Below, piece after piece: positions 1 through 64,000 of a stretch of DNA of 64,000 nt; the first letter of the stretch is position 1, and each line of letters opens with the position of its first letter. This stretch comes from Lysobacter sp. yr284 (GTDB lineage: Bacteria; Pseudomonadota; Gammaproteobacteria; Xanthomonadales; Xanthomonadaceae). Under the pieces are notes generated by a model. The model saw only the letters and a program-made list of their open reading frames with translations. It did not search any database and was not told where the DNA came from. The position numbers were made by a program, and so were the translations under genes. Where the stretch lies: the NCBI RefSeq assembly GCF_900107375.1, contig NZ_FNPT01000002.1, positions 368,690 to 432,689 of the forward strand. The letters run 5' to 3'.

Positions 1-97
1 GGCGGGGGTTCGCGACGGCGGGGCTGGGCGGTACGGAGCGGCGTGCCCTGGATGGCAAGCACGATCGGCAATCGGGATCCAATGGGGATACAGGCTC

Positions 98-475
98 ATG
101 AAGCGTAATCAGCGCGGCATCACACTGCTCGGTTTCATCATCACGCTGGGGGTGGTGGGCGTCTTCGCCTACGTCGGCATGAAGCTGGTGCCGATGTACA
201 CCGACTACTACTCGGTCAAGCGATCCCTCGCCGACCTGGCCAAGGAGCCCGGCGCCGGCCAGATGGACGCGGCCAAGGCCCGCGACCTGTTCTTCCGGCG
301 CATGGACATGAGCTACGTGGACAGCGTCAAGCAGGAGCATTTCAAGGTCCAGCGCAACGACCGCGGCCTGGAAATCACCGTCGCCTACGAGGTGCGCCGG
401 CCGCTGATCGCCAATCTCGACGTCGTCGGCCACTTCGAAGCCAAGCAAGCGCTGACCAGTAAAGAAGGTGACTGA
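98..475 (+). CDS. DUF4845 family membrane protein
   Basis: A 125-residue protein of the DUF4845 family, which in Xanthomonadaceae usually lies between the signal peptidase gene lepB and rnc. The N-terminus ([17 protein letters not shown]) is a short positive patch followed by one hydrophobic helix and looks like a type IV prepilin start, although no pilin role is established for the family. The rest is a small soluble periplasmic-looking domain. The stop codon overlaps the GTG start of rnc by 8 bases, so the two genes are probably translationally coupled. Function unknown; lepB would be expected just left of the window. Confidence 0.8.
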
Positions 476-1130
476 TCCGATCTCCCATCGCTTCGCCAAC
501 CCGGCCCTGCTGGAGCAAGCGCTGACCCACCGCAGCGCCGGGGCGCCGCACAACGAGCGCCTGGAGTTCCTCGGCGACGCGTTGGTGAACCTGATGGTGG
601 CCGAGGCGCTGTACCAGCGCTGGCCGCAGGCCGACGAGGGCGCGCTGACCCGCGCCCGGGCCGAACTGGTGCGCGAATCGGCGTTGGCGCCGATCGCGCG
701 CGCGCTGGAACTGGGCGCGCGGCTGACCCTGGGCCCGGGCGAAATGAAATCCGGCGGCCACCGCCGCGACTCGATCCTCGCCGATGCGCTGGAAGCGGTG
801 GTCGGGGCGATCTACCTCGACGCCGGCTTCGAGGCCTGCCGCACTACGGTGCTGCCGTGGTTCGTGCCGGCGATGGAAGCCCTGCCGCCGGCGCACAAGG
901 TCGGCAAGGACGCCAAGACCCGGCTGCAGGAATGGCTGCAGGGCCGGCAGAAACCGCTGCCGCTGTATGCGCTGCTGTCGGAAAGCGGCGAAGACCACGC
1001 CAAGACCTTCCGGGTCAGCTGCACCGTCGGCCAGCCGCCGCTGAGCGCCGAAGGCGAGGCCGGGTCGCGCCGCGCCGCCGAGCAGCTCGCCGCCGAAGAG
1101 GTCCTGCGCTTGCTCAAGGCCGACGATTGA
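468..1130 (+). CDS. rnc: Ribonuclease III
   Basis: Double-strand-specific endoribonuclease that processes rRNA precursors and other structured transcripts. The 220-residue protein has the family signature NERLEFLGD at residues 29-37 with the catalytic acidic residues, the second acidic cluster in [11 protein letters not shown] near residue 105, and a C-terminal double-stranded-RNA-binding domain from about residue 150. The GTG start at 468 lies inside the end of the DUF4845 gene and gives the usual family length. A hairpin follows immediately (1160-1180), but era lies downstream on the same strand, as in the classical rnc-era-recO order. Confidence 0.96.
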
Positions 1131-1159
1131 GGCGGGAACTCGGAAGTGTTCGATGCTGG

Positions 1160-1181
1160 AGGCCCGCTTTTGGCGGGCCTC
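1160..1181 (+). terminator. Hairpin after rnc
   Basis: Perfect stem AGGCCCGC / GCGGGCCT with a TTTTG loop, 30 bases past the rnc stop. The downstream T tract is weak (CGTCGTTT), so it may attenuate or mark an RNA end rather than terminate strongly. Confidence 0.5.
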
Positions 1182-1260
1182 GTCGTTTGCGCGGCCGGGT
1201 GGATGGCTGCGGGCTGCCCGCGCCGTCGGGCCTGCCCGGGCGAGGCGTCCCCCGCTTGCC

Positions 1261-1344
1261 GTCATCCGCGCGAAGGCGGGGATGCAGAGACTTCAGCGCC
1301 ATGCCTGGGTGGAGCCCTGGATCCCCGCCTTCGCGGAGATGACG
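1261..1344. repeat. 84-bp palindromic repeat, copy 1
   Basis: Dispersed element with terminal inverted arms (GTCATCC.CGCGAAGGCGGGGAT and ATCCCCGCCTTCGCGGaGATGACG) around a centre reading AGACTTCAGCGCCATGCC. A second copy of exactly the same length lies at 33637-33720 and differs at only about four positions, with the loop also conserved. This is REP- or MITE-like; no transposase gene is nearby. Confidence 0.85.
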
Positions 1345-1391
1345 GCAGGCGGGAGCGCGGCGGGTCCGGCACTGCCCGATGCCCGACCCGC

Positions 1392-1425
1392 AATCCCAAT
1401 CCCCAATCCCCAATCCCCAATCCCC
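1392..1425. repeat. AATCCCC heptanucleotide microsatellite
   Basis: About five head-to-tail copies of AATCCCC (the first one base short), 40 bases before the era start. It lies in the era leader, so unit-number change would alter the spacing between any promoter and the start codon. Confidence 0.8.
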
Positions 1426-1464
1426 GGATTTGCCGTCCCCGCCGCTCAAGCGGACAATTCCCCC

Positions 1465-2358
1465 ATGACTTCCACTCCGCACCGCGCCGGCTACGTCGCC
1501 GTCATCGGCCGACCCAACGTCGGCAAATCCACCCTGACCAACGCCCTCGTCGGCGCCAAGGTCAGCATCGTCTCGCCGCGTCCGCAGACCACGCGCCACC
1601 GCCTGCTCGGCATCGCCACCTTCCCCGAAGGCCAGGTGCTGCTGGTCGACACCCCCGGCATCCACCGCGAACAGAAGCGGGCGATGAACCGGATGATGAA
1701 CCGGGCCGCGCGCGGCTCGCTGGAGGGCGTCGACGCCGCCGTGCTGGTCGTGCGCGCCGGCCAGTGGGACGACGAGGACACGCTCGCCTATGACGCCCTG
1801 CGCGGCGCCGGCCTGCCGGTGGTGCTGGTGGTCAACCAGGTCGACCGCATCGCCGACAAGACCAAGCTGCTGCCGTACCTGGCCCAGATCACCGAAGGCC
1901 GCGAATTCGCCGGCGTGCACCCGATCTCCGCGCTCAAGCGCAGCGGCCTGGAAGCGCTGGTCAAGACCGTGCTGGCGCTGCTGCCCGAGCAGGGCCCGCT
2001 GTACGGCGAGGACGAGATCACCGACAAGAGCCAGCGCTTCCTCGCCGGCGAGATGGTGCGCGAACAGCTCATGCGCCAGCTCGGCGAGGAACTGCCGTAC
2101 GCGACCACGGTCGAGATCGAGCGCTTCGAAGTCGACGGCGCGATGCTGCGCATCGGCGCGGTGATCTGGGTCGAGCGCGACGGCCAGAAGGCCATCGTCA
2201 TCGGCAAGGCCGGCACCCGCCTGCGCGAGATCGGCGCCAAGGCGCGCGTGCAGATGGAGCGCCTGTTCGGCGCCAAGGTGTTCCTGGAAACCTGGGTGCG
2301 GGTGCGCGAGGGCTGGTCGGACGACGAGGCCGCGCTGCGCCAGCTGGGATACGAGTGA
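1465..2358 (+). CDS. era: GTPase Era
   Basis: Essential GTPase that binds 16S rRNA and assists 30S subunit maturation. The 297-residue product has the G1 loop GRPNVGKS at residues 15-22, DTPG near residue 62 and NQVD near residue 124, then a KH RNA-binding domain in the last third. The reading frame is open further upstream to 1153, but that stretch contains the 84-bp repeat and the heptanucleotide array. The ATG at 1465 gives a normal Era N-terminus ([14 protein letters not shown]) and family length. It lies between rnc and recO. Confidence 0.96.
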
Positions 2359-2504
2359 GGCCGGGAGCGGGGCGGTAACGCAAAGAGGGGAAGGGCGGTG
2401 GCGTAGCTGCCGGGTTTGCGCAAGGCCCTGCCCACCCGCCGCACGCCCGCCCCGTCGCCGCGTCCTCATCGTTGCCCATTCCTCATTCCCCGCCCTCGAG
2501 CGCC

Positions 2505-3254
2505 ATGCGCCTCACCGCAGAACCCGCCTACATCCTCCACGTGCGCCCCTGGCGCGAGACCAGCGTGCTGGTGGAAGCGTTGAGCGAGCAGCACGGCCGC
2601 ATCGGACTGGTCGCGCGCGGAGTGCAGGGGCCGAAGAAACAGGTGCTGCGCGCGGCGTTGCAGCCATTCCAGCACGTGCGCCTGGAGGCGCTGCTGCGCG
2701 GCGAACTGGCGCGGCTGGCGACGGCCGAAGCGATCGACGCCGCGCCGCGCCTGCACGGCGACGCCGCGCTGGCCGGGTTCTACGTCAACGAACTTCTGCT
2801 GCGGCTGGTGCCGCGCGGCGACCCGTTCGCGGAGCTGTACGAACTCTACGGCCGCACCCGCGCGCGCCTGGACGGCCCGCACCTGGCCTGGACCCTGCGC
2901 CGCTTCGAGCGCGACCTGCTCGACGCGCTCGGCTCGGGCCTGGACTGGAGCGCGGACGCCGACGGCGCGCCGATCGACCCGGCCGCGCGCTACCGCCTCG
3001 ACCCGGAGCAGGGCGCGCGCCGCCTGCTCAGCGACCGCGGCCACGGCGAACGCAGCGCCGCGGCGACCGGGCGCGCGCTGCTGGCCCTGGCCGAGGACCG
3101 CCTGCCCGACGCCAGCGACCTGCCGGGCCTGCGCCACGCCTTGCGCTCGGTGCTGGTCCACCACCTCGGCCCGCGCGGCCTGAAATCCTGGGAAATGATG
3201 GCCGACCTGGCGCGCGTATCGCGCCCCGCCGCGGCGCGCGACGACAATCCCTGA
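2505..3254 (+). CDS. recO: DNA repair protein RecO
   Basis: Recombination mediator of the RecFOR pathway, which loads RecA onto SSB-coated single-stranded DNA. The product is 249 residues from the ATG at 2505, with the typical N-terminal OB-fold start ([20 protein letters not shown]) and a helical C-terminal domain. The frame extends 11 codons upstream, but the ATG at 2505 places the conserved YILH motif at the position usual for RecO. It follows era by 146 bases in the conserved rnc-era-recO order. Confidence 0.93.
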
Positions 3255-3304
3255 GCAATCGGCGCCGTGTGCAGCGTCGCACCGCACGCCGGCTAACACC
3301 GCCT

Positions 3305-3334
3305 TTGTGGGAGGGCCTTCAGGCCCGACGCTTT
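3305..3334. repeat. Family A repeat, single arm
   Basis: One arm of the dispersed motif GTGGGAGGGCCTTCAGGCCCGACGC, lying between recO and the convergent receiver-Hpt gene. Complete inverted pairs of the same family are at 9471, 32031 and 40872. Confidence 0.8.
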
Positions 3335-3366
3335 CCGCTCAAATCGCCGCCGGACAGGCCCCGAGC

Positions 3367-4092
3367 TCAACCCGCCAGTTCGATCGTCTCGCGCGCGACC
3401 TGGTCGAACCGCGCCAGCCCTTCGGCCGAATCCAGCTGCGCCTGCAGCGCCTGCACTGTCTGCCCCAGCCGCGCCGCGCCGACGAAGCCGCAGCTGGCGC
3501 GCAGCTTGTGCAGTTCGCCGCGCAGGGCCTCCAGGTTGCCCAGCTGGGCCGCGGCCAGGATCGAGCGCCGCGCGTTCGGCAGTTCCTGCACGAACAGTCC
3601 GCGCAGGGTGAGGATGTGGGCGCGGTTGCCGTTGAGCGCGCGCGCGGCGGACTCGTCGTCCCAGACCGGCGCGGCGTCGGCGTCGGCCGCGCATGCGGCG
3701 GCCGGCGCATCGGATTCGGGCAGGCCCAGCAGGCGCCGGATCGCGCCGCGCACCGCGGCCGCCGGCAACGGCTTGACCAGCACCTCGGAGAAGCCCGAGG
3801 CGATCAGGCGGTCGCGCACTTCGCTCTCGCCGGTGGCGGTGTGCGCCAGCGCCGGCGTGGCCGGGTGCGAGCGGCGCAGGCGTTCGAGCAGTTCGCTGCC
3901 GCTGCCGTCGGGCAGGTGCGCATCGAACAGCCACAGTTGGTAATCGGTCGATGCGCCCAGCGCCATCGCGGCGGCCAGGCTGTCGGCGCCGTCGACCTGC
4001 GCCGGCACGGCTTCCACGGCCGCGGTCAGAAAGGCTCGGCTGGTGGGGTCGTCCTCGACCAGCAACACGCGTGGGACCTGGGAATTCTTCAT
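3367..4092 (-). CDS. Receiver-Hpt phosphotransfer protein
   Basis: A 241-residue protein joining a CheY-type receiver to a C-terminal histidine phosphotransfer domain, an arrangement found in multistep phosphorelays. The receiver has the acidic pair VEDD near residue 12, the phospho-acceptor aspartate in LFDAHLPDG near residue 57, the conserved threonine (AHTA) and lysine (LVKPLP). The Hpt domain from about residue 145 has the expected active-site histidine in ELHKLRASCGFVGA. No sensor kinase lies beside it, so its partner is encoded elsewhere. It starts 33 bases from the divergent YdbH-like gene, so their promoters overlap. Confidence 0.88.
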   Translation of the reverse strand: MKNSQVPRVLLVEDDPTSRAFLTAAVEAVPAQVDGADSLAAAMALGASTDYQLWLFDAHLPDGSGSELLERLRRSHPATPALAHTATGESEVRDRLIASGFSEVLVKPLPAAAVRGAIRRLLGLPESDAPAAACAADADAAPVWDDESAARALNGNRAHILTLRGLFVQELPNARRSILAAAQLGNLEALRGELHKLRASCGFVGAARLGQTVQALQAQLDSAEGLARFDQVARETIELAG

Positions 4093-4125
4093 TGCCGGTT
4101 CGCTTCCGCCCGCTATCCTGCTTCC

Positions 4126-6186
4126 ATGCTGCGGTCCATGTTACGCCTACTGATGGGGTTGTCGCTGCCCCTGCTCGGGGCGGTCTGCCTGTGGGCGCTG
4201 CCGGCCGATGCTGAGGCGCGCACGCTGAACGCCAGGATCGCGCGGGTCGCCACCGGCGTGGCCCGGTTGGAGCGGGTGCAGGTGCGCCTGGCGTGGCCCG
4301 AAGGTGCCGCGCAAGGCGAACTGGAACTGCGCGCCGGCCGCATCGATGCGCCGGATCTGGGCTACCGCTTCGACGATGTCGTCTGGCGCTGTCCGTTGCG
4401 CCGCGACGGCCGCGGCGGCTGGCAGTGCGAGGGCGAGTTGCGCGGGCAGGGCGGGGCGCCGATGCGGCTGGCGCTGGAGTTGGGCGTGGCCAGCACCGAC
4501 GCGCGCCTGAGCCGCGGCGCCAGCGCGATCTCGCTGCAGCGCGCCGCCGCCACGCCCGATGCCACCCGCATCGACCTGACCCGGGTGCCGCTGGCCTGGG
4601 CCCAGGCGCTGGCGGCGAAAGCCTGGAGCGAGGGCCGGATCAAGTCCGGCAGCGTCGACGGCCGCCTCGACCTGATCGCGCCGGCGCGCGCGCCGCTGCG
4701 CATCGCCGGCGAGTTGGACGTGGACGGCGCCGGGTTCGATACGCCCGACGGCCTGATCGCCGGCGAAAAACTGGCCGCGCGCCTGCGCGTGGACAGCGAA
4801 CTCGGGGCGACCACCCGCTTGCGCCTGGGCGGGCGCCTGCGCGACGGCGAGATGCTGTTCGGCAACGCCTACATCGCCCTGCACGGCAAGCCGGTGGAAC
4901 TGGACCTGCAGGCCGAAAGCGGGCCCGGCGGCGGCTGGCGGCTGCCGCGCATCGCCTGGCGCGACCCCGGCGCGCTGACGGTGGAAGGCAGCGCCGCGCT
5001 GCGCGGCGACGCCAGCCTCGACGCGCTCGACCTGCAACTGGCCAGCCCCGACCTGGCGCCGCTGCGCGAGCGCTACCTGTCCGGGTTCCTCGGCCTGGCC
5101 GGGCTGTCCCAGCTGGAACTGTCCGGCGGCCTCGACGCCCAGCTGAGCCTGCGCGGCGGCGACCTGTCGCAGGCGCGCGCGCAGTTGCGCGAGGTGCGCC
5201 TGCGCGACGGGCAAGGGCGCTTCCGCTTCGACGGCCTCGACGGCAGCCTGGCCTATTCCGACGCCGCACCGCGCGAGAGCGAACTGAGCTGGCGCAGCGG
5301 CGCGTTGTACGGCCTGGAGTTCGGCCCCACGCGGCTGCCGTTCTCCAGCGACCACGGCGAATTCCGGCTGCAGCGCGCGATCTCGTTCCCGATGCTCGGC
5401 GGCCGGGTCGGCGCCGACAACCTGCGCCTGCGCCCGCCGGCCGGCGGCAAGGGCCTGGACCTGCGCTTCGGCCTGAACCTGGACAAGCTCGATGTCGCGC
5501 AACTGGCCAAGGCGCTGGAGTGGCCGGCCTTCACCGGCGAGCTCAGCGGCCGCATCCCCGAGGCGCACTACGCCGACGAGCGGCTGGAACTCGACGGCGG
5601 CCTGGCGATGCAGTTGTTCGGCGGCACCGTCGAGGTGTCCTCGCTGGCCATGGAGCGGCCGTTCGGGGTCGCGCCCACGCTGAGTTCGGACCTGGCGCTG
5701 CGCAACATCGACCTGGAATCGCTGACCGGCGTGTTCGGCTTCGGCAGCATCACCGGGCGGCTGTACGGCCGCATCGACCAGCTGCGCCTGGTCGACTGGC
5801 AGCCGACCGCGTTCGACGCCGAACTGCACACCGAAAAAACCCGCGGCGTGCGCCAGCGCATCAGCCAGCGCGCGGTCCAGGACCTGTCCAGCGTCGGCGA
5901 TTCGTCCTTCGTCGGCAGCCTGCAGGACAAGTTGCTCGGCTTCTTCGACGACTTCGGCTACGCCCGCCTGGGCATCTCCTGCAAGCTCGCCGACGAGGTC
6001 TGCCAGATGGGCGGGCTCGGCGCGGCCAAGGCCGGCCCCGACGGCAAGCCCGGCTTCACCATCGTCCGCGGCGCCGGCGTGCCGCACCTGGACGTGGTCG
6101 GCTACAACCACCGGGTCGACTGGCCGACCTTGCTCGAGCGCATGGAGGCGGTCGGCAAGGGCGAGCTCAAGCCGGTGGTGCAGTAG
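4126..6186 (+). CDS. YdbH/AsmA-like envelope protein
   Basis: A 686-residue protein with an N-terminal signal-anchor (LMGLSLPLLGAVCLWAL) followed by a long beta-rich domain of the YdbH (DctA-YdbH) type, related to the AsmA/TamB bridge proteins. In E. coli, YdbH works with the small lipoprotein YnbE and with YdbL to move phospholipid between the two membranes. Here the next gene encodes a lipoprotein with a YdbL domain, which supports the call. The frame is open back to 3307, but the region before 4126 is antisense to the receiver-Hpt gene. The ATG at 4126 gives a signal-anchor directly, with a second ATG 12 bases later. The substrate is inferred from the family. Confidence 0.75.
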   Translation: MLRSMLRLLMGLSLPLLGAVCLWALPADAEARTLNARIARVATGVARLERVQVRLAWPEGAAQGELELRAGRIDAPDLGYRFDDVVWRCPLRRDGRGGWQCEGELRGQGGAPMRLALELGVASTDARLSRGASAISLQRAAATPDATRIDLTRVPLAWAQALAAKAWSEGRIKSGSVDGRLDLIAPARAPLRIAGELDVDGAGFDTPDGLIAGEKLAARLRVDSELGATTRLRLGGRLRDGEMLFGNAYIALHGKPVELDLQAESGPGGGWRLPRIAWRDPGALTVEGSAALRGDASLDALDLQLASPDLAPLRERYLSGFLGLAGLSQLELSGGLDAQLSLRGGDLSQARAQLREVRLRDGQGRFRFDGLDGSLAYSDAAPRESELSWRSGALYGLEFGPTRLPFSSDHGEFRLQRAISFPMLGGRVGADNLRLRPPAGGKGLDLRFGLNLDKLDVAQLAKALEWPAFTGELSGRIPEAHYADERLELDGGLAMQLFGGTVEVSSLAMERPFGVAPTLSSDLALRNIDLESLTGVFGFGSITGRLYGRIDQLRLVDWQPTAFDAELHTEKTRGVRQRISQRAVQDLSSVGDSSFVGSLQDKLLGFFDDFGYARLGISCKLADEVCQMGGLGAAKAGPDGKPGFTIVRGAGVPHLDVVGYNHRVDWPTLLERMEAVGKGELKPVVQ

Positions 6187-6341
6187 GGCCGGGGCGCGCG
6201 GCCGGGCGCGGCGTGCCGGCCCGGCGCCGGCGTAGCCTTGCCGTTCAACGCCGTCGTGGTTCAATGGCGCCCATTCGTTCACTGCCGCGGACGGACCCGC
6301 GGCCCGCCGCGCCGGACGCGCACAACCAGAAGGACCCGCTC

Positions 6342-6977
6342 ATGCGCCGTTGGATGGGAGTACCGGTCGCCGCCGTGATGTTGACGGCCTGCGTGACCAT
6401 CAACGTCTACTTCCCGGCCGCCGAGGCCAAGGAAGCCGCCAAGGAATTCGTCGAGAAGGTCATCGGCGACACGCCCGCCGCGCAACCGCAGGCCCAGCCG
6501 AGCGAAGGCGGCAAGCCCGGCGGCAGCGCCGCGCTGGATCGCCCGTCGCTGCGCTGGGGCGAACTGGCCAGCCGCATCGACTGGTGGTCGGTGGCCGGCA
6601 TCGGCAGCGCCCGCGCGCAGTCGCCGGACATCTCGATCAAGACCCCGGCGATCCAGGCGATCCAGTCGCGCATGGCCCAGCGCTTCGATTCGCAGCTGCG
6701 CGCGCAGTTCGACTCCGGCGCGCTCGGCTTCGCCGGCAACGGCACCGTGAGCGTGCGCGACGCGGCCAAGATCCCGTTGTCGGACCGGGTCGGCGTCAAT
6801 CAGGCGGTGGCCGACCAGAACCGCGATTCCAATGCGGTCTACAAGGAAATCGCCGTGGCCAACAACCATCCCGAGTGGGAAGGCCAGATCCGCCAGGTGT
6901 TCTCGAAACAGTGGATCGAGAGCGCCAAGGGCGGTTGGTGGTACCAGGACGCGGGCGGGGCCTGGAAGCAGAAGTGA
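6342..6977 (+). CDS. Lipoprotein with YdbL (DUF1318) domain
   Basis: A 211-residue predicted lipoprotein. A short signal peptide ends in the lipobox LTAC (cysteine near residue 17), followed by VTINVYFPAAEA. A roughly 60-residue Pro/Ala/Gly-rich linker leads to a C-terminal DUF1318 domain (about residues 105-205) with the family segments AIQAIQSRMAQRF, VGVNQAVADQNRDSNAVYKE and WWYQD. In E. coli the lipoprotein (YnbE) and YdbL are separate proteins encoded after ydbH; here the two appear combined. The gene starts 155 bases after the YdbH-like gene, and a strong hairpin terminator follows at 7023-7047. Confidence 0.85.
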   Translation: MRRWMGVPVAAVMLTACVTINVYFPAAEAKEAAKEFVEKVIGDTPAAQPQAQPSEGGKPGGSAALDRPSLRWGELASRIDWWSVAGIGSARAQSPDISIKTPAIQAIQSRMAQRFDSQLRAQFDSGALGFAGNGTVSVRDAAKIPLSDRVGVNQAVADQNRDSNAVYKEIAVANNHPEWEGQIRQVFSKQWIESAKGGWWYQDAGGAWKQK

Positions 6978-7022
6978 CGCAGACGCGGGCCCGGGGCGAA
7001 CGCCCCGGGACCCGTCGCAACC

Positions 7023-7047
7023 AAGCCCGCCGCCCGGCGGGCTTTTG
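7023..7047 (+). terminator. Rho-independent terminator after YdbL-domain gene
   Basis: Perfect stem AAGCCCGCC / GGCGGGCTT with a GCCC loop, running into TTTTGC. It closes the YdbH-like/YdbL-domain unit before rlmD. Confidence 0.85.
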
Positions 7048-7114
7048 CGTTGCCGGCGCGGGTTTTTCGCCGCGCCGGACCCGAACCCCGGCCTGCGGCC
7101 GCGAATCTGCGACA

Positions 7115-8494
7115 ATGGCCGGCCGTAGAACCCCGCCAGCCGCTGTGGCCCGCATCGATCAAACTCCTTTCGAAATCGTCATTTCCGATTTCACCCACGA
7201 TGGCCGCGGCGTCGGCCGCCGCCCCGATCCCAAAGCGCCCGACAGCCCCGGCAAGGCGGTGTTCGTCGCCGGCGCGCTGCCCGGCGAGCGGGTCATGGCC
7301 AAGCAGACCGCGCGCTCGCGCAGTTTCGACGAGGCCATCGCCGTGCAGGTGCTGGAGGCCTCGCCCGACCGCGTCGATCCGCGCTGCGCGCACTTCGGCA
7401 CCTGCGGCGGCTGCGCATTGCAGCACCTGGCCGAGGACAAGCAGATTCTGGCCAAGCAGCGCGTGCTGATGGAGAACTTCGAGCGCATCGGCCACGTCAT
7501 GCCCGAACGGGTGTTGCCGGCGCTGGCCGATTCGGCCTGGGGCTATCGGCGCAAGGGCCGGTTCTCGGTGCGCCGGGTCGAGAAGAAGGACAAGACCCTG
7601 GTCGGCTTCCGCGAGAACGATCCGCGCTTCGTCGCCGACATCGCGCGTTGCGAGACCGTGATTCCGGCCATCGGCGACAAGATCGCCGCGCTGGCCGCGC
7701 TGGTCGACGGCATGGACGGGCGCCGCGAGATTCCGCAGATCGAGTTCATCGGCGGCGACCGCATGAGCGACCACAGCGGCATCGCGCTGACCTTCCGCCA
7801 CCTGGCGCCGCTGTCGGACGTCGACCGCGACAAGCTCGTCGCGTTCGGCCGCGCGCACGAATTCGCGATCTTCCTGCAGCCCGGCGGCCTGGACACGGTG
7901 CATCCGCTGTGGCCGGCCGATCCGCAGCTGCAGTTCTCGCTGCCGCAATGGGATTTGCGGCTGAAGTTCCGGCCGCTGGATTTCATCCAGGTCAACGCCT
8001 CGCTCAACGGGCGCATGATCGAGCACGCGCTGGACCTGCTCGACCCGCAGCCGCAGGACCGCGTGCTCGACCTGTTCGCCGGCCTGGGCAATTTCACCCT
8101 GCCGATGGCGCGGCGCGTGCGCGAGGTGGTCGGCGTGGAAGGCGAGGCCGGGCTGGTCAAGCGCGCTCGCGAGAACGCCGAGTTCAATGGCCTGGCCAAC
8201 GCGCAGTTCTACGCCGCCGACCTGGGCAAGGACCTCAGCGGCGAGCGCTGGATGCGTGAGGGCTTCGACCGCCTGCTGCTGGACCCGCCGCGCTCTGGCG
8301 CCGACTTCGTGCTGACCCAGCTGCCGCTGAAGCAATTCAAGCGCATCGTCTACGTGAGCTGCCATCCGGCCTCGCTGGCGCGCGACGCCGGCTACCTGGT
8401 GCGCGAGAAGGGCTGGAAGCTGCGCGCGGCGGGGGTGATGGACATGTTCCCGCATACCGGCCACGTGGAATCGATCGCGATGTTCGAGCGCTGA
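7115..8494 (+). CDS. rlmD: 23S rRNA (uracil-1939-C5)-methyltransferase RlmD
   Basis: SAM-dependent enzyme that makes m5U at position 1939 of 23S rRNA. The 459-residue protein has an N-terminal TRAM domain (about residues 15-80), an iron-sulfur cluster motif CAHFGTCGGCALQ near residue 90 with a fourth cysteine in RCET, a SAM-binding VLDLFAGLGNFT segment near residue 317, LLLDPPRSG, and the catalytic cysteine in YVSCHPASL near residue 417. The ATG at 7115 follows the terminator; the frame extends upstream through that terminator and is not likely to be coding there. Confidence 0.95.
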   Translation: MAGRRTPPAAVARIDQTPFEIVISDFTHDGRGVGRRPDPKAPDSPGKAVFVAGALPGERVMAKQTARSRSFDEAIAVQVLEASPDRVDPRCAHFGTCGGCALQHLAEDKQILAKQRVLMENFERIGHVMPERVLPALADSAWGYRRKGRFSVRRVEKKDKTLVGFRENDPRFVADIARCETVIPAIGDKIAALAALVDGMDGRREIPQIEFIGGDRMSDHSGIALTFRHLAPLSDVDRDKLVAFGRAHEFAIFLQPGGLDTVHPLWPADPQLQFSLPQWDLRLKFRPLDFIQVNASLNGRMIEHALDLLDPQPQDRVLDLFAGLGNFTLPMARRVREVVGVEGEAGLVKRARENAEFNGLANAQFYAADLGKDLSGERWMREGFDRLLLDPPRSGADFVLTQLPLKQFKRIVYVSCHPASLARDAGYLVREKGWKLRAAGVMDMFPHTGHVESIAMFER

Positions 8495-8506
8495 GCGGCG
8501 ACGGTC

Positions 8507-8803
8507 GTGGCCGAGCGGCTGATCGACGAGTTCATCGAAAAGTGGCTGGATCTGAGCCTTAAGGTTCGCGAGAAGCAGGGCCTCGACGAAGCCCTGCACG
8601 CGCAGCTGATCGAGCTGCTCGGCCGGATCGAGTCCGAGCTGGCAGGCCAGGGGCAGATTCCCAAGCGGCTGGCCGACGTGTTCCTGGACCTGTGGGGCGC
8701 GTTGACCAGTTGCGCGGATACCTACGACGAGGCCGCGCGCCGGACGATCTACGTCGCGGCCGACCACCTGGTGTTCCACGCCCGGGAAATATGCTGGAGC
8801 TGA
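8507..8803 (+). CDS. Conserved hypothetical protein
   Basis: A 98-residue acidic, mostly helical soluble protein starting at a GTG 12 bases after rlmD and probably cotranscribed with it. No recognised domain. Leucine and acidic residues are regularly spaced over residues 5-60, suggesting a helical bundle, and there are two isolated cysteines (SCAD and REICWS at the C-terminus). Real coding is supported by tight spacing and codon use like its neighbours. Function not recognised. Confidence 0.65.
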   Translation: MAERLIDEFIEKWLDLSLKVREKQGLDEALHAQLIELLGRIESELAGQGQIPKRLADVFLDLWGALTSCADTYDEAARRTIYVAADHLVFHAREICWS

Positions 8804-8897
8804 CGGGCGCGCGAGCGGCGATGGCCGCGCGCCCGGCGGTTGCCGAATTCGCGGCGGCGAACGCTTCGCCGCCGCTCTAGTCCGATGGGAGACTGCT

Positions 8898-9410
8898 GTG
8901 GGTATCGAAATCGAACGCAAGTTCCTGGTCGTCTCCGACGCCTGGCGCGCCGCCGCGCACAAGGTCGTGCCGATGGCGCAGGGCTATCTCAACGACCTGG
9001 CGGCGATGGACACCGGCGCGATGAAGGCTTCGGTGCGCGTGCGCATCGCCGGCGAGCAAGCCTTCCTCAACCTCAAGTCGCGCGAGCTCGGCCACACCCG
9101 CCAGGAATTCGACTACCCGATCCCGGCCGGCGACGCGCGCGAGCTGCTGGCGCTGTGCGTCGGCGGGCTGGTCGAGAAGCGCCGCCATTACGTCCAGCAC
9201 GCCGGGTTCCTGTGGGAAGTCGACGAATTCCTCGGCGACAACGCCGGGCTGGTGGTGGCCGAGGTCGAGCTGCCGAGCGCCGACGCGGCGTTCGACAAGC
9301 CGGCCTGGGCCGGGCGCGAAGTGACCGAGTCGGCGCGCTACTACAACCTGGCGCTGGCGACCCGGCCGTTCGCGCAGTGGAGCGCGGCCGAGCGCGACGG
9401 CGAGGGCTGA
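8898..9410 (+). CDS. CYTH domain protein (triphosphate tunnel enzyme)
   Basis: A 170-residue protein of the CYTH superfamily, which hydrolyses inorganic triphosphate or acts on other triphosphates inside an eight-stranded tunnel. The signature EIERKF is at residues 4-9, followed by the alternating charged residues that line the tunnel (SVRVRI, FLNLKSR, VEKRRHYV, EVDEF, VAEVELP). The GTG start at 8898 places EIERK at the N-terminus as in the family. Adenylate cyclase or thiamine triphosphatase activity cannot be excluded from sequence alone. Confidence 0.85.
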   Translation: MGIEIERKFLVVSDAWRAAAHKVVPMAQGYLNDLAAMDTGAMKASVRVRIAGEQAFLNLKSRELGHTRQEFDYPIPAGDARELLALCVGGLVEKRRHYVQHAGFLWEVDEFLGDNAGLVVAEVELPSADAAFDKPAWAGREVTESARYYNLALATRPFAQWSAAERDGEG

Positions 9411-9416
9411 TCCGGC

Positions 9417-9440
9417 AAAGCCCGGCGAGCGGGCTTTTGC
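9417..9440 (+). terminator. Terminator after CYTH gene
   Basis: Hairpin with arms AAAGCCCG and CGGGCTTTT directly after the CYTH stop, followed by a short T run. Confidence 0.75.
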
Positions 9441-9470
9441 GGAAGCGGCCTCGGTCCCGATGCGGTCCGG

Positions 9471-9565
9471 CTTTTGTGGGAGGGACTTCAGTCCCGACGC
9501 TCTTGTTCCAGATCGAGGCGATCTGAGCCGAAAGCGTCGGGACTGAAGTCCCTCCCACAAAAGCC
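9471..9565. repeat. Family A inverted repeat, complete pair
   Basis: Two facing arms, GTGGGAGGGACTTCAGTCCC and its complement, each about 30 bases, separated by about 28 bases. It lies between the CYTH gene and nagZ. A short degenerate tail of AAAGCCAGCCA-type tandem units follows to about 9610. Confidence 0.9.
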
Positions 9566-9717
9566 AGCCACAAAAGCCAGCCATAAAGGTTAGCCACAAA
9601 GGTCAGCCACAACCTCCGGCCGCGGCGCCTGAACCGCCGGGATGCCCCGCCGCCGCATCTGCGCGACAATGCCCACGGCGCCGACCGCGCCGCAATCCTC
9701 CTCACAGGAGTTCCCGC

Positions 9718-10713
9718 ATGCTCGTGATCGGCGTCGCCGGTACCGAACTCAACGAACAAGAGCGCGACTGGCTGCAGCACGACGCCTGCGCCGGCGTGAT
9801 CCTGTTCGCCCGCAATTTCGCCTCCAGGGCCCAGGTCGCCGAGCTGTCGCAGGCGATCCGCGAGGCCGCGCCGCGCCCGCAGCTGATCTGCGTGGACCAG
9901 GAAGGCGGCCGCGTGCAGCGCTTCCGCGAGGGCTACAGCGCGCTGCCGCCGCTGCAACTGCTCGGCAAGCTCTACGCCCAGGACCGCGAGGCCGCGCTCA
10001 AGCTGGCCGAGGAACACGCCCAGCTGATGGCCAGCGAAGTGCAGGCCAGCGGCGTCGACCTGAGCTTCGCGCCGGTGGTCGACCTGGGCCGCGGCAACCT
10101 CGCCATCGGCAACCGCGCCTTCGACGCCGATCCGCAGGTGGTGGCCGAGTTCACCCGCGCCTACATCCGCGGCATGCACGCGCGCGGCATGGCCGCCACG
10201 CTCAAGCATTTCCCCGGCCACGGCTCGGTGCTGGCCGACACCCACTTCGACCAGGCCGCCGATCCGCGCAGCCTCGACGAGCTGCGCCGCACCGACCTGA
10301 TTCCGTTCGTCGCCGGCATCGAAGCCAAGGCCGACGCGGTGATGATGGCGCACGTGTCGTATCCGGCGGTGGCGCCGGAGCCGGCCGGCTATTCGCGGCT
10401 GTGGATCGAGGACGTGCTGCGCCGGGAGATGGGCTTCCGCGGCGTGGTCTTCAGCGACGACATCGGCATGGCCGCGGCGTTCTCGGTCGGCGGCGTGCGC
10501 GCGCGCATCGACGCCCACCTCGACGCCGGCTGCGACGTCGTGCTGGTCTGTCATCCGCAGTTGGTAGAAGAGTCGTTGCAGGCGGTCGCCGGCCGCCCGC
10601 TCAACACCGCCGCGCTGCTGGGCCTGATCGGCCGCGGCGCGATGGGCTGGGACGGGCTGATCGCCGACGCCCGCTACGCCGACACCCGTACCCGTTTGGA
10701 AGGACTGGCTTGA
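9718..10713 (+). CDS. nagZ: Beta-N-acetylhexosaminidase NagZ
   Basis: Cytoplasmic glycoside hydrolase family 3 enzyme that removes N-acetylglucosamine from anhydromuropeptides during peptidoglycan recycling. The 331-residue protein has the NagZ signature KHFPGHGSVLADTHFD near residue 162, including the catalytic histidine, and the nucleophile aspartate in VFSDDIGMAA near residue 244. ILFARNFASRAQ and VDQEGGRVQRF are also typical. An AGGAG ribosome site lies 7 bases before the ATG. The stop overlaps the start of the phosphoribosyltransferase gene (ATGA). Confidence 0.95.
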   Translation: MLVIGVAGTELNEQERDWLQHDACAGVILFARNFASRAQVAELSQAIREAAPRPQLICVDQEGGRVQRFREGYSALPPLQLLGKLYAQDREAALKLAEEHAQLMASEVQASGVDLSFAPVVDLGRGNLAIGNRAFDADPQVVAEFTRAYIRGMHARGMAATLKHFPGHGSVLADTHFDQAADPRSLDELRRTDLIPFVAGIEAKADAVMMAHVSYPAVAPEPAGYSRLWIEDVLRREMGFRGVVFSDDIGMAAAFSVGGVRARIDAHLDAGCDVVLVCHPQLVEESLQAVAGRPLNTAALLGLIGRGAMGWDGLIADARYADTRTRLEGLA

Positions 10714-11264
10714 TGAGCAACCACGACCTGGCCGCTGCGTTGGAAAACGCCGACCTGATCTTCGACCGCCGCCGGCTCGAGCGCGAGATCGCGCGCATGG
10801 CCGTGCGCATCCGCAACGACTACGCCGGCGCGCGTCCGGTCTACCTGACCGTCATGCACGGCGGGCTGCCGTTCGCCGCGCAACTGGCGATGGAACTGGG
10901 CCAGCGCGGCCTGGATCTGGAGTTCGACTACCTGCATGCGACCCGCTACCGCGGCGCCACCACCGGCGCCGACCTGGTGTGGAAGCACCGCCCGGCCACG
11001 CCGCTGCGCGGGCGCCGGGTGCTGCTGGCCGACGACATCGTCGACGAAGGCCACACCCTGCACGCGATCCGCGCCTGGTGCCTGGAGCAGGGCGCGGCCG
11101 AGGTGCGCATCGCCGCGCTGGCGGTGAAGGCGCACGACCGCTGCGTCGAGGGCCTGTGCGCGGACTACGTCGGCGTGGAAGTGCCCGACCGCTACGTGTT
11201 CGGCTACGGCATGGACTTCCACGAGCAGGGCCGCAACCTGCCGGCGATCTACGCGCTGCGCTGA
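10713..11264 (+). CDS. hpt: Hypoxanthine-guanine phosphoribosyltransferase
   Basis: Purine salvage enzyme transferring phosphoribose from PRPP to hypoxanthine or guanine. The 183-residue protein has the PRPP-binding motif VLLADDIVDEGHTL near residue 105, the flexible-loop segment YRGATTGADLVW, and the C-terminal base-recognition segment DRYVFGYGMDF. The start overlaps the nagZ stop by one base, so translation is coupled. The next gene makes hypoxanthine from methylthioinosine, which fits a salvage role for this cluster. Confidence 0.9.
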   Translation: MSNHDLAAALENADLIFDRRRLEREIARMAVRIRNDYAGARPVYLTVMHGGLPFAAQLAMELGQRGLDLEFDYLHATRYRGATTGADLVWKHRPATPLRGRRVLLADDIVDEGHTLHAIRAWCLEQGAAEVRIAALAVKAHDRCVEGLCADYVGVEVPDRYVFGYGMDFHEQGRNLPAIYALR

Positions 11265-11353
11265 ACGCTTCAGCCGCGTTCGCGGCAGCCCGTCACACGG
11301 CGCGCGCGCCTGGCGCGCGCGGCCCTCTCCGCACCGATCCGGACCCGCATCCC

Positions 11354-12112
11354 ATGACCCAACCCATCGACCTCGCCGTGATCGGCGGCACCGGCCTGTA
11401 CCGCATCGCCGAACTGCAGGATGTCGAATCGCACCAGCCGGTGACCCGCTACGGCGCGCCGTCGGGCCCGATCCGCATCGGCGAACTCGGCGGCCGCCGC
11501 GTCGCATTCCTGGCGCGCCACGGCGAAGGCCACTCGCTGCCGCCGCACCAGATCAACTACCGCGCCAACCTCGCCGCGTTGCAGGCGTTGGGCGCCACGC
11601 GCGTGCTCGCGCTCAATACCGTCGGCGGCATCACCGAACGGTTCGGCCCGCGCGTGTTGGGCTGCCCGGATCAGCTGATCGACTACACCTGGGGCCGCAT
11701 CTCGACCCTGTGCGAAGAGCCCGGCACCGAAGTGCTGCACGTGGATTTCGGCGAGCCCTACACGCGCGCCTTGCGCGCCGCGGTGCTGGCGGCGGCGCAG
11801 CGCGCCGGCGTGGCCCTGGTCGACCGCGGTTGCTACGGCGCGACCCAAGGCCCGCGCCTGGAAACCCGCGCCGAGATCGCGCGCATGCGCCGCGACGGCT
11901 GCGACCTGGTCGGCATGACCGGCATGCCCGAAGCCGGCCTGGCGCGCGAACTGGGCCTGGACTACGCCTGCCTGGCGATCGTCGCCAACTGGGCGGCCGG
12001 CGCCGGTCCCGATCCGGACGAAGTGATCACCTTGCAGGACGTGCTCGACAACGTCGCCGCGGCGTCTTCGGGCCTGCCGGCGCTGCTGCAGTCGCTGCTG
12101 GACGCGCCCTGA
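11354..12112 (+). CDS. S-methyl-5'-thioinosine phosphorylase-type purine phosphorylase
   Basis: A 252-residue member of the PNP/MTAP phosphorylase family, with VIGGTGLYRI at the N-terminus, the phosphate-binding RHGEGHSLPPHQINYRAN, and GCYGATQGPRLETRAE and VGMTGMPEAGLARELG in the second half. In pseudomonads the close homologue prefers methylthioinosine, made by deaminating methylthioadenosine, and yields hypoxanthine. Coupling with hpt supports that specificity, but methylthioadenosine phosphorylase cannot be excluded by reading. The ATG at 11354 lies 89 bases after hpt. Confidence 0.85.
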   Translation: MTQPIDLAVIGGTGLYRIAELQDVESHQPVTRYGAPSGPIRIGELGGRRVAFLARHGEGHSLPPHQINYRANLAALQALGATRVLALNTVGGITERFGPRVLGCPDQLIDYTWGRISTLCEEPGTEVLHVDFGEPYTRALRAAVLAAAQRAGVALVDRGCYGATQGPRLETRAEIARMRRDGCDLVGMTGMPEAGLARELGLDYACLAIVANWAAGAGPDPDEVITLQDVLDNVAAASSGLPALLQSLLDAP

Positions 12113-12299
12113 GTGATCGCGGTCGCATAAATGCGATCGCGTGCGCGCGAGGTGACCGGAAATTTCCTCATTTCACGTGTTCGATGCCGTCACGCTGAGC
12201 CGTTGTCATCCAATGGCACAGTTTGCATACTCGCCCGTGCGTCATACGCCACGCGGCGGCGACGCACGTCAACGCATCCAGCATGAGGTCAATAAGGAT

Positions 12300-12506
12300 A
12301 TGCAGTACGGCACCGTGAAGTGGTTCAACGACGCCAAGGGCTTCGGTTTCATTTCTCCCGAAGATGGCAGCGCGGATGTATTCGTGCATTTCTCCGCGAT
12401 CAACGCCAAGGGCTTCCGCAGCCTGCAGGAAGGCCAGCGCGTCAGCTACCAGCTGACCCAGGGCCCGAAGGGCGCGCAGGCTTCGGAAGTCACCCCGCAG
12501 GCTTGA
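12300..12506 (+). CDS. Cold-shock domain protein
   Basis: A 68-residue CspA-type single-strand nucleic-acid-binding protein with both RNA-binding motifs, KGFGFI (RNP1) and DVFVHF (RNP2). The frame continues upstream to 12177, but [11 protein letters not shown] is the normal start and a ribosome site (AATAAGGAT) overlaps it. About 190 bases separate it from the previous gene; such long leaders often carry cold-responsive RNA structure. The promoter lies somewhere in 12113-12290; I could not place it. Confidence 0.95.
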
Positions 12507-12560
12507 TCGATCGCATTGCCCGCAGCGCGGGCTTCGGCGTATCGCCTTACCGTTCCACAT

Positions 12561-12594
12561 GGACAGGTTCGTTTCGGACAGGTTCGTCGGACAG
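12561..12594. repeat. Short direct repeats GGACAGGTTCGT
   Basis: Two exact GGACAGGTTCGT copies (12561 and 12576) and a partial third (GGACAG at 12589) lie in the 3' region of the cold-shock gene, just before its terminator. Confidence 0.8.
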
Positions 12595-12599
12595 TTTCC

Positions 12600-12630
12600 A
12601 AGGCCTCGCTTCGGCGGGGCCTTTTCTTTT
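12600..12630 (+). terminator. Terminator of cold-shock gene
   Basis: Stem AAGGCC.CGC / GCG.GGCCTT closed by a TTCG tetraloop and followed by TTTTCTTTT: a textbook intrinsic terminator. Confidence 0.92.
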
Positions 12631-12763
12631 GCGCGGCCGCCCGCGCGCGGGCGGGCCTGCAGGCCCGGCGCTTCCTGCCGGATCGCTGTTAAGGCGGTAT
12701 GGAAGCGCCGCTCTAATCGGCCGGGTCTAGAATCGCGAAGAACCCGCAGGAGCACCGCACCCC

Positions 12764-14410
12764 ATGGACACCCCCGCCGAGTTGCCGCCGTTCGCCACCC
12801 ACGCGGTCGCCAACCAGCCGCCGCCGTTCGCGCCGCGCGACCTGTGGGCCGACGACGCGGCCCTGCGCGAAGCGGTCGCGCGCGAAGGCGGCGAGGCCTT
12901 CGCCGCGCGCCTGCAGCGCTACGGCGCCTTCGCCGGCGACGAGCTGCTGGCGCTGAGCCTGGACGCGCACCGCGACAAGCCGCGCCTGCGCAGCCACGAC
13001 GCCTTCGGCCACCGCATCGACAAGGTCGAGTTCCACCCCAACTACCACGCCATCATGGGCGCGGCGATCGCGCACGGCGTCGCCGGCCTGTCCTGGCACG
13101 AGCCGGTGCCCGGCGCGCACGTCGCGCGCGCGGCGCTGAGCTACCTGCACCATCAATCCGAACCCGGCACCAGCTGCCCGCTGACCATGACCCACGCCAG
13201 CGCGCCGGTGCTGCGGCATGCGCCGGCGCTGGGCGAATGGATGCGCAAGGCCGCCGCGCCGCACTACGACGGCCGCGACGTCGCCGCCGCCGACAAGCCC
13301 GGGCTGACCCTGGGCATGGGCATGACCGAGAAGCAGGGCGGCTCGGACGTGCGCGCGAACCAGACCGTCGCCACGCCGATCGGCGGCGACGAGTACGAAC
13401 TGGTCGGCCACAAGTGGTTCTTTTCCGCGCCGATGTCCGACGGCTTCCTGGTCCTGGGCCAGGCGCCCGGCGGCCTGACCTGCTTCCTGCTGCCGCGCTG
13501 GCACCCGCACGGCGGCAAGAACGCGCTGCGGCTGATGCGGCTCAAGGACAAGCTCGGCGACTGGTCCAACGCCTCGTCCGAGGTCGAGTTCCACAACGCC
13601 TGGGCGCAGCGCGTGGGCGAGGAAGGCCGCGGCGTGGCGACCATCATCGAGATGGTGATGCTGACCCGGCTGGACTGCATGCTCGGCTCGGCCGGCGAGA
13701 TGCGCATGGCGCTGAGCCAGGCCCTGCACCACACCCGCCACCGCCGCGCGTTCGGCAAGCCGCTGGCCGAGCACGCGCTGATGCGCAACGTGCTGGCCGA
13801 CCTGGCGCTGGAATCCGAAGCCGCCACCGCGCTGGCGATCCGCGTGGCCGGCGCGATCGACCGCGCGCCGCGCGATCCGGGCGAGGCCGCGCTGGCGCGC
13901 ATCGCCACCGCGATCGGCAAGTACTGGATCTGCAAGCGCGCGCCGGCGTTCGTCAACGAGGCGCAGGAATGCCTCGGCGGCGCGGGCTACGTCGAGGAAT
14001 CGCTGCTGCCGCGCATCTACCGGCAGGCGCCGCTGAATTCGATCTGGGAAGGCAGCGGCAACATCCAATGCCTGGACGTGCTGCGCGCGCTGGCGCGCGA
14101 GCCCGAGGCCGGGCAGGCGCTGCTGGCCGAACTGGAGGCCGCGCACGGCCGCGACGACTGGCTCGACGCGCAGCTCGATCCGCTCGCCGCCGCGCTGTCG
14201 GGCCGCACGCCGCTGCCGGAAGCGCAGATGCGCAGCTGGGTCGAACGGCTGGCGCTGGCGCTGCAGGGCGCGCTGCTGCTGCGCGCGGGCAGCCCGGTCG
14301 CGGCCGCGTTCTGCCGCAGCCGGCTCGGCGGCGGCCACGGCCTGGGCTTCGGGACCTTGCCCGACGAACTGGATTTCGTCGCCATCGCCCAACGGGCGTT
14401 GCCGGCATGA
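12764..14410 (+). CDS. aidB: AidB-like acyl-CoA dehydrogenase family protein
   Basis: A 548-residue flavoprotein of the AidB branch of acyl-CoA dehydrogenases, which in E. coli is induced by alkylating agents and binds DNA. Length matches AidB (about 540). Visible features are the AidB-type N-terminus (PPFAPRDLWADDAAL), the FAD/substrate segment GMGMTEKQGGSDVRANQT near residue 185, and the AidB-type segment RRAFGKPLAEHALMRNVLADLA. An AGGAG lies about 10 bases before the ATG. The stop overlaps the start of the next gene (ATGA). A metabolic role in isovaleryl-CoA-type oxidation remains possible. Confidence 0.85.
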   Translation: MDTPAELPPFATHAVANQPPPFAPRDLWADDAALREAVAREGGEAFAARLQRYGAFAGDELLALSLDAHRDKPRLRSHDAFGHRIDKVEFHPNYHAIMGAAIAHGVAGLSWHEPVPGAHVARAALSYLHHQSEPGTSCPLTMTHASAPVLRHAPALGEWMRKAAAPHYDGRDVAAADKPGLTLGMGMTEKQGGSDVRANQTVATPIGGDEYELVGHKWFFSAPMSDGFLVLGQAPGGLTCFLLPRWHPHGGKNALRLMRLKDKLGDWSNASSEVEFHNAWAQRVGEEGRGVATIIEMVMLTRLDCMLGSAGEMRMALSQALHHTRHRRAFGKPLAEHALMRNVLADLALESEAATALAIRVAGAIDRAPRDPGEAALARIATAIGKYWICKRAPAFVNEAQECLGGAGYVEESLLPRIYRQAPLNSIWEGSGNIQCLDVLRALAREPEAGQALLAELEAAHGRDDWLDAQLDPLAAALSGRTPLPEAQMRSWVERLALALQGALLLRAGSPVAAAFCRSRLGGGHGLGFGTLPDELDFVAIAQRALPA

Positions 14411-14946
14411 GCGCGCCCATCGGTTCGACCCGCGCGTTGCGCGCGCTGCCTGCGATGGCGGCGGCCGCGCTGTTGGCCGCCGCGCTCGCCTGCACCATGC
14501 CGGCATCGGCGCGCACGCCGCCGGCGATGGCGGCCAAGGCCGAGCAGGCCGACTTCATCGTGGTCGACAAATCGGCGCGGCGCATGCAGTTGCTGCGCGG
14601 CGGCAAGGTGCTCAAGAGCTATTCGATCCTGCTCGGCGACGCGCCCACCGGACACAAGCGCCAGCAGGGCGACGAGCGCACGCCCGAGGGCGAGTACCGC
14701 ATCAGCGGGCGCAACCAGAACAGCCGCTTCCATCTGTCGCTGCGGGTGTCGTATCCGAATGCGGCCGACCGCAAGCAGGCGCAGGCGCGCGGGGTCGATC
14801 CGGGCGGCGACATCATGATCCACGGCGGCACGCCGCCGGGTTACCGGCGCGACTGGACCGACGGCTGCATCGCGGTGAGCGACCGCGAGATCGAGGATAT
14901 CTGGAGCCGGGTCCCGACCGGCACGCCGATCCGCATCGATCCGTGA
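14407..14946 (+). CDS. L,D-transpeptidase (YkuD/YafK type), secreted
   Basis: A 179-residue exported protein with a signal peptide ending near ASA (about residue 36) and a YkuD catalytic domain. The active-site region reads HGGTPPGYRRDWTDGCIAVS, with the essential cysteine followed by IAVSDREIEDIW. The serine-histidine usually seen before GC is TD here, a variant common in the YafK/ErfK group. Such enzymes make or cut 3-3 crosslinks in peptidoglycan or attach proteins to it. Its ATG overlaps the stop of the AidB-like gene. Confidence 0.9.
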   Translation: MSAPIGSTRALRALPAMAAAALLAAALACTMPASARTPPAMAAKAEQADFIVVDKSARRMQLLRGGKVLKSYSILLGDAPTGHKRQQGDERTPEGEYRISGRNQNSRFHLSLRVSYPNAADRKQAQARGVDPGGDIMIHGGTPPGYRRDWTDGCIAVSDREIEDIWSRVPTGTPIRIDP

Positions 14947-15070
14947 GCCGCGGCGCAAGTCCGGACTAAGGTCCGGGCCGGCGCGTCGAGCGCGCGCCGT
15001 GATTCGTATCGACGATCGGGATGCGCGCGGTGCACACTGGCGCGATCGTTCGACACTGGAGCCGTTGGGT

Positions 15071-15559
15071 ATGGGCATGACCTGGAGCGCCACCGCCATG
15101 GATCCTGCGCGCGCCGCCGCGCTGCTGGAGCAATCGCAGCAGATCGAGGCGGCGTTGTACGAACGCGACGACGCGGCCGCGCAGGACGCCTATCTCGACA
15201 AGGCCTGGCACGCGATCCATTTCGTCCTGACCGGCTCGGCCTGGACCGGCGAAGCGCCGTGGGCCTGGGCGATCCTCGGCGGCACGCCGCTGAACGAGGA
15301 CGACGACGCCAGTTGGCGCCACTTGCCGGCCGAGCAGGTGCGCGAAGTCGCACAGGCGCTGGCCGCGCTGCCGCCGGCCGAGTTCGCGCGGCGCTTCGAC
15401 GCGCAGGCGCTGGCCGATGCGCAGATCTATCCCGACACGATCTGGCTGCGCGACGGCGATGAAGCCAAGCAGTACGTGCTGGATTACTACGCGCAGCTCA
15501 GCGGCTTCTACGCCGCGGCCGCGGCGCGCGGCGACGATGTGTTCGCGACCATCGGCTGA
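15071..15559 (+). CDS. DUF1877 (YfbM-like) protein
   Basis: A 162-residue protein with the DUF1877 pattern: MGMTWSA at the N-terminus, DKAWHAIHFVLTGSAWTG, WAILGG near the middle, LNEDDDASWRHL, and a C-terminal YYAQLSGFYAAAAARGDDV helix. The ATG at 15071 (MGM) is the usual family start; the frame opens 24 codons earlier without a better start. Family function is unknown. It is followed 7 bases later by a small membrane protein. Confidence 0.8.
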   Translation: MGMTWSATAMDPARAAALLEQSQQIEAALYERDDAAAQDAYLDKAWHAIHFVLTGSAWTGEAPWAWAILGGTPLNEDDDASWRHLPAEQVREVAQALAALPPAEFARRFDAQALADAQIYPDTIWLRDGDEAKQYVLDYYAQLSGFYAAAAARGDDVFATIG

Positions 15560-15566
15560 GCCGGAA

Positions 15567-15938
15567 ATGCAGGCGCACGCGCAGGACGCGGCGTTCAAGC
15601 CGGACGCAGCCGGACGCCGATGGCGCATCGCCTCATGGCTGGCCGGTGCGGCGGCGCTGGCGCTGCCGGTCGGGTCGTACCTGTCGCAGACGCGCGGCCT
15701 GGACGCGGCGATGCACACGCACAACGGCTACGTCTGCGGCCTGCCGTACCTGGCGGCGATGCTGTCCAGCGTCCTGCTCGCCGCGGTGTTGTCGCTGGCG
15801 GCGATGCTGTGCGGTTGGCGCGCCTGGCGCCGCCTGCCGCAGCCGCGATCGATCGCGCGCACGTTGGAGGTCGCCGCGGTCGGCGCTGCGTTCTGGTTGC
15901 TGTTGCTGCTGGCCGGCGCGATCGGCGCGTTGTACTGA
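15567..15938 (+). CDS. Small membrane protein, unknown
   Basis: A 123-residue protein with three likely membrane helices (about residues 25-43, 58-82 and 100-121) and a short loop between the first two carrying HTHNGYVCG. It starts 7 bases after the DUF1877 gene and is probably in the same transcript. No family recognised. Confidence 0.65.
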   Translation: MQAHAQDAAFKPDAAGRRWRIASWLAGAAALALPVGSYLSQTRGLDAAMHTHNGYVCGLPYLAAMLSSVLLAAVLSLAAMLCGWRAWRRLPQPRSIARTLEVAAVGAAFWLLLLLAGAIGALY

Positions 15939-16186
15939 GCGCTTGCGCGCCGCATGCCGCGCGGCGGCGTGTGCCGGCACCGCGATCAATAGGGCGTGCC
16001 GCAGCGGCCGCTCAGGTTCCCATCAGGTTTCGTGGCGCTGCCGATTCGCCTGAATGCGCCTGTCGGCGTGCGTTCTCGCGCAAGCGCGATACCGCCGGTC
16101 GCGCGGCGTGGCGAGCGGCCTTCGGCCTCGCGCGATTGGGTGTAAGGTCGGGCGAGACGGCATCGTGCCGTCGCGGGAGGTGCGCC

Positions 16187-16363
16187 ATGCGTGGTTCACG
16201 TAAATCCCAGGCCCTGGCCCTGCTGGCGCTGGCGGCGCTGCCGCCGCCGGCGCACGGTTCGGACTTTTCCCTGGCTCTGTTCTGGCTCGGCCGCGGCGTC
16301 GGCGTGTTCGCGTTGTGCGCGTTGGCGGCGTGGATGTGGGCGCAGGCGCGGCGTTCGTCGTAG
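16187..16363 (+). CDS. Small predicted membrane peptide
   Basis: A 58-residue ORF with a GGGAGG ribosome site 7 bases before its ATG. It has two hydrophobic stretches (a signal-like QALALLALAALPPPAHG and LALFWLGRGVGVFALCALAAWMWA) and a basic C-terminus. Coding is plausible from the ribosome site and composition; function unknown. The 248 bases before it (15939-16186) show nothing I can assign. Confidence 0.5.
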   Translation: MRGSRKSQALALLALAALPPPAHGSDFSLALFWLGRGVGVFALCALAAWMWAQARRSS

Positions 16364-16375
16364 CGGCGTGACCCG

Positions 16376-16463
16376 ATCGGCAAGCGTCGGGGCTGAAGCC
16401 CTTCCATAACAGCGCGCCCGACTTCGGCGATGCTTTTGTGCGAGAGGCTTCAGCGCCGACGCT
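16376..16463. repeat. Family A repeat, two degenerate arms
   Basis: Two arms of the family A motif, GCGTCGGGGCTGAAGCCC and CTTCAGCGCCGACGC, in outward orientation with several mismatches. They lie upstream of the alpha-lytic protease gene. Confidence 0.65.
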
Positions 16464-16469
16464 TTGGTT

Positions 16470-18157
<1,688 letters not shown>

Positions 18158-18206
18158 TCGCGGCGACCGATCGACGGCGCTGTGCCTGCAGCGCGGTGCC
18201 GTCGAT

Positions 18207-18241
18207 GCGAACGCCCCGCCCGCTGCGGGGCGTTCGCGTTT
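18207..18241 (+). terminator. Strong hairpin after alpha-lytic protease
   Basis: Perfect 13-bp stem GCGAACGCCCCGC / GCGGGGCGTTCGC with a CCGCT loop, followed by GTTT. It lies between convergent genes and could serve both strands. Confidence 0.85.
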
Positions 18242-18285
18242 GCGGCGAGGGGCGATCCTTCAGCGCATCGGGCGTGCGCGGCGGC

Positions 18286-18873
18286 TCACCACTGCGGCCC
18301 GTTCGGCACCGGTTCGGCCAGCCATTGCGCGCGGCTGGCCGGAGCCAGCTCGCCCGCGTCGCGGCTGCGCTGCGCATCGCGCTTGAGCGTCACCATCTGC
18401 CGCTCGCCGGCCTCGCCGGGGGCGTAGCCGCTGCGATGGAGCAGGGCGCCGCTGAGCGTCTTCGCGCCCAGGGTGCCGTCGAATTCGAACAGGTCGCGGC
18501 TGGGACGGCCGTCGGGGCCGGAGTCCTTGCTGAATTCCTGGCCGATCGTGAGCTTGGCGCGGAACGACAGCCGGCCGGTGGCGGCGTCGTAGCGCACCTC
18601 CTGCAGGCGCCCGCGCGGAGTGTCGCCGACCATGCCCTGGGAGGAATAGAACAGGCCGAACACGACGCCGTTCTCGCGGTAGAGCTCGACGTCGTAGCCT
18701 TCGGCGTGCGGGTCTTCGCCGCCGCTGACGCGCACGTTGCTGTAGACGCCGACGGTTTCCACCGCGCTGCGCGCCGCGGCCGCCGGCGCGTTCGCGGCCA
18801 GCGACGGCGCTGCGGCCAACACCAGCGTGAAAGAAAGCGCGAAGTTCGCGATCCGATGCATATACCGCTCCAT
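18286..18873 (-). CDS. Secreted hypothetical protein
   Basis: A 195-residue exported protein with a signal peptide cut near SLAANA (about residue 28). The mature part is polar and beta-rich with DVELYRENGVVFGLFYSSQG and LSFRAKLTIGQE, and lacks cysteines. ATGs at 18873 and 18861 both give a good signal peptide. It follows the ABC exporter by 50 bases and ends the sigma-factor gene run. Function not recognised. Confidence 0.75.
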   Translation of the reverse strand: MERYMHRIANFALSFTLVLAAAPSLAANAPAAAARSAVETVGVYSNVRVSGGEDPHAEGYDVELYRENGVVFGLFYSSQGMVGDTPRGRLQEVRYDAATGRLSFRAKLTIGQEFSKDSGPDGRPSRDLFEFDGTLGAKTLSGALLHRSGYAPGEAGERQMVTLKRDAQRSRDAGELAPASRAQWLAEPVPNGPQW

Positions 18874-18923
18874 GACAGGCGACAAGTGCGGCCGCCCCGG
18901 CCGCTGGGTTCGATCGGCTGGGT

Positions 18924-20720
18924 TCAATCCAGGAACTGCAGCTTGGCCAACTCCGCGTACAGGCCGCCCTGGGCCAGCAGCGCTTCGTGGGTGCCTTCGG
19001 CAACGATGCGGCCGCGGTCCATGACCACGATCCGGTCGGCCTTGAGCACGGTCGCCAGGCGGTGGGCGATGACCAAGGTGGTGCGGCCCTGCATCAGCGC
19101 TTCCAGCGCCTGCTGCACGGCGCGCTCGCTCTGCGCGTCGAGCGCACTGGTGGCCTCGTCCAGCAGCAGGATCGGCGCGTCCTTGAGCAGGGCGCGGGCG
19201 ATGGCGATGCGCTGCTGCTGGCCGCCGGACAGGCGCGCGCCGCGCTCGCCCAGTTCGGTCGAAAGACCCTGCGGCAAGTCGTGGATGAAGTCGGTGGCGT
19301 GGGCCGCGCGCACCGCTTCGTCGAGTTCGGCGTCGCTGGCGTCGAGGCGGCCGTAGCGGATGTTCTCGCGCGCGGTGGTGGCGAAGATGGTCGCCTGCTG
19401 CGGCACCAGCGCGATCGCGCCGCGCAGCTGGCCCAGGTCGGCCTCGCGCACGTCCACGCCGTCCACGCGCACCGCGCCGTGCTGCGGGTCGTGGAAGCGC
19501 AGCAGGATCGAGAACACCGTGCTCTTGCCGGCGCCGGACGGGCCGACCAATGCCACGGTCTCGCCGGGATTCACCCGCAGCGAGAAGTCCTGCAGCGCCG
19601 GCAGGTCGGGGCGCTGCGGGTAATGGAAGCCGACCTGGTCGAACACCAGCTCGCCGCGCACCGGCTGCGGCAGCGGCCGCGGCTGCGCCGGCACGACCAC
19701 TGCGCTGCGTTCGGACAGCAGTTCGCCGATCCGGCCCATGCCGCCGGCGGCGCGCTGCAGGTCGTTCCAGACCTCGGCCAGCGCGCCGACCGAGCCGCCG
19801 CCGATCAGGGCGTAGAGCACGAACTGGGCCAGGGTGCCGCCGGTGAGGCGGCCGGCGACGACATCGTGCGCGCCCGACCACAGCACCAGGGTGATCGCGC
19901 CGAACACCAGGGTGATGGCGATGGCGGTGACCCAGGCCTGGGCGCGGATGCGCTTGCGCGCGGTCTTGATCGCGGCCTTCAGCGATTCGCTGAAGCGGCC
20001 TTGTTCGTAGGACTCGCGCGCGTGCGCCTGGACCGTGCGCACCGCGCCGAGGGTCTCGCTGGCCAGGGTGTTGGCGTCGGCGATGCGGTCCTGGCTGGAG
20101 CGCGAGATGCGCTGCAGGCGGCGCCCGCCGGCGACGATCGGCAGCACCGCCAGCGGGATGCCGACCAGGGCGTAGGCGGCCAGGCGCGGGCTGGTGACGA
20201 ACAGCATGCCCAGGCTGCCGACGAAGGTGACCAGGCTGCGCAGCGCCACCGACATGCTCGAACCGACCACGCTGCGCAGCAGTTCGGCGTCGGCGGTGAG
20301 GCGCGAGACCAGCTCGCCGCTGCGGTTGCGGTCGTGGAAGCCGGCGTCGAGCGCGATCAGGTGGCGGTAGAGCTGCTCGCGCAGGTCGGCGACCACCTTT
20401 TCGCCGAGCACCGAGACGAAGTAGAAGCGCGCCGCGGTGGCCAGGGCCAGGGCGATGGCGACCGCGAACAGCAGCAGGAAGGCGCGGTCGATCGCGCCGC
20501 TGCCGCCGCCGGCCGCGCTCTGGGCGAAGCCCTGGTCGATCATGGTCTTGAACGCCACCGGCAGGGTCAGGGTGACGGCGCTGGAGGCGGCCAGGGCGAA
20601 CAGCCAGGCGATGAACAGGATCCGGTACTTGCGCACGAACGGCCACAGGATGCGCAGGCTGCCGATCGGAGCGGTGTCGCGGGATGGGTCGGCCTTCGGG
20701 CCGGCGCTGGCATCGGTCAT
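18924..20720 (-). CDS. ABC exporter half-transporter (MsbA-like)
   Basis: A 598-residue fused membrane/ATPase half-transporter that would work as a dimer in the inner membrane. Six helices occupy about residues 30-320. The ATPase domain has Walker A GPSGAGKST near residue 391, Q-loop VPQQATIF, signature LSGGQQQR near 493, Walker B ILLLDEATSALD near 517 and the switch histidine IAHRL. Sequence resembles lipid or drug exporters rather than peptide exporters (no C39 peptidase domain). It starts 7 bases after yigZ. Confidence 0.9.
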   Translation of the reverse strand: MTDASAGPKADPSRDTAPIGSLRILWPFVRKYRILFIAWLFALAASSAVTLTLPVAFKTMIDQGFAQSAAGGGSGAIDRAFLLLFAVAIALALATAARFYFVSVLGEKVVADLREQLYRHLIALDAGFHDRNRSGELVSRLTADAELLRSVVGSSMSVALRSLVTFVGSLGMLFVTSPRLAAYALVGIPLAVLPIVAGGRRLQRISRSSQDRIADANTLASETLGAVRTVQAHARESYEQGRFSESLKAAIKTARKRIRAQAWVTAIAITLVFGAITLVLWSGAHDVVAGRLTGGTLAQFVLYALIGGGSVGALAEVWNDLQRAAGGMGRIGELLSERSAVVVPAQPRPLPQPVRGELVFDQVGFHYPQRPDLPALQDFSLRVNPGETVALVGPSGAGKSTVFSILLRFHDPQHGAVRVDGVDVREADLGQLRGAIALVPQQATIFATTARENIRYGRLDASDAELDEAVRAAHATDFIHDLPQGLSTELGERGARLSGGQQQRIAIARALLKDAPILLLDEATSALDAQSERAVQQALEALMQGRTTLVIAHRLATVLKADRIVVMDRGRIVAEGTHEALLAQGGLYAELAKLQFLD

Positions 20721-20727
20721 CGGGATT

Positions 20728-21336
20728 TCAGGCAGGAGAGGGTGGCGCGCCCGGTTCGGCCAGGCGCACGCGATTACGGGTGGCGTCGCGCAACTGCGCT
20801 TTCAAGGCGTCCAGCTGCGCGGCCGGCAGGCGCACGCGCACCCGCGCGCCGGCGGCGTCGAAGCGCTCGTCGGCCTTGTCCGCGCCGAAGGCGTTGAGTG
20901 TCGCATGGACCGCGCCGGTGTCCGCGAACGGATACGCCAGTTCCAGTTCGGCGTAGGTCACCAACTCGCGACGCGGCGCGCGTCGCAGGCACTCGGCCGC
21001 GGCGCCGCCGTAGGCGCGGACCAGGCCGCCGGCGCCGAGCTTGATGCCGCCGTACCAGCGGGTCACCACGACCACGGCCTGGTCGCAGCCCTGGCCGTCG
21101 ATCGCCGCCAGGATCGGCCGGCCGGCGGTGCCGGAGGGCTCGCCGTCGTCGTTGAAGCGGTATTGCGCGCCGATCCGGTAGGCCCAGCAGTTGTGGGTCG
21201 CGTCCGGGTCGGCGACCTCGGCCAGGAACGCCAGCGCCGCCTCGGGCGTGGCGACCGGCGCGGCCAAGGCGAGGAAGCGGCTGTGCTTGACCTCGATCGC
21301 GTGGCGCGCGCGCTCGGCCAGGGTGGTGGCGCTCAT
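20728..21336 (-). CDS. yigZ: YigZ/IMPACT family protein
   Basis: A 202-residue UPF0029/IMPACT family protein. The conserved N-terminal domain shows SRFLALAAPV, DATHNCWAYRIG, DGEPSGTAGRPILAAI and VVVVTRWYGGIKLGAGGLVRAYGG (residues about 20-110), followed by the smaller DUF1949-type C-terminal domain. Homologues are linked to translation regulation; the bacterial role is unsettled. It lies between the Pro/Ala-rich protein and the ABC exporter with short gaps. Confidence 0.92.
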   Translation of the reverse strand: MSATTLAERARHAIEVKHSRFLALAAPVATPEAALAFLAEVADPDATHNCWAYRIGAQYRFNDDGEPSGTAGRPILAAIDGQGCDQAVVVVTRWYGGIKLGAGGLVRAYGGAAAECLRRAPRRELVTYAELELAYPFADTGAVHATLNAFGADKADERFDAAGARVRVRLPAAQLDALKAQLRDATRNRVRLAEPGAPPSPA

Positions 21337-21382
21337 CGCGGCGTTCCGCGGCGGCGCGCGGGGGATGAGCCCTTCGGCGCGC

Positions 21383-22771
21383 TCATTCGAGCAGCGGCCG
21401 CAGATCCTTGGGAATGCGGGCGCGCGGGTGGGCGCGGCGGAACTCGCGCAGATCCTGGCGGGCCAGGTCGAGCTCGCCGTCGTCGCGGTACTGGCGGATC
21501 CGTTCCAGCCATTGTTCCGGCGCCAGCGCGTTGGCGTGCTGCGACGCGCCCACGCGCGAGCCGGTGATCTGGACGCGTTCCAGCACGGTGGCCTCGGCCG
21601 CGTTCTGCTGCGGCGGCGCGGGGCGCTGGGCCTGAGCGGAGATCGGGGCATTGGCCGCGGCCTCGGCCGGCGGCGCAGCGACCGGGCGCTGACCCTCGCG
21701 CCGGCTCAGCCCGTCGACCAGACCGGAGGCGCGTTCGCCATCGCCGCCGGCGGCCGGCTGGCGGCGTGCGCGCATGGTGTTGGCCGGCGCCGCGGCGGGG
21801 GCGCTGTAGCCCTGCGGAGCGGCGGCGGGCGGCGCCATGGTCGCGGCCGGGGACAGCGGTGGCGGGGCCGGCGGCGGCGGGGCCGGGGCCGGGACTGGGG
21901 CCGGGACCGGGGCCGCCGCCGCCGCCGCCGCCGCCGGGGCATCGGCCGGCGCGGGCATCGGCGGGTTCGGCGGCGACTGCGCGGCGCGCGCGGATTCGCT
22001 CTTGGCCCGGCGGTCGTCGAGTTCGCGCGGCGCGGCATCGGCGGCCGCCCGCTTTTCGGCCGAGCGGCTTTCCACCGCCTTGGCTTCGGCGGCGCGGTTT
22101 GCGGACGCCGGCTGCACGACCCGCGCCGGGGCCGGCTTGGCCGGCGCCGGCACCGGCGGCCGGTCTTCGATCGGCAGCGGCTCGGGCGGTGGCGGCGCGG
22201 CGACGGCATCGGCGGTCGCCGCGGAGTCCGCCTGCGCCGGCATTTCGGGCAGGGCGGGCGCCGGCGCGGCGGCGCCGGCCGGCATCTGCGGCGCCGCGAC
22301 GGACGCGTCGGCAGCCGCGTCGGCGGCGACCTCGGCCTGCGGCATCGCCGCCACCGCAGGCGCGGCCTGTTCTTCGCTGAGCGCCGAGGGCGCCTTGTCG
22401 ACCGGGCGCAACTGCCAGGCCACGCCGACGGCCAGGGTCAGCGAGGCGGCCACGCCGATCCACGCCGGCCAGCGGGTCTTCTTCGCCCGGACGCGGGGCG
22501 CGCCGGCCTGCGGCGCGGCCGCGCGCGGCGTAGCGGCCGGCGGCGCGGCGGGCTCAGGCGTCGCCGCCAGCGGCGCCGCAGCCAGGGCTGCGGCCGCCTG
22601 GGCCGCGGCTTCCGGCAGCGGTTCGGGCGCCACGGCGGAGCGCGCCGCAGCCAGGATCGCCGCGTCCAGCGCCGCCGAGGGGCCGTCGTGCGGACCCAGC
22701 CGCAGCAGCCGCTCGGCCAGGTCGCGTTCTTCCGGCGACAAGGGATCGGGAGCGTCGGGACGGCGGTTCAT
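21383..22771 (-). CDS. Putative anti-sigma-type Pro/Ala-rich membrane protein
   Basis: A 462-residue protein whose start overlaps the sigma-factor stop (ATGA), the usual position for an anti-sigma factor. An N-terminal cytoplasmic part (residues 1-100) is followed by one membrane helix (WPAWIGVAASLTLAVGVAW) near residue 105. A very long Ala/Pro-rich periplasmic stretch follows, and a compact C-terminal segment from about residue 400. No zinc-binding HxxxCxxC is visible, so it is not a classical ZAS anti-sigma factor. The segment LERVQITGSRVG before the C-terminal part resembles the plug start of TonB-dependent receptors. Confidence 0.7.
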   Translation of the reverse strand: MNRRPDAPDPLSPEERDLAERLLRLGPHDGPSAALDAAILAAARSAVAPEPLPEAAAQAAAALAAAPLAATPEPAAPPAATPRAAAPQAGAPRVRAKKTRWPAWIGVAASLTLAVGVAWQLRPVDKAPSALSEEQAAPAVAAMPQAEVAADAAADASVAAPQMPAGAAAPAPALPEMPAQADSAATADAVAAPPPPEPLPIEDRPPVPAPAKPAPARVVQPASANRAAEAKAVESRSAEKRAAADAAPRELDDRRAKSESARAAQSPPNPPMPAPADAPAAAAAAAAPVPAPVPAPAPPPPAPPPLSPAATMAPPAAAPQGYSAPAAAPANTMRARRQPAAGGDGERASGLVDGLSRREGQRPVAAPPAEAAANAPISAQAQRPAPPQQNAAEATVLERVQITGSRVGASQHANALAPEQWLERIRQYRDDGELDLARQDLREFRRAHPRARIPKDLRPLLE

Positions 22772-23322
22772 TCGGTCAACCTCGCGCGCAGCTTGTCCAT
22801 CGCGTACCGCAGCCTGGACTTCACCGTTTCCCGACCCACCCCCGTAATGGCGCCGATTTCTTCCAGGCTCAACTCTTGTTCCAGGCGCAGCAGCACCACC
22901 TCGCGCTGCTCCTCGGGCAATTCCTCGATCGCGCGCTGCAGCCGGCGGCGCTGCTCGAATTCGGACAGTTCGCGCTCCGGCGTGGTCGGATCGGGCACGC
23001 GCGCGGCGCGCTCGTCGCCGTCCTGCGGCGTCGCCGGGCGGTGCTTGAGCCCGCGCCAGTAGTCGTTCAGCCGGTTGTGCGCGATCCGGAACAGCCAGGT
23101 ATTGAACTGGGCGTCCGGCTTCCAGCCCTGGCGCGCGCCGATGACCCGCTGCCATACGTCCTGGAAGAACTCGTCGGCCAGGGCCGAATCGCGCAGCTGG
23201 CGCAGCAGGAAGCGGTACAGCGGGCCGCGGTGGCGCGAGTACAGGACCTCGAACGCGCCGGCGTCGCCGGCCGCCCAGGCCAGCATCAGCACGTCGTCGC
23301 TCGTGTCCGCAGCGGTGTTCAT
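22768..23322 (-). CDS. ECF-family RNA polymerase sigma factor
   Basis: A 184-residue extracytoplasmic-function sigma factor. Region 2 shows FEVLYSRHRGPLYRFLLRQL and DEFFQDVWQRV, with FNTWLFRIAHNRLNDYWRG for -10 recognition. Region 4 shows LPEEQREVVLLRLEQELSLEEIGAITGVGRETVKSRLRYAMDKLR for -35 recognition. The frame opens at 23412, but the ATG at 23322 gives the usual length. It leads a minus-strand run with the putative anti-sigma protein, yigZ, the ABC exporter and the secreted protein. Confidence 0.93.
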   Translation of the reverse strand: MNTAADTSDDVLMLAWAAGDAGAFEVLYSRHRGPLYRFLLRQLRDSALADEFFQDVWQRVIGARQGWKPDAQFNTWLFRIAHNRLNDYWRGLKHRPATPQDGDERAARVPDPTTPERELSEFEQRRRLQRAIEELPEEQREVVLLRLEQELSLEEIGAITGVGRETVKSRLRYAMDKLRARLTE

Positions 23323-23552
23323 CGGCGGCAGGTTACGGGCAGACGGCGCCGACGGGAAGCGCTTGCTTGCGGCGGGCGGGTCGTATAGCGGGAGCTGGAG
23401 CGCCTGGATCATGACGGGAACAACGGATCACGACGCCGGGCGGGGTTTGCGGCCTGCCGTCGGTGTAAAGCTCGCGTTATCCTTCGGGGGCTCGAAACGG
23501 GCGGTAGTGGACAGGCGGTCCGGTGCACGGCGATCGGGTGCGGAATGATGCG

Positions 23553-26462
23553 ATGCGAACGGCAACGGTGAGCGACGCGGCCGAGAGCGCCTGGCCCGGC
23601 CAGGCGTTGGCGGCCGCGCTACTGGAAGCGCTGCCGGCCGGCTCGCAGATCTCGGTGAGCTGGCGCACCGCCCAGGGGCAGGTGGCTGAATCCTTCACCC
23701 CCGGCGCCGACGGCGCCCTGCGCGCGAGCGCGCTGGACCGGCTGGAATGCGATCCGCCGGCCATCGGCGCCTCCGACGAGCGCTACGCCGACCGGATCGA
23801 GGCGGCCTGGTGGCTGCAAGACCGCAGCCGCGCCAGCCTGGCGGTGCAGATGCCGCGCGCGCTGCCGGCGTGGCTGCGCGCCGGCTGGCTGGCGATGGCG
23901 CGGCAGGTGGTCGCGGCCGAACTGGCGGCGCTGCGCGCGCACGCCCGCGCCGAGGCGCTGGAGAAGTCCGAGCGCCTGCAGCAGGCGCTGTTCGGCATCG
24001 CCGACCTGGCCGGCTCCGGGCTGGAGATGAGCGACCTGCTCAGCCGCATCCACGGCGTGGTGTGCGGGCTGATGTACGCCGAGAACTTCTACATCGTGCT
24101 CTACGACGACATCGCCGACACGATGCGCTTCCTGTACTTCGCCGACCGCAACGACCCGTACGTGGCCAACCCGCTGCAGGTGATCCGCGGCGAGGACATG
24201 CCGACCAGCCTGACCCTGGCCCTGTTGCGCCATGGCGAGCCGCTGCAGGGCAGCTCGGCGCAGCTGCGCGAGCGCTTGAGCGTGCCGCACGACGAGCGCC
24301 ACGGCCCCGACAGCGCCGACTGGCTCGGCGTGCCGATGCGGCGCGAGGAACGGGTGTGCGGCGCGGTGGTGGTGCAGAACTACGACAGCGCCGACAGCTA
24401 CGGCGAGGAAGACCGCGCGCTGCTGGCGTTCGTGGCCCAGCACATCCTCACCGCGCTGGACCGCTACCGCGCGCGCGAGGAGCTGGAGCGGCGGGTGGCC
24501 GAGCGCACCTACGCGCTGCAGCTGAGCAACCGCGACCTGCAGGCCGAGATCATCGAGCGCCAGCGCGCCGAGCGGCTGCAGCGCGCGCTGTTCCGCATCG
24601 CCGAGCTGACCATCACCTCCGACACCCTGGAGCGGTTCTACTCGCAGGTCCACGACGTGGTCAGCGAACTGCTGTACGCGCGCAATTTCTATATCGCGCT
24701 GCTGTCCGACGACGGCGGGCGGCTGCAGTTCCCGTATTCGATCGACGAACGCGACATGATCCGCGAGGCCCGCCAGTTCGCCGGCGGCCTGACCGAGTTC
24801 GTGATCCGCCAGGGCCGCCCGCTGCTGGCCGACCGCCACCGCATCGCCGAGCTCAACAGCCGCGGCGAGGTGCGCAGCCACGGCTCGGCCGCGCATTGCT
24901 GGCTCGGCGTGCCGCTGTACCGCGACGACGCCGTGGTCGGGGTGATCGCGATCCAGAGCTATTCGCGCGCGATCAGCTTCAACGCGCGCGACCAGGAGCT
25001 GCTGACCTTCGTCGCCCACCACATCAGCATCGGCCTGGCGCGCAAGCAGGCCCAGGACCGGCTGCTGACCGCGCACGGCGAACTGGAACAGCGCGTGGCC
25101 AGCCGCACCCGCGAACTGGCCCACACCAACGCCGAACTGGTCGCCCAGATCGGCGAGCGCGAGAGCGCCGAGCGCAAGCTCACCCACCTGGCCCTGCACG
25201 ATCCGTTGACCGAGCTGCCCAACCGCAGCCAGCTGCTGGAACGGCTCGACCACGCCATCGCCCGCGCGCGCCGCGAGCAGCGCGCGTTCGCGGTGCTGTT
25301 CCTCGACCTGGACCGGTTCAAGCTGGTCAACGACAGCGTCGGCCACGCCGCCGGCGACGAACTGCTGGTGGAAAGCAGCCGCCGTATCGTCGGCGCGGTG
25401 CGCGGCGAGGACATGGTGGCGCGGCTGGGCGGCGACGAATTCGCGATCCTGGTCGAGCACATCGACGGCCTCAACGTGGCCGAGGAACTGGCCCAGCGCG
25501 TGCTGCGCGCGCTCGGCGAGCCGTGCTGGGTGGCTGGGCGCGAGGTGTTCCCCTCGGCCAGCGTCGGCATCGCCCTGTGGCATCCGCGCTACCGCAACGG
25601 CATCGAGCTGCTGCGCGACGCCGATGCGGCGATGTACCGGGCCAAGGGCGCCGGGCGCGGCCGCTTCGCCGTGTTCGACGAGGAAATGCGCGAGCAGGCG
25701 GTGCGCATCCTCGACCTGGAGGCCGACCTGCGCCGGGCGATCAACTCCGACGCCTTCATCGCCTACTACCAGCCGATCGTGCGCCTCGACGACGGCGTCG
25801 CGATCGGCCACGAGGCGCTGCTGCGCTGGCGTCACGAAAAACGCGGGCTGCTGCTGCCGCGCGAGTTCATCGGCCTGGGCGAGGACAGCGGCCTGATCGA
25901 GGAGGCCGACTGGATCCTCTACGGCCGGGTCATCCAGGAACTTGCGCGCGGCGGCGAGGGCTACATCTCGGTCAACGTCTCGCCCAAGCACTTCCGCGCC
26001 GGCGACTTCGCCGACCGCTTGCTGCGCATGCTCGACCGCGCCGGCGCCGACCCGCACCGGCTGCGCATCGAGATCACCGAAGTGGCCCTGCTCGACGACG
26101 TGCCGCGCGCGCTGCGGATGCTGCGGACCTTGCGCAGCCACGGGGTGCTGGCGCAGCTGGACGACTTCGGCACCGGGTTTTCGGCGTTGTCCTATCTGCA
26201 TCGCTTCCCGATCGAATGCCTGAAGATCGACCAGAGTTTCGTCGCGGGGTTGGTCGGCGAATCGCGGCCGGAGAGCGTGGCGGTGGTGCGCGCGATCCAG
26301 GCCCTGGCCGGCACCCTGGGCATCCACACCATCGGCGAAGGCGTGGAGACGCCGGCGCAGCGCGCGGTGCTGCGCGAACTGGGCTGCGTGTTCGGCCAGG
26401 GCTACCTGTTCGGCCGGCCGGCGGAGCGCCTGCGCGAGGCGCAATCGGCGGTAGGCGAGTAG
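23553..26462 (+). CDS. GAF-GAF-GGDEF-EAL cyclic-di-GMP protein
   Basis: A 969-residue cytoplasmic signalling protein with both synthesis and degradation domains for cyclic-di-GMP. Two GAF sensor domains (about residues 145-305 and 345-500) resemble each other (ALFGIADL and ALFRIAEL; YAENFYIVLYDD and YARNFYIALLSDD). Short coiled linkers lead to an intact GGDEF motif (residues 626-630) with an upstream RGED inhibitory site, then an EAL domain (EAL at 754-756) keeping NVSPKHF, EITEVALLDD and LDDFGTGFS. Both active sites look functional. A GTG at 23523 is an alternative start. Confidence 0.93.
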   Translation: MRTATVSDAAESAWPGQALAAALLEALPAGSQISVSWRTAQGQVAESFTPGADGALRASALDRLECDPPAIGASDERYADRIEAAWWLQDRSRASLAVQMPRALPAWLRAGWLAMARQVVAAELAALRAHARAEALEKSERLQQALFGIADLAGSGLEMSDLLSRIHGVVCGLMYAENFYIVLYDDIADTMRFLYFADRNDPYVANPLQVIRGEDMPTSLTLALLRHGEPLQGSSAQLRERLSVPHDERHGPDSADWLGVPMRREERVCGAVVVQNYDSADSYGEEDRALLAFVAQHILTALDRYRAREELERRVAERTYALQLSNRDLQAEIIERQRAERLQRALFRIAELTITSDTLERFYSQVHDVVSELLYARNFYIALLSDDGGRLQFPYSIDERDMIREARQFAGGLTEFVIRQGRPLLADRHRIAELNSRGEVRSHGSAAHCWLGVPLYRDDAVVGVIAIQSYSRAISFNARDQELLTFVAHHISIGLARKQAQDRLLTAHGELEQRVASRTRELAHTNAELVAQIGERESAERKLTHLALHDPLTELPNRSQLLERLDHAIARARREQRAFAVLFLDLDRFKLVNDSVGHAAGDELLVESSRRIVGAVRGEDMVARLGGDEFAILVEHIDGLNVAEELAQRVLRALGEPCWVAGREVFPSASVGIALWHPRYRNGIELLRDADAAMYRAKGAGRGRFAVFDEEMREQAVRILDLEADLRRAINSDAFIAYYQPIVRLDDGVAIGHEALLRWRHEKRGLLLPREFIGLGEDSGLIEEADWILYGRVIQELARGGEGYISVNVSPKHFRAGDFADRLLRMLDRAGADPHRLRIEITEVALLDDVPRALRMLRTLRSHGVLAQLDDFGTGFSALSYLHRFPIECLKIDQSFVAGLVGESRPESVAVVRAIQALAGTLGIHTIGEGVETPAQRAVLRELGCVFGQGYLFGRPAERLREAQSAVGE

Positions 26463-26480
26463 CGCCGGGTTCGTATCCCC

Positions 26481-26579
26481 CTGTAGGAGCGGCGCAAGCC
26501 GCGACTGCGACAACACAGCTACGTCGAAACTCTCGTCGTAGCTGTGTTGTCGCAGTCGCGGCTCGCGCCGCTCCTACAG
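26481..26579. repeat. Family B long inverted repeat
   Basis: Two arms of 43 bases starting CTGTAGGAGCGGCGCAAGCC, nearly perfectly complementary, around a 13-base loop. The elongated arms include the extra segment ACAACACAGCTACG. It sits between the convergent GGDEF-EAL and von Willebrand genes and would form a very stable hairpin in either transcript. A single family B arm recurs at 28645-28670. Confidence 0.9.
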
Positions 26580-26666
26580 GTAGCTTCGGACAGAAAAACG
26601 CCGCCGGAGCCGGCTGCGACGGGCCTGACTGCGTCGCAGAACGGTACCGGCGGCGCCCACTACGCT

Positions 26667-28517
26667 TTACTGGCTGATCGCCACGTCCGCGGTTGGCTTG
26701 AGCTCGCCGATCTGGGTCTTGGCGCGCTCGACCAGGCGCACGAACTCGGCGCGCTGGCCCGAGGGATCGGCCGACTTCACCGCGCGCGCGGCGCTGAGGA
26801 TCTGCGCCCAGCCCCAGCCGTCGTACTGGCTGCCGCCGCGCAGCGCGTCGGCGAAGGCCGCCACCGAGGCGGCCATGCGCAGCGAGTCGCTGGCCGCGGC
26901 GCGCGCGCCCGAACGCAGCACCGCAGTTTCGATCAACTGGCTGCGGTCTTCGCCGGGACGCTTGTAGCGCAGCTTGAGGTTGGCGATCTCGCCGCCGTTG
27001 CCGGCCGTGGCCGGCGCCGCCTGGGCGTAGCGCAGCGGCGGCAGCCGGTTGGCCTTCGAGCCGACCGGGGTGATCTCGTACAGCGCGGTGACCTCATGCC
27101 CGGCGCCGATGTCGCCGGCGTCGACCTTGTCGTTGGCGAAGTCCTCGCGCTTGAGCAGGCGGTTCTCGTAGCCGATCAGGCGGTACTCGGCGACCTGCGC
27201 CGGGTTGAACTCGATCTGGATCTTGACGTCGCGGGCGATGGTCATCAGCGTCGAGCCCATTTCCTGCACCAGCACCTTGCGCGCTTCCTGCAAGGTGTCG
27301 ATGTAGGCGTGGTTGCCGTCGCCGACGTCGGCCAGCTTCTCCGACAGCTCGTCGTTGTAGTTGCCGGCGCCGAAGCCCAGCGTGGTCAGGGCGATGCCGG
27401 TCTTGCGCTGGTCGGCGACCAGGGTTTCCAGCGCGTCGGTGCCGACCGTGCCGACGTTGAAGTCGCCGTCGGTGGCCAGGATCACCCGGTTGACGCCGTC
27501 CTTGATGAAGCCCTGGCGCGCGGTGGCGTAGGCCAGGCGGATGCCGTCGCCGCCGTTGGTGCTGCCGCCGGCCTGCAGGCGTTCGAGCGCGTCGAGGATC
27601 TCCTGCTGGCGGTCGCCCGCGGTCGGCGGCAGCACCAGCCCGGCGGAGCCGGCGTAGACCACGATGGAGATGCGGTCTTGCGGCCGCAGCTGCCGGGCCA
27701 GCATCGAGAACGCGCTCTTGAGCAGCGGCAGCTTGTCGGGCGAATTCATCGAGCCGGAGGTGTCGATCAGGAACACCAGGTTGGCCGGCGGCAGGTTCTG
27801 CTTGGGCACCTCATAGCCCTTGATGCCGATCATCAGCAGTTGCCGCTGCGCGTTCCACGGCGCCGGCGCCAGTTCGGTGGAGACCTTGAACGGCACCGCG
27901 CGCGAGGTCGGCGCCGGGTGGCCGTAATCGAAGTAGTTGATGAACTCCTCCGCGCGCACCGCGTCGGCCGGCGGGCGGATGCCGTCGTTGAGCATGCGCC
28001 GCACATTGGCGTAGCTGCCAGTGTCGACGTCGATGGAGAAGGTGGACAGCGGCTGCTCGCTGGCGCGCTGGACCGGGTTGTCCTCGCGCGCGGCGTATTT
28101 CTCGGTATTGGCCGCCTGCTGGTAGAACGCAGGGGGCGGCGGCGGGGCGGGGGCGGGCGCGACGAGGCCTTGCGGCACGGCGGCGAGCTTGGCGCGCGCG
28201 TCGGAGCGGCGCATCGGCGCCGGCGCGACCCGCGAGCCGGTGACCTGGACGCGTTCCAGCGCGTCGGCCATCGGCTTGGCCGTCGCCGACGGCGGTGCGT
28301 ATTGCTCCGCGAGGGCCGGCGCGACCGCCGCCGGCATCGCCGGCGACTGGACGTTGGCGGCGGCGTCGACCGGCGCCGAGGCGGGCGCGCCCTCGGCCTG
28401 CTTTTCGGCCGGGCTGCCGGTGGACTGGCAACCGGCGAGGGCGAGGGCGGCGAGCAGCGCCGCGCTGAGGCAATGGAGGGCGAGGCGCGGCGACTGCGGA
28501 CGGGCGACGGTGGACAT
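26667..28517 (-). CDS. Von Willebrand factor A domain lipoprotein (YfbK-like)
   Basis: A 616-residue predicted lipoprotein: lipobox LALAGC near residue 29, a low-complexity linker, a VWA-associated N-terminal domain (FSIDVDTGSYANVRRML...EEFINYF), then a vWA domain with an intact metal site (DTSGS near residue 250, plus later threonine and aspartate) and a C-terminal DUF3520-type domain (GHEVTALYEITP). In the linker, LERVQVTGSRV near residue 88 matches the start of TonB-receptor plug domains. The family is conserved but of unknown function; it may bind a protein partner at the outer membrane. Confidence 0.88.
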   Translation of the reverse strand: MSTVARPQSPRLALHCLSAALLAALALAGCQSTGSPAEKQAEGAPASAPVDAAANVQSPAMPAAVAPALAEQYAPPSATAKPMADALERVQVTGSRVAPAPMRRSDARAKLAAVPQGLVAPAPAPPPPPAFYQQAANTEKYAAREDNPVQRASEQPLSTFSIDVDTGSYANVRRMLNDGIRPPADAVRAEEFINYFDYGHPAPTSRAVPFKVSTELAPAPWNAQRQLLMIGIKGYEVPKQNLPPANLVFLIDTSGSMNSPDKLPLLKSAFSMLARQLRPQDRISIVVYAGSAGLVLPPTAGDRQQEILDALERLQAGGSTNGGDGIRLAYATARQGFIKDGVNRVILATDGDFNVGTVGTDALETLVADQRKTGIALTTLGFGAGNYNDELSEKLADVGDGNHAYIDTLQEARKVLVQEMGSTLMTIARDVKIQIEFNPAQVAEYRLIGYENRLLKREDFANDKVDAGDIGAGHEVTALYEITPVGSKANRLPPLRYAQAAPATAGNGGEIANLKLRYKRPGEDRSQLIETAVLRSGARAAASDSLRMAASVAAFADALRGGSQYDGWGWAQILSAARAVKSADPSGQRAEFVRLVERAKTQIGELKPTADVAISQ

Positions 28518-28644
28518 GGTGGCTTCCCTGGTGTGTGGACCTGGGAAGGCGAACGGGCGGGGTCGGCGGGTGGGGTTAAACGATTTTCGCGGGTGGCGAG
28601 GTCTTGCGGGGGGCGGGGCGTTTGCGTCGCGGCCGGGGTGGCGC

Positions 28645-28670
28645 GGTCGCGGCTTGCGCCGCTCCTACAG
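28645..28670. repeat. Family B repeat, single arm
   Basis: CGGTCGCGGCTTGCGCCGCTCCTACAG, matching one arm of the repeat at 26481-26579, between the vWA and aldehyde dehydrogenase genes. Confidence 0.8.
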
Positions 28671-28748
28671 TCGCTTCGTCGCCGCCGCGCTTGCGGCGCA
28701 AGCCGCGCCGCGAGCGCGTCGCGTCAGGCCTGGACGCAGGCCGCGGCC

Positions 28749-30227
28749 TCAAACCGGATCGCGTATCACCAGCAACCGCTGCTCGCTCATGTCCTCGATC
28801 GCGTAACGCACGCCCTCGCGGCCCTGGCCGGAATCCTTGACCCCGCCGTAGGGCATGTTGTCGACGCGGAAGCTCGGCACGTCGCCGACGATCACGCCGC
28901 CGACGTCGAGCCGGTCCCAGGCGCGCATGGCATGGTCGAGGCGGCCGGTGAACACGCCGGCCTGCAGGCCGAAGTCGCTGTCGTTGACTCGGTCGAGCAC
29001 CGCGTCGAAATCGTCGAAGGGCTCGATGAAAGCGACCGGCCCGAACGCCTCCTTGCGGTACAGCTCGGCGTCGCGCGGAACGTTCTCCAGCAAGGTCGCC
29101 GGGATCATCGTGCCCTGGCGCGCGCCGCCGGCGATGCGCTTGGCGCCGCCCTTGAGCGCGGCGTCGATCCAGGCCTGGATGCGCTGCGCGGCGGGTTCGT
29201 CCACGACCGGGCCGATGAAGGTGGCCTCGTCGCGCGGATCGCCCATGCGCAGCGCGCCGACCGCGGCCTTGAGCTTCTTGCGCAGCTTGTCGTAGATGTC
29301 GGCGTGGGCGTAGATGCGCTGCACGCTGATGCAGCTCTGGCCGCTCTGGTAATAGGCGCCGAACACCAACCGTTCGACCACGTGGTCCAGGCTCGCGCCG
29401 GGCTCGGCGTCGACGATGCAGGCGGCGTTGCCGCCCAGTTCCAGGGTCACTTTCTTCTTGCCGGCGCGGGCCTTGAGGTCCCAGCCGATCAGCCCGCCGG
29501 TGAAGCTCAGCAGCTTGATCCGCTCGTCCTCGACCAGCAGCGAGGCGTCTTCGTTGGAACAGCACAGCACCGAGAACGCGCCTTCGGGCAGGTCGGTCTC
29601 GGCCAGGATCTCGGCGATGATCAGCGCGCCGACCGGGGTCTTGATCGCCGGCTTGAGCACGAACGGGCAGCCCGCGGCGATCGCCGGGGCGACCTTGTGC
29701 GCGACCAGGTTCAGCGGGAAATTGAACGGGGTGATGAAGCTGCACGGCCCGATCGGCACGCGCTTGACCATGCCGCGGTAGCCGCGGGTGCGCTGGGAAA
29801 TCTGCAACTCCAGCAAAGTGCCCGGATCGCGCGTGGCCTCGGTCGCGGCGATGCGGAAGGTGTCGATCAGGCGGGTGACTTCGCCGCGCGCGTCGCGGAT
29901 CGGCTTGCCGGCCTCGATGCACAGCGCCAGCGCCAGTTCCTCGAAGCGCTCGCCGAAGCGGCGCACGCAGTGTTCGAGCACGTCGCGGCGACGGTCCGGG
30001 GCGAACTGCGCCATCGCCTCGCGCGCCTTGTGCGCGGCGACGATGGCCTTGCGCACCGCGGCCGCGTCGGCCATCGCCACGCGGGTGGCGCGCTTGCCGC
30101 TGTACTTGTCCAGCACTTCCAGTTCGGTGTTGGCGGCGACCGCGCGGCCGGCGAGGTAGTAGGGGTAGCTGTTCTTGAGGCCCTTGGCGGGCCTGGCGGC
30201 TTTGCTTTTCTTTTCGGACTTGGCCAT
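28749..30227 (-). CDS. NAD(P)-dependent aldehyde dehydrogenase
   Basis: A 492-residue aldehyde dehydrogenase with the catalytic cysteine in GQSCISVQR near residue 300, the general-base glutamate in LELGGN near 266, and the Rossmann-site segment TPFNFPLN near 167. The N-terminus is unusual: a lysine-rich 17-residue extension (AKSEKKSKAARPAKG). It follows the ThDP enzyme gene by 27 bases with a CGGAG ribosome site, so the pair likely share a transcript. Resembles the non-phosphorylating glyceraldehyde-3-phosphate/lactaldehyde branch; substrate not determinable by reading. Confidence 0.85.
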   Translation of the reverse strand: MAKSEKKSKAARPAKGLKNSYPYYLAGRAVAANTELEVLDKYSGKRATRVAMADAAAVRKAIVAAHKAREAMAQFAPDRRRDVLEHCVRRFGERFEELALALCIEAGKPIRDARGEVTRLIDTFRIAATEATRDPGTLLELQISQRTRGYRGMVKRVPIGPCSFITPFNFPLNLVAHKVAPAIAAGCPFVLKPAIKTPVGALIIAEILAETDLPEGAFSVLCCSNEDASLLVEDERIKLLSFTGGLIGWDLKARAGKKKVTLELGGNAACIVDAEPGASLDHVVERLVFGAYYQSGQSCISVQRIYAHADIYDKLRKKLKAAVGALRMGDPRDEATFIGPVVDEPAAQRIQAWIDAALKGGAKRIAGGARQGTMIPATLLENVPRDAELYRKEAFGPVAFIEPFDDFDAVLDRVNDSDFGLQAGVFTGRLDHAMRAWDRLDVGGVIVGDVPSFRVDNMPYGGVKDSGQGREGVRYAIEDMSEQRLLVIRDPV

Positions 30228-30254
30228 GAGAATGCTCCGGTGAGTGCGCCGCGC

Positions 30255-31901
<1,647 letters not shown>

Positions 31902-32030
31902 GCGGAACTCCGGGGACGGAAACGCAGGACCGCAAGGATCGCGCAAACGGCGTGAGCGAGGGGCGACGGTGGTGGAACGGTGCGGGCCGGCGGGCGCTGT
32001 GGCCCGATCCGGAAAAGCGCTGGCGCGCTC

Positions 32031-32118
32031 TTGTGGGAGGGCCTTCAGGCCCGACGCTTTTGTTGCAAATCGCCGCGGACTGAAACAAAAGCGTCGGGCC
32101 TGAAGGCCCTCCCACAAC
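32031..32118. repeat. Family A inverted repeat, complete pair
   Basis: Facing arms TTGTGGGAGGGCCTTCAGGC and complement around a roughly 25-base centre, between the ThDP-enzyme start and the xseA stop. Confidence 0.92.
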
Positions 32119-32135
32119 AGCCGCTCACGGCGGGA

Positions 32136-33479
32136 TCAATCCTCGCGCGGCTCGACCCGGACCCGGATCTGCCCGTCCTGCACCCGCGCGGTCAGCCGGT
32201 CGCCCGGCGCGGCGTCGAGCACGCTGCGCACCACCCGGCCGTCGTCGTGCTGGACGATGGCGTAGCCGCGCGCCACCGTCGCCAGCGGGCTGCACGCTTC
32301 CAGCGAACGCGCCAGCCCGCGCAGGCGCAGCGCATCGCCGTGCAGGCGCCGGGCCACGGCCGCGCGCGGGCGCGGCGCCAGCGCGGCCAGGCGCTCGCGC
32401 AGGCGGGCGATGCGCCGTTGCGGATGGTGCGCGCGCAGCACCGCGTCGTGATGGCGCAGGCGCGCGGTCTCGCGTTCCAGGCGCAGGCGCCAGGCCTGCT
32501 CGAGCCGGCGCAGCGCGTCCTGCTGGCGGCCGCGCAGCGCGGCCAGCCGGGCTTGCGGACGCAGCGCGTTCAAGCGCAAGCCGGCGCGGTCGGTGCGCTG
32601 CATGGCCTGGCGCAGGCGCTGGCCGTGCAGGTTGCCCAGGCGCGCGTCCAGCACGCGCAGGCGGTGCAGCAGGTCCTCGCGCTGCGGCACCAGCAGTTCG
32701 GCCGCGACCGAGGGCGTGGGCGCGCGCACGTCGGCGGCGAAGTCGGCCAGGGTGAAGTCGGTTTCGTGGCCGATGGCGGAAACCACCGGCACCGCGGACG
32801 CGGCGATCGCGCGCGCCAGGCGTTCGTCGTTGAACGCCCACAGGTCTTCCAGCGAACCGCCGCCGCGCGCCAGCACGATCACATCGTAGCGCTGCGCGGC
32901 CTGCGCGCGCTGCAGCATCGCCACGATCTTCTCGGCTGCGCCGTCGCCCTGCACCGGCACCGGCAACACCTCGGCCTGGGCCAGCGGGAAGCGCCGGCCG
33001 AGCACGCTGAGCACGTCGCGCACCGCCGCGCCGCTCGGCGAGGTGATCACCGCGATGCGCGCGGGGAAGCGCGGCAGTTCGCGCTTGCGCTCGCGGTCGA
33101 ACAGGCCTTCGGCGGCGAGCCGCGCCTTGAGTTCCTCGAACGCGCGGCGCAGCGCGCCTTCGCCGGCCTCTTCCATGTGGTCGAGCACCAGCTGGTAGTC
33201 GCCGCGCGCTTCGTACAGGGTCAGCCGGCCGCGCGCGAGCACGCGCAGACCCTCGCGCGGGACGAACTTCAGCCAGCTGCTCTTGGGCTTGAACATCGCG
33301 CAGCGGACCTGGGCGCGCGCGTCCTTGAGGGTCATGTACAGATGCCCCGAGGACGGCCGCGACAGGTTGCCCAGCTCGCCCTCGACCCAGATCAGCGGGA
33401 AGGTGTCCTCGAGCAGGTTGCGGGCCAGGGTGTTGAGCTGGCTGGGGGTGAGGACTTCGTCGGGGGAACTGGGGGGCAT
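32136..33479 (-). CDS. xseA: Exodeoxyribonuclease VII large subunit
   Basis: Catalytic subunit of exonuclease VII, which degrades single-stranded DNA to short oligonucleotides and needs the small subunit XseB (not in this window). The 447-residue protein has the N-terminal OB-fold ([20 protein letters not shown]), the segment [24 protein letters not shown] near residue 130, the core [18 protein letters not shown] near 200, a long coiled-coil region (250-390) and the C-terminal [14 protein letters not shown] segment. The ATG at 33479 gives normal length. Confidence 0.96.
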
Positions 33480-33585
33480 GAGCGAACGATAGCGGCGCCA
33501 GCCGCCCGGAGCGAAACAGTTGCACCGATGTTAACCGGTCCAGTCGCAGGCTTCCGGGGCGGGCTTTGCCGAGTCGGATCGGAAG

Positions 33586-33613
33586 GCGTCGGGCCTGAAG
33601 GCCCGCCCATAAG
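33586..33613. repeat. Family A repeat, single arm
   Basis: GCGTCGGGCCTGAAGGCCCGCCC between xseA and ispG, one arm only, next to the second 84-bp repeat copy. Confidence 0.75.
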
Positions 33614-33636
33614 AACGCCTGCGTTCCTGCCTGACC

Positions 33637-33720
33637 GTCATCCCCGCGAAGGCGGGGATCCAGAGACTTCAGCGCCATGCCTGGGTGAAGCCCTGGATCC
33701 CCGCCTTCGCGGGGATGACG
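33637..33720. repeat. 84-bp palindromic repeat, copy 2
   Basis: Near-identical to the copy at 1261-1344, including the loop AGACTTCAGCGCCATGCC. Here the terminal arms pair almost perfectly. It lies in the 390-base divergent intergenic region between xseA and ispG, which otherwise holds a family A arm (33586-33613) and about 150 bases of GC-rich leader before ispG. Confidence 0.88.
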
Positions 33721-33867
33721 TCCTGGAGGGGCGCGCGCTGTTGCGGGCGGGGCTTCCGGCCCGACTGCCCGCCGCCCGAGCCTGCGTGGCCCGACCGCGC
33801 TGCGGCCTCAGCCGCGCTTCACCCCCGCCGCACCTGCGCCCACCGCCCCGGCGCTACAATGCGCCCC

Positions 33868-35141
<1,274 letters not shown>

Positions 35142-35145
<4 letters not shown>

Positions 35146-35903
35146 GCGAGGACCCGCGCGTCGCGCCGCCGCGCTCCGACGAGCAGCGCGCCGCGCGCCG
35201 CCGCGGCCCCGGCGACAGCGCGCTCGAGCAGGAGGCCCGCTTCGGCGCCGCGCTGCTGCGCCGCCACGGCTGGACCCTGCTGCTGGTGTTCGCCGGCCTG
35301 CTGCTGCCGCTGTGGGCCTTCGCCGAACTGGCCGAGGAGATCCACCGCCAGGAAGCCATCGTCTTCGACGTGCCGGTGCTGGAGTACGCGCACGGGCTGT
35401 CGCGGCAGAGCCTGGACCTGTTCTTCAGCGTGATCGCCAAGCTCGGCTACCAGTGGGGCGTGGTGCCGTTCGACATCGTGCTGGTGATCGCGCTGACCGC
35501 GCTGCGGCGTTTCCGCGAGGCCAGCTATGCGGCGATCGCGCTCGGCGGCTCGGGCCTGCTCAACATCGCCGCCAAGCAGTTCTTCGCGCGCGAGCGGCCG
35601 TCGCTGTGGGAGTCGATCGCGCCGGAGCACAACTACAGTTTTCCCAGCGGCCACGCGATGGGCTCGATGACGCTGGCGGCGGTGCTGATCCTGTTGTGCT
35701 GGCCCACGCGCTGGCGTTGGGCGGCGATCGGCTTGATGGTGCCGTTCACCGTCCTGGTCGGCTTCTCGCGCCTGTACCTGGGCGTGCATTTCCCCTCCGA
35801 CATCCTCGCCGGCTGGGCGGTGGCCACGGCCTGGACCGTGGCGGTGTACCTGCTGGTCTATCGCGGCGGCCTGCGGCGGCCGTGGCAAGCGCGCGAAGGC
35901 TGA
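35142..35903 (+). CDS. PAP2 superfamily phosphatase, membrane
   Basis: A 253-residue membrane phosphatase of the PAP2 type, which dephosphorylates lipid phosphates such as undecaprenyl or phosphatidylglycerol phosphate. The three-part active site is intact: [19 protein letters not shown] and [16 protein letters not shown]. About five or six membrane helices are visible. The GTG at 35142 overlaps the ispG stop (GTGA), implying coupled translation; ispG feeds the isoprenoid pathway, so a polyprenyl-phosphate substrate is an attractive inference. Confidence 0.9.
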
Positions 35904-36214
35904 GCGCGGCGGTTCGCCCGCGCGCGGGCGCCCGCATCCGCGACGCGACGACTGGTTTAGCCAAGTGAAGTTGCAGCGCCGCAACACGCCGGCGGCGAAC
36001 ATGTAACCGAATGCGTTTTGTGCGCGGGGTCACGCCCAAATTCTGCCGGCTCGCGCAGTGTTGGGCGTGGGTAGGAAGGCTCGGTTCCGCGCGGCGACGC
36101 CGCGCGCGGCACGGTGGCAGGAGCGATCGGCCGGTGCGTCCGCACGACGCGCCGGTTCACGGACGACGCTCGATCACGGCGATCCCTCCCGACCCGCCCC
36201 CGGAACCGCGACCT

Positions 36215-36235
36215 GCCTGTTGACAGGGGACAGGC
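36215..36235 (+). promoter_or_regulatory. Inverted repeat upstream of subtilase gene
   Basis: GCCTGT-N9-ACAGGC about 43 bases before the start codon, with TTGACA embedded in the spacer. It may be an operator or leader hairpin. The rest of the 374-base gap (35904-36277) contains no gene I can support. Confidence 0.4.
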
Positions 36236-36277
36236 GGGCTGCGGCTTCTTCGCGAACGATACGTGGAGGACCACCCG

Positions 36278-38809
36278 ATGCCCAACGCAAAGAACCGGCT
36301 GACCATCGCCATCGCCCTCGGACTGAGCGGGCTGACCGCGCTCGCCGCGGCCGCCGCCGTCGGCGGCCTGAACCGGCCCGCCGCGCGCGCCGACGCTTCG
36401 GTCGGCGGCGCGCCCGCGCCGCAACGCGCGGCCGCGGCCGATCCCGCCGGCCAGCGCTATGTCGTGCTGTACCAGGAAGCGCCGCTGAGCACCTACAACG
36501 GCGAAGTCGCCGGGCTGGCGGCGCCGCAGCGCGTGGCCGGCGCGCAGAACGCCAACAGCGCCGCCGCGCGCATCGCCGGCGGCGGCAGCGCGCGCATCGA
36601 CCTGCGCGGCGCCCAGGCCGGCAAGTACCTGGGCTATCTCGACAACGCCCAGCGCAACCACGAACGCAGCATCGCCGCCGCGCTCGGACGCACGCTCAAG
36701 GTCGAACGGCGCCTGCGCCATGCGGTCAACGGCGCGGTCGTGCAGATGAGCGCGAGCGAGGCCGCGCGCGTGGCCAAGCTGCCCGGCGTGGCGCTGGTGC
36801 AGGCCAGCCGCGACCATCCGCTCGACACCGACGTCGGCCCGCAGCTGATCGGCGCGCCGGCGCTGTGGAACGCCAAGCCGACCAAGTGGCGCGGCGAAGG
36901 CGTGGTGGTCGGCATCCTCGACACCGGCATCAACTTCGGCAGCCCGGCGTTCGCCGCGGTCGACGACAGCGGCTACCGCCACGTCAATCCGAACGGCGCC
37001 GGCCATTACCTGGGCACCTGCGCGGCCGGCGGCGTCGACGAAGGCCGCTGCAACGACAAGCTGATCGGCGGCTGGGACTTCGTCTGCGGCGAGCCGGCCA
37101 ACATGTGCGGCCAGCCCGGCATCCGCGAGGAACCCGGCTTCGGCGACACCAACGGCCACGGCAGCCACACCGCCTCGACCTCGGCCGGCAACGCCTGGAC
37201 CGCCAACTACAAGGGCCGCGACATCCGCATCTCCGGCGTCGCCCCGCACGCCAACATCGTCGCCTACGACATCTGCTACACCGACGCCGCCGGCCAGGGC
37301 TGGTGCCCGGATTCCGCCGCGCTGGCGGCGATCGACCAGGCCATCGTCGACGGCGTGGACGTGATCAACTACTCCATCGGCGGCGGCGACAATCCCTGGG
37401 GCGAGGCGGTATCGCTGGCCTTCCTCAACGCTTCCGACGCCGGCATCTTCATCGCCGCCTCGGCCGGCAACAGCGGCCCGGACCCGAGCAGCAGCGGCCA
37501 TCTGCAGCCGTGGGTCTCGACCACCGCGGCGAGCACGCACGGGCGCGGCACCTTCGCCACGCTGATGCAGATCACCGGCCCCGGCGCGGTGCCGCCGGAC
37601 CTGCAGGCGGTGCAGCTGTACGACGGCAGCGGCGGCGTCTCGCTGAGCGCGTCGGTCCCGCCGAACACGCCGGTGCGGATCAGCGCCGGCATCGACAGCG
37701 CCGACGACGGCTGCGCGGGCTTCGCCCCCGGCGCGTTCGCCAACGCGATCGCGGTGGTGCGGCGCGGCACCTGCAATTTCTCGGTCAAGGCCAACAACGC
37801 CACCGCGGCCGGCGCGATCGCGGTGGTGATCGCCAACAACCAGCCCAACGTGACGACCCCGAGCGTGCCGGGCACCACGGTGCCGGTGTTCCTGGCGGCG
37901 CAGGACGACAGCGACGCGCTGCGCGACTTCGCCGCCGGCAACGGCAACAGCTCGACCGGCGGCATCGGCTATCCGCCGACGCCGATACCGAACACGCCCG
38001 ACCTGATCGCCGATTTCAGCTCGCGCGGCCCGGGCGGGTTCAACCTGATCAAGCCCGACGTGGCCGCGCCCGGCGTCAGCATCCTGGCGGTGCTGTCCGG
38101 CACCACCATCAGCGGCAGCGAGAACCTGGTCGGCCTGCTCAGCGGCACCTCGATGGCCTCGCCGCACCAGGCCGGTTCGGCGGCGCTGCTGCGCCAGGCG
38201 CGTCCGCACTGGACCGCGGCGGAGATCAAGTCGGCGCTGATGATGACCGCCAAGGAAGGGATGTTGCTCGAGGACGGCGTCACCGCGGCCAATCCGTTCG
38301 ACACCGGCTCGGGCCGGATCCAGGTCGACCAGGCGGTGAAGTCCGGGCTGGTGCTCAACGAGACCACGGCGCGTTACCGCGCGGCCGATCCGGCCGCCGG
38401 CGGCGATCCGGCCCAGCTCAACCTGGCCAGCATGCAGCAGCAGGACTGCAAGCGTTCGTGCACGTTCCAGCGCAGCTTTCGCCATGCCCAGAGCGGCTTG
38501 CCGGAGCTGTGGCTGGCGCAGGTCGAGGGCGTGGACGGCATCGCCTTCCCGCCGGTGTTCGTGTCCGCGCCGGGCAGCAACACGCCGGTCAGCGTGTTCG
38601 TGCTCAGCCGCAAGTACGCCGCCGACGGCAGCTGGCACTTCGGCAAGCTGCAGCTCAAGCCGCTGCTGAGCCGCAAGTCGCCGACCCTGCACCTGCCGAT
38701 CGCGGTATCGGTGCCGGCGCCGACGGCTGCGGCCGCGGCCGCGCCGAAGGCGGCGCGCGCCGACAACGCCGGCGCCCGGCCGGTGGCGCCGGAGCCCAGC
38801 GCGCGCTGA
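36278..38809 (+). CDS. Secreted subtilisin-like protease with PA insert (S8)
   Basis: An 843-residue exported serine protease. A signal peptide (LTIAIALGLSGLTALAAAAA) precedes an I9-type propeptide (QRYVVLYQEAPLSTY) and the catalytic domain: Asp in VGILDTGINF near residue 214, His in NGHGSHTAS near 294, Ser in SGTSMASPHQAG near 625. A PA domain (about 440-555, VVRRGTCNFSVKANNA) is inserted between His and Ser, as in C5a-peptidase and plant subtilases. A roughly 170-residue C-terminal domain ends in an Ala/Pro-rich tail. A degradative or predatory role fits this genus. Confidence 0.95.
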   Translation: MPNAKNRLTIAIALGLSGLTALAAAAAVGGLNRPAARADASVGGAPAPQRAAAADPAGQRYVVLYQEAPLSTYNGEVAGLAAPQRVAGAQNANSAAARIAGGGSARIDLRGAQAGKYLGYLDNAQRNHERSIAAALGRTLKVERRLRHAVNGAVVQMSASEAARVAKLPGVALVQASRDHPLDTDVGPQLIGAPALWNAKPTKWRGEGVVVGILDTGINFGSPAFAAVDDSGYRHVNPNGAGHYLGTCAAGGVDEGRCNDKLIGGWDFVCGEPANMCGQPGIREEPGFGDTNGHGSHTASTSAGNAWTANYKGRDIRISGVAPHANIVAYDICYTDAAGQGWCPDSAALAAIDQAIVDGVDVINYSIGGGDNPWGEAVSLAFLNASDAGIFIAASAGNSGPDPSSSGHLQPWVSTTAASTHGRGTFATLMQITGPGAVPPDLQAVQLYDGSGGVSLSASVPPNTPVRISAGIDSADDGCAGFAPGAFANAIAVVRRGTCNFSVKANNATAAGAIAVVIANNQPNVTTPSVPGTTVPVFLAAQDDSDALRDFAAGNGNSSTGGIGYPPTPIPNTPDLIADFSSRGPGGFNLIKPDVAAPGVSILAVLSGTTISGSENLVGLLSGTSMASPHQAGSAALLRQARPHWTAAEIKSALMMTAKEGMLLEDGVTAANPFDTGSGRIQVDQAVKSGLVLNETTARYRAADPAAGGDPAQLNLASMQQQDCKRSCTFQRSFRHAQSGLPELWLAQVEGVDGIAFPPVFVSAPGSNTPVSVFVLSRKYAADGSWHFGKLQLKPLLSRKSPTLHLPIAVSVPAPTAAAAAAPKAARADNAGARPVAPEPSAR

Positions 38810-38876
38810 GCCGCGTCGCGGCCGGCCCGTTGCGGGCCGGCCGCGATCTCGCCATTGGAGGCGGTAGCGAACGATC

Positions 38877-38904
38877 GCCGGGCCCCGTGTGGGCCCGGCG
38901 TTTT
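38877..38904 (+). terminator. Terminator after subtilase gene
   Basis: Perfect 9-bp stem GCCGGGCCC / GGGCCCGGC with a CGTGT loop, then GTTTTC. Confidence 0.9.
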
Positions 38905-39019
38905 CATGTGCGGCGGTTGCCGAACGCCGCCGGGCGCGGGCCACCGCGCTGGCCCGCGACGCGTTCGCCCGCGGCGACGTGGGATCCGCGCATCGAGGCG
39001 GGCCGGCGCCGACGCGCCG

Positions 39020-39418
39020 CTACCACTCCCGCCACGGTTCGGTCGGATCGTCCTGGCCGCGCAGCGCGCCGATCCCGGCCAGGGCGCTGCGCACCAGTTC
39101 GCACAGGCCTTCGCGCTGGTCGGTCTCGATCAGGTTGTAGCGGCAGCGCGCGTTGAGCGTGTTGAGCGCGCGCACGGCCTGTTCGACCGCGGCCCGCGCG
39201 GTGCGGTCCAGTTGCGCGGGGGAGGGCACGCGCTCGCCGTCGACGACCGCGTTGCGCAGCGCGGCGAGGAAGGCGTCGATGACGCGCTCGCACTCGTCGA
39301 TCTCGGCCGCGCCGTAGCCGGCGTCGGCGCCGTCCTGGGCCAGGTCTTCCATGTAGCTGCGCATGCCGTCGAGGATCTCGTGCTTGAGTTCGACGTAATC
39401 GTTGGTCTCCACCTGCAC
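39020..39418 (-). CDS. Conserved hypothetical protein
   Basis: A 132-residue acidic, helical protein (MQVETNDYVELKHEILDGM at the N-terminus) with two cysteines. I chose the GTG at 39418 because GAGGAGG sits just upstream; the frame opens to 39595 without a better start. It converges on the subtilase gene and diverges from the diguanylate cyclase. No domain recognised. Confidence 0.7.
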   Translation of the reverse strand: MQVETNDYVELKHEILDGMRSYMEDLAQDGADAGYGAAEIDECERVIDAFLAALRNAVVDGERVPSPAQLDRTARAAVEQAVRALNTLNARCRYNLIETDQREGLCELVRSALAGIGALRGQDDPTEPWREW

Positions 39419-39758
39419 CCCGTTGCCTCCTCGTCGCGAGCGCGCCGTGCGCGCCCCGCGCGACGACCGCAGCGCGAGTCTAGCCGCGCGACATTGCAGG
39501 CGAAGGAAACCGCGCCGTGCCGGCGTCGCGGCTGCGCTGTGACCGCCATCGCCGCTTCGCCGATCCGTATGCGCCGGCGCTTGACGGCGGCGCACGCGGC
39601 GGTTCCGCGAGCGGGCTGGCGCGGCCGCTGCGGGCGCCGCGCCGGCTCTTGCTAGACTGGCCGGCGCCGGTCGCCCGCGTCGATGCGCGGGCGGCCGCGC
39701 GAGCCCCGTTTGGAAGCCGACCGCGCTGCGTCGCGACCGTCATCGTCCGGACACCGCC

Positions 39759-40850
39759 GTGCAAAGACCCGAAACCCCCGCCAACGAAGCCCGCCGCCTG
39801 CAGGCGCTGCGCAGCTACGACATCCTCGACACCCCGCCGGAGCGCGACTTCGACGACCTGGTGGCGATCGCCGCGGCGGTGTGCGACACGCCGATCGCGC
39901 TGGTCAGCCTGATCGACGAACAGCGCCAGTGGTTCAAGGCCCGCACCGGCCTGGCCGCGGCGCAGACGCCGCGCGAGCTGGCGTTCTGCGCGCACGCCAT
40001 CCTGCGTCCGGACCAGACCCTGGTGGTGCCCGACGCGCGCGACGATGCGCGCTTCGCCGGCAATCCGCTGGTGCTCGACGATCCCAACATCCGCTTCTAC
40101 GCCGGCGCGCCGCTGGTGACGCCGGACGGCCATGCGCTGGGCACCTTGTGCGTGATCGACACCAAGCCGCGCGGCCTCGCCGACAAGCAGCACCAGGCCT
40201 TGACCGCGCTGTCGCGGCAGGCCTCGCGGGCGATGGAACTGCGCCGGGTGAGCCGCGCGCTGGTGCGGCAGTTGCAGGAGAGCGAGTGGTACGAGCGCCG
40301 CCTGCTGCAGTACCAGTGCGAACTGGAGGCGAGCAACGCGGCGCTGGAGGCCAGCAACGCCGATCTCGCCGCGCTGACCCGCACCGATCCGCTCACCGGC
40401 TTGCCCAACCGGCGCGCGTTCGCGCTGGCGCTGGAGCAGGCGGTGGCGCGCAGCCACGCGGCCGCGCCGCTGCAGGTGGCGCTGCTGGACATCGATCACT
40501 TCAAGACCATCAACGACGTCCACGGCCATGCCGAGGGCGACCGGGTGCTGCTGGCGGTCGCCGACGCGCTGCGGCTGTACGCGGCCGGGCCGAGCAGCGT
40601 GGCGCGCTACGGCGGCGAGGAGTTCTTGTTGCTGTTCGAGGCGCCGCAGGCGCAGGCGCAGCTGCACTGCGAGTTCGTCCGCGAGGCCATCGCCAACCTG
40701 CCGCTGGGCCTGCCGTTGACGGTGAGCATCGGCCTGGCCGCGTACCGCACCGGCGAGGAACCCGCGGCGACCTTCGCCCGCGCCGACCAAGCGCTGTACG
40801 CGGCCAAGCGCGGCGGGCGCAACCGGGTGGTGCTGGCCGAGGCCGAATGA
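39759..40850 (+). CDS. GAF-GGDEF diguanylate cyclase
   Basis: A 363-residue cytoplasmic protein with an N-terminal GAF domain (about residues 25-165, with RYDILDTPPE-type start RSYDILDTPPERDFDD and FYAGAPLVTPDG), a short coiled linker and a GGDEF domain with an intact GGEEF active site at residues 285-289. No RxxD inhibitory site precedes the motif, so product inhibition may be absent. The GTG start at 39759 is the only start giving the conserved ETPANEARRLQALRSYDIL N-terminus. A 340-base divergent gap separates it from the minus-strand gene. Confidence 0.93.
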   Translation: MQRPETPANEARRLQALRSYDILDTPPERDFDDLVAIAAAVCDTPIALVSLIDEQRQWFKARTGLAAAQTPRELAFCAHAILRPDQTLVVPDARDDARFAGNPLVLDDPNIRFYAGAPLVTPDGHALGTLCVIDTKPRGLADKQHQALTALSRQASRAMELRRVSRALVRQLQESEWYERRLLQYQCELEASNAALEASNADLAALTRTDPLTGLPNRRAFALALEQAVARSHAAAPLQVALLDIDHFKTINDVHGHAEGDRVLLAVADALRLYAAGPSSVARYGGEEFLLLFEAPQAQAQLHCEFVREAIANLPLGLPLTVSIGLAAYRTGEEPAATFARADQALYAAKRGGRNRVVLAEAE

Positions 40851-40871
40851 GCGCCGCGCCGCGTCGCTCTG

Positions 40872-40953
40872 AGTGGGAGAGCCTTCAGGCCCGACGCTGT
40901 GCGCCCGGATCGCGATGATCTGGGCGCACAGCGTCGGACCTGAAGGCCCTCCC
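40872..40953. repeat. Family A inverted repeat, complete pair
   Basis: Facing arms GTGGGAGAGCCTTCAGGCCC and complement around a centre that is itself palindromic (GTGCGCCC...GGGCGCAC). It lies between convergent genes and could end both transcripts. Confidence 0.9.
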
Positions 40954-40994
40954 TCGCCTCCGATGCACCGGGGCCGGCAAGCCAGCCGCCAAGT

Positions 40995-41627
40995 TCAGCG
41001 GTAGATGCGTTCGCGCTCGGCCTGCAGGCGCTGGCGCAGGTATTCGTCGCGGGTCGCGCCGCCCGGGATCTGCCGCATCGCCATCACTTCGGCGACGATC
41101 TGCGCCTCGCTGCGCTTGTAGGCTTGGAACTTCGGATCGCGCGCCTGCTGCTCGACGAAGGCCTGTTCGTGCTGCGCGGCCTGGCTGCGGTAGCGCTGCG
41201 CCAACTGCTGCACCAGCAGCGCCTGGCGCGCCTCGTCGGGCACGGTGGCGCGGATCAGGCCCACGCGCAGCAGCATGGTTTCGCCGGCCGACAGTTCGCC
41301 GGCCTGCTCGTAGCGGTCGACCTGCGCCTGCAGGGCCTGGGCGCGCCGCTCGCGTTCGGCCGGCCCCAACGCGGCGGCGTCGCGGAAGAAGCGCTTGGCG
41401 TCGTCCTGGAATTGCCGGCGTTGCTGGAAGCGCTGGCCTTGCGGGCTGGCCAGCATCGCGTGCACGCCGGTGCCGCCGCCCGCGGCGGACGCGTCGCCGG
41501 CGTCGCCCCCGGCCTGCGCCGCCACAGCGGCGCGGCTGGCGGAAAACGGCCACGAGCCCAGGCTGACCGCCGCGGCGAGCGCCGCGACGGCCAGGGCCAG
41601 GCCCAGCATGAGAGTGTTTCGCTTCAT
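40995..41627 (-). CDS. Membrane-anchored helical protein, putative lipase-chaperone-like foldase
   Basis: A 210-residue protein with an N-terminal membrane anchor (LMLGLALAVAALAAAVSLG), a short Ala/Gly linker and a 150-residue charged, purely helical domain rich in Gln, Arg and Glu (FQDDAKRFFRDAAALGPAE, RDEYLRQRLQAERERIYR). This layout matches steric chaperones of secreted lipases (LifO/LipB), whose helices wrap round the substrate enzyme. It starts 13 bases after the stop of a secreted hydrolase gene, the classical position for such a chaperone. No conserved LifO motif RxxFDY was found, so the assignment is by architecture and context. Confidence 0.6.
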   Translation of the reverse strand: MKRNTLMLGLALAVAALAAAVSLGSWPFSASRAAVAAQAGGDAGDASAAGGGTGVHAMLASPQGQRFQQRRQFQDDAKRFFRDAAALGPAERERRAQALQAQVDRYEQAGELSAGETMLLRVGLIRATVPDEARQALLVQQLAQRYRSQAAQHEQAFVEQQARDPKFQAYKRSEAQIVAEVMAMRQIPGGATRDEYLRQRLQAERERIYR

Positions 41628-41640
41628 GCCGCCGCGCCGG

Positions 41641-43044
41641 TCAGATCAGCTGGTCCACCAGCCAGTACAGGAAGTTGAAGGGCTTGGCCTTGTCGGCCGC
41701 ATCGCTGGTCTCGCTGGCGTCGAGCACTTTGCCGTTGCCGTCGAGCACCGAGTCGATGAAGTTCTTCAGCTCCAGGTTCTGCGCCTGCACGTCGCCGTTC
41801 TTGAAGTCGACGATGGTGGTGCAGTGGCTTTCGTTGAGCGCGCGGTACTGCGGGAAGTAGCCGCCGAAGTTGTCCAGGCCGTTGAGGCGCGCGGACAGGC
41901 GCTGGGTATCGGTGCCCCACTTGGCGTGGATCAGCGCTTCCTTGGCCGCCTGGTTCGGGGCCTGGGCGATGTCGTCGTGGAAACGCTCATAGGAGTACGA
42001 CGAGTAGTTCAGGTCCTGCCAGAAGTGGGTGTGGCCGAGGCGGTCGCCGGCGTGCTTGCTCGACAGCGCCGGGTAGATCGATCCCAACTCGTTGAGGTCG
42101 ATCTGCGGCAGGCCCGAGGCGAGGAAGGCCAGCGGGCCGTTGGGCGCGTCCAGGCCCCACACGTCGCGGATCTTGGTCATCAGCGGCTGCGACGGGTACT
42201 CGGCCGGGTTGCCGTTCTTCGGGGTCGGGAAGATCGGGCCGGAATCGTCGATCAGGAAGCCGTTGGTCGGCGCCAGGTCGGTGCGGATCGAGTCGTAGGA
42301 AATCAGGCTGCCGGCGCCGCCGGCGCTGCAGCCGGTGCTGAGCATCTGGCCCGGGCGCGGCAGGTTGTCCTTAAGCCAGGCGGTGATCGCGCGGGTGTTG
42401 CGCAGGCCGTTGTGGTGCCACACCAGCGGCGGCTTCTGCCCGCTCGGATCGTCGTACACCGCGACCTTGTCGCCGCTGTAGATGTCGCCGGTGCAGTAGG
42501 GCACGTAGACCATGTTCCAGTTCTGGGTCTTGACCGCATCGAACGGGCTGACGCGGGTGACGAACGGGCTGACCAGGCTGGCGCCGGGGTTGAGCAGCTT
42601 CATGTAGTCGTCGGGCACGCCGTTGGGATTGCGCGCGCCGCGCACGCCGGTGGCGCCGGTGCAGCTGGCGTAGTCCCAGCACGCGCCGCCGCCTTCCATG
42701 TAGATGATGGTGTTGGTGGTGTTGGGGACGCGGTTGACGAAGATCTTGTACGGCGAACCGTTGCCGCAGATCGCGCCGGTCTCGGCCGGCAACTGCACGG
42801 TCTGCCATTGGTAGTAGGCGGCAGGGTCGAAGCCGCTGGCGCGGCCCGCGTCGGCGCTCAGCAGCGGGTACTGGCCGGTGCGCTGCTTGGGTTGGACCTT
42901 GTTGTCGGGCTTGGGCGGGGACACCAAATTCTTCAGGGTCTGGAAGAACCCGTAATCGCCCTGTTCGGCCTGCGAGGGCAGGCTGGAAAACGCGACGGCG
43001 CCGCCCATCAGGGCGACGGCGACGTAACGGCTCAATGCGGCCAT
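41641..43044 (-). CDS. Secreted pectin-acetylesterase-like serine hydrolase
   Basis: A 467-residue exported alpha/beta hydrolase. A signal peptide ends near SQA (about residue 26). The family pattern is visible: IIYMEGGGACWDYASC (oxyanion region), VYVPYCTGDIYSGD, the nucleophile elbow STGCSAGGAGSL near residue 240, an aspartate in IDDSGPIF, and the histidine in NESHCTT near 400. Four or more cysteine pairs are likely. An AGGAGAG ribosome site precedes the ATG. Members act on acetylated pectin or other esters; the substrate here is unknown. The probable folding factor follows 13 bases downstream. Confidence 0.88.
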   Translation of the reverse strand: MAALSRYVAVALMGGAVAFSSLPSQAEQGDYGFFQTLKNLVSPPKPDNKVQPKQRTGQYPLLSADAGRASGFDPAAYYQWQTVQLPAETGAICGNGSPYKIFVNRVPNTTNTIIYMEGGGACWDYASCTGATGVRGARNPNGVPDDYMKLLNPGASLVSPFVTRVSPFDAVKTQNWNMVYVPYCTGDIYSGDKVAVYDDPSGQKPPLVWHHNGLRNTRAITAWLKDNLPRPGQMLSTGCSAGGAGSLISYDSIRTDLAPTNGFLIDDSGPIFPTPKNGNPAEYPSQPLMTKIRDVWGLDAPNGPLAFLASGLPQIDLNELGSIYPALSSKHAGDRLGHTHFWQDLNYSSYSYERFHDDIAQAPNQAAKEALIHAKWGTDTQRLSARLNGLDNFGGYFPQYRALNESHCTTIVDFKNGDVQAQNLELKNFIDSVLDGNGKVLDASETSDAADKAKPFNFLYWLVDQLI

Positions 43045-43442
43045 GATCTCTCTCTCCTGTGATCGTCATGAAGGCAGAGCGAAACGCGCATCCGGCGCGT
43101 GCTAGGGCGTGCGCGCGGCCGGTTCCTCTCCGTACTGCTGCGTCTGGATAACGGTGGGGAGATGACGGGTCAATCGGCGCCGGCGGCGTTTTTCGACCGC
43201 GGGCCAGATTGGCCGCGAATGGGGCCGCGGGTGGCCGTTTTTGCCCCGGTGGCGGTCACGCAACCGGGCTCGGCGGGGCGATGGTCGTGCGCTGCAACAT
43301 GTGACCGGGTTCGATGAATGCGTCGATGTGCGCGCGATCAAGCGCGCTGCGTGACGCGGATCGGCCACGCCCGCGCAAGCCCTTGCGGGAGCGGGGCAGG
43401 CCGCGACCGCGACGACTCGACGACCGCCAATTCCGCAAAAAA

Positions 43443-44375
43443 CTACTCGCCCGGCGCCGCCCCCGCCGTGGCCGCGGCCGACGCCTTCTTGCGCGCCAGC
43501 AGCGCCTCGCGATGGGCGATGTACGCGTTCGAGCCGAGGATGATCGCCGCGCCGATCACCGTGTAGCGGTCCAGGCTCTCGTTGAACCACAGCCAGCCGG
43601 CGATCGACACCAGCGGCAGCTGCACGAAGCTGATCGGCGTCAACGCCGAGACTTCGCCGAGCTTGAGCGCATGCGTCCACAGCACCTGGCCGCCGGTGCC
43701 GAACACGCCGGCGGCGGCGATCCACGCCCAGGCGACGCCCTGCGGCCACTGCCACACGAACAGCGCGGGAATCAGCGACATCGGCACCCAGAACGCGTAG
43801 GTGTACAGGACGATGGTGTTGGCCGAGTCGATCCTCGACAACTGCTTGATCTGGATCGAGATCATCCCGCCGAGCACCGCCGCGGCCAGCGCGGCGAGGC
43901 TGTCGACCGAGAACTCGGTCGAGCCGGGGCGCACGATCACCAGCACGCCGAGGAAGCCGGCGGCGACCGCGGCCCAGCGCCGCGCGCGCACCTGTTCGTG
44001 CAGGAACAGCGCCGCGGCGATGGTGACGAAGATCGGGGTGGAGTAGGTCAGCGAGATCGCCTGCGCCAGCGGCAGGTGGCCGATCGCCCAGAACCCGCAC
44101 AGCATCGACACCATGCCGATCGCGCAGCGCACGAAGTACTTGGGCAGCTGGCGGGTGCGCAGTTCGGCGCGGCGCGCGCTCAGCAGCAGCGGCAGCACCG
44201 CCATCAGCCCGAACAGGTTGCGGAAGAACGCGACTTCGAAGGTATGCAGCGATTGCGAGGCCAGGCGGATGGCGATGGCCATGACGCCGAAGCTCAGCGT
44301 GCTCGCCAGCATCAGGCCGGCGGCGCGCATCGGTTGCGTCGGCGCGGGCGCGGCGGCGGGCGCGCCCGCGCTCAC
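43443..44375 (-). CDS. EamA/DMT family transporter
   Basis: A 310-residue inner-membrane transporter with about ten helices and two EamA repeats (GLMLASTLSFGVMAIAIRLA; VLGGMISIQIKQLSR). A GTG at 44375 overlaps the murB stop (GTGA); an ATG at 44330 is an alternative that trims a 15-residue Ala/Pro leader. The cargo is not predictable; many relatives export amino acids or metabolites. The 398 bases before 43443 (43045-43442) show no credible gene. Confidence 0.88.
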   Translation of the reverse strand: MSAGAPAAAPAPTQPMRAAGLMLASTLSFGVMAIAIRLASQSLHTFEVAFFRNLFGLMAVLPLLLSARRAELRTRQLPKYFVRCAIGMVSMLCGFWAIGHLPLAQAISLTYSTPIFVTIAAALFLHEQVRARRWAAVAAGFLGVLVIVRPGSTEFSVDSLAALAAAVLGGMISIQIKQLSRIDSANTIVLYTYAFWVPMSLIPALFVWQWPQGVAWAWIAAAGVFGTGGQVLWTHALKLGEVSALTPISFVQLPLVSIAGWLWFNESLDRYTVIGAAIILGSNAYIAHREALLARKKASAAATAGAAPGE

Positions 44376-45412
44376 CAGCGCGCGCCGACGATGCGCGGTT
44401 CGGGCTCGATCGCCACCCCGAAGCGTTCGCGCACCGAGTCGGCGATGCGGCGGGCGAGGTCGAGCAATTGCGCGCCGCTGGCGCCGCCGTGGTTGACCAG
44501 CACCAGCGCGTGCGCGGCGGAGACGCCGGCGTCGCCGTCGCGGTGGCCCTTCCAGCCGCAGCCGTCGATCAGCCAGGCGGCCGAGAGCTTGCGCGTGGCT
44601 TCGCTGTCGCCGCGGAACGCCGGCATCGACGGGTATTGCGCCAGCAGCGCCTGCGCCTGCGCCGCCGGCACGATCGGGTTCTTGAAGAAGCTGCCGGCGT
44701 TGCCGAGCACGGCCGGGTCGGGCAGCTTGCGCCGGCGGATCGCGATGACCGCCTCGGCGACGTCGCGCGGGGTCGGCGCGGCGACGCCGCGCGCGGCCAG
44801 TTCCTCGCCGATGCCGGCGTAGTCGAGCCTGGGCGCGGCGTGGCGCGGCAGGGCGAATTCGACCGCGGCGATCAGGTAGCGGTCGGCCTCGCGCTTGAAC
44901 CGGCTGTCGCGGTAGCCGAAGGCGCAGGCGGCGTTGTCGAAGCGGTGCCACTGGCCGGTGGCCGGCTCGTAGGCTTCGACCGCATGGATGAACTCGCGCA
45001 CTTCCACGCCGTAGGCGCCGATGTTCTGGATCGGGCAGGCGCCGACGGTGCCCGGGATCAGCGCCAGGTTCTCCAGCCCGGCGTAGCCCTGCTCCAGCGA
45101 CTGCATGACCAGGCCGTGCCAGGGCACGCCGGCGTCGGCGCGCAGGATCGCGCGCTCGCCGTCGTCGTCCAGCGCCTGCACCCGGCGGCCGCTGAGTTCG
45201 AGCACCGCGCCGTGCGGATCGCCGGCGAACAGCAGGTTGCTGCCGCCGCCGATGGCCAGGGCGAGGCCGTCGCGCAGCGGCGGCGCGGCCAGCGCCTCGG
45301 GCAGGGCGCGGGCGTCGTCGACCGACACCAGCCAGGGCGCGCGCGCGGCGACGCCGAAGGTATTGCGGGCTTGCAGCGGCGCATCGCGCACGATGCGGAC
45401 GTTCGGGCTCAT
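44372..45412 (-). CDS. murB: UDP-N-acetylenolpyruvoylglucosamine reductase
   Basis: FAD enzyme making UDP-N-acetylmuramate, the first committed peptidoglycan precursor. The 346-residue type I MurB has RNTFGVAARA near residue 16, LAIGGGSNLLF near 52, the FAD-binding LENLALIPGTVGACPIQNIGAYGVE near 113, CAFGYRDSRFK, the catalytic serine in GNAGSFFKNP near 237 and AAWLIDGCGWKG. Located upstream of the transporter and downstream of pyrD on the minus strand. Confidence 0.96.
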   Translation of the reverse strand: MSPNVRIVRDAPLQARNTFGVAARAPWLVSVDDARALPEALAAPPLRDGLALAIGGGSNLLFAGDPHGAVLELSGRRVQALDDDGERAILRADAGVPWHGLVMQSLEQGYAGLENLALIPGTVGACPIQNIGAYGVEVREFIHAVEAYEPATGQWHRFDNAACAFGYRDSRFKREADRYLIAAVEFALPRHAAPRLDYAGIGEELAARGVAAPTPRDVAEAVIAIRRRKLPDPAVLGNAGSFFKNPIVPAAQAQALLAQYPSMPAFRGDSEATRKLSAAWLIDGCGWKGHRDGDAGVSAAHALVLVNHGGASGAQLLDLARRIADSVRERFGVAIEPEPRIVGARW

Positions 45413-45476
45413 GCGCGCGCGGACTTCTCGTTGGCGGGGGAAAGCGGAATGACGGCGGCTCGGGCGGCGCGGCGGG

Positions 45477-46538
45477 CTACAGGGTGGGCGGCACGTGGCC
45501 GCGGCTGGGGGCTTCCTTGCGCCGGCGGATCGCGTCGACGCATTCGCCGATCAGCGCCGGGCCGCGGTAGACCAGGCCCGAATAGACCTGCACCAGGCTC
45601 GCGCCGGCGGCCATCTTGGTGACCGCGTCGGCGCCGCTGAGGATGCCGCCGACGCCGACCATGGGAATGTGCTCGGGCAGGCGCGTGCGCATCCGCCGCA
45701 GCACCGCGGTGGCCTGGGCCATCAGCGGCCGGCCCGACAGCCCGCCGGCCTCGCCCGCGTGCGCGCTGCCCTCCACGCCTTCGCGCGCCACCGTGGTGTT
45801 GGTGGCGATCACGCCGTCGACCTGCAGCTCGGCCAGCACCCGGCTGGCGGCCTCGATGTCGTCGTCGGACAGGTCCGGGGCGATCTTGACCAGCATCGGC
45901 ACGCGCCGGCCTTCGCGCGCGGCGAAGGTCTCCTGCGCCTCGCGCAGGTTGCCGATCAACCGGCGCAGCGACTGCTCTTCCTGCAGCTCGCGCAGCCCGG
46001 CGGTGTTGGGCGAGGAGATGTTGACGGTGATGTAGTCGGCCAGCGGATAGACCCGCTCCAGGCAGTGCAGGTAATCGCGCTCGGCCTGGTCGTTGGGGGT
46101 GTCCTTGTTCTTGCCGATGTTGATGCCGAGCAGGCCGCCGCCGCGGCGACGGGCCTTGGACACGTTGCGCACCAGCGCGTCGACGCCTTCGTTGTTGAAG
46201 CCCAGGCGGTTGATCACCGCTTGCTGCTCGGGCAGGCGGAACATGCGCGGACGCGGGTTGCCGTCCTGCGCGCGCGGGGTCACGGTGCCGATCTCGACGA
46301 AGCCGAAACCCAGCGCCATCAAGGCGTCGATGTGGGCGCCGTTCTTGTCCAGGCCGGCGGCCAGGCCGACCGGATTGGGAAAGCTCAGGCCCAGCACCTT
46401 GGTCGGCAGCGGCTTGGGCGCGCGCGCCACCAGCGGATTGAGGCCGCTGCGATAAGCCGTTTCCAGCGCGGTGAGGCCGAGGCCGTGGGCTCGTTCGGCG
46501 TCCAGTCCGAACAAAAAGGGGCGGGCGAGGCTATACAC
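45477..46538 (-). CDS. pyrD: Dihydroorotate dehydrogenase (quinone)
   Basis: Class 2 membrane-associated flavoenzyme of pyrimidine synthesis that passes electrons to ubiquinone. The 353-residue protein has the N-terminal membrane-binding helices ([19 protein letters not shown]), [19 protein letters not shown] near residue 55, the catalytic serine in [15 protein letters not shown] near 172, and [29 protein letters not shown] near 295. A GTG start at 46538 gives the usual N-terminus. Confidence 0.96.
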
Positions 46539-46747
46539 GAGTTCGTTGCAGGCCGCTCGGACGGGGGACGCCGATTATCGCCCAATCGATACCGCCCGGG
46601 CGAGCGTGAGCGAACGGTTCTTACGCAGATCGCGGCGGCGGATCGGCCGCTGCCGCCGGCGCGACGGCCGCGGCGTTGCGGCCGCACCTGCGGAGCGGCG
46701 TCCGCGGCGTGCGGGAACCGCGCCGGCCGCGGCCGGCGCGGCGAGGC

Positions 46748-46969
46748 TCAGGCTTCCGGGGCCGGGCAGTCGATCGGGCTCATGCACTGGCCGTAGGCGC
46801 GGTCGCAGGCCTGGGTCTGCGCCTGGTTCTCGGCGTGCAGCAGGCAGTCCTCCCAGACGAAGCGGCAACGCTCGCATTGGTCGATCTGGGCCGAGGCGGT
46901 CAGCGAAGCGGCGAATCCGAAAACGGCCAGGGCCAGGGCGGCCAGGGCGGTGGGCTTGCGCAAGCTCAT
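46748..46969 (-). CDS. Secreted six-cysteine small protein 1
   Basis: A 73-residue exported peptide: signal peptide (ALAALALAVFGFAASLTASA), then a roughly 44-residue mature part with six cysteines spaced C-x2-C-x6-C-x12-C-x6-C-x5-C. The same spacing, apart from the variable middle loop, occurs in three neighbours (48055, 48621 and 48966 starts). GGAGAAA precedes the ATG. Even cysteine number and export suggest three disulfides. No known family recognised. Confidence 0.82.
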   Translation of the reverse strand: MSLRKPTALAALALAVFGFAASLTASAQIDQCERCRFVWEDCLLHAENQAQTQACDRAYGQCMSPIDCPAPEA

Positions 46970-47139
46970 TGGGTTTCTCCGGGTGGATGGGGCGGGTTGG
47001 CGAAGCGCGCACGCGCGACGGCCGGGAGGGTGGCGCGGGCGTTGCGGCGGTGCGCGCGGACGGCGTGGCGCGAACCGACGCGCGTGGCGCCCGCCGCGGC
47101 ACGGCGGATCGCACGGGCGCGGGCCGGCCGCGGCGCGGC

Positions 47140-47262
47140 TCAGGGCTCGATGCGGTCGACCGCTGCGGTCGCCCCGAGCGGGGCGGCGAAACCGAACGCG
47201 GTGGCGGCGAGCGCCGCCAGACGGGCGCGGCGGCGGCCGGCGTTCAACAAGCGCAGTTCCAT
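47140..47262 (-). pseudogene. Truncated member of six-cysteine peptide family
   Basis: A 40-codon reading frame that keeps the family-type signal peptide (RLAALAATAFGFAAPLGATA) and then stops after seven residues, with no cysteine region. No continuation was found in other frames down to 46970. It still carries the 30-bp element found upstream of two intact members, so it looks like a decayed or truncated copy, though a deliberate leader peptide is possible. Confidence 0.6.
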
Positions 47263-47283
47263 TGGGGGTGCGTCCTATGCGTG

Positions 47284-47313
47284 GCGCCAGTCCTTCTGGC
47301 CGGGCCACGCTAG
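47284..47313 (-). promoter_or_regulatory. Conserved 30-bp upstream element, copy 1
   Basis: On the coding strand it runs from CTAGCGTGGCCCGG to GGACTGGCGCC. Contains GCCAG-N5-CTGGC and ends 21 bases before the truncated member's start codon. Confidence 0.75.
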
Positions 47314-47374
47314 TGGCGCCGGCCGGCACCCGGCAAGCTGCGCCGCAGCACGCCGCATCGCTACGCCGGCGCGC

Positions 47375-47665
47375 TCAGTGCTGGCCGGAGAACGCCAGCA
47401 GCGCGGCGATGCCGCCGAAGAACAGCACGATCACCGCCACCGTCAGCACCGCGACGATCACCGACGACCAGCCCAGGATCAGCCCGCCGATGGCGAGGCC
47501 GTCGCCGTCGTAGCGCTGCGGCTCGCGGCGGATCTGCCCGCGCGCGATGTGGCCGGTGACGATCGCGGCGAGGCTGCCGAGGATCGGCAGCAGGGTCCAG
47601 CCGAGGATGCCGGCGATGAGGCTGAGAATGGCCAGGACGTTGGTTTCCCGGACGGGAGCTTGCAT
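47375..47665 (-). CDS. DUF4190 membrane protein
   Basis: A 96-residue protein with two membrane helices (VLAILSLIAGILGWTLLPILGSLAAIVTGHIA and GLAIGGLILGWSSVIVAVLTVAVIVLFFGG) and the hallmark GHIARGQIRREP between them. AAGGA lies 8 bases before the ATG at 47665. DUF4190 proteins are of unknown function. It interrupts the six-cysteine peptide cluster. Confidence 0.88.
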   Translation of the reverse strand: MQAPVRETNVLAILSLIAGILGWTLLPILGSLAAIVTGHIARGQIRREPQRYDGDGLAIGGLILGWSSVIVAVLTVAVIVLFFGGIAALLAFSGQH

Positions 47666-47763
47666 GCGCACGTTCCTTCGCTTGAGTGAAATCGGTCACA
47701 GCATACGGCCCGGGCTGCGTGCGGGCCAGGATCGGGCCGGCGCGAGGCCGCCGACGCGGCCAC

Positions 47764-47794
47764 GAAAAAGCCCGCGGACTCGCGCCCGCGGGCC
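47764..47794 (-). terminator. Terminator of six-cysteine peptide gene 2
   Basis: Stem GCCCGCGG / CCGCGGGC read on the minus strand, followed by TTTTTCG. It lies 31 bases after the stop at 47825. Confidence 0.9.
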
Positions 47795-47824
47795 TGGACG
47801 TCGACGTCCCACGCACGCGCCGGA

Positions 47825-48055
47825 TCAGTACTCCGGCGGCAGGGTGATCATGCAGCCGTTGGACGTCTGGCACTGCCAGAACGCGTTGACGCAACTGTCG
47901 TAATCGCCGCCGGCGTCGCGGCAGCCGTAGTACTCGGGCAAGCAGTGATCGCAGCCGAAGCCGGCGGCGGTCGCCGTCATCGTGGCGGCGAAGCCGAACG
48001 CGGCCAGCGCGAACGCGCCCAGGCGCAGGCGGATGCTACGGTTCCGTGTGTTCAC
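47825..48055 (-). CDS. Secreted six-cysteine small protein 2
   Basis: A 76-residue exported peptide with signal sequence LGAFALAAFGFAATMTATA and a 45-residue mature part spaced C-x2-C-x6-C-x9-C-x6-C-x5-C, ending in a conserved LPPEY tail. A perfect AAGGAGG precedes the GTG at 48055, so I prefer it over the ATG at 48070 that overlaps that ribosome site. Most similar to member 3 (CDxCLxxYYxCR.AGGDY). Confidence 0.87.
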   Translation of the reverse strand: MNTRNRSIRLRLGAFALAAFGFAATMTATAAGFGCDHCLPEYYGCRDAGGDYDSCVNAFWQCQTSNGCMITLPPEY

Positions 48056-48073
48056 AAGACCCTCCTTCATGTG

Positions 48074-48103
48074 TCGCCAGTCCATCTGGCCCGCCCATGC
48101 TAG
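48074..48103 (-). promoter_or_regulatory. Conserved 30-bp upstream element, copy 2
   Basis: Coding strand runs from CTAGCATGGGCGG to GGACTGGCGA, with perfect GCCAG-N5-CTGGC. It ends 18 bases before the GTG of peptide gene 2. TAGCAT may be a -10 box. The rest of the 341-base gap (48056-48396) shows no gene. Confidence 0.78.
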
Positions 48104-48396
48104 GACGGCGCGATGCGGCGCAACGCAAACTGCGTCGCGGTCCGCGAAGACCGCGCATCGTGTTTGCGCGTGCTCGCGCGGTTCGGGTTTTCGGCGGTTC
48201 CTGCAGCGGGCAGCGATCGGCGCGTCGGCGGAACAATCCGTCGTCGAAACGCGGGCGCACGAACGTGCGGATGTCTCGTCGCGATCGGTGCGTCGTTCCG
48301 GCAGCGGTTTCGGCCGGAGAATGCCGCCGCGCCGCGCGCGCAATCGCCTCGCCACCGGCCCGCGCAGTCGCGGACCGGTGGCGAGGCGCACACGGA

Positions 48397-48621
48397 TCAG
48401 ATTTCCGGCGGCAGGCTCAGCGGGCAGCCGTTGGCGCGTTCGCAAGCCCAGAATTCTTCGAGGCAAGCGTTGTAATCGCCGCCGGCGTAGCGGCAGGCGT
48501 AGTACTGATCCAGACATTGATCGCAGCGTGGAACGCCTGCGGTGGCGGTGAGCGCGACGGCGAAGCCGAACGCGGCGAGGGCCAGCGCGGCCAGGCGCGG
48601 GCGGATGCGGCGGATGTTCAT
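48397..48621 (-). CDS. Secreted six-cysteine small protein 3
   Basis: A 74-residue exported peptide: signal RLAALALAAFGFAVALTATA, mature part C-x2-C-x6-C-x9-C-x6-C-x5-C and tail LPPEI. AGGAG lies 6 bases before the ATG. It lacks the 30-bp upstream element found at members 2 and 4, so it may be expressed with member 4 or from another promoter. Confidence 0.87.
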   Translation of the reverse strand: MNIRRIRPRLAALALAAFGFAVALTATAGVPRCDQCLDQYYACRYAGGDYNACLEEFWACERANGCPLSLPPEI

Positions 48622-48747
48622 GACATCTCCTGATGGGTAATGGCGTGGTGATCGCGAAGCGGCGAGACCGGCTTGCGCGCGGGACCCGCGCACAACTGCC
48701 CGCGGATTCGCCTCCGCAGGCCGTTGCGTCGTTGCGGTCGCGCGGAC

Positions 48748-48966
48748 TCAGTCCGGCGGGAAGGTCGGCTGGCAGCGATTGTCGATCTGGCACTGGAACA
48801 ACTGGTCCATGCAACTGGGCTGCGCGTCGGGAGTGTTGTCCCGACATTGGTAGTAGCCCTGCAGGCAGTAATCGCAGTTCGGCAGGCCGGCCGACGCGGT
48901 CAGCGCGGCGGAAAAACCGAATACGCCCAGGGCCACTGCGGTCAAACGGAACATGCGGCGTGACAT
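48748..48966 (-). CDS. Secreted six-cysteine small protein 4
   Basis: A 72-residue exported peptide: signal RLTAVALGVFGFSAALTASA, mature part C-x2-C-x6-C-x10-C-x6-C-x5-C and tail FPPD. AAAAGGAG lies 8 bases before the ATG. The mature region keeps the family frame NCDYCLQGYYQC and LFQCQIDNRC. Confidence 0.87.
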   Translation of the reverse strand: MSRRMFRLTAVALGVFGFSAALTASAGLPNCDYCLQGYYQCRDNTPDAQPSCMDQLFQCQIDNRCQPTFPPD

Positions 48967-48986
48967 CGCGAACGCTCCTTTTCCTG

Positions 48987-49016
48987 TCGCCAGTCCATGT
49001 GGCCCGTCGATGCTAG
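48987..49016 (-). promoter_or_regulatory. Conserved 30-bp upstream element, copy 3
   Basis: Coding strand runs from CTAGCATCGACGG to GGACTGGCGA; the inner palindrome has one mismatched pair (GCCA-N7-TGGC). It ends 20 bases before the ATG of peptide gene 4. Confidence 0.77.
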
Positions 49017-49211
49017 GCGCGTGCGGGCGTCCGGGTCATGTGCGGCCGCGGCGGAATTCACGCGGGGGATCACAGAACGCAGCGCTCGCTGCGGTGCGGC
49101 AGGTGCGGCGGTGTCGGGCGCGGCGGGACGCCCGTGTCCGCAGGCCTCGCCGGCCGCCGCGACCGCGCGTCGCGCGGCGACACGCCTGAGCCAACGGCCG
49201 CGGCGCCGGAC

Positions 49212-50084
49212 TCAGCGTCTTACCGTTGCCTTGCCGTCGGCGATCGCCTGCCGGTAGTCGTATACATCGCGATGGCGGTCGCTGGATTCGCGCAGCAACT
49301 GCGCCGAGTCGATCGGCGGCATCCTTCCGGATCGCAGCGCCTGCTTGTTGGCATGGATGAAGGCGAGGTGCTTGCGCATCGCCACGTCTTGAATTCGGTA
49401 AGAGGTCAGATCGATCCGCCGTGGATCGGCGAAGCCGAGCAGGCCGAGCGTCCAATTCTGGGACTGCGCGGGGCGATCCCTTCTGTAGTTGGCCGATAAG
49501 GCCATGGCACCGAAGACGATGGCGTTGCCGAGCAGAATCCACGACTGGACTTCCACCCAACCGTACTGCCCCGGGCCCGACCACCAGGACGCCAGCCCGA
49601 ACAGCGAAGCCATGCCGAAGTAGCAGCAACAAAACAGCCATAGCGCGAGTTTCCGCTCGGCTTTCGCGTCGGCGGCGCTGCCGCGCGGATGGCGGCTCCA
49701 CAGCCAGCCTTGCTGCGGGTCGAGTATCGCGTACGCACGCAGCGCGTTTCCGCTGCGCGACACCGTGGCTTTCACACGATGGCCCGGTTTGAGCTTGTCG
49801 GCGCCGGCGAATTCGCCGCACACCGGCCGGCCGTCGATCAGGCCGGCGAAGTACTGCGTGTCTTCGACGAAATACAGCGTGCGTTCGATGTCGCTCGCGG
49901 CTTGCGCGAGGGCGCCGTCGATTGGACCGTCTGTGCCGTGGTTGCTGGTTCGATGCGCGATTCGCGACAACAGCCGATCCGGTTCGGCTTCGACCGACAA
50001 TCGATCCAATACGCCTTCGATCAAGAACAGCGCGTCCTCGCGCTGCGGCATCGACGGGTTGCTTTCAGGGACGCCGATCTTCAT
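49212..50084 (-). CDS. Two-helix membrane protein of unknown function
   Basis: A 290-residue protein with a soluble N-terminal domain (about 1-145: EGVLDRLSVEAE, DTQYFAGLIDGRPVCGEF, PGHRVKATVS), two central membrane helices (LALWLFCCCYFGMASLFGLASWW and ILLGNAIVFGAMALSA, residues 150-205), and a C-terminal cytoplasmic tail. The layout resembles proteins annotated elsewhere as putative type VI secretion effectors, but no secretion genes are nearby. It has less G and C than its neighbours, which hints at transfer. Follows the 104-residue gene by 74 bases. Confidence 0.7.
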   Translation of the reverse strand: MKIGVPESNPSMPQREDALFLIEGVLDRLSVEAEPDRLLSRIAHRTSNHGTDGPIDGALAQAASDIERTLYFVEDTQYFAGLIDGRPVCGEFAGADKLKPGHRVKATVSRSGNALRAYAILDPQQGWLWSRHPRGSAADAKAERKLALWLFCCCYFGMASLFGLASWWSGPGQYGWVEVQSWILLGNAIVFGAMALSANYRRDRPAQSQNWTLGLLGFADPRRIDLTSYRIQDVAMRKHLAFIHANKQALRSGRMPPIDSAQLLRESSDRHRDVYDYRQAIADGKATVRR

Positions 50085-50158
50085 GTTCCCTCACCGATGG
50101 CGTGCGCATCCATGTGAAATCCATCGGTCGGGTAGCGAGCGCTCGAAACCGTGTTGGA

Positions 50159-50473
50159 TCAATTGCCCGTATCTTCGCCCGCTCGGCTGGATTCGCTTTC
50201 GAGCGTTACCTCGGTTGGCATCAGGCAAAACCACGGACCGTCTTCGCCGAACCACAGATAGCCGAAGCCATCGATTTCCAGTACTGGACGCACTCGGCCT
50301 TCGACAGCGCGCAGCCGGGCGATGTCTTCCTCGGGAAGATCGTGGATCAATCGCTTCGGCATCGCCGGTATCCGCACGCGGCTGCCTGGGACAACAGGGC
50401 GTCCGCAGGAATCCACCGCCGCCAGGGGAAACCCCGGCGGCAGCGGACTTTGCGGCGGATCGAAGGCGTTCAT
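50159..50473 (-). CDS. Hypothetical protein, partner of the two-helix gene
   Basis: A 104-residue soluble acidic protein (PPQSPLPPGFPLAAVDSCG; RVRIPAMPKRLIHDLPEEDIARL; GYLWFGEDGPWFCLMPTEV). It precedes the two-helix gene on the same strand and may be its partner. No domain recognised. The upstream neighbour, the aldehyde dehydrogenase, ends 17 bases before its start. Confidence 0.65.
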   Translation of the reverse strand: MNAFDPPQSPLPPGFPLAAVDSCGRPVVPGSRVRIPAMPKRLIHDLPEEDIARLRAVEGRVRPVLEIDGFGYLWFGEDGPWFCLMPTEVTLESESSRAGEDTGN

Positions 50474-50490
50474 CGTCCGCCGCGTCGTGC

Positions 50491-52023
50491 TTACAGGTCG
50501 AACTTGATGCCCTGGGCCAGCGGCAACGCGTCGGAGTAGTTGATCGTGTTGGTCTGGCGGCGCATGTAGGCGCGCCACGCGTCGGAACCCGACTCGCGGC
50601 CGCCGCCGGTTTCCTTCTCGCCGCCGAACGCGCCGCCGATCTCGGCGCCGGAGGTGCCGATATTGACGTTGGCGATGCCGCAATCCGAACCCGCCGCCGA
50701 CAGGAACGCTTCGGCGGCCTTGAGGTTGGCGGTGAAGATCGACGAGGACAGGCCCTGCGGCACGTCGTTCTGCAGCGCGATGGCGTCTTCGAGCTTGCTG
50801 AACTTCATCACGTACAGGATCGGCGCGAAGGTTTCGGTCTGCACCACTTCGGCGTCGTTGGTCAGGCCGGTGACGATGGCCGGCAGCACGAAGTTGCCCT
50901 TGCGATCGATGCGCTCGCCGCCGGTCTCGACCTTGCCGCCGCTGGCCTTGGCCTTGGCGATCGCGTCGAGGTAGGCCTGCACGCCGTCCTGGCTGTTGAG
51001 CGGGCCCATCAGATTGGACGGGTCGGTCGGGTCGCCGATCTTCTTCTCGACCTGCTTGTACGCGGCGATCAGCTTGGCCAGCACGTCGTCATGGATCGAC
51101 TCGTGCACGAACAGGCGGCGGGTGGTGGTGCAGCGCTGGCCGGCGGTGCCGACCGCGCCGAACGCGATCGCCGGGATCGCCAGCTTCAGGTCGGCGCTGG
51201 CGTCGACGATGATCGCGTTGTTGCCGCCCAGTTCCAGCAGCGAACGGCCCATGCGGCGGGCGACGCGCTCGCCGACCTGGCGGCCGACCTTGGTCGAGCC
51301 GGTGAAGCTGACCAGGCCGATGCGCTTGTCGTCGACGAAGTTCGAAGCCAGCTCGGTGCCGGCGTCGTTGAACAGGAAGAACAGGTCGGGGAAGCCGCCG
51401 GCGCGCAGCGCCTCGTTGCAGACCTTCATCGACGCGATCGCCGACAGCGGGGTCTTGGGCGAGGGCTTCCAGATGGTGATGTCGCCGCAGATCGCCGCGA
51501 TGAAGCTGTTCCAGGCCCACACCGCGACCGGGAAATTGAACGCCGAGATCACGCCGACGAGGCCGAGCGGATGCCACTGCTCGTACATGCGGTGGCCGGG
51601 ACGCTCGGAGTGCATGGTCAGGCCGTACAGCTGGCGCGACAGGCCGACGGCGAAATCGCCGATGTCGATCATTTCCTGCACTTCGCCGTCGCCCTCGGGC
51701 TTGGACTTGCCCATCTCCAGCGCGACCAGCGAACCCAGCGCGTCCTTGTGCTTGCGCAGCGCGTCGCTGCACAGGCGGATCGCCTCGCCGCGGCGCGGCG
51801 CCGGGGTGGTGCGCCACACCGCGAAGGCGGCCTGGGCGCGTTCGACGATGGTGTCGTAGTCGCTCTGCGAGGACGCCTGCACGCGCGCCAGCACTTCGCC
51901 GTCGGTGGGATTGACGGGCTCCAGCACGCCGGCGTCGGCGGTCTTGGACCATTCGCCGTGGCCGAGGTAGGTGCCGGACTCGTTGTCTTTGAGTCCCAGG
52001 GCGGCGAGAACGGGGTGGGTCAT
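50491..52023 (-). CDS. Antiquitin-type aldehyde dehydrogenase (ALDH7)
   Basis: A 510-residue aldehyde dehydrogenase of the ALDH7/antiquitin family, which oxidises alpha-aminoadipic semialdehyde (lysine catabolism) and related aldehydes. The catalytic cysteine is in [12 protein letters not shown] near residue 300, the glutamate in [10 protein letters not shown] near 266. The antiquitin-type segments [39 protein letters not shown]-like [20 protein letters not shown], and [23 protein letters not shown] are clear. The ATG at 52023 gives [11 protein letters not shown]. Confidence 0.92.
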
Positions 52024-52122
52024 ACCGAAAGCTCCATGTGGTGGCACGCCGGGGGGCGTGGCGAGCGGATTGAACTGGGTGGGCGGCGCGTCGGCCTGGC
52101 GGCGGCGCGCGGCGCCGGAAGG

Positions 52123-52199
52123 TGGCGACCCCGACACGATTCGAACGTGTGACCTTCCCCTTAGGAGGGGGATGCTCTATCCAGCTGAGCTACGGGGCC
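52123..52199 (-). tRNA. tRNA-Arg (anticodon CCU)
   Basis: 77-base cloverleaf with encoded CCA. Acceptor stem GGCCCCG pairs with CGGGGTC (one G-T pair); D-arm GCTC/GAGC; anticodon stem TCCCC/GGGGA encloses loop CTCCTAA, giving anticodon CCT, which reads AGG; T-arm ends in the standard GTTCGAATC. Confidence 0.97.
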
Positions 52200-52379
52200 G
52201 GCTTTGAAATCAATGGCTTATGCGGGTTCTCCGGGCCGGGCGGTTCCGGGGGCGGTCCCGTCCGTGCCGGGAGGCGACACCGCGGCATCCGCCCATTGTA
52301 GCCACGGGGCGATTCGCGGTCAGCCGCGGCGGCCGCTGCGGCCAAGCGGGGGCGGGGCCTGGCTGCCTTCGCGGCAGGC

Positions 52380-52470
52380 CTGTGCAGGCCGATCCTGAAT
52401 TTGTTCACATACAAAATTGCGTGTAAAGACCGCAAATTAGTGACCTGAATCGCATTCGATCTGCGTTACA
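52380..52470 (+). promoter_or_regulatory. AT-rich promoter-like stretch before autotransporter
   Basis: The region TTTGTTCACATACAAAATTGCGTGTAAAGACCGCAAATTAG-like (about 52397-52443) is much richer in A and T than its surroundings. A possible pair is TTGTTC and TAAAGA with 17-base spacing. Nothing else was found in the 456-base gap 52200-52655. Confidence 0.45.
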
Positions 52471-52655
52471 GGGGAGATACGTCTGGATTTCCAGGCGGCA
52501 AGACGTCCGGACGACCGAGCCGAAGGGGGACGGTCGTGGACGGTAGCAGGCCGGGCGGTCGCGCCCGGCACGCATTTGGGGCGCGCCGCAGCTCGGCGTC
52601 GCCAGGGGTTACGGGATGGCCGCAGCGCCTGGGGGCGCTGCGTCGGGGGACAACC

Positions 52656-55600
52656 ATGATCGGTTCGATGAGAAGGGCGGTGCGCTCAGGCGCGCTGGCG
52701 CCCGCGAGTGCGGGCTTGCAGGTGCGCGAGGGCCGCCGCGGCGCGGCGTGGTGGGCGGGGTGGCTGCTGTTGCCGGGCCTGGGCCTGGCCGGCGCGGCGC
52801 AGGCGCAAAGCTGCGCGGTCGGCGAGACCCCGGCGGCGTTCGGCTTCACCGGCGGCGAGCAGACCGCGACGGTGCCGGCCGGCGTGCAATCGCTCACCGT
52901 CTACCTCAGCGGCGCCCAGGGCGGGGCCGGGCGCGGCGGCGCCGGCACCATCGGCGGCAGTCCCAATTCGCCTGGCGGCACCGGCGGCCTCGGCGGCCGG
53001 GTGCGCGGCACCCTGGCGGTGACCCCCGGCCAGACCTTGTCGATCTGGGTCGGCGGGCAGGCCTCGCAGGCGGTCAATCCCGGCGGCATCGGCCAGGGCG
53101 TCGACGGCATCGGCGGCGGCGCCACCGACCTGCGCACCAACGGCAACGGCATCGGCAACCGCGTCGCCATCGCCGGCGGCGGCGGCGGCGGCGGCAACGC
53201 CGGCTGGAGCACCGCCAACGTCATTGCCGGCGGCGCCGGCGGCGTCGGCGGCGGCGGCACCGGCGGCAGTGGCGCGACCGTGCCCGGCGGCCCCGGCCCG
53301 TTCGGCGGCGGCGGCGGTGCGGTCGGCACCGGCGGCACCGCAGGCCCCGGTTGCAACAACTACCCGGCCACGGTCGGCAACGCCGCCAACGGCAACGGCG
53401 GCGACTCGTTCAACTTCTCCGGTTCCTTCAGCGGCGCCGGTTTCGGCGGCGGCGGCGGCGGCGGCGCCACGGTCGGCGCGGGCGGCGGCGGCGCGGGCGT
53501 GGGCACCACCGCGTGCCAGCAGAACTGGAACGGCGGCGGCGGCGGCGGTGCGGGCGGCAGCTCGGCCGCGATCGGCCTGAACGCGGTCACGATCAACAAC
53601 GGCGTGCAGGCCGGCAACGGCGCGGCGCTGATCTGCTTCGCGTCGCCGACCTTCTCGGTCGGCGGCACCGCGGGCAGCCAGACCGGCCCGGTCACCCTGC
53701 AACTGGCCTCGACCAACCCGGCCGGCAGCCAGCAGGTGGTCGTGGCCCAGGCCGCGACCAGCTTCGTCTTCCCGACCCGCTTGCCGCAGGGCGCCAACTG
53801 GAACCTCAGCGTGCTCAGCTCGCCGGCCGGACAGATCTGTACGGCGGCCCCGGCCAGCGGCGCGGCGATCGCCGCGAACGTCACCAACATCGCGCTCGTC
53901 TGCACCACCGTGACGGTCACGGTGGCGCCGGCGACGTTGCCGGCCGGCGCGCTCAGCGCGCCGTATTCGCAAACGCTGTCCGCCACCAGCGCCAACGGCG
54001 GCAACGCGCCGTACACGTTCGCGACCAGCGCCGGCGCCTTGCCGCCCGGCCTGGCCTTGTCGAGCGCGGGCGTGCTGTCGGGCACGCCGACCGCCGCGGG
54101 CTCGTTCAACTTCACCGTGCAGGCGACCGCCAGCAACGGCTTCAGCGGCACCCGCGCCTACACCCTGGCGATCGCGCAGGCCGGCCAGACGATCACGGCG
54201 TTCGCCGCGAATCCGGCCGCGCCGACCTATGCGCCGGGCGGTACGTTCAGCGTGTCCGCAACCGGCGGCGCGTCCGGCAATCCGGTCGTGTTCGCCAGCG
54301 CCAGCCCGGCGGTGTGCACCGTCGCCGGCAGCACCGTCACCACCGTCGCCGCGGGCGCGTGTTCGCTGACCGCCAACCAGGCCGGCAACGCCAACTACAG
54401 CGCCGCGCCGCAGGCCTCGCTGGCCGTCGCCATCGGCCAGGCCGCGCAGACCATCAGCGGCTTCGCCTCGAATCCGGCCGCGCCGGTGTACGCCCCGGGC
54501 GGCAGCTTCACCGTGTCCGCGACCGGCGGCGCATCCGGCAATCCGGTCACCTTCGCCAGCACCAGCACCGGCGTGTGCACGATCAGCGGCAACACCGCGA
54601 CGATCGTCGCCGCCGGCACCTGCGCGCTGAGCGCCGACCAGGCCGGCAACGCCAACTACTCCGCCGCGCCGCAAGCGAGCTTCACCGTCGGCATCGGCGC
54701 GGCGACGCAGTCGATCAGCAACTTCGCCGCCAACCCGGGCTCGCCGGTGTACGCGCCGGGCGGCAGCTTCGCCGTCTCGGCCACGCCGGGCCTGTCGACC
54801 AGCCCGGTGGTGTTCGCCAGCGCCAGCCCGGCGGTGTGCAGCGTCGCCGGCAGCGCGGTGACCACGCTCGCCGCGGGCACCTGTTCGCTGACCGCGAACC
54901 AGGCCGCCGACGCCAACTACAGCGCTTCGCCGCAGGTGACGCTGGATGTGACCATCGCCCTGGCCGCGCAGGCCATCAGCGGCTTCGCCGCGAATCCGGC
55001 CGCGCCGGTGTTCGCCGCCGGCGGCAGCTTCAGCGTGTCGGCCTCGCCGGGCGCTTCGACCAGCCCGGTGGTGTTCGCCAGCGCCACGGCCGCGGTGTGT
55101 ACGGTCAGCGGCAGCAGCGTGACCATGCTCAGCGCCGGCCAGTGTTCGCTGACCGCGAACCAGGCCGCCGACGCCAACTACAGCGCGGCGCCGCAAGCGA
55201 CGCTGGACGTGACCATCGGCGCCGCGGCGCAGACCATCACCGGCTTCGCCGCCAACCCGGCCGCGCCGGTGTACACGCCGGGCGGCAGCTTCAGCGTGTC
55301 GGCGGCCGGCGGCCCCTCGGGCAACCCGGTCGTGTTCGCCAGCGCGTCGCCGGCGGTGTGCACGGTCAGCGGCAGCACCGTGACCATGCTCGCCGCGGGC
55401 AACTGCGCGCTGACTGCCGACCAGGCCGGCAACGCCAACTACACCGCCGCGCCGCAAGTCGCGCTGCAGGTGCTGATCGGCGGCGCCACCCCGCAATTGA
55501 GCTGGATCGGCGATATCGCCAAGACCTACGGCGAAGCTGCGTTCGACCTGCCGAACCCGAGCAGCAACAGCGCCGGCGCCTTCACCTTCGCCAGCGACAA

Positions 55601-56912
55601 CGCCGCGGTGGCGACCGTCAGCGGCCGCCGCGTGACCATCGTCGGCGCCGGCGTGGCGACGCTCACCGCGACCCAGGCGGCGACGCCGAACTATCTGCAA
55701 GGCAGCATCAGCCTGGTGTTGACCGTGTCCGGCCGGCCCGACCCGACCCGCGATCCCAGCGTGGTCGGCGGCCTGCAGGCGCAGACCGACGCCGCGGTCC
55801 GCTTCGCCACGGCGCAGCAGTCCAACATCAACGACCGCCTGCGCCAGCAGCGCTATGCCGGCGCCAACCGCACCAGCAACGGCATCGCGCTGAGCTACAA
55901 CACCCGCGCCGGCGGCGGCATGTCGCTGAGCGGCGAGCAGATCGCGCAGATCGACGGCTCGCGCCTGCCGCAAGGCTGGGGCCTGTGGACGGCCGGCACC
56001 GTCAGCAACGGCCAGCGCGACCGCAACGCGCGCAGCGACGGCTTCGACTTCCAGAGCGACGGCATCACCGTCGGCGCCGACTGGCGCATCGGCGAGCGCT
56101 TCCTGCTCGGCGTGGCCGGCGGCTACGGCTGGAACGACACCGACCTCGACGACGGCCGCTCCAAGCTCGAAGCCCGCCAGCGCGCGTTGTCGCTGTACGG
56201 CCTGTGGCGCCCGAGCGAGCGCTGGTTCGTCGACGGCACCCTCGGCTGGGGCCGGCTGGACTACGACATCCGCCGCTACAGCGCCACCGCCGGCGCCATC
56301 GCCACCGCCGATCGCGAAGGCGACCAGGTGTTCGGTTCGCTCACCGCCGGCTACGAGCACGGCAGCGCCAGTGGCCTGCTGCTGACCGGTTACGGCCGCC
56401 TCGACGGCAGCCGCACCAAGCTCGACGGCTACCGCGAAACCGGGCTGGGCATCTACGACCTGAACTACGGTTCGCAGACCGTGGAAAACAGCGGCGCCGC
56501 GCTCGGCCTGGAAGGCAGCTTCCCGATCCTGACCACGCGCGGCAACGTGTTCCGCCCGTACTGGACGATCGAGTACCGGCAAGCGCTGGAGGACCGCAGC
56601 GACGTGCGCTTGAACTACGTGATCCTGCCGGCCGCCAGCGACTACCTGCTGCGGCTGCGCAGCTACGGCGACAACGCGCTGAGCTACGGCGCGGGCCTGG
56701 ACATGGAACTGGCGCAGCGCTGGCGCCTGTCGCTGCTGCTGCGTCGCCAGCACGCCAGCGGCCTGGATGCCGGCACCAGCTTCGGCCTGTTGCTGTCGTA
56801 CTCGCCGGGCAGCGTGCGCGTCGGCGCGGCCGCTGCCGCGGCCGCGGACGGCGACGCAGCGGTGGCGCAGGCGGCGACGCAGTCGACCGGAAGCAACGAC
56901 GCCGGCCGCTGA
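52656..56912 (+). CDS. Giant autotransporter with tandem Ig-like repeats
   Basis: A 1418-residue type V secreted surface protein. A long signal region ends near AAQAQS (about residue 50). A glycine-rich domain (about 60-340), a putative Ig-like domain (about 425-505), five 87-residue tandem repeats (509-943) each with two cysteines, and a degenerate sixth repeat follow. A C-terminal autotransporter beta-barrel spans about 1110-1385. Oddly, the last strand (SFGLLLSYSPGSVRVGA) is followed by a roughly 30-residue Ala-rich tail instead of ending the protein. GGGGA precedes the ATG. Probable adhesin or predation factor. Confidence 0.88.
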   Translation: MIGSMRRAVRSGALAPASAGLQVREGRRGAAWWAGWLLLPGLGLAGAAQAQSCAVGETPAAFGFTGGEQTATVPAGVQSLTVYLSGAQGGAGRGGAGTIGGSPNSPGGTGGLGGRVRGTLAVTPGQTLSIWVGGQASQAVNPGGIGQGVDGIGGGATDLRTNGNGIGNRVAIAGGGGGGGNAGWSTANVIAGGAGGVGGGGTGGSGATVPGGPGPFGGGGGAVGTGGTAGPGCNNYPATVGNAANGNGGDSFNFSGSFSGAGFGGGGGGGATVGAGGGGAGVGTTACQQNWNGGGGGGAGGSSAAIGLNAVTINNGVQAGNGAALICFASPTFSVGGTAGSQTGPVTLQLASTNPAGSQQVVVAQAATSFVFPTRLPQGANWNLSVLSSPAGQICTAAPASGAAIAANVTNIALVCTTVTVTVAPATLPAGALSAPYSQTLSATSANGGNAPYTFATSAGALPPGLALSSAGVLSGTPTAAGSFNFTVQATASNGFSGTRAYTLAIAQAGQTITAFAANPAAPTYAPGGTFSVSATGGASGNPVVFASASPAVCTVAGSTVTTVAAGACSLTANQAGNANYSAAPQASLAVAIGQAAQTISGFASNPAAPVYAPGGSFTVSATGGASGNPVTFASTSTGVCTISGNTATIVAAGTCALSADQAGNANYSAAPQASFTVGIGAATQSISNFAANPGSPVYAPGGSFAVSATPGLSTSPVVFASASPAVCSVAGSAVTTLAAGTCSLTANQAADANYSASPQVTLDVTIALAAQAISGFAANPAAPVFAAGGSFSVSASPGASTSPVVFASATAAVCTVSGSSVTMLSAGQCSLTANQAADANYSAAPQATLDVTIGAAAQTITGFAANPAAPVYTPGGSFSVSAAGGPSGNPVVFASASPAVCTVSGSTVTMLAAGNCALTADQAGNANYTAAPQVALQVLIGGATPQLSWIGDIAKTYGEAAFDLPNPSSNSAGAFTFASDNAAVATVSGRRVTIVGAGVATLTATQAATPNYLQGSISLVLTVSGRPDPTRDPSVVGGLQAQTDAAVRFATAQQSNINDRLRQQRYAGANRTSNGIALSYNTRAGGGMSLSGEQIAQIDGSRLPQGWGLWTAGTVSNGQRDRNARSDGFDFQSDGITVGADWRIGERFLLGVAGGYGWNDTDLDDGRSKLEARQRALSLYGLWRPSERWFVDGTLGWGRLDYDIRRYSATAGAIATADREGDQVFGSLTAGYEHGSASGLLLTGYGRLDGSRTKLDGYRETGLGIYDLNYGSQTVENSGAALGLEGSFPILTTRGNVFRPYWTIEYRQALEDRSDVRLNYVILPAASDYLLRLRSYGDNALSYGAGLDMELAQRWRLSLLLRRQHASGLDAGTSFGLLLSYSPGSVRVGAAAAAAADGDAAVAQAATQSTGSNDAGR
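54180..55484 (+). repeat. Five 261-bp coding repeats in autotransporter
   Basis: Head-to-tail 87-codon units beginning at 54180, 54441, 54702, 54963 and 55224. Core: TI.GFA.NPAAPVYAPGGSF, FASASPAVCTV and AG.CSLTANQAG-NANYSAAPQ. Units pair by subtype: 1, 2 and 5 have GASGNP-type turns, 3 and 4 have STSP, suggesting stepwise duplication. Confidence 0.95.
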
Positions 56913-56969
56913 GGGGCGCGCCCGCTGGCCGGGCACGCCGCATCGGCATCCGTGCGGCTCGACGACCAC

Positions 56970-57003
56970 GGCGGGAGGAGCGAATGCTCCTTCCGCCTTT
57001 TTT
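56970..57003 (+). terminator. Terminator after autotransporter
   Basis: Stem GGCGGgAGGAGC / GCTCCTtCCGCC with a GAAT loop and a run of six T. Very strong. Confidence 0.95.
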
Positions 57004-57248
57004 GCCGCAGCGCAGGCGCTCGCCACGGCGCGACGGCGGCGACCGTCGCCGCTACCGGCAGCGAGCGCGCTGTGCATGCGTGGAGGATGCCGGCCCCGCG
57101 CCGGGCTAACTTCGTCCTCACATTCCCCGCAGACGCATTGGCTATCCTGCCGGCGGCCCATCGCGGCGCGGAACGGATCCGCGCCGGGCCATGCCCCGCG
57201 GGCGTCCCCCGACGCTCCCTCGCAGCCGTCGAACAAGGAGTCATCGCC

Positions 57249-57707
57249 ATGCCGCACCGTTCCGCATACCCCCGCTGCCTCGCCGTCGCCGCCGCGCTGC
57301 TCCTGTCCGGCGCCGCCCAGGCCCAGAGCGACGCCCAGGTCTACGAATCGGCCATCGCCGAGTCCGCGCGCCTGTGCCCCGGCCATTCCAAGGAGCGCAC
57401 CACGCCCGGCGTGCGCGCGGTTGCGGTCGGCGCGCTGCGAGTGCTGGCCCAGCGCAACTACACCATGTGCCCCGACCGCCGCCTCGACGCCGCCACTCCG
57501 GCGGTGTGGTACGGCCAGGCCGGCGTATTCGCCTGGAATCCCGAGGCCCCCGGCGCGGCGCAGTTGATCGCCAAGCAGGTCGACGCGATGACCCGCAAGG
57601 AAGAGTTCCCGGCCGAGACCCTGGTGTGGAAGGCCGACGGCAGCCCGGTCACGGGCGCGACCGTGCCGATGTTCGAGCCGCGTCCGCGGCCGGCGGGCTC
57701 GTACTGA
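57249..57707 (+). CDS. Secreted hypothetical protein
   Basis: A 152-residue exported protein with signal peptide ending AAQA (about residue 25) and two cysteines. The mature part has LCPGHSKERTTPGVRAVAVGALRVLAQRNYTMCPD and a polar C-terminal half ending in FEPRPRPAGSY. AAGGAG lies 8 bases before the ATG. No family recognised. The 246 bases before it hold only the autotransporter terminator. Confidence 0.72.
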   Translation: MPHRSAYPRCLAVAAALLLSGAAQAQSDAQVYESAIAESARLCPGHSKERTTPGVRAVAVGALRVLAQRNYTMCPDRRLDAATPAVWYGQAGVFAWNPEAPGAAQLIAKQVDAMTRKEEFPAETLVWKADGSPVTGATVPMFEPRPRPAGSY

Positions 57708-57964
57708 GCGCACCCGGCGCGCCGTGAGCGGCGTGCCGCGCGGACGCGGCCGCCGCCGCGTCCGCGCGGGTTTGGTCGGCCGTTCCTTCGCCAGGCGCAG
57801 CCTGGCGGGCCGCTTGCTCGCGACGATCGCACAGGCCAAGCGCGTGCGTTCGCGCGCCCGCGATGTTGCCGCGCCGGGCCGTTGCGCGTCGCAGCCCTGA
57901 CAAGGGCGCCGCGGCTGGCTTATCGTCGGCGCCCTCCATCCTGTGCGCCCGCCGAGCCCTTCGC

Positions 57965-58882
57965 ATGCTGCAACAAGCCGACCTGCTGATCGCCTTGCTG
58001 ACCCGGGTCCGGCTGGAGGCGCGCTTCGTCTGCGAAACCGGTCGGCCGCAGCGTTGGCGCGAGGGCGGTGCGGATTCGGCCAACGCCTTGTTCATGTACG
58101 CCGCCCACGGGCGGGTCGAGCTCGCCGACCGCGGCCGGACGTGGATGCTGGAGCAGGGCGACCTCGCGCTGTTGCCGCACAGCGTCGCCGAGCGCAGGGC
58201 GGCAGCCGAGGTCGACGCAGAACTGCCGGCCGCGCTGCTGCGCGGCGCTGCGGGCAGCGCGCCGGGCGATGCCGCATCGCGCACGCTCTGCGCCGGCCTG
58301 CACTACGACGCGACCAGCGCGATGCCGCTGTGCCGGCTGTTCGCGCCGGTGATGATCGCGCCGGCCGCGGCGATCGCCGGCGAGCCGATGCTGAGCTACG
58401 CGCTGCACGGCCTGAGCCGCGAACTCGAGCGCGCCACCGCATTGCGCAACCCGGTGCTGCTGCGCGCGCTGGAGCTGATCTACGCATTGGCCCTGGAACT
58501 GGCGGTCGCCGGCGCCGTGCGCGCGGGCGACGGGCAGGCCGATACCGCCTTGCGCGACCCGCGCATCGCCCGCTGCCTGTACTACATGTACACCCACTTC
58601 GGCGAGAAATGCTCGCTGGAGGAACTGGCCGCGCACGCCGGCCTGTCGAAGTCGGCGTTGTCGGCGCGCTTCAACGCGCTGGTCGGCGAGCCGCCGGCGC
58701 GGCACCTGGCGCGCATCCGCGTGGCCGAGGCGCGGCGGCTGCTGCGCACGACCGAATTGCCGCAGGAGGCGGTCGCGCAACAGGTCGGCTACGCGAGCGT
58801 GGTCGGCATGCACCTGGCGTTCCGCTCGATCGCCGGCGAAACGCCCGGCGCGGCGCGGCGGCGCGACGGCGAGGCGATGTGA
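57965..58882 (+). CDS. AraC-family transcription regulator
   Basis: A 305-residue regulator with an N-terminal cupin-type effector domain (about 20-190; ADSANALFMYAAHGRVELADRGRTWMLEQGDLALLPHS) of the AraC_binding_2 type, and a C-terminal double helix-turn-helix (CSLEELAAHAGLSKSALSARFNALVGEPPARHLARIRVAEARRLL...EAVAQQVGYASVVGMHLAFR). Upstream frame to 57863 lacks a good start. It precedes an isochorismatase-type gene and a perfect palindrome lies between them. Confidence 0.9.
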   Translation: MLQQADLLIALLTRVRLEARFVCETGRPQRWREGGADSANALFMYAAHGRVELADRGRTWMLEQGDLALLPHSVAERRAAAEVDAELPAALLRGAAGSAPGDAASRTLCAGLHYDATSAMPLCRLFAPVMIAPAAAIAGEPMLSYALHGLSRELERATALRNPVLLRALELIYALALELAVAGAVRAGDGQADTALRDPRIARCLYYMYTHFGEKCSLEELAAHAGLSKSALSARFNALVGEPPARHLARIRVAEARRLLRTTELPQEAVAQQVGYASVVGMHLAFRSIAGETPGAARRRDGEAM

Positions 58883-58943
58883 AGCGTCGCCGGCGACGCG
58901 AGCCTGCGCCATGCGTCGCGGCAGCGCCGGCGTGGACGATCGT

Positions 58944-58967
58944 TTAAGCCTCCAGCATTCGGCTTAA
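58944..58967. promoter_or_regulatory. Palindromic operator candidate
   Basis: TTAAGCC-N10-GGCTTAA, perfect 7-bp arms, 160 bases before the hydrolase gene and directly after the AraC gene. A good candidate operator or promoter site. Confidence 0.55.
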
Positions 58968-59127
58968 TTGCCGCCCTGCGGCGCGGCATCTAGAGTTCGC
59001 TGCAGCCGCCGCGGCCGCCATCGAGCGCATGCGGACGAGCGCCGCAACACCCCCTTTGTCGCGATCACCGACGGCGCATCGCCGCCGGACGGGCGCGGCG
59101 TGCCCATCGCCCACCACGGAGCCCGCC

Positions 59128-59739
59128 ATGAACCATCCCACCATCCGCACCATCGCCGGCGCGGTCGCGCCGCAATCGCTGCCCGCCGGCAAGACCGCGC
59201 TGCTGGTCATCGATTTCCAGGACGAATACTTCAGCGGCCGCATGCCGATCCCCGACGGCGCGCAGGCGCTGGCCAACGCGCGCCGCCTGATCGACCGCGC
59301 CGACGCCGACGGCATCGCCGTCTACCACGTCCAGCACGTAACCCCGCCCGGCACGCCGATCTTCGCCGAGGACGGCGCCGGCGTGCGTTTCCACGCCGAC
59401 CTGCAGCCCGCGGCGCATCACCGCGTGGTGCGCAAGAGTTCGGTGAGCGTGTTCGCGAGCACCGACCTGCATCGGCAACTGCAGCGAGACGGCGTGCAGA
59501 GCCTGCTGATCGCCGGCCTGATGACCCACGCCTGCGTCGCCGGCGCCGCGCGCGACGCGGTGCCGCTGGGCTACGAAGTGATCGTCGCCGGCGACGCCTG
59601 CGCCACCCGCGACCTCGACACCGGCGAAGGCCGCGTACTGCCGCACGCGCAGCTGCACCGCGCCGCGCTGGCGAGCATCGACGACACCTTCGGCGCGATT
59701 CTCAGCACCGAGGCCGTGCTCGCATTGCCGCTGGCTTGA
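59128..59739 (+). CDS. Isochorismatase-family cysteine hydrolase
   Basis: A 203-residue cytoplasmic hydrolase. The catalytic aspartate is in ALLVIDFQDEYF near residue 28, the lysine in RVVRKSSVSVF near 109, and the nucleophilic cysteine in GLMTHACVAGAARDAVPLGYEV near 140, following the nicotinamidase/isochorismatase pattern. The substrate is unknown; amide or N-carbamoyl compounds are typical. A strong bidirectional hairpin follows. Confidence 0.88.
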   Translation: MNHPTIRTIAGAVAPQSLPAGKTALLVIDFQDEYFSGRMPIPDGAQALANARRLIDRADADGIAVYHVQHVTPPGTPIFAEDGAGVRFHADLQPAAHHRVVRKSSVSVFASTDLHRQLQRDGVQSLLIAGLMTHACVAGAARDAVPLGYEVIVAGDACATRDLDTGEGRVLPHAQLHRAALASIDDTFGAILSTEAVLALPLA

Positions 59740-59745
59740 AACGAA

Positions 59746-59776
59746 AACGGCGGCGGGCCGGCAGCCCGCCGCCGTT
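59746..59776. terminator. Bidirectional hairpin
   Basis: Perfect 13-bp stem AACGGCGGCGGGC / GCCCGCCGCCGTT with a CGGCA loop, between convergent genes. Confidence 0.85.
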
Positions 59777-59862
59777 CGATGCGCGCGCGCGCCGCAGGCG
59801 GCGCGCGACGCGGCGCGACATAGGCACGAGGCGCGGCGAGCGCCGCGCCCCTGCGTCGCGCC

Positions 59863-60042
59863 TCAACCGCCGGCGTCGCCCGCGCGCGTGGCGACCAGCT
59901 TGTCGACGATGGCGTTGTACAACGACGCGACGAACTCGGCGTCGCCGCCGGTGTCCTCGCTCATGGCGTACTGGCCGCTGGCCAGCATCCCCGCGGCGAG
60001 ATGCGCCGCGACCTGTTCGGCTTTTTCGCGATTCATATCCAT
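59863..60042 (-). CDS. Small hypothetical protein
   Basis: A 59-residue acidic helical peptide (MDMNREKAEQVAAHLAAGML; DAEFVASLYNAIVDKLVA). A GGAGTGGAG precedes the ATG at 60042. No known domain. Coding supported by the ribosome site and terminator spacing. Confidence 0.6.
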   Translation of the reverse strand: MDMNREKAEQVAAHLAAGMLASGQYAMSEDTGGDAEFVASLYNAIVDKLVATRAGDAGG

Positions 60043-60274
60043 CTCCACTCCATGATCCTGCGCGGGATCGCCGCGCCGCGCCGACGGCGCGTGAGACGAG
60101 CCTACGCCCGCGCCGGGTTGCGCGGGCTGGCGGAAATGGGATGGTTCGGGCCAGCGGTGTCGTTCGGGCAGGGCGGGCAAGGCCGCCTCGCCAGAGTCGG
60201 CAAGCTCTGGCGCGTTCGGTGGCTTGGGGTGTAAAGATTACGGACGTGCAGGCCGTCGGGCCATCGGGAAACGG

Positions 60275-60466
60275 ATGGGCAACGCGAAGAAAATCAGGTC
60301 CGTCCTGATCGTGGTCGCCGCGGTCGCGGGCACCGCGGCGGCGTTGGCCTTGCTTGCCTACGCGCTTGCCTTGGGCAAGGCCTATGTCGCCGAGCAGATC
60401 GCTATCGACAGGTGCGCAGACGCCGGTGGCGCGTGGGATCGCCTGCACGGAACATGCCGACGTTGA
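60275..60466 (+). CDS. Small single-helix membrane protein
   Basis: A 63-residue ORF: basic start (GNAKKIRS), one membrane helix (VLIVVAAVAGTAAALALLAYALALG), then a short cysteine-containing tail (DRCADAGGAWDRLHGTCRR). Start chosen at 60275 because the upstream part of the frame is not conserved-looking. Function unknown. Confidence 0.5.
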   Translation: MGNAKKIRSVLIVVAAVAGTAAALALLAYALALGKAYVAEQIAIDRCADAGGAWDRLHGTCRR

Positions 60467-60471
60467 GCCGC

Positions 60472-60702
60472 TCAGGACGCAACCAAACTGCGCTCAATCT
60501 GCCGCGCCCACAAACGGAACACCCGCGCGAGCGCACGTCGCCGGGACTGTTCGGGCTTGCGAACGCCGGGCGAGTGTGTGGCAGGATCGATGGTGTCGGC
60601 GATGCCCACCAACTCGTCGTGAAACTTCTGCAATTCGAGATAGGCATCCAGAGGCAGCACAACGCTGTCCGCGCAGAAGGCGGACGGGGGCTTGCGTGGC
60701 AT
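60472..60702 (-). CDS. Small hypothetical protein
   Basis: A 76-residue basic protein (MPRKPPSAFCADSVVLPLDA; LQKFHDELVGIADTID; ARVFRLWARQIERSLVAS) on the minus strand, converging on the previous gene. Sequence around it has less G and C than average. No family recognised; other frames here also stay open, so the choice is tentative. Confidence 0.5.
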   Translation of the reverse strand: MPRKPPSAFCADSVVLPLDAYLELQKFHDELVGIADTIDPATHSPGVRKPEQSRRRALARVFRLWARQIERSLVAS

Positions 60703-60874
60703 AAACGGCGCTCCATTCCATGAGTCATGCAGCCGCCTGCGCGGATTCGCAGGCGGAAGTCGGGAGGCTAGAAACCGCGCGTAAGCGGCGGGCGTATTCC
60801 CCTTGCGGGTGTTGTATTAGCCGCCCTCCCGACGCATGACGCATACGCCGAGCGCACCTGCGAAACGCAGGCGC

Positions 60875-60904
60875 AAAAAAACCACCGGATCTTTCGGGGG
60901 TGGC
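60875..60904 (-). terminator. Terminator of the four-helix gene
   Basis: Read on the minus strand: CCACC-N12-GGTGG followed by TTTTTTTGCG, 80 bases after the stop at 60985. Confidence 0.8.
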
Positions 60905-60984
60905 TACCGTTACGCGAGGAGTTTCTAGGCTCCATGTGCAGGCTGCTTCCGCACGCGAGCGCTGTCAATAGGACAACGTCGCAT

Positions 60985-61482
60985 TCAGCCGGTAGCGGAG
61001 CGCTGCGCTTTCTTGGCGAACAAGAACCAGATCGCCGGCAGCAGATAGAACGGCAGCATGTGTCCGCTGAATCCCCGGACCTGTCTCACTACCGCCTCGC
61101 GATACTGCTGCGCGGTGATCTCGCGGATCACGCGTCCGTGTTCCTGTAACACGTACCTGCCGTCGGAAACAGCGGGCGAACCGTCGTGCAGCACGTTCAA
61201 AATGAAGTTGAGCGCAGCATATGCGGCCACTGCGACGACCATCGCGATGGCCCATCGCGGTAGTTTTCCGGGCAGACCGGCGATGTTGCGCTGCTCTGGC
61301 GGGATGCTGCGGGTATCCAACACAAGCGGTGCGAACACCAACGGCAGGGCGAGCGCCAGCAGATGTTCGCCACCGGGCAGGTCGAGGGTGTAACCCCAGA
61401 ACGTGCGCAGATGCACGGTCAGGCTCGCTACGAAGCCGCACAAGGCAAGCAGGCCGAAAATGCCGTCCAGGTACTTTCTCAT
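60985..61482 (-). CDS. Membrane protein, unknown
   Basis: A 165-residue inner-membrane protein with about four helices (residues 6-25, 37-58, 75-97 and 140-157) and a polar loop (LHDGSPAVSDGRYVLQEHGRVIREITAQQYREAVVRQVRGFSGH) before the last helix. It follows the immunity-domain gene on the same strand by 47 bases, so they may form a unit. Composition is less GC-rich than the chromosome around it. No family recognised. Confidence 0.72.
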   Translation of the reverse strand: MRKYLDGIFGLLALCGFVASLTVHLRTFWGYTLDLPGGEHLLALALPLVFAPLVLDTRSIPPEQRNIAGLPGKLPRWAIAMVVAVAAYAALNFILNVLHDGSPAVSDGRYVLQEHGRVIREITAQQYREAVVRQVRGFSGHMLPFYLLPAIWFLFAKKAQRSATG

Positions 61483-61529
61483 TGGTTGGCTTCCTTGGCG
61501 ATCGAGTCGGTTTGAGCAGTGCCGCGGCG

Positions 61530-62294
61530 TTACGCCAGGCAACTTGCGGCTGGGCCGTCGTGCCGGGCCAGCTGTTCGCACAGCAAGCGATAGCGCGATT
61601 CGCCTACGCCCAGCGCCCGCAACCAGTTGGCGAAGTACTGCGCCAACACCTCCGAACGCGGATGCGTGCCCAGGTGATAGCGCTCGAAGTCCTTGCGGTT
61701 CTGGACTTTGTCGGCGATCAACATCTGGTTGACTTCGGTCAGCGGGCTGAGCGCGATATCGTCGTCGGGGCCGGTGCAGTGCTGGGACAGATAGGCGTTG
61801 GCGACGCTGCGGTACTCCATCGCCAACGCGACCGCGCCTGGGTCGGGAGCGTAGCGGTACAGCGTCGAATCAGGCAGCAAGGAGTCGCTCAGCGAAGCGT
61901 CGTCTTGCAGCAACGGGTGCAGGCAATAGCCCTGCATCGCCCGCAGCGGCGCGCCGATGGCCAGCAGCACCGCGAGCCCTTCGTCGATATGCCGGATCAG
62001 CTTCACGCCGCTGCGCGCAGCGGTGCGCTCGCCGTAATGCGCGACGATGGCGAGGTAATGAGGGTCTTGCGGGTCGATCGGGCCGCGATGCAGGGGCGTG
62101 GGCCGGTAAGTCAACAGCCGGTCGGCGATCTGTTCGGGCGTCAGTTCGGGATCGTGATGGAAGATCAGGTCGCTGGCGCCGGACATCGGCGACAGCCGAT
62201 CCAGTTGTTCCAGCGCTTCGTCGATTTCCGCTTCGCTGCCGTCGCAGTCGGCGATTTTGCCGATCAGGGCGATCAAACGCTCGCGTTCGAGCAT
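61530..62294 (-). CDS. Colicin-immunity-like domain fused to unknown domain
   Basis: A 254-residue protein. The first 70 residues match DNase colicin/pyocin immunity proteins (Im2/Im7/Im9 type): LIALIGKIADCDGSEAEIDE, the central SGASDLIFHH in place of Im SGSDLIYYP, and LTPEQIADRLLTYRP. The remaining 180 residues form a helical domain (HIDEGLAVLLAIGAPL...CLHPLLQDD; EVNQMLIADKVQNRKDFERYH) that faintly recalls a degenerate HD fold. No nuclease toxin lies nearby. It is divergent in size from simple 85-95-residue immunity proteins. Could be an orphan protector or a repurposed domain. Confidence 0.72.
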   Translation of the reverse strand: MLERERLIALIGKIADCDGSEAEIDEALEQLDRLSPMSGASDLIFHHDPELTPEQIADRLLTYRPTPLHRGPIDPQDPHYLAIVAHYGERTAARSGVKLIRHIDEGLAVLLAIGAPLRAMQGYCLHPLLQDDASLSDSLLPDSTLYRYAPDPGAVALAMEYRSVANAYLSQHCTGPDDDIALSPLTEVNQMLIADKVQNRKDFERYHLGTHPRSEVLAQYFANWLRALGVGESRYRLLCEQLARHDGPAASCLA

Positions 62295-62355
62295 GGCCCG
62301 TATCCTTCGGAAACTCCGTGCCCGGCGAATCCGGGCACGGTTCGCGACAGCGGCC

Positions 62356-64000
62356 TTACTCGACCGCCAACCCTTCCACCTTCTGCCACCCGCGCGGCAA
62401 CAACCCGCCGCGGGTCGCGCGCGCGCCCAGGTACGTATCGAGGTCCTTGAACGACAGGCTCATCGTGCGCGCGCCGGACTTCACGCTCAGCGTCTGTCCC
62501 GGCGCGACCACCGCCACCGCGACCACGCGCTCGGTGCCGAGCTTGGCCTTGGGGATGTCGATGATCTTGTTGCCCTTGCCCTTGTCGAGTTCCGGCAGTT
62601 CGGCGACCGGGAACGCGAGCAGGTGGCCGACGTTGGTCACCGCGACCACGCGGTCTTGTTCGACGTCGCCGATCTGCGCCGGTTGCAGGACCTTGGCGTT
62701 CGGGGTCAGCGACAGCATCGCCTTGCCGGCCTTGTTGCGGCCGGTGAGGTTCTCGAAGCGGGTCACGAAGCCGTAGCCGTGCGAACTGGAGAGCACGAAG
62801 CGGTGGTCGTTGTCGCCGGCGGCCAGCGCCTGGAACGAAGCGCCCGCGGCCGGCGAGAACCGCCCGGTCAGCGGCTCGCCGTTGCCGCGCGCCGACGGCA
62901 GGCCGTGGATCAGCGCCGAATAGGCGCGGCCGGTCGAATCCAGGAACGCGACCTGCTGGGTGCTGCGCCCGCGCACCGCCGCGAGCAGGCCGTCGCCGTC
63001 GCGGTAGCTGAGCGTGGACGCGTCGATCTCGTGGCCCTTGGCTGCGCGCACCCAGCCCTTTTCGCTGACCACCACGGTCATCGGTTCGCTGGCGACCAGT
63101 TCGGTCTCCGACAGCGCCTGGGCGGCGTTGCGCGAGACCAGCGGCGAACGGCGGGCGTCGCCGAACTTCTTGGCGTCGGCCAGCAGTTCGTCCTTGATCA
63201 GCTTCTTGAGCTTGGCCTTGCTGGCGAGGATGGCGATCAGTTGCTCGCGCTCCTTCTCCAGTTCGGCCTGCTCGCCGCGGATCTTCATCTCTTCCAGCCG
63301 CGCCAGCTGGCGCAGGCGGGTTTCCAGGATGTAGTCGGTCTGCTCTTCGGTGAGGTCGAAGCGCTTCATCAGCACCGGACGCGGTTCGTCCTCGCTGCGG
63401 ATGATGCGGATGACTTCGTCGAGGTTGAGGAACGCGACCAGCAAGCCCTGCAACAGGTGCAGGCGGCGCTCGACCTTCTCCAGCCGGTGGTTCAGGCGGC
63501 GGGTGACGGTGTCGGCGCGGAAGCTCAGCCATTCGCTCAGGAACGCGCGCAGGCCCTTGACCTGCGGGCGGCCGTCCAGGCCGATGACGTTGAAGTTGAC
63601 GCGGAAGCTGCGTTCCAGGTCGGTGGTGGCGAACAGATGCCCCATCAGCTGGTCGGCATCGACGCGGTTGGAGCGCGGCACCAGCACGATCCGGGTCGGA
63701 TTGGCGTGGTCGGACTCGTCGCGGATGTCTTCCAGCCACGGCAGCTTCTTGGCCCGCATCTGGGTCGCGATCTGCTCGATCACCTTGCCCGGCGAGGTCT
63801 GGTAGGGCAGGGCGGTGATGACCAGGTTGGCGCCGTCCTTCTCGAACACGGCGCGGGCGCGCACGCTGCCCAGGCCGGTTTCGTACATCTGCAGCAGGTC
63901 GGCGCGCGGGGTGATGATCTCGGCGGTGGTCGGGTAGTCCGGGCCGAGCACGTGCTCGCACAGGTCGCGGGTGGTCGCGTCCGGGTCGTCGAGCAGGCGC
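62356..64000 (-). CDS. parC: DNA topoisomerase IV subunit A, partial
   Basis: C-terminal part of ParC, cut by the window edge. Visible are the tail of the breakage-reunion domain ([42 protein letters not shown]), the long coiled-coil ([42 protein letters not shown]) and a beta-pinwheel C-terminal domain ([31 protein letters not shown]). The frame stays open to 64000 ([20 protein letters not shown]). GyrA is less likely because there is no GyrA-box QRRGG. Confidence 0.92.

What the first reader, a model, noticed from the sequence alone, without database searches (positions are those of the whole stretch)
46748..48966. Cluster of secreted peptides with strict C-x2-C-x6-C-x9/12-C-x6-C-x5-C pattern
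Four intact genes within 2.2 kb encode 72-76 residue exported proteins whose mature parts share invariant spacing of six cysteines except for one variable loop (9, 9, 10 and 12 residues). Signal peptides are also alike (FGFA..LTA.A). I do not recognise any known toxin, defensin or bacteriocin family. Predatory Lysobacter could use them as antimicrobial, metal-binding or signalling peptides.
Basis: partly seen in the sequence, partly recalled or inferred. Interest (0 to 1): 0.8.

Follow-up and report, generated by a model that had tools for sequence, protein, structure and literature searches.

The report
Multigene family of secreted disulfide-hairpin peptides
A predatory soil bacterium carries about 25 copies of an undescribed kind of small exported peptide, predicted to be two helices stapled together by disulfide bonds, and some copies carry an RNA tag typical of a known switch for exoproducts; what the peptides do is still unknown.

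Summary
In detail: four intact minus-strand genes with Cys spacings 2-6-12-6-5, 2-6-9-6-5, 2-6-9-6-5 and 2-6-10-6-5; shuffled windows give none. A fifth copy (47140-47262) kept its signal peptide but lost the Cys domain; copies with that domain exist in other genomes of the genus. The genes belong to a large dispersed family: at least 25 copies at 14 places in this genome, 20 of 20 genus genomes (1-36 matches each), 28 of 250 in the order, none convincing beyond it in the samples searched. The two inner C-x6-C spacings are near-constant; the outer ones vary. No profile library gave a match at E <= 0.001. AlphaFold2 gives a two-helix hairpin (pLDDT 90 and 87), the core geometry of glycocin bacteriocins, but with a Sec-type signal and no SunS enzyme over cut-off. 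A leader hairpin with an ANGGA loop (CsrA/RsmA-type site) has 24 matches in the genus, all directly before a family gene. Best reading: RsmA-controlled secreted antagonism peptides. Family and genes are shown; export, fold and control are predicted; function is inferred.

The parts
46748..46969 (-). twin C-x6-C secreted peptide gene, loop 12 (2-6-12-6-5)
   Evidence: pairs with L. enzymogenes L049:8142-8381 in a tree; model of mature part pLDDT 87
47140..47262 (-). remnant copy: signal peptide followed directly by the last three residues of the ortholog; Cys domain lost, frame kept
   Evidence: copies with the Cys domain in Lysobacter sp. Root690 (L050), G138 and G777
47825..48055 (-). twin C-x6-C secreted peptide gene, GTG start, loop 9
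   Evidence: counterpart L049:7305-7535
48397..48621 (-). twin C-x6-C secreted peptide gene, loop 9
   Evidence: counterpart L049:6001-6225, 88% identity; model of mature part pLDDT 90
48748..48966 (-). twin C-x6-C secreted peptide gene, loop 10
   Evidence: counterpart L049:5276-5494, 99% identity
48073..48103 (-). conserved promoter/leader element of the 47825 gene: TAGCAT -10-like box, then hairpin GCCAG-AUGGA-CUGGC
48986..49016 (-). same element before the 48748 gene (closing pair of the hairpin is C.C here, 4-bp stem)
47285..47312 (-). same element before the remnant 47140-47262, loop AAGGA
47375..47671 (-). DUF4190 small membrane protein lying inside the cluster; a look-alike lies inside it in L049, L050, L051 and L098; possible partner
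   Evidence: by eye; Pfam, window copy only

Best explanation
The genes encode Sec-exported precursors of 4-5 kDa peptides that fold into a two-helix hairpin stapled by three nested disulfides (C3-C4 next to the turn, C2-C5, C1-C6). They belong to a lineage-specific multigene family that changes in size by tandem duplication and loss. At least part of the cluster is transcribed from a conserved promoter whose mRNA starts with a small hairpin showing ANGGA in its loop, followed by a second GGA in the ribosome-binding site, so translation is probably held back by RsmA/CsrA and released when the cell makes exoproducts. The most likely role is that of secreted antagonism factors used in predation or competition: disulfide-stapled hairpins, stable among Lysobacter's own proteases, that bind a specific target in other microbes rather than dissolving membranes. 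Shown by sequence: genes, Cys pattern, family, differing copy numbers, leader element. Predicted: export, fold, disulfide pairing, RsmA control. Inferred only: release outside the cell and antagonistic function.
For: Cys pattern and signal peptides. At least 25 copies at 14 places in this genome; 20 of 20 genus genomes, 1-36 matches each. Cluster size differs between relatives: 4 plus a remnant here, 7 in L. enzymogenes ATCC 29487, 2 in ISL-50, 1 in L. antibioticus 13-6, each within the 12-kb stretch held, 5 in G173. AlphaFold2 hairpin, H3-17 and H22-35, pLDDT 90.3, pTM 0.70; second member H2-18 and H22-36, pLDDT 87.1, pTM 0.62. Cys 5, 8, 15 / 25, 32, 38 of the mature 48397 peptide (numbering) lie opposite each other in such a hairpin. 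Same nested twin C-x6-C core as glycocin F (Cys5-Cys28, Cys12-Cys21: PMC5890784, passages). Leader: 24 matches in 15 of 20 genus genomes, 0 for the backward control; all 24 lie directly before a family gene, one of them the remnant; loop ANGGA with N = T, A or C; 14 of 48 leaders have the motif directly closed by 5 bp or more, against 0.31% of 20,000 random 73-nt stretches; two CsrA-family genes over cut-off in the genome; ANGGAX on a stem is the high-affinity Csr/Rsm site (PMC4005645, passages).
Against: No direct evidence for secretion beyond the periplasm, for toxicity or for a target. No immunity, transporter or modifying gene was recognised next to the copies whose surroundings were read by eye, though these were not profile-searched. 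Selection is purifying, with no sign of an arms race. The leader element precedes only 3 of 26 genes of this genome, counting the remnant and a weak 4-bp case. Folding energies of five leaders are unremarkable (z -0.36 to -0.91) and one of the five (47140) is predicted to fold differently. Only one compensatory base-pair change was seen, and 34 of 500 shuffles did as well, so a DNA operator is not excluded. Foldseek found no solved structure at E <= 0.001.
Confidence: 0.42

Rival explanations
1. Secreted but not toxic: the hairpins are protease inhibitors or binding modules that protect the cell or its exoenzymes, like plant helical-hairpin trypsin inhibitors.
For: Small disulfide-stapled hairpins, acidic in the window's four; Lysobacter is rich in secreted proteases (recalled); purifying selection.
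Against: No conserved inhibitory loop residue: the C3-C4 stretch varies from x4 to x17 and in sequence.
Confidence: 0.2
2. Periplasmic redox, metal-buffering or envelope-stress peptides that remain in the cell.
For: Six cysteines and a Sec-type signal peptide; one of 25 family members had a weak BufA2 metallophore match (E 0.045).
Against: C1-x2-C2 is not conserved (x1 to x7); the two MNIO enzymes of the genome lie about 34 kb or more from the copies found; the nested geometry suits structural disulfides.
Confidence: 0.2
3. Signals or recognition ligands, for example towards fungal or plant hosts or kin.
For: Paralog diversity with a common scaffold.
Against: No receptor or partner gene was seen to recur near the copies read by eye; occurrence in genomes of several families of the order does not point to one host.
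Confidence: 0.13
4. The leader palindrome is a DNA operator, or only a 5'-end mRNA stabiliser, and has nothing to do with RsmA (this can hold together with any of the functions above).
For: Stem GCCAG/CTGGC hardly varies; weak covariation; unremarkable folding energy; one dispersed paralog (L093) has the same stem with a loop lacking GGA.
Against: The non-symmetrical centre A-N-G-G-A is conserved at four of five positions while N changes, which a dyad operator would not require.
Confidence: 0.35

Closest known systems
Glycocins (glycocin F, sublancin; three-disulfide thermoglycocin/orniglycocin)
   Same: Two helices joined by nested disulfides with C-x6-C on each helix; glycocin F pairs Cys5-Cys28 and Cys12-Cys21 (PMC5890784, passages); thermoglycocin adds a third disulfide (PMC12457901, passages).
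   Different: Here a Sec-type signal instead of a leader cut by a C39 peptidase-transporter, no SunS-type glycosyltransferase over cut-off in the genome, a third pair bracketing the hairpin instead of a C-terminal loop, many paralogs; no glycocin among the PDB sequence hits.
CHCH / twin CX9C mitochondrial proteins and cytochrome bc1 subunit 6 (hinge protein)
   Same: Disulfide-stapled helical hairpin (recalled); only sub-threshold sequence hits (TRIAP1 E 2.1; bc1 subunit 6 E 1.8).
   Different: CX9C spacing (recalled), mitochondrial, no Sec signal; no significant similarity.
Plant alpha-hairpinins (helical-hairpin inhibitors and antimicrobials)
   Same: Small secreted two-disulfide helical hairpins (recalled).
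   Different: CX3C spacing (recalled), plants only; not compared here.
Bufferins (BufA metallophores)
   Same: Small Cys-containing peptides with Sec signals in proteobacteria (recalled); one weak NCBIfam match, E 0.045.
   Different: No MNIO (PF05114) partner next to a copy.
Csr/Rsm-controlled mRNA leaders
   Same: ANGGA in a hairpin loop upstream of a GGA-containing ribosome-binding site (PMC4005645, passages).
   Different: Binding untested; mostly a pentaloop with a G-C closing pair rather than the ANGGAX hexaloop consensus (the paper notes AAGGA and AGGGA pentaloops also bind well).

Membership tests
Glycocin | C-x6-C ... C-x6-C on two antiparallel helices | tested here: met
   Spacing in all four genes; two-helix hairpin predicted for two of them. 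Disulfides themselves not tested.
Glycocin | Leader removed by a C39 peptidase-transporter at GG (or GK) | tested here: not met
   The N-terminus reads as a Sec-type signal with an AxA site before the mature part and no GG or GK there. A C39 gene was not searched for.
Glycocin | SunS-type peptide glycosyltransferase in the genome or cluster | tested here: not met
   TIGR04195: one match at 30.7 bits against a cut-off of 350; of 14 control genomes 10 ring, 1 over cut-off.
Glycocin | S- or O-glycosylated residue | not testable with these tools
   Needs mass spectrometry.
Glycocin | Fold match to solved glycocin structures | tested here: inconclusive
   Foldseek and VIA-align 2 list no glycocin, but an unlisted family is not excluded, least of all for a 46-residue hairpin.
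Bufferin metallophore | MNIO enzyme (PF05114) next to the precursor | tested here: not met
   Two MNIO genes at C32:821103 and C32:452260; nearest family copy found on that contig is about 34 kb away.
CHCH / twin CX9C | Twin CX9C | tested here: not met
   x6 in all four genes.
Lepto_8Cys (TIGR04453) | Score over curated cut-off | tested here: not met
   One dispersed paralog: 19.4 bits, E 0.0011, cut-off 34; none of the four window genes.
Any Pfam, NCBIfam or PHROGs family | Match of a window gene over cut-off or with a clear E-value | tested here: not met
   Pfam none; NCBIfam two for the 46748 gene far below cut-off (best E 0.0061); PHROGs best E 0.31.
Csr/Rsm target mRNA | ANGGA in a hairpin loop plus GGA at the ribosome-binding site | tested here: met
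   Genes 47825 (5-bp stem) and 48748 (4-bp stem) and the remnant; not 46748 or 48397; 24 genus-wide matches.
Csr/Rsm target mRNA | Binding and regulation by RsmA/CsrA | not testable with these tools
   Two CsrA-family genes present; no binding data.

The most novel reading that the evidence does not exclude
A new class of unmodified, glycocin-like bacteriocins of Gram-negative predators: dozens of Sec/DsbA-made disulfide-stapled helical hairpins per genome, under RsmA control, acting together as a venom-like cocktail against prey.
Probability: 0.22. Interest if true: 0.85.

Novelty: new variant of a known kind. Interest (0 to 1): 0.56.

Why it matters
Lysobacter is studied as a predator and biocontrol agent through its lytic enzymes, antibiotics and contact-dependent secretion systems (recalled); a large undescribed family of small secreted peptides present in all 20 genus genomes searched would add a whole layer to that arsenal. 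If the hairpins are active, they offer stable scaffolds unlike cationic antimicrobial peptides, and the RsmA-type leader gives a ready way to switch some of them on. Even if they are not toxic, they are a clean family for annotation, since none of the profile libraries used here has a fitting model.

Tried and rejected
Sequence libraries: Pfam, NCBIfam and PHROGs gave nothing useful for the window genes, and only scattered one-member names, best E 0.008 and 0.0011, for the 25-member alignment. PDB sequences: none significant. Fold search: nothing at E <= 0.001; the best VIA-align Z was 4.2, ordinary for helical pairs, and only Foldseek's 39 chains were compared. Viral contigs: 168 stretches matched a peptide pattern, none encoded a relative. 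Plasmids: no match for the 48397 protein. Bufferin and glycocin enzymes: see membership tests. Positive selection in the mature part: not seen; dN/dS is below 1 in all 14 pairs compared, with the highest about 0.82 (47825 against L049) and 0.71 (L049:6504 against L051, probably not orthologs). Leader core in the own genome with up to 3 mismatches: 9 matches against 20 for the backward control, so only the three with 0-2 mismatches, all in the cluster, count. Rfam: no family over its gathering score in 44000-51000. Literature: seven of the ten searches were on the peptides or on glycocin hairpins and showed no description of this family in what they listed; two searches listed only 20 of 1,041 and 15 of 380 papers. 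The other three were on glycocin/CX6C (52), CsrA (77) and RsmA in Lysobacter (78). PMC12510463 was opened for Lysobacter predation and seen in passages only; it gave nothing on these peptides.

Rows left out and slips: hits L011 (the remnant), L019 and L020 (no twin Cys core) were left out of the family lists made; alignment A2 holds 25 sequences, chosen from the 45 printed (some with longer N-termini). One search read minus-strand loci in the wrong orientation and was replaced. One search read locus L079 at the wrong place; one search shows that it does have the twin core, so the count is 24 of 27. In one search the gene starts given for L085, L097:3772, L049:6510 and L100:4890 were approximate, and L098 and L099 were not included. 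Some mature ends were cut by rule and fall inside the Cys part (for example the first L083 gene, L095, L096), so those charges are rough. The first L049 row of alignment A6 was cut short.
Full report
Observation. Four intact minus-strand genes lie at the stated coordinates with six cysteines each and spacings 2-6-12-6-5 (46748-46969), 2-6-9-6-5 (47825-48055), 2-6-9-6-5 (48397-48621) and 2-6-10-6-5 (48748-48966). A six-frame scan of the 64 kb finds only these four; a looser scan for twin C-x6-C behind a hydrophobic N-terminus finds the same four, a mean of 0 in 20 codon-shuffled windows and 0 in the reversed window. The signal parts are alike and end in AxA before the mature part. SignalP was not available, so export is a rule-of-thumb prediction.

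A fifth copy. At 47140-47262 the same kind of signal peptide runs directly into the last three residues of its ortholog and stops; no cysteine is left. Copies with the Cys domain exist in Lysobacter sp. Root690 (L050), in G138 and in G777. The loss keeps the frame and takes out the Cys domain.

Where it is. The closest named record is Lysobacter enzymogenes ATCC 29487 (88% identity). The cluster lies between aldehyde dehydrogenase and dihydroorotate dehydrogenase/murB genes. Similar flanks and a DUF4190 look-alike inside the cluster are seen, by eye from translated ORFs, in L049, L050, L051 and L098. The scan gives 7 family genes in the L. enzymogenes stretch, 4 in Root690, 2 in ISL-50 and 1 in L. 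antibioticus 13-6, and 5 in G173; it demands exact x6 spacings and misses a C-x7-C copy in Root690. In a tree of 28 sequences each window gene pairs with one L. enzymogenes gene, three of the four pairs with starred support, so these duplications are probably older than the split; whether the extra L. enzymogenes genes are gains there or losses here was not settled.

The family. A profile search of the own genome gave 24 matches at E <= 10 with the narrow alignment and 27 at E <= 0.001 with the broader A2. In 14 further regions around such hits the scan found 21 copies in 13 regions (none in L091), 25 with the window's four, at 14 places, four of the regions holding tandem groups of two or four; copies elsewhere may have been missed. 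In the genus 20 of 20 genomes matched, with 1 to 36 matches each. In the family 21 of 198 matched with the narrow alignment A1 at E <= 0.01. In the order 28 of 250 matched with A2; of the 27 best loci outside the own genome, 24 show the twin C-x6-C core and 3 do not. In the class sample 2 of 369 matched, both from the same family as the window. In the phylum sample 5 of 398 matched, 4 from the same family and one on the signal peptide of an unrelated CxxCH protein. These larger searches score only the best 15 to 29 candidates per genome, so absence is less firm there. The two x6 spacings hold in most copies; one ortholog group (G116, G770, G776, G777, Root690, G138) has C2-x7-C3. C1-C2 ranges from x1 to x7, C3-C4 from x4 to x17, and C5-C6 mostly from x3 to x10, with single exceptions.

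Not a described family. No library gave a match at E <= 0.001, nor did the PDB sequences; PHROGs was tried with the four window genes only. Seven paper searches bearing on the peptides or on hairpin bacteriocins listed no description of it; two of them listed only the top of long hit lists, and many subscription papers are outside that library.

Fold. From 18 sequences of the window and four named loci, AlphaFold2 gives two helices, residues 3-17 and 22-35, mean pLDDT 90.3. The most divergent window member, with the same 18 sequences, gives 2-18 and 22-36, pLDDT 87.1. Fold searches gave no significant match, which says little for a 46-residue hairpin.

Likeness to glycocins. Glycocin F has Cys5-Cys28 and Cys12-Cys21 (PMC5890784, passages), that is C-x6-C on each helix with nested bonds; three-disulfide glycocins exist (PMC12457901, passages); reducing and alkylating the bonds abolishes activity in pallidocin (PMC6405829, passages). 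The scaffold is therefore one that can work as a bacteriocin. Membership fails: Sec-type signal, no SunS over cut-off. I treat it as a convergent scaffold.

Leader. The 47825 and 48748 genes and the remnant share CTAGCRT, then after about six bases GCCA(G/C)-ANGGA-CTGGC ending 20-23 bases before the start codon. In the own genome only these three sites match the 20-base core with two mismatches or fewer; at three mismatches the pattern is at background. Genus-wide the pattern TAGSRTGN{4,8}CCASANGGACTGG has 24 matches in 15 of 20 genomes and 0 for the backward control; all 24 lie directly before a family gene, 23 with the Cys domain and one the remnant. N is T, A or C. An ANGGAX loop on a stem is the high-affinity Csr/Rsm site, and AAGGA pentaloops are reported to bind well (PMC4005645, passages). 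The genome has two CsrA-family genes. Against: folding z-scores of -0.36 to -0.91 and one of five leaders folding otherwise; one compensatory change only, reached by 34 of 500 shuffles, although 89.8% of cells pair against at most 35.2% in slid controls; a mismatched closing pair before 48748; no such leader before the dispersed copies or before 46748 and 48397. The claim is limited to part of the cluster.

Function. The four window peptides are acidic (net -4 to -5), but over 25 own copies 16 are negative, 5 neutral and 4 positive, so membrane lysis is unlikely for the former only. Metal buffering is disfavoured by the variable outer cysteines and the absence of a nearby MNIO enzyme. Selection is purifying. 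Counts of 16-36 matches occur only in genomes of about 5.9 Mb or more, though other genomes of about that size hold 6-8. RsmA-type control, export, disulfide stapling and differing paralog sets together favour secreted antagonism or competition factors; this is inference, and a protective inhibitor or a periplasmic role remains open.

Verdict. A real, apparently undescribed, multigene family; ordinary in that small secreted Cys-rich families are a known kind, unusual in size, restriction to one order in the samples searched, scaffold and leader. Function is open and testable.

Noticed in passing
window 47375-47671 (-): DUF4190 small membrane protein sits inside the peptide cluster here, and look-alikes do so in L049, L050, L051 and L098; it could be a partner such as an immunity protein, or just a neighbour.
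   Followed up: partly
upstream of 47825 (about 48135-48146, -) and of cluster genes in L049, L050, L051, L052: A second short palindrome, CGCGG-A-CCGCG or CGCAG-A-CTGCG, recurs about 30-40 bases upstream of the TAGCRT box; in L051 and L052 one arm deviates. Possible activator site (read by eye).
   Followed up: no
L084:4669 and 5461 leaders; L090; L096; L093: Dispersed paralogs have other small hairpins before the ribosome-binding site (GCCC-N6-GGGC type; in L093 GCCAG-AACGAT-CTGGC), without GGA in the loop (by eye).
   Followed up: no
window 52536-56912 (+): Long ORF of 1458 codons with tandem repeats and a C-terminal part that looks like an autotransporter barrel (by eye).
   Followed up: no
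G000:C32:765141-766693 (L084): A tandem group of four family members whose mature parts have eight cysteines; three of them end in C-x3-C-x1-C after the twin C-x6-C core.
   Followed up: partly
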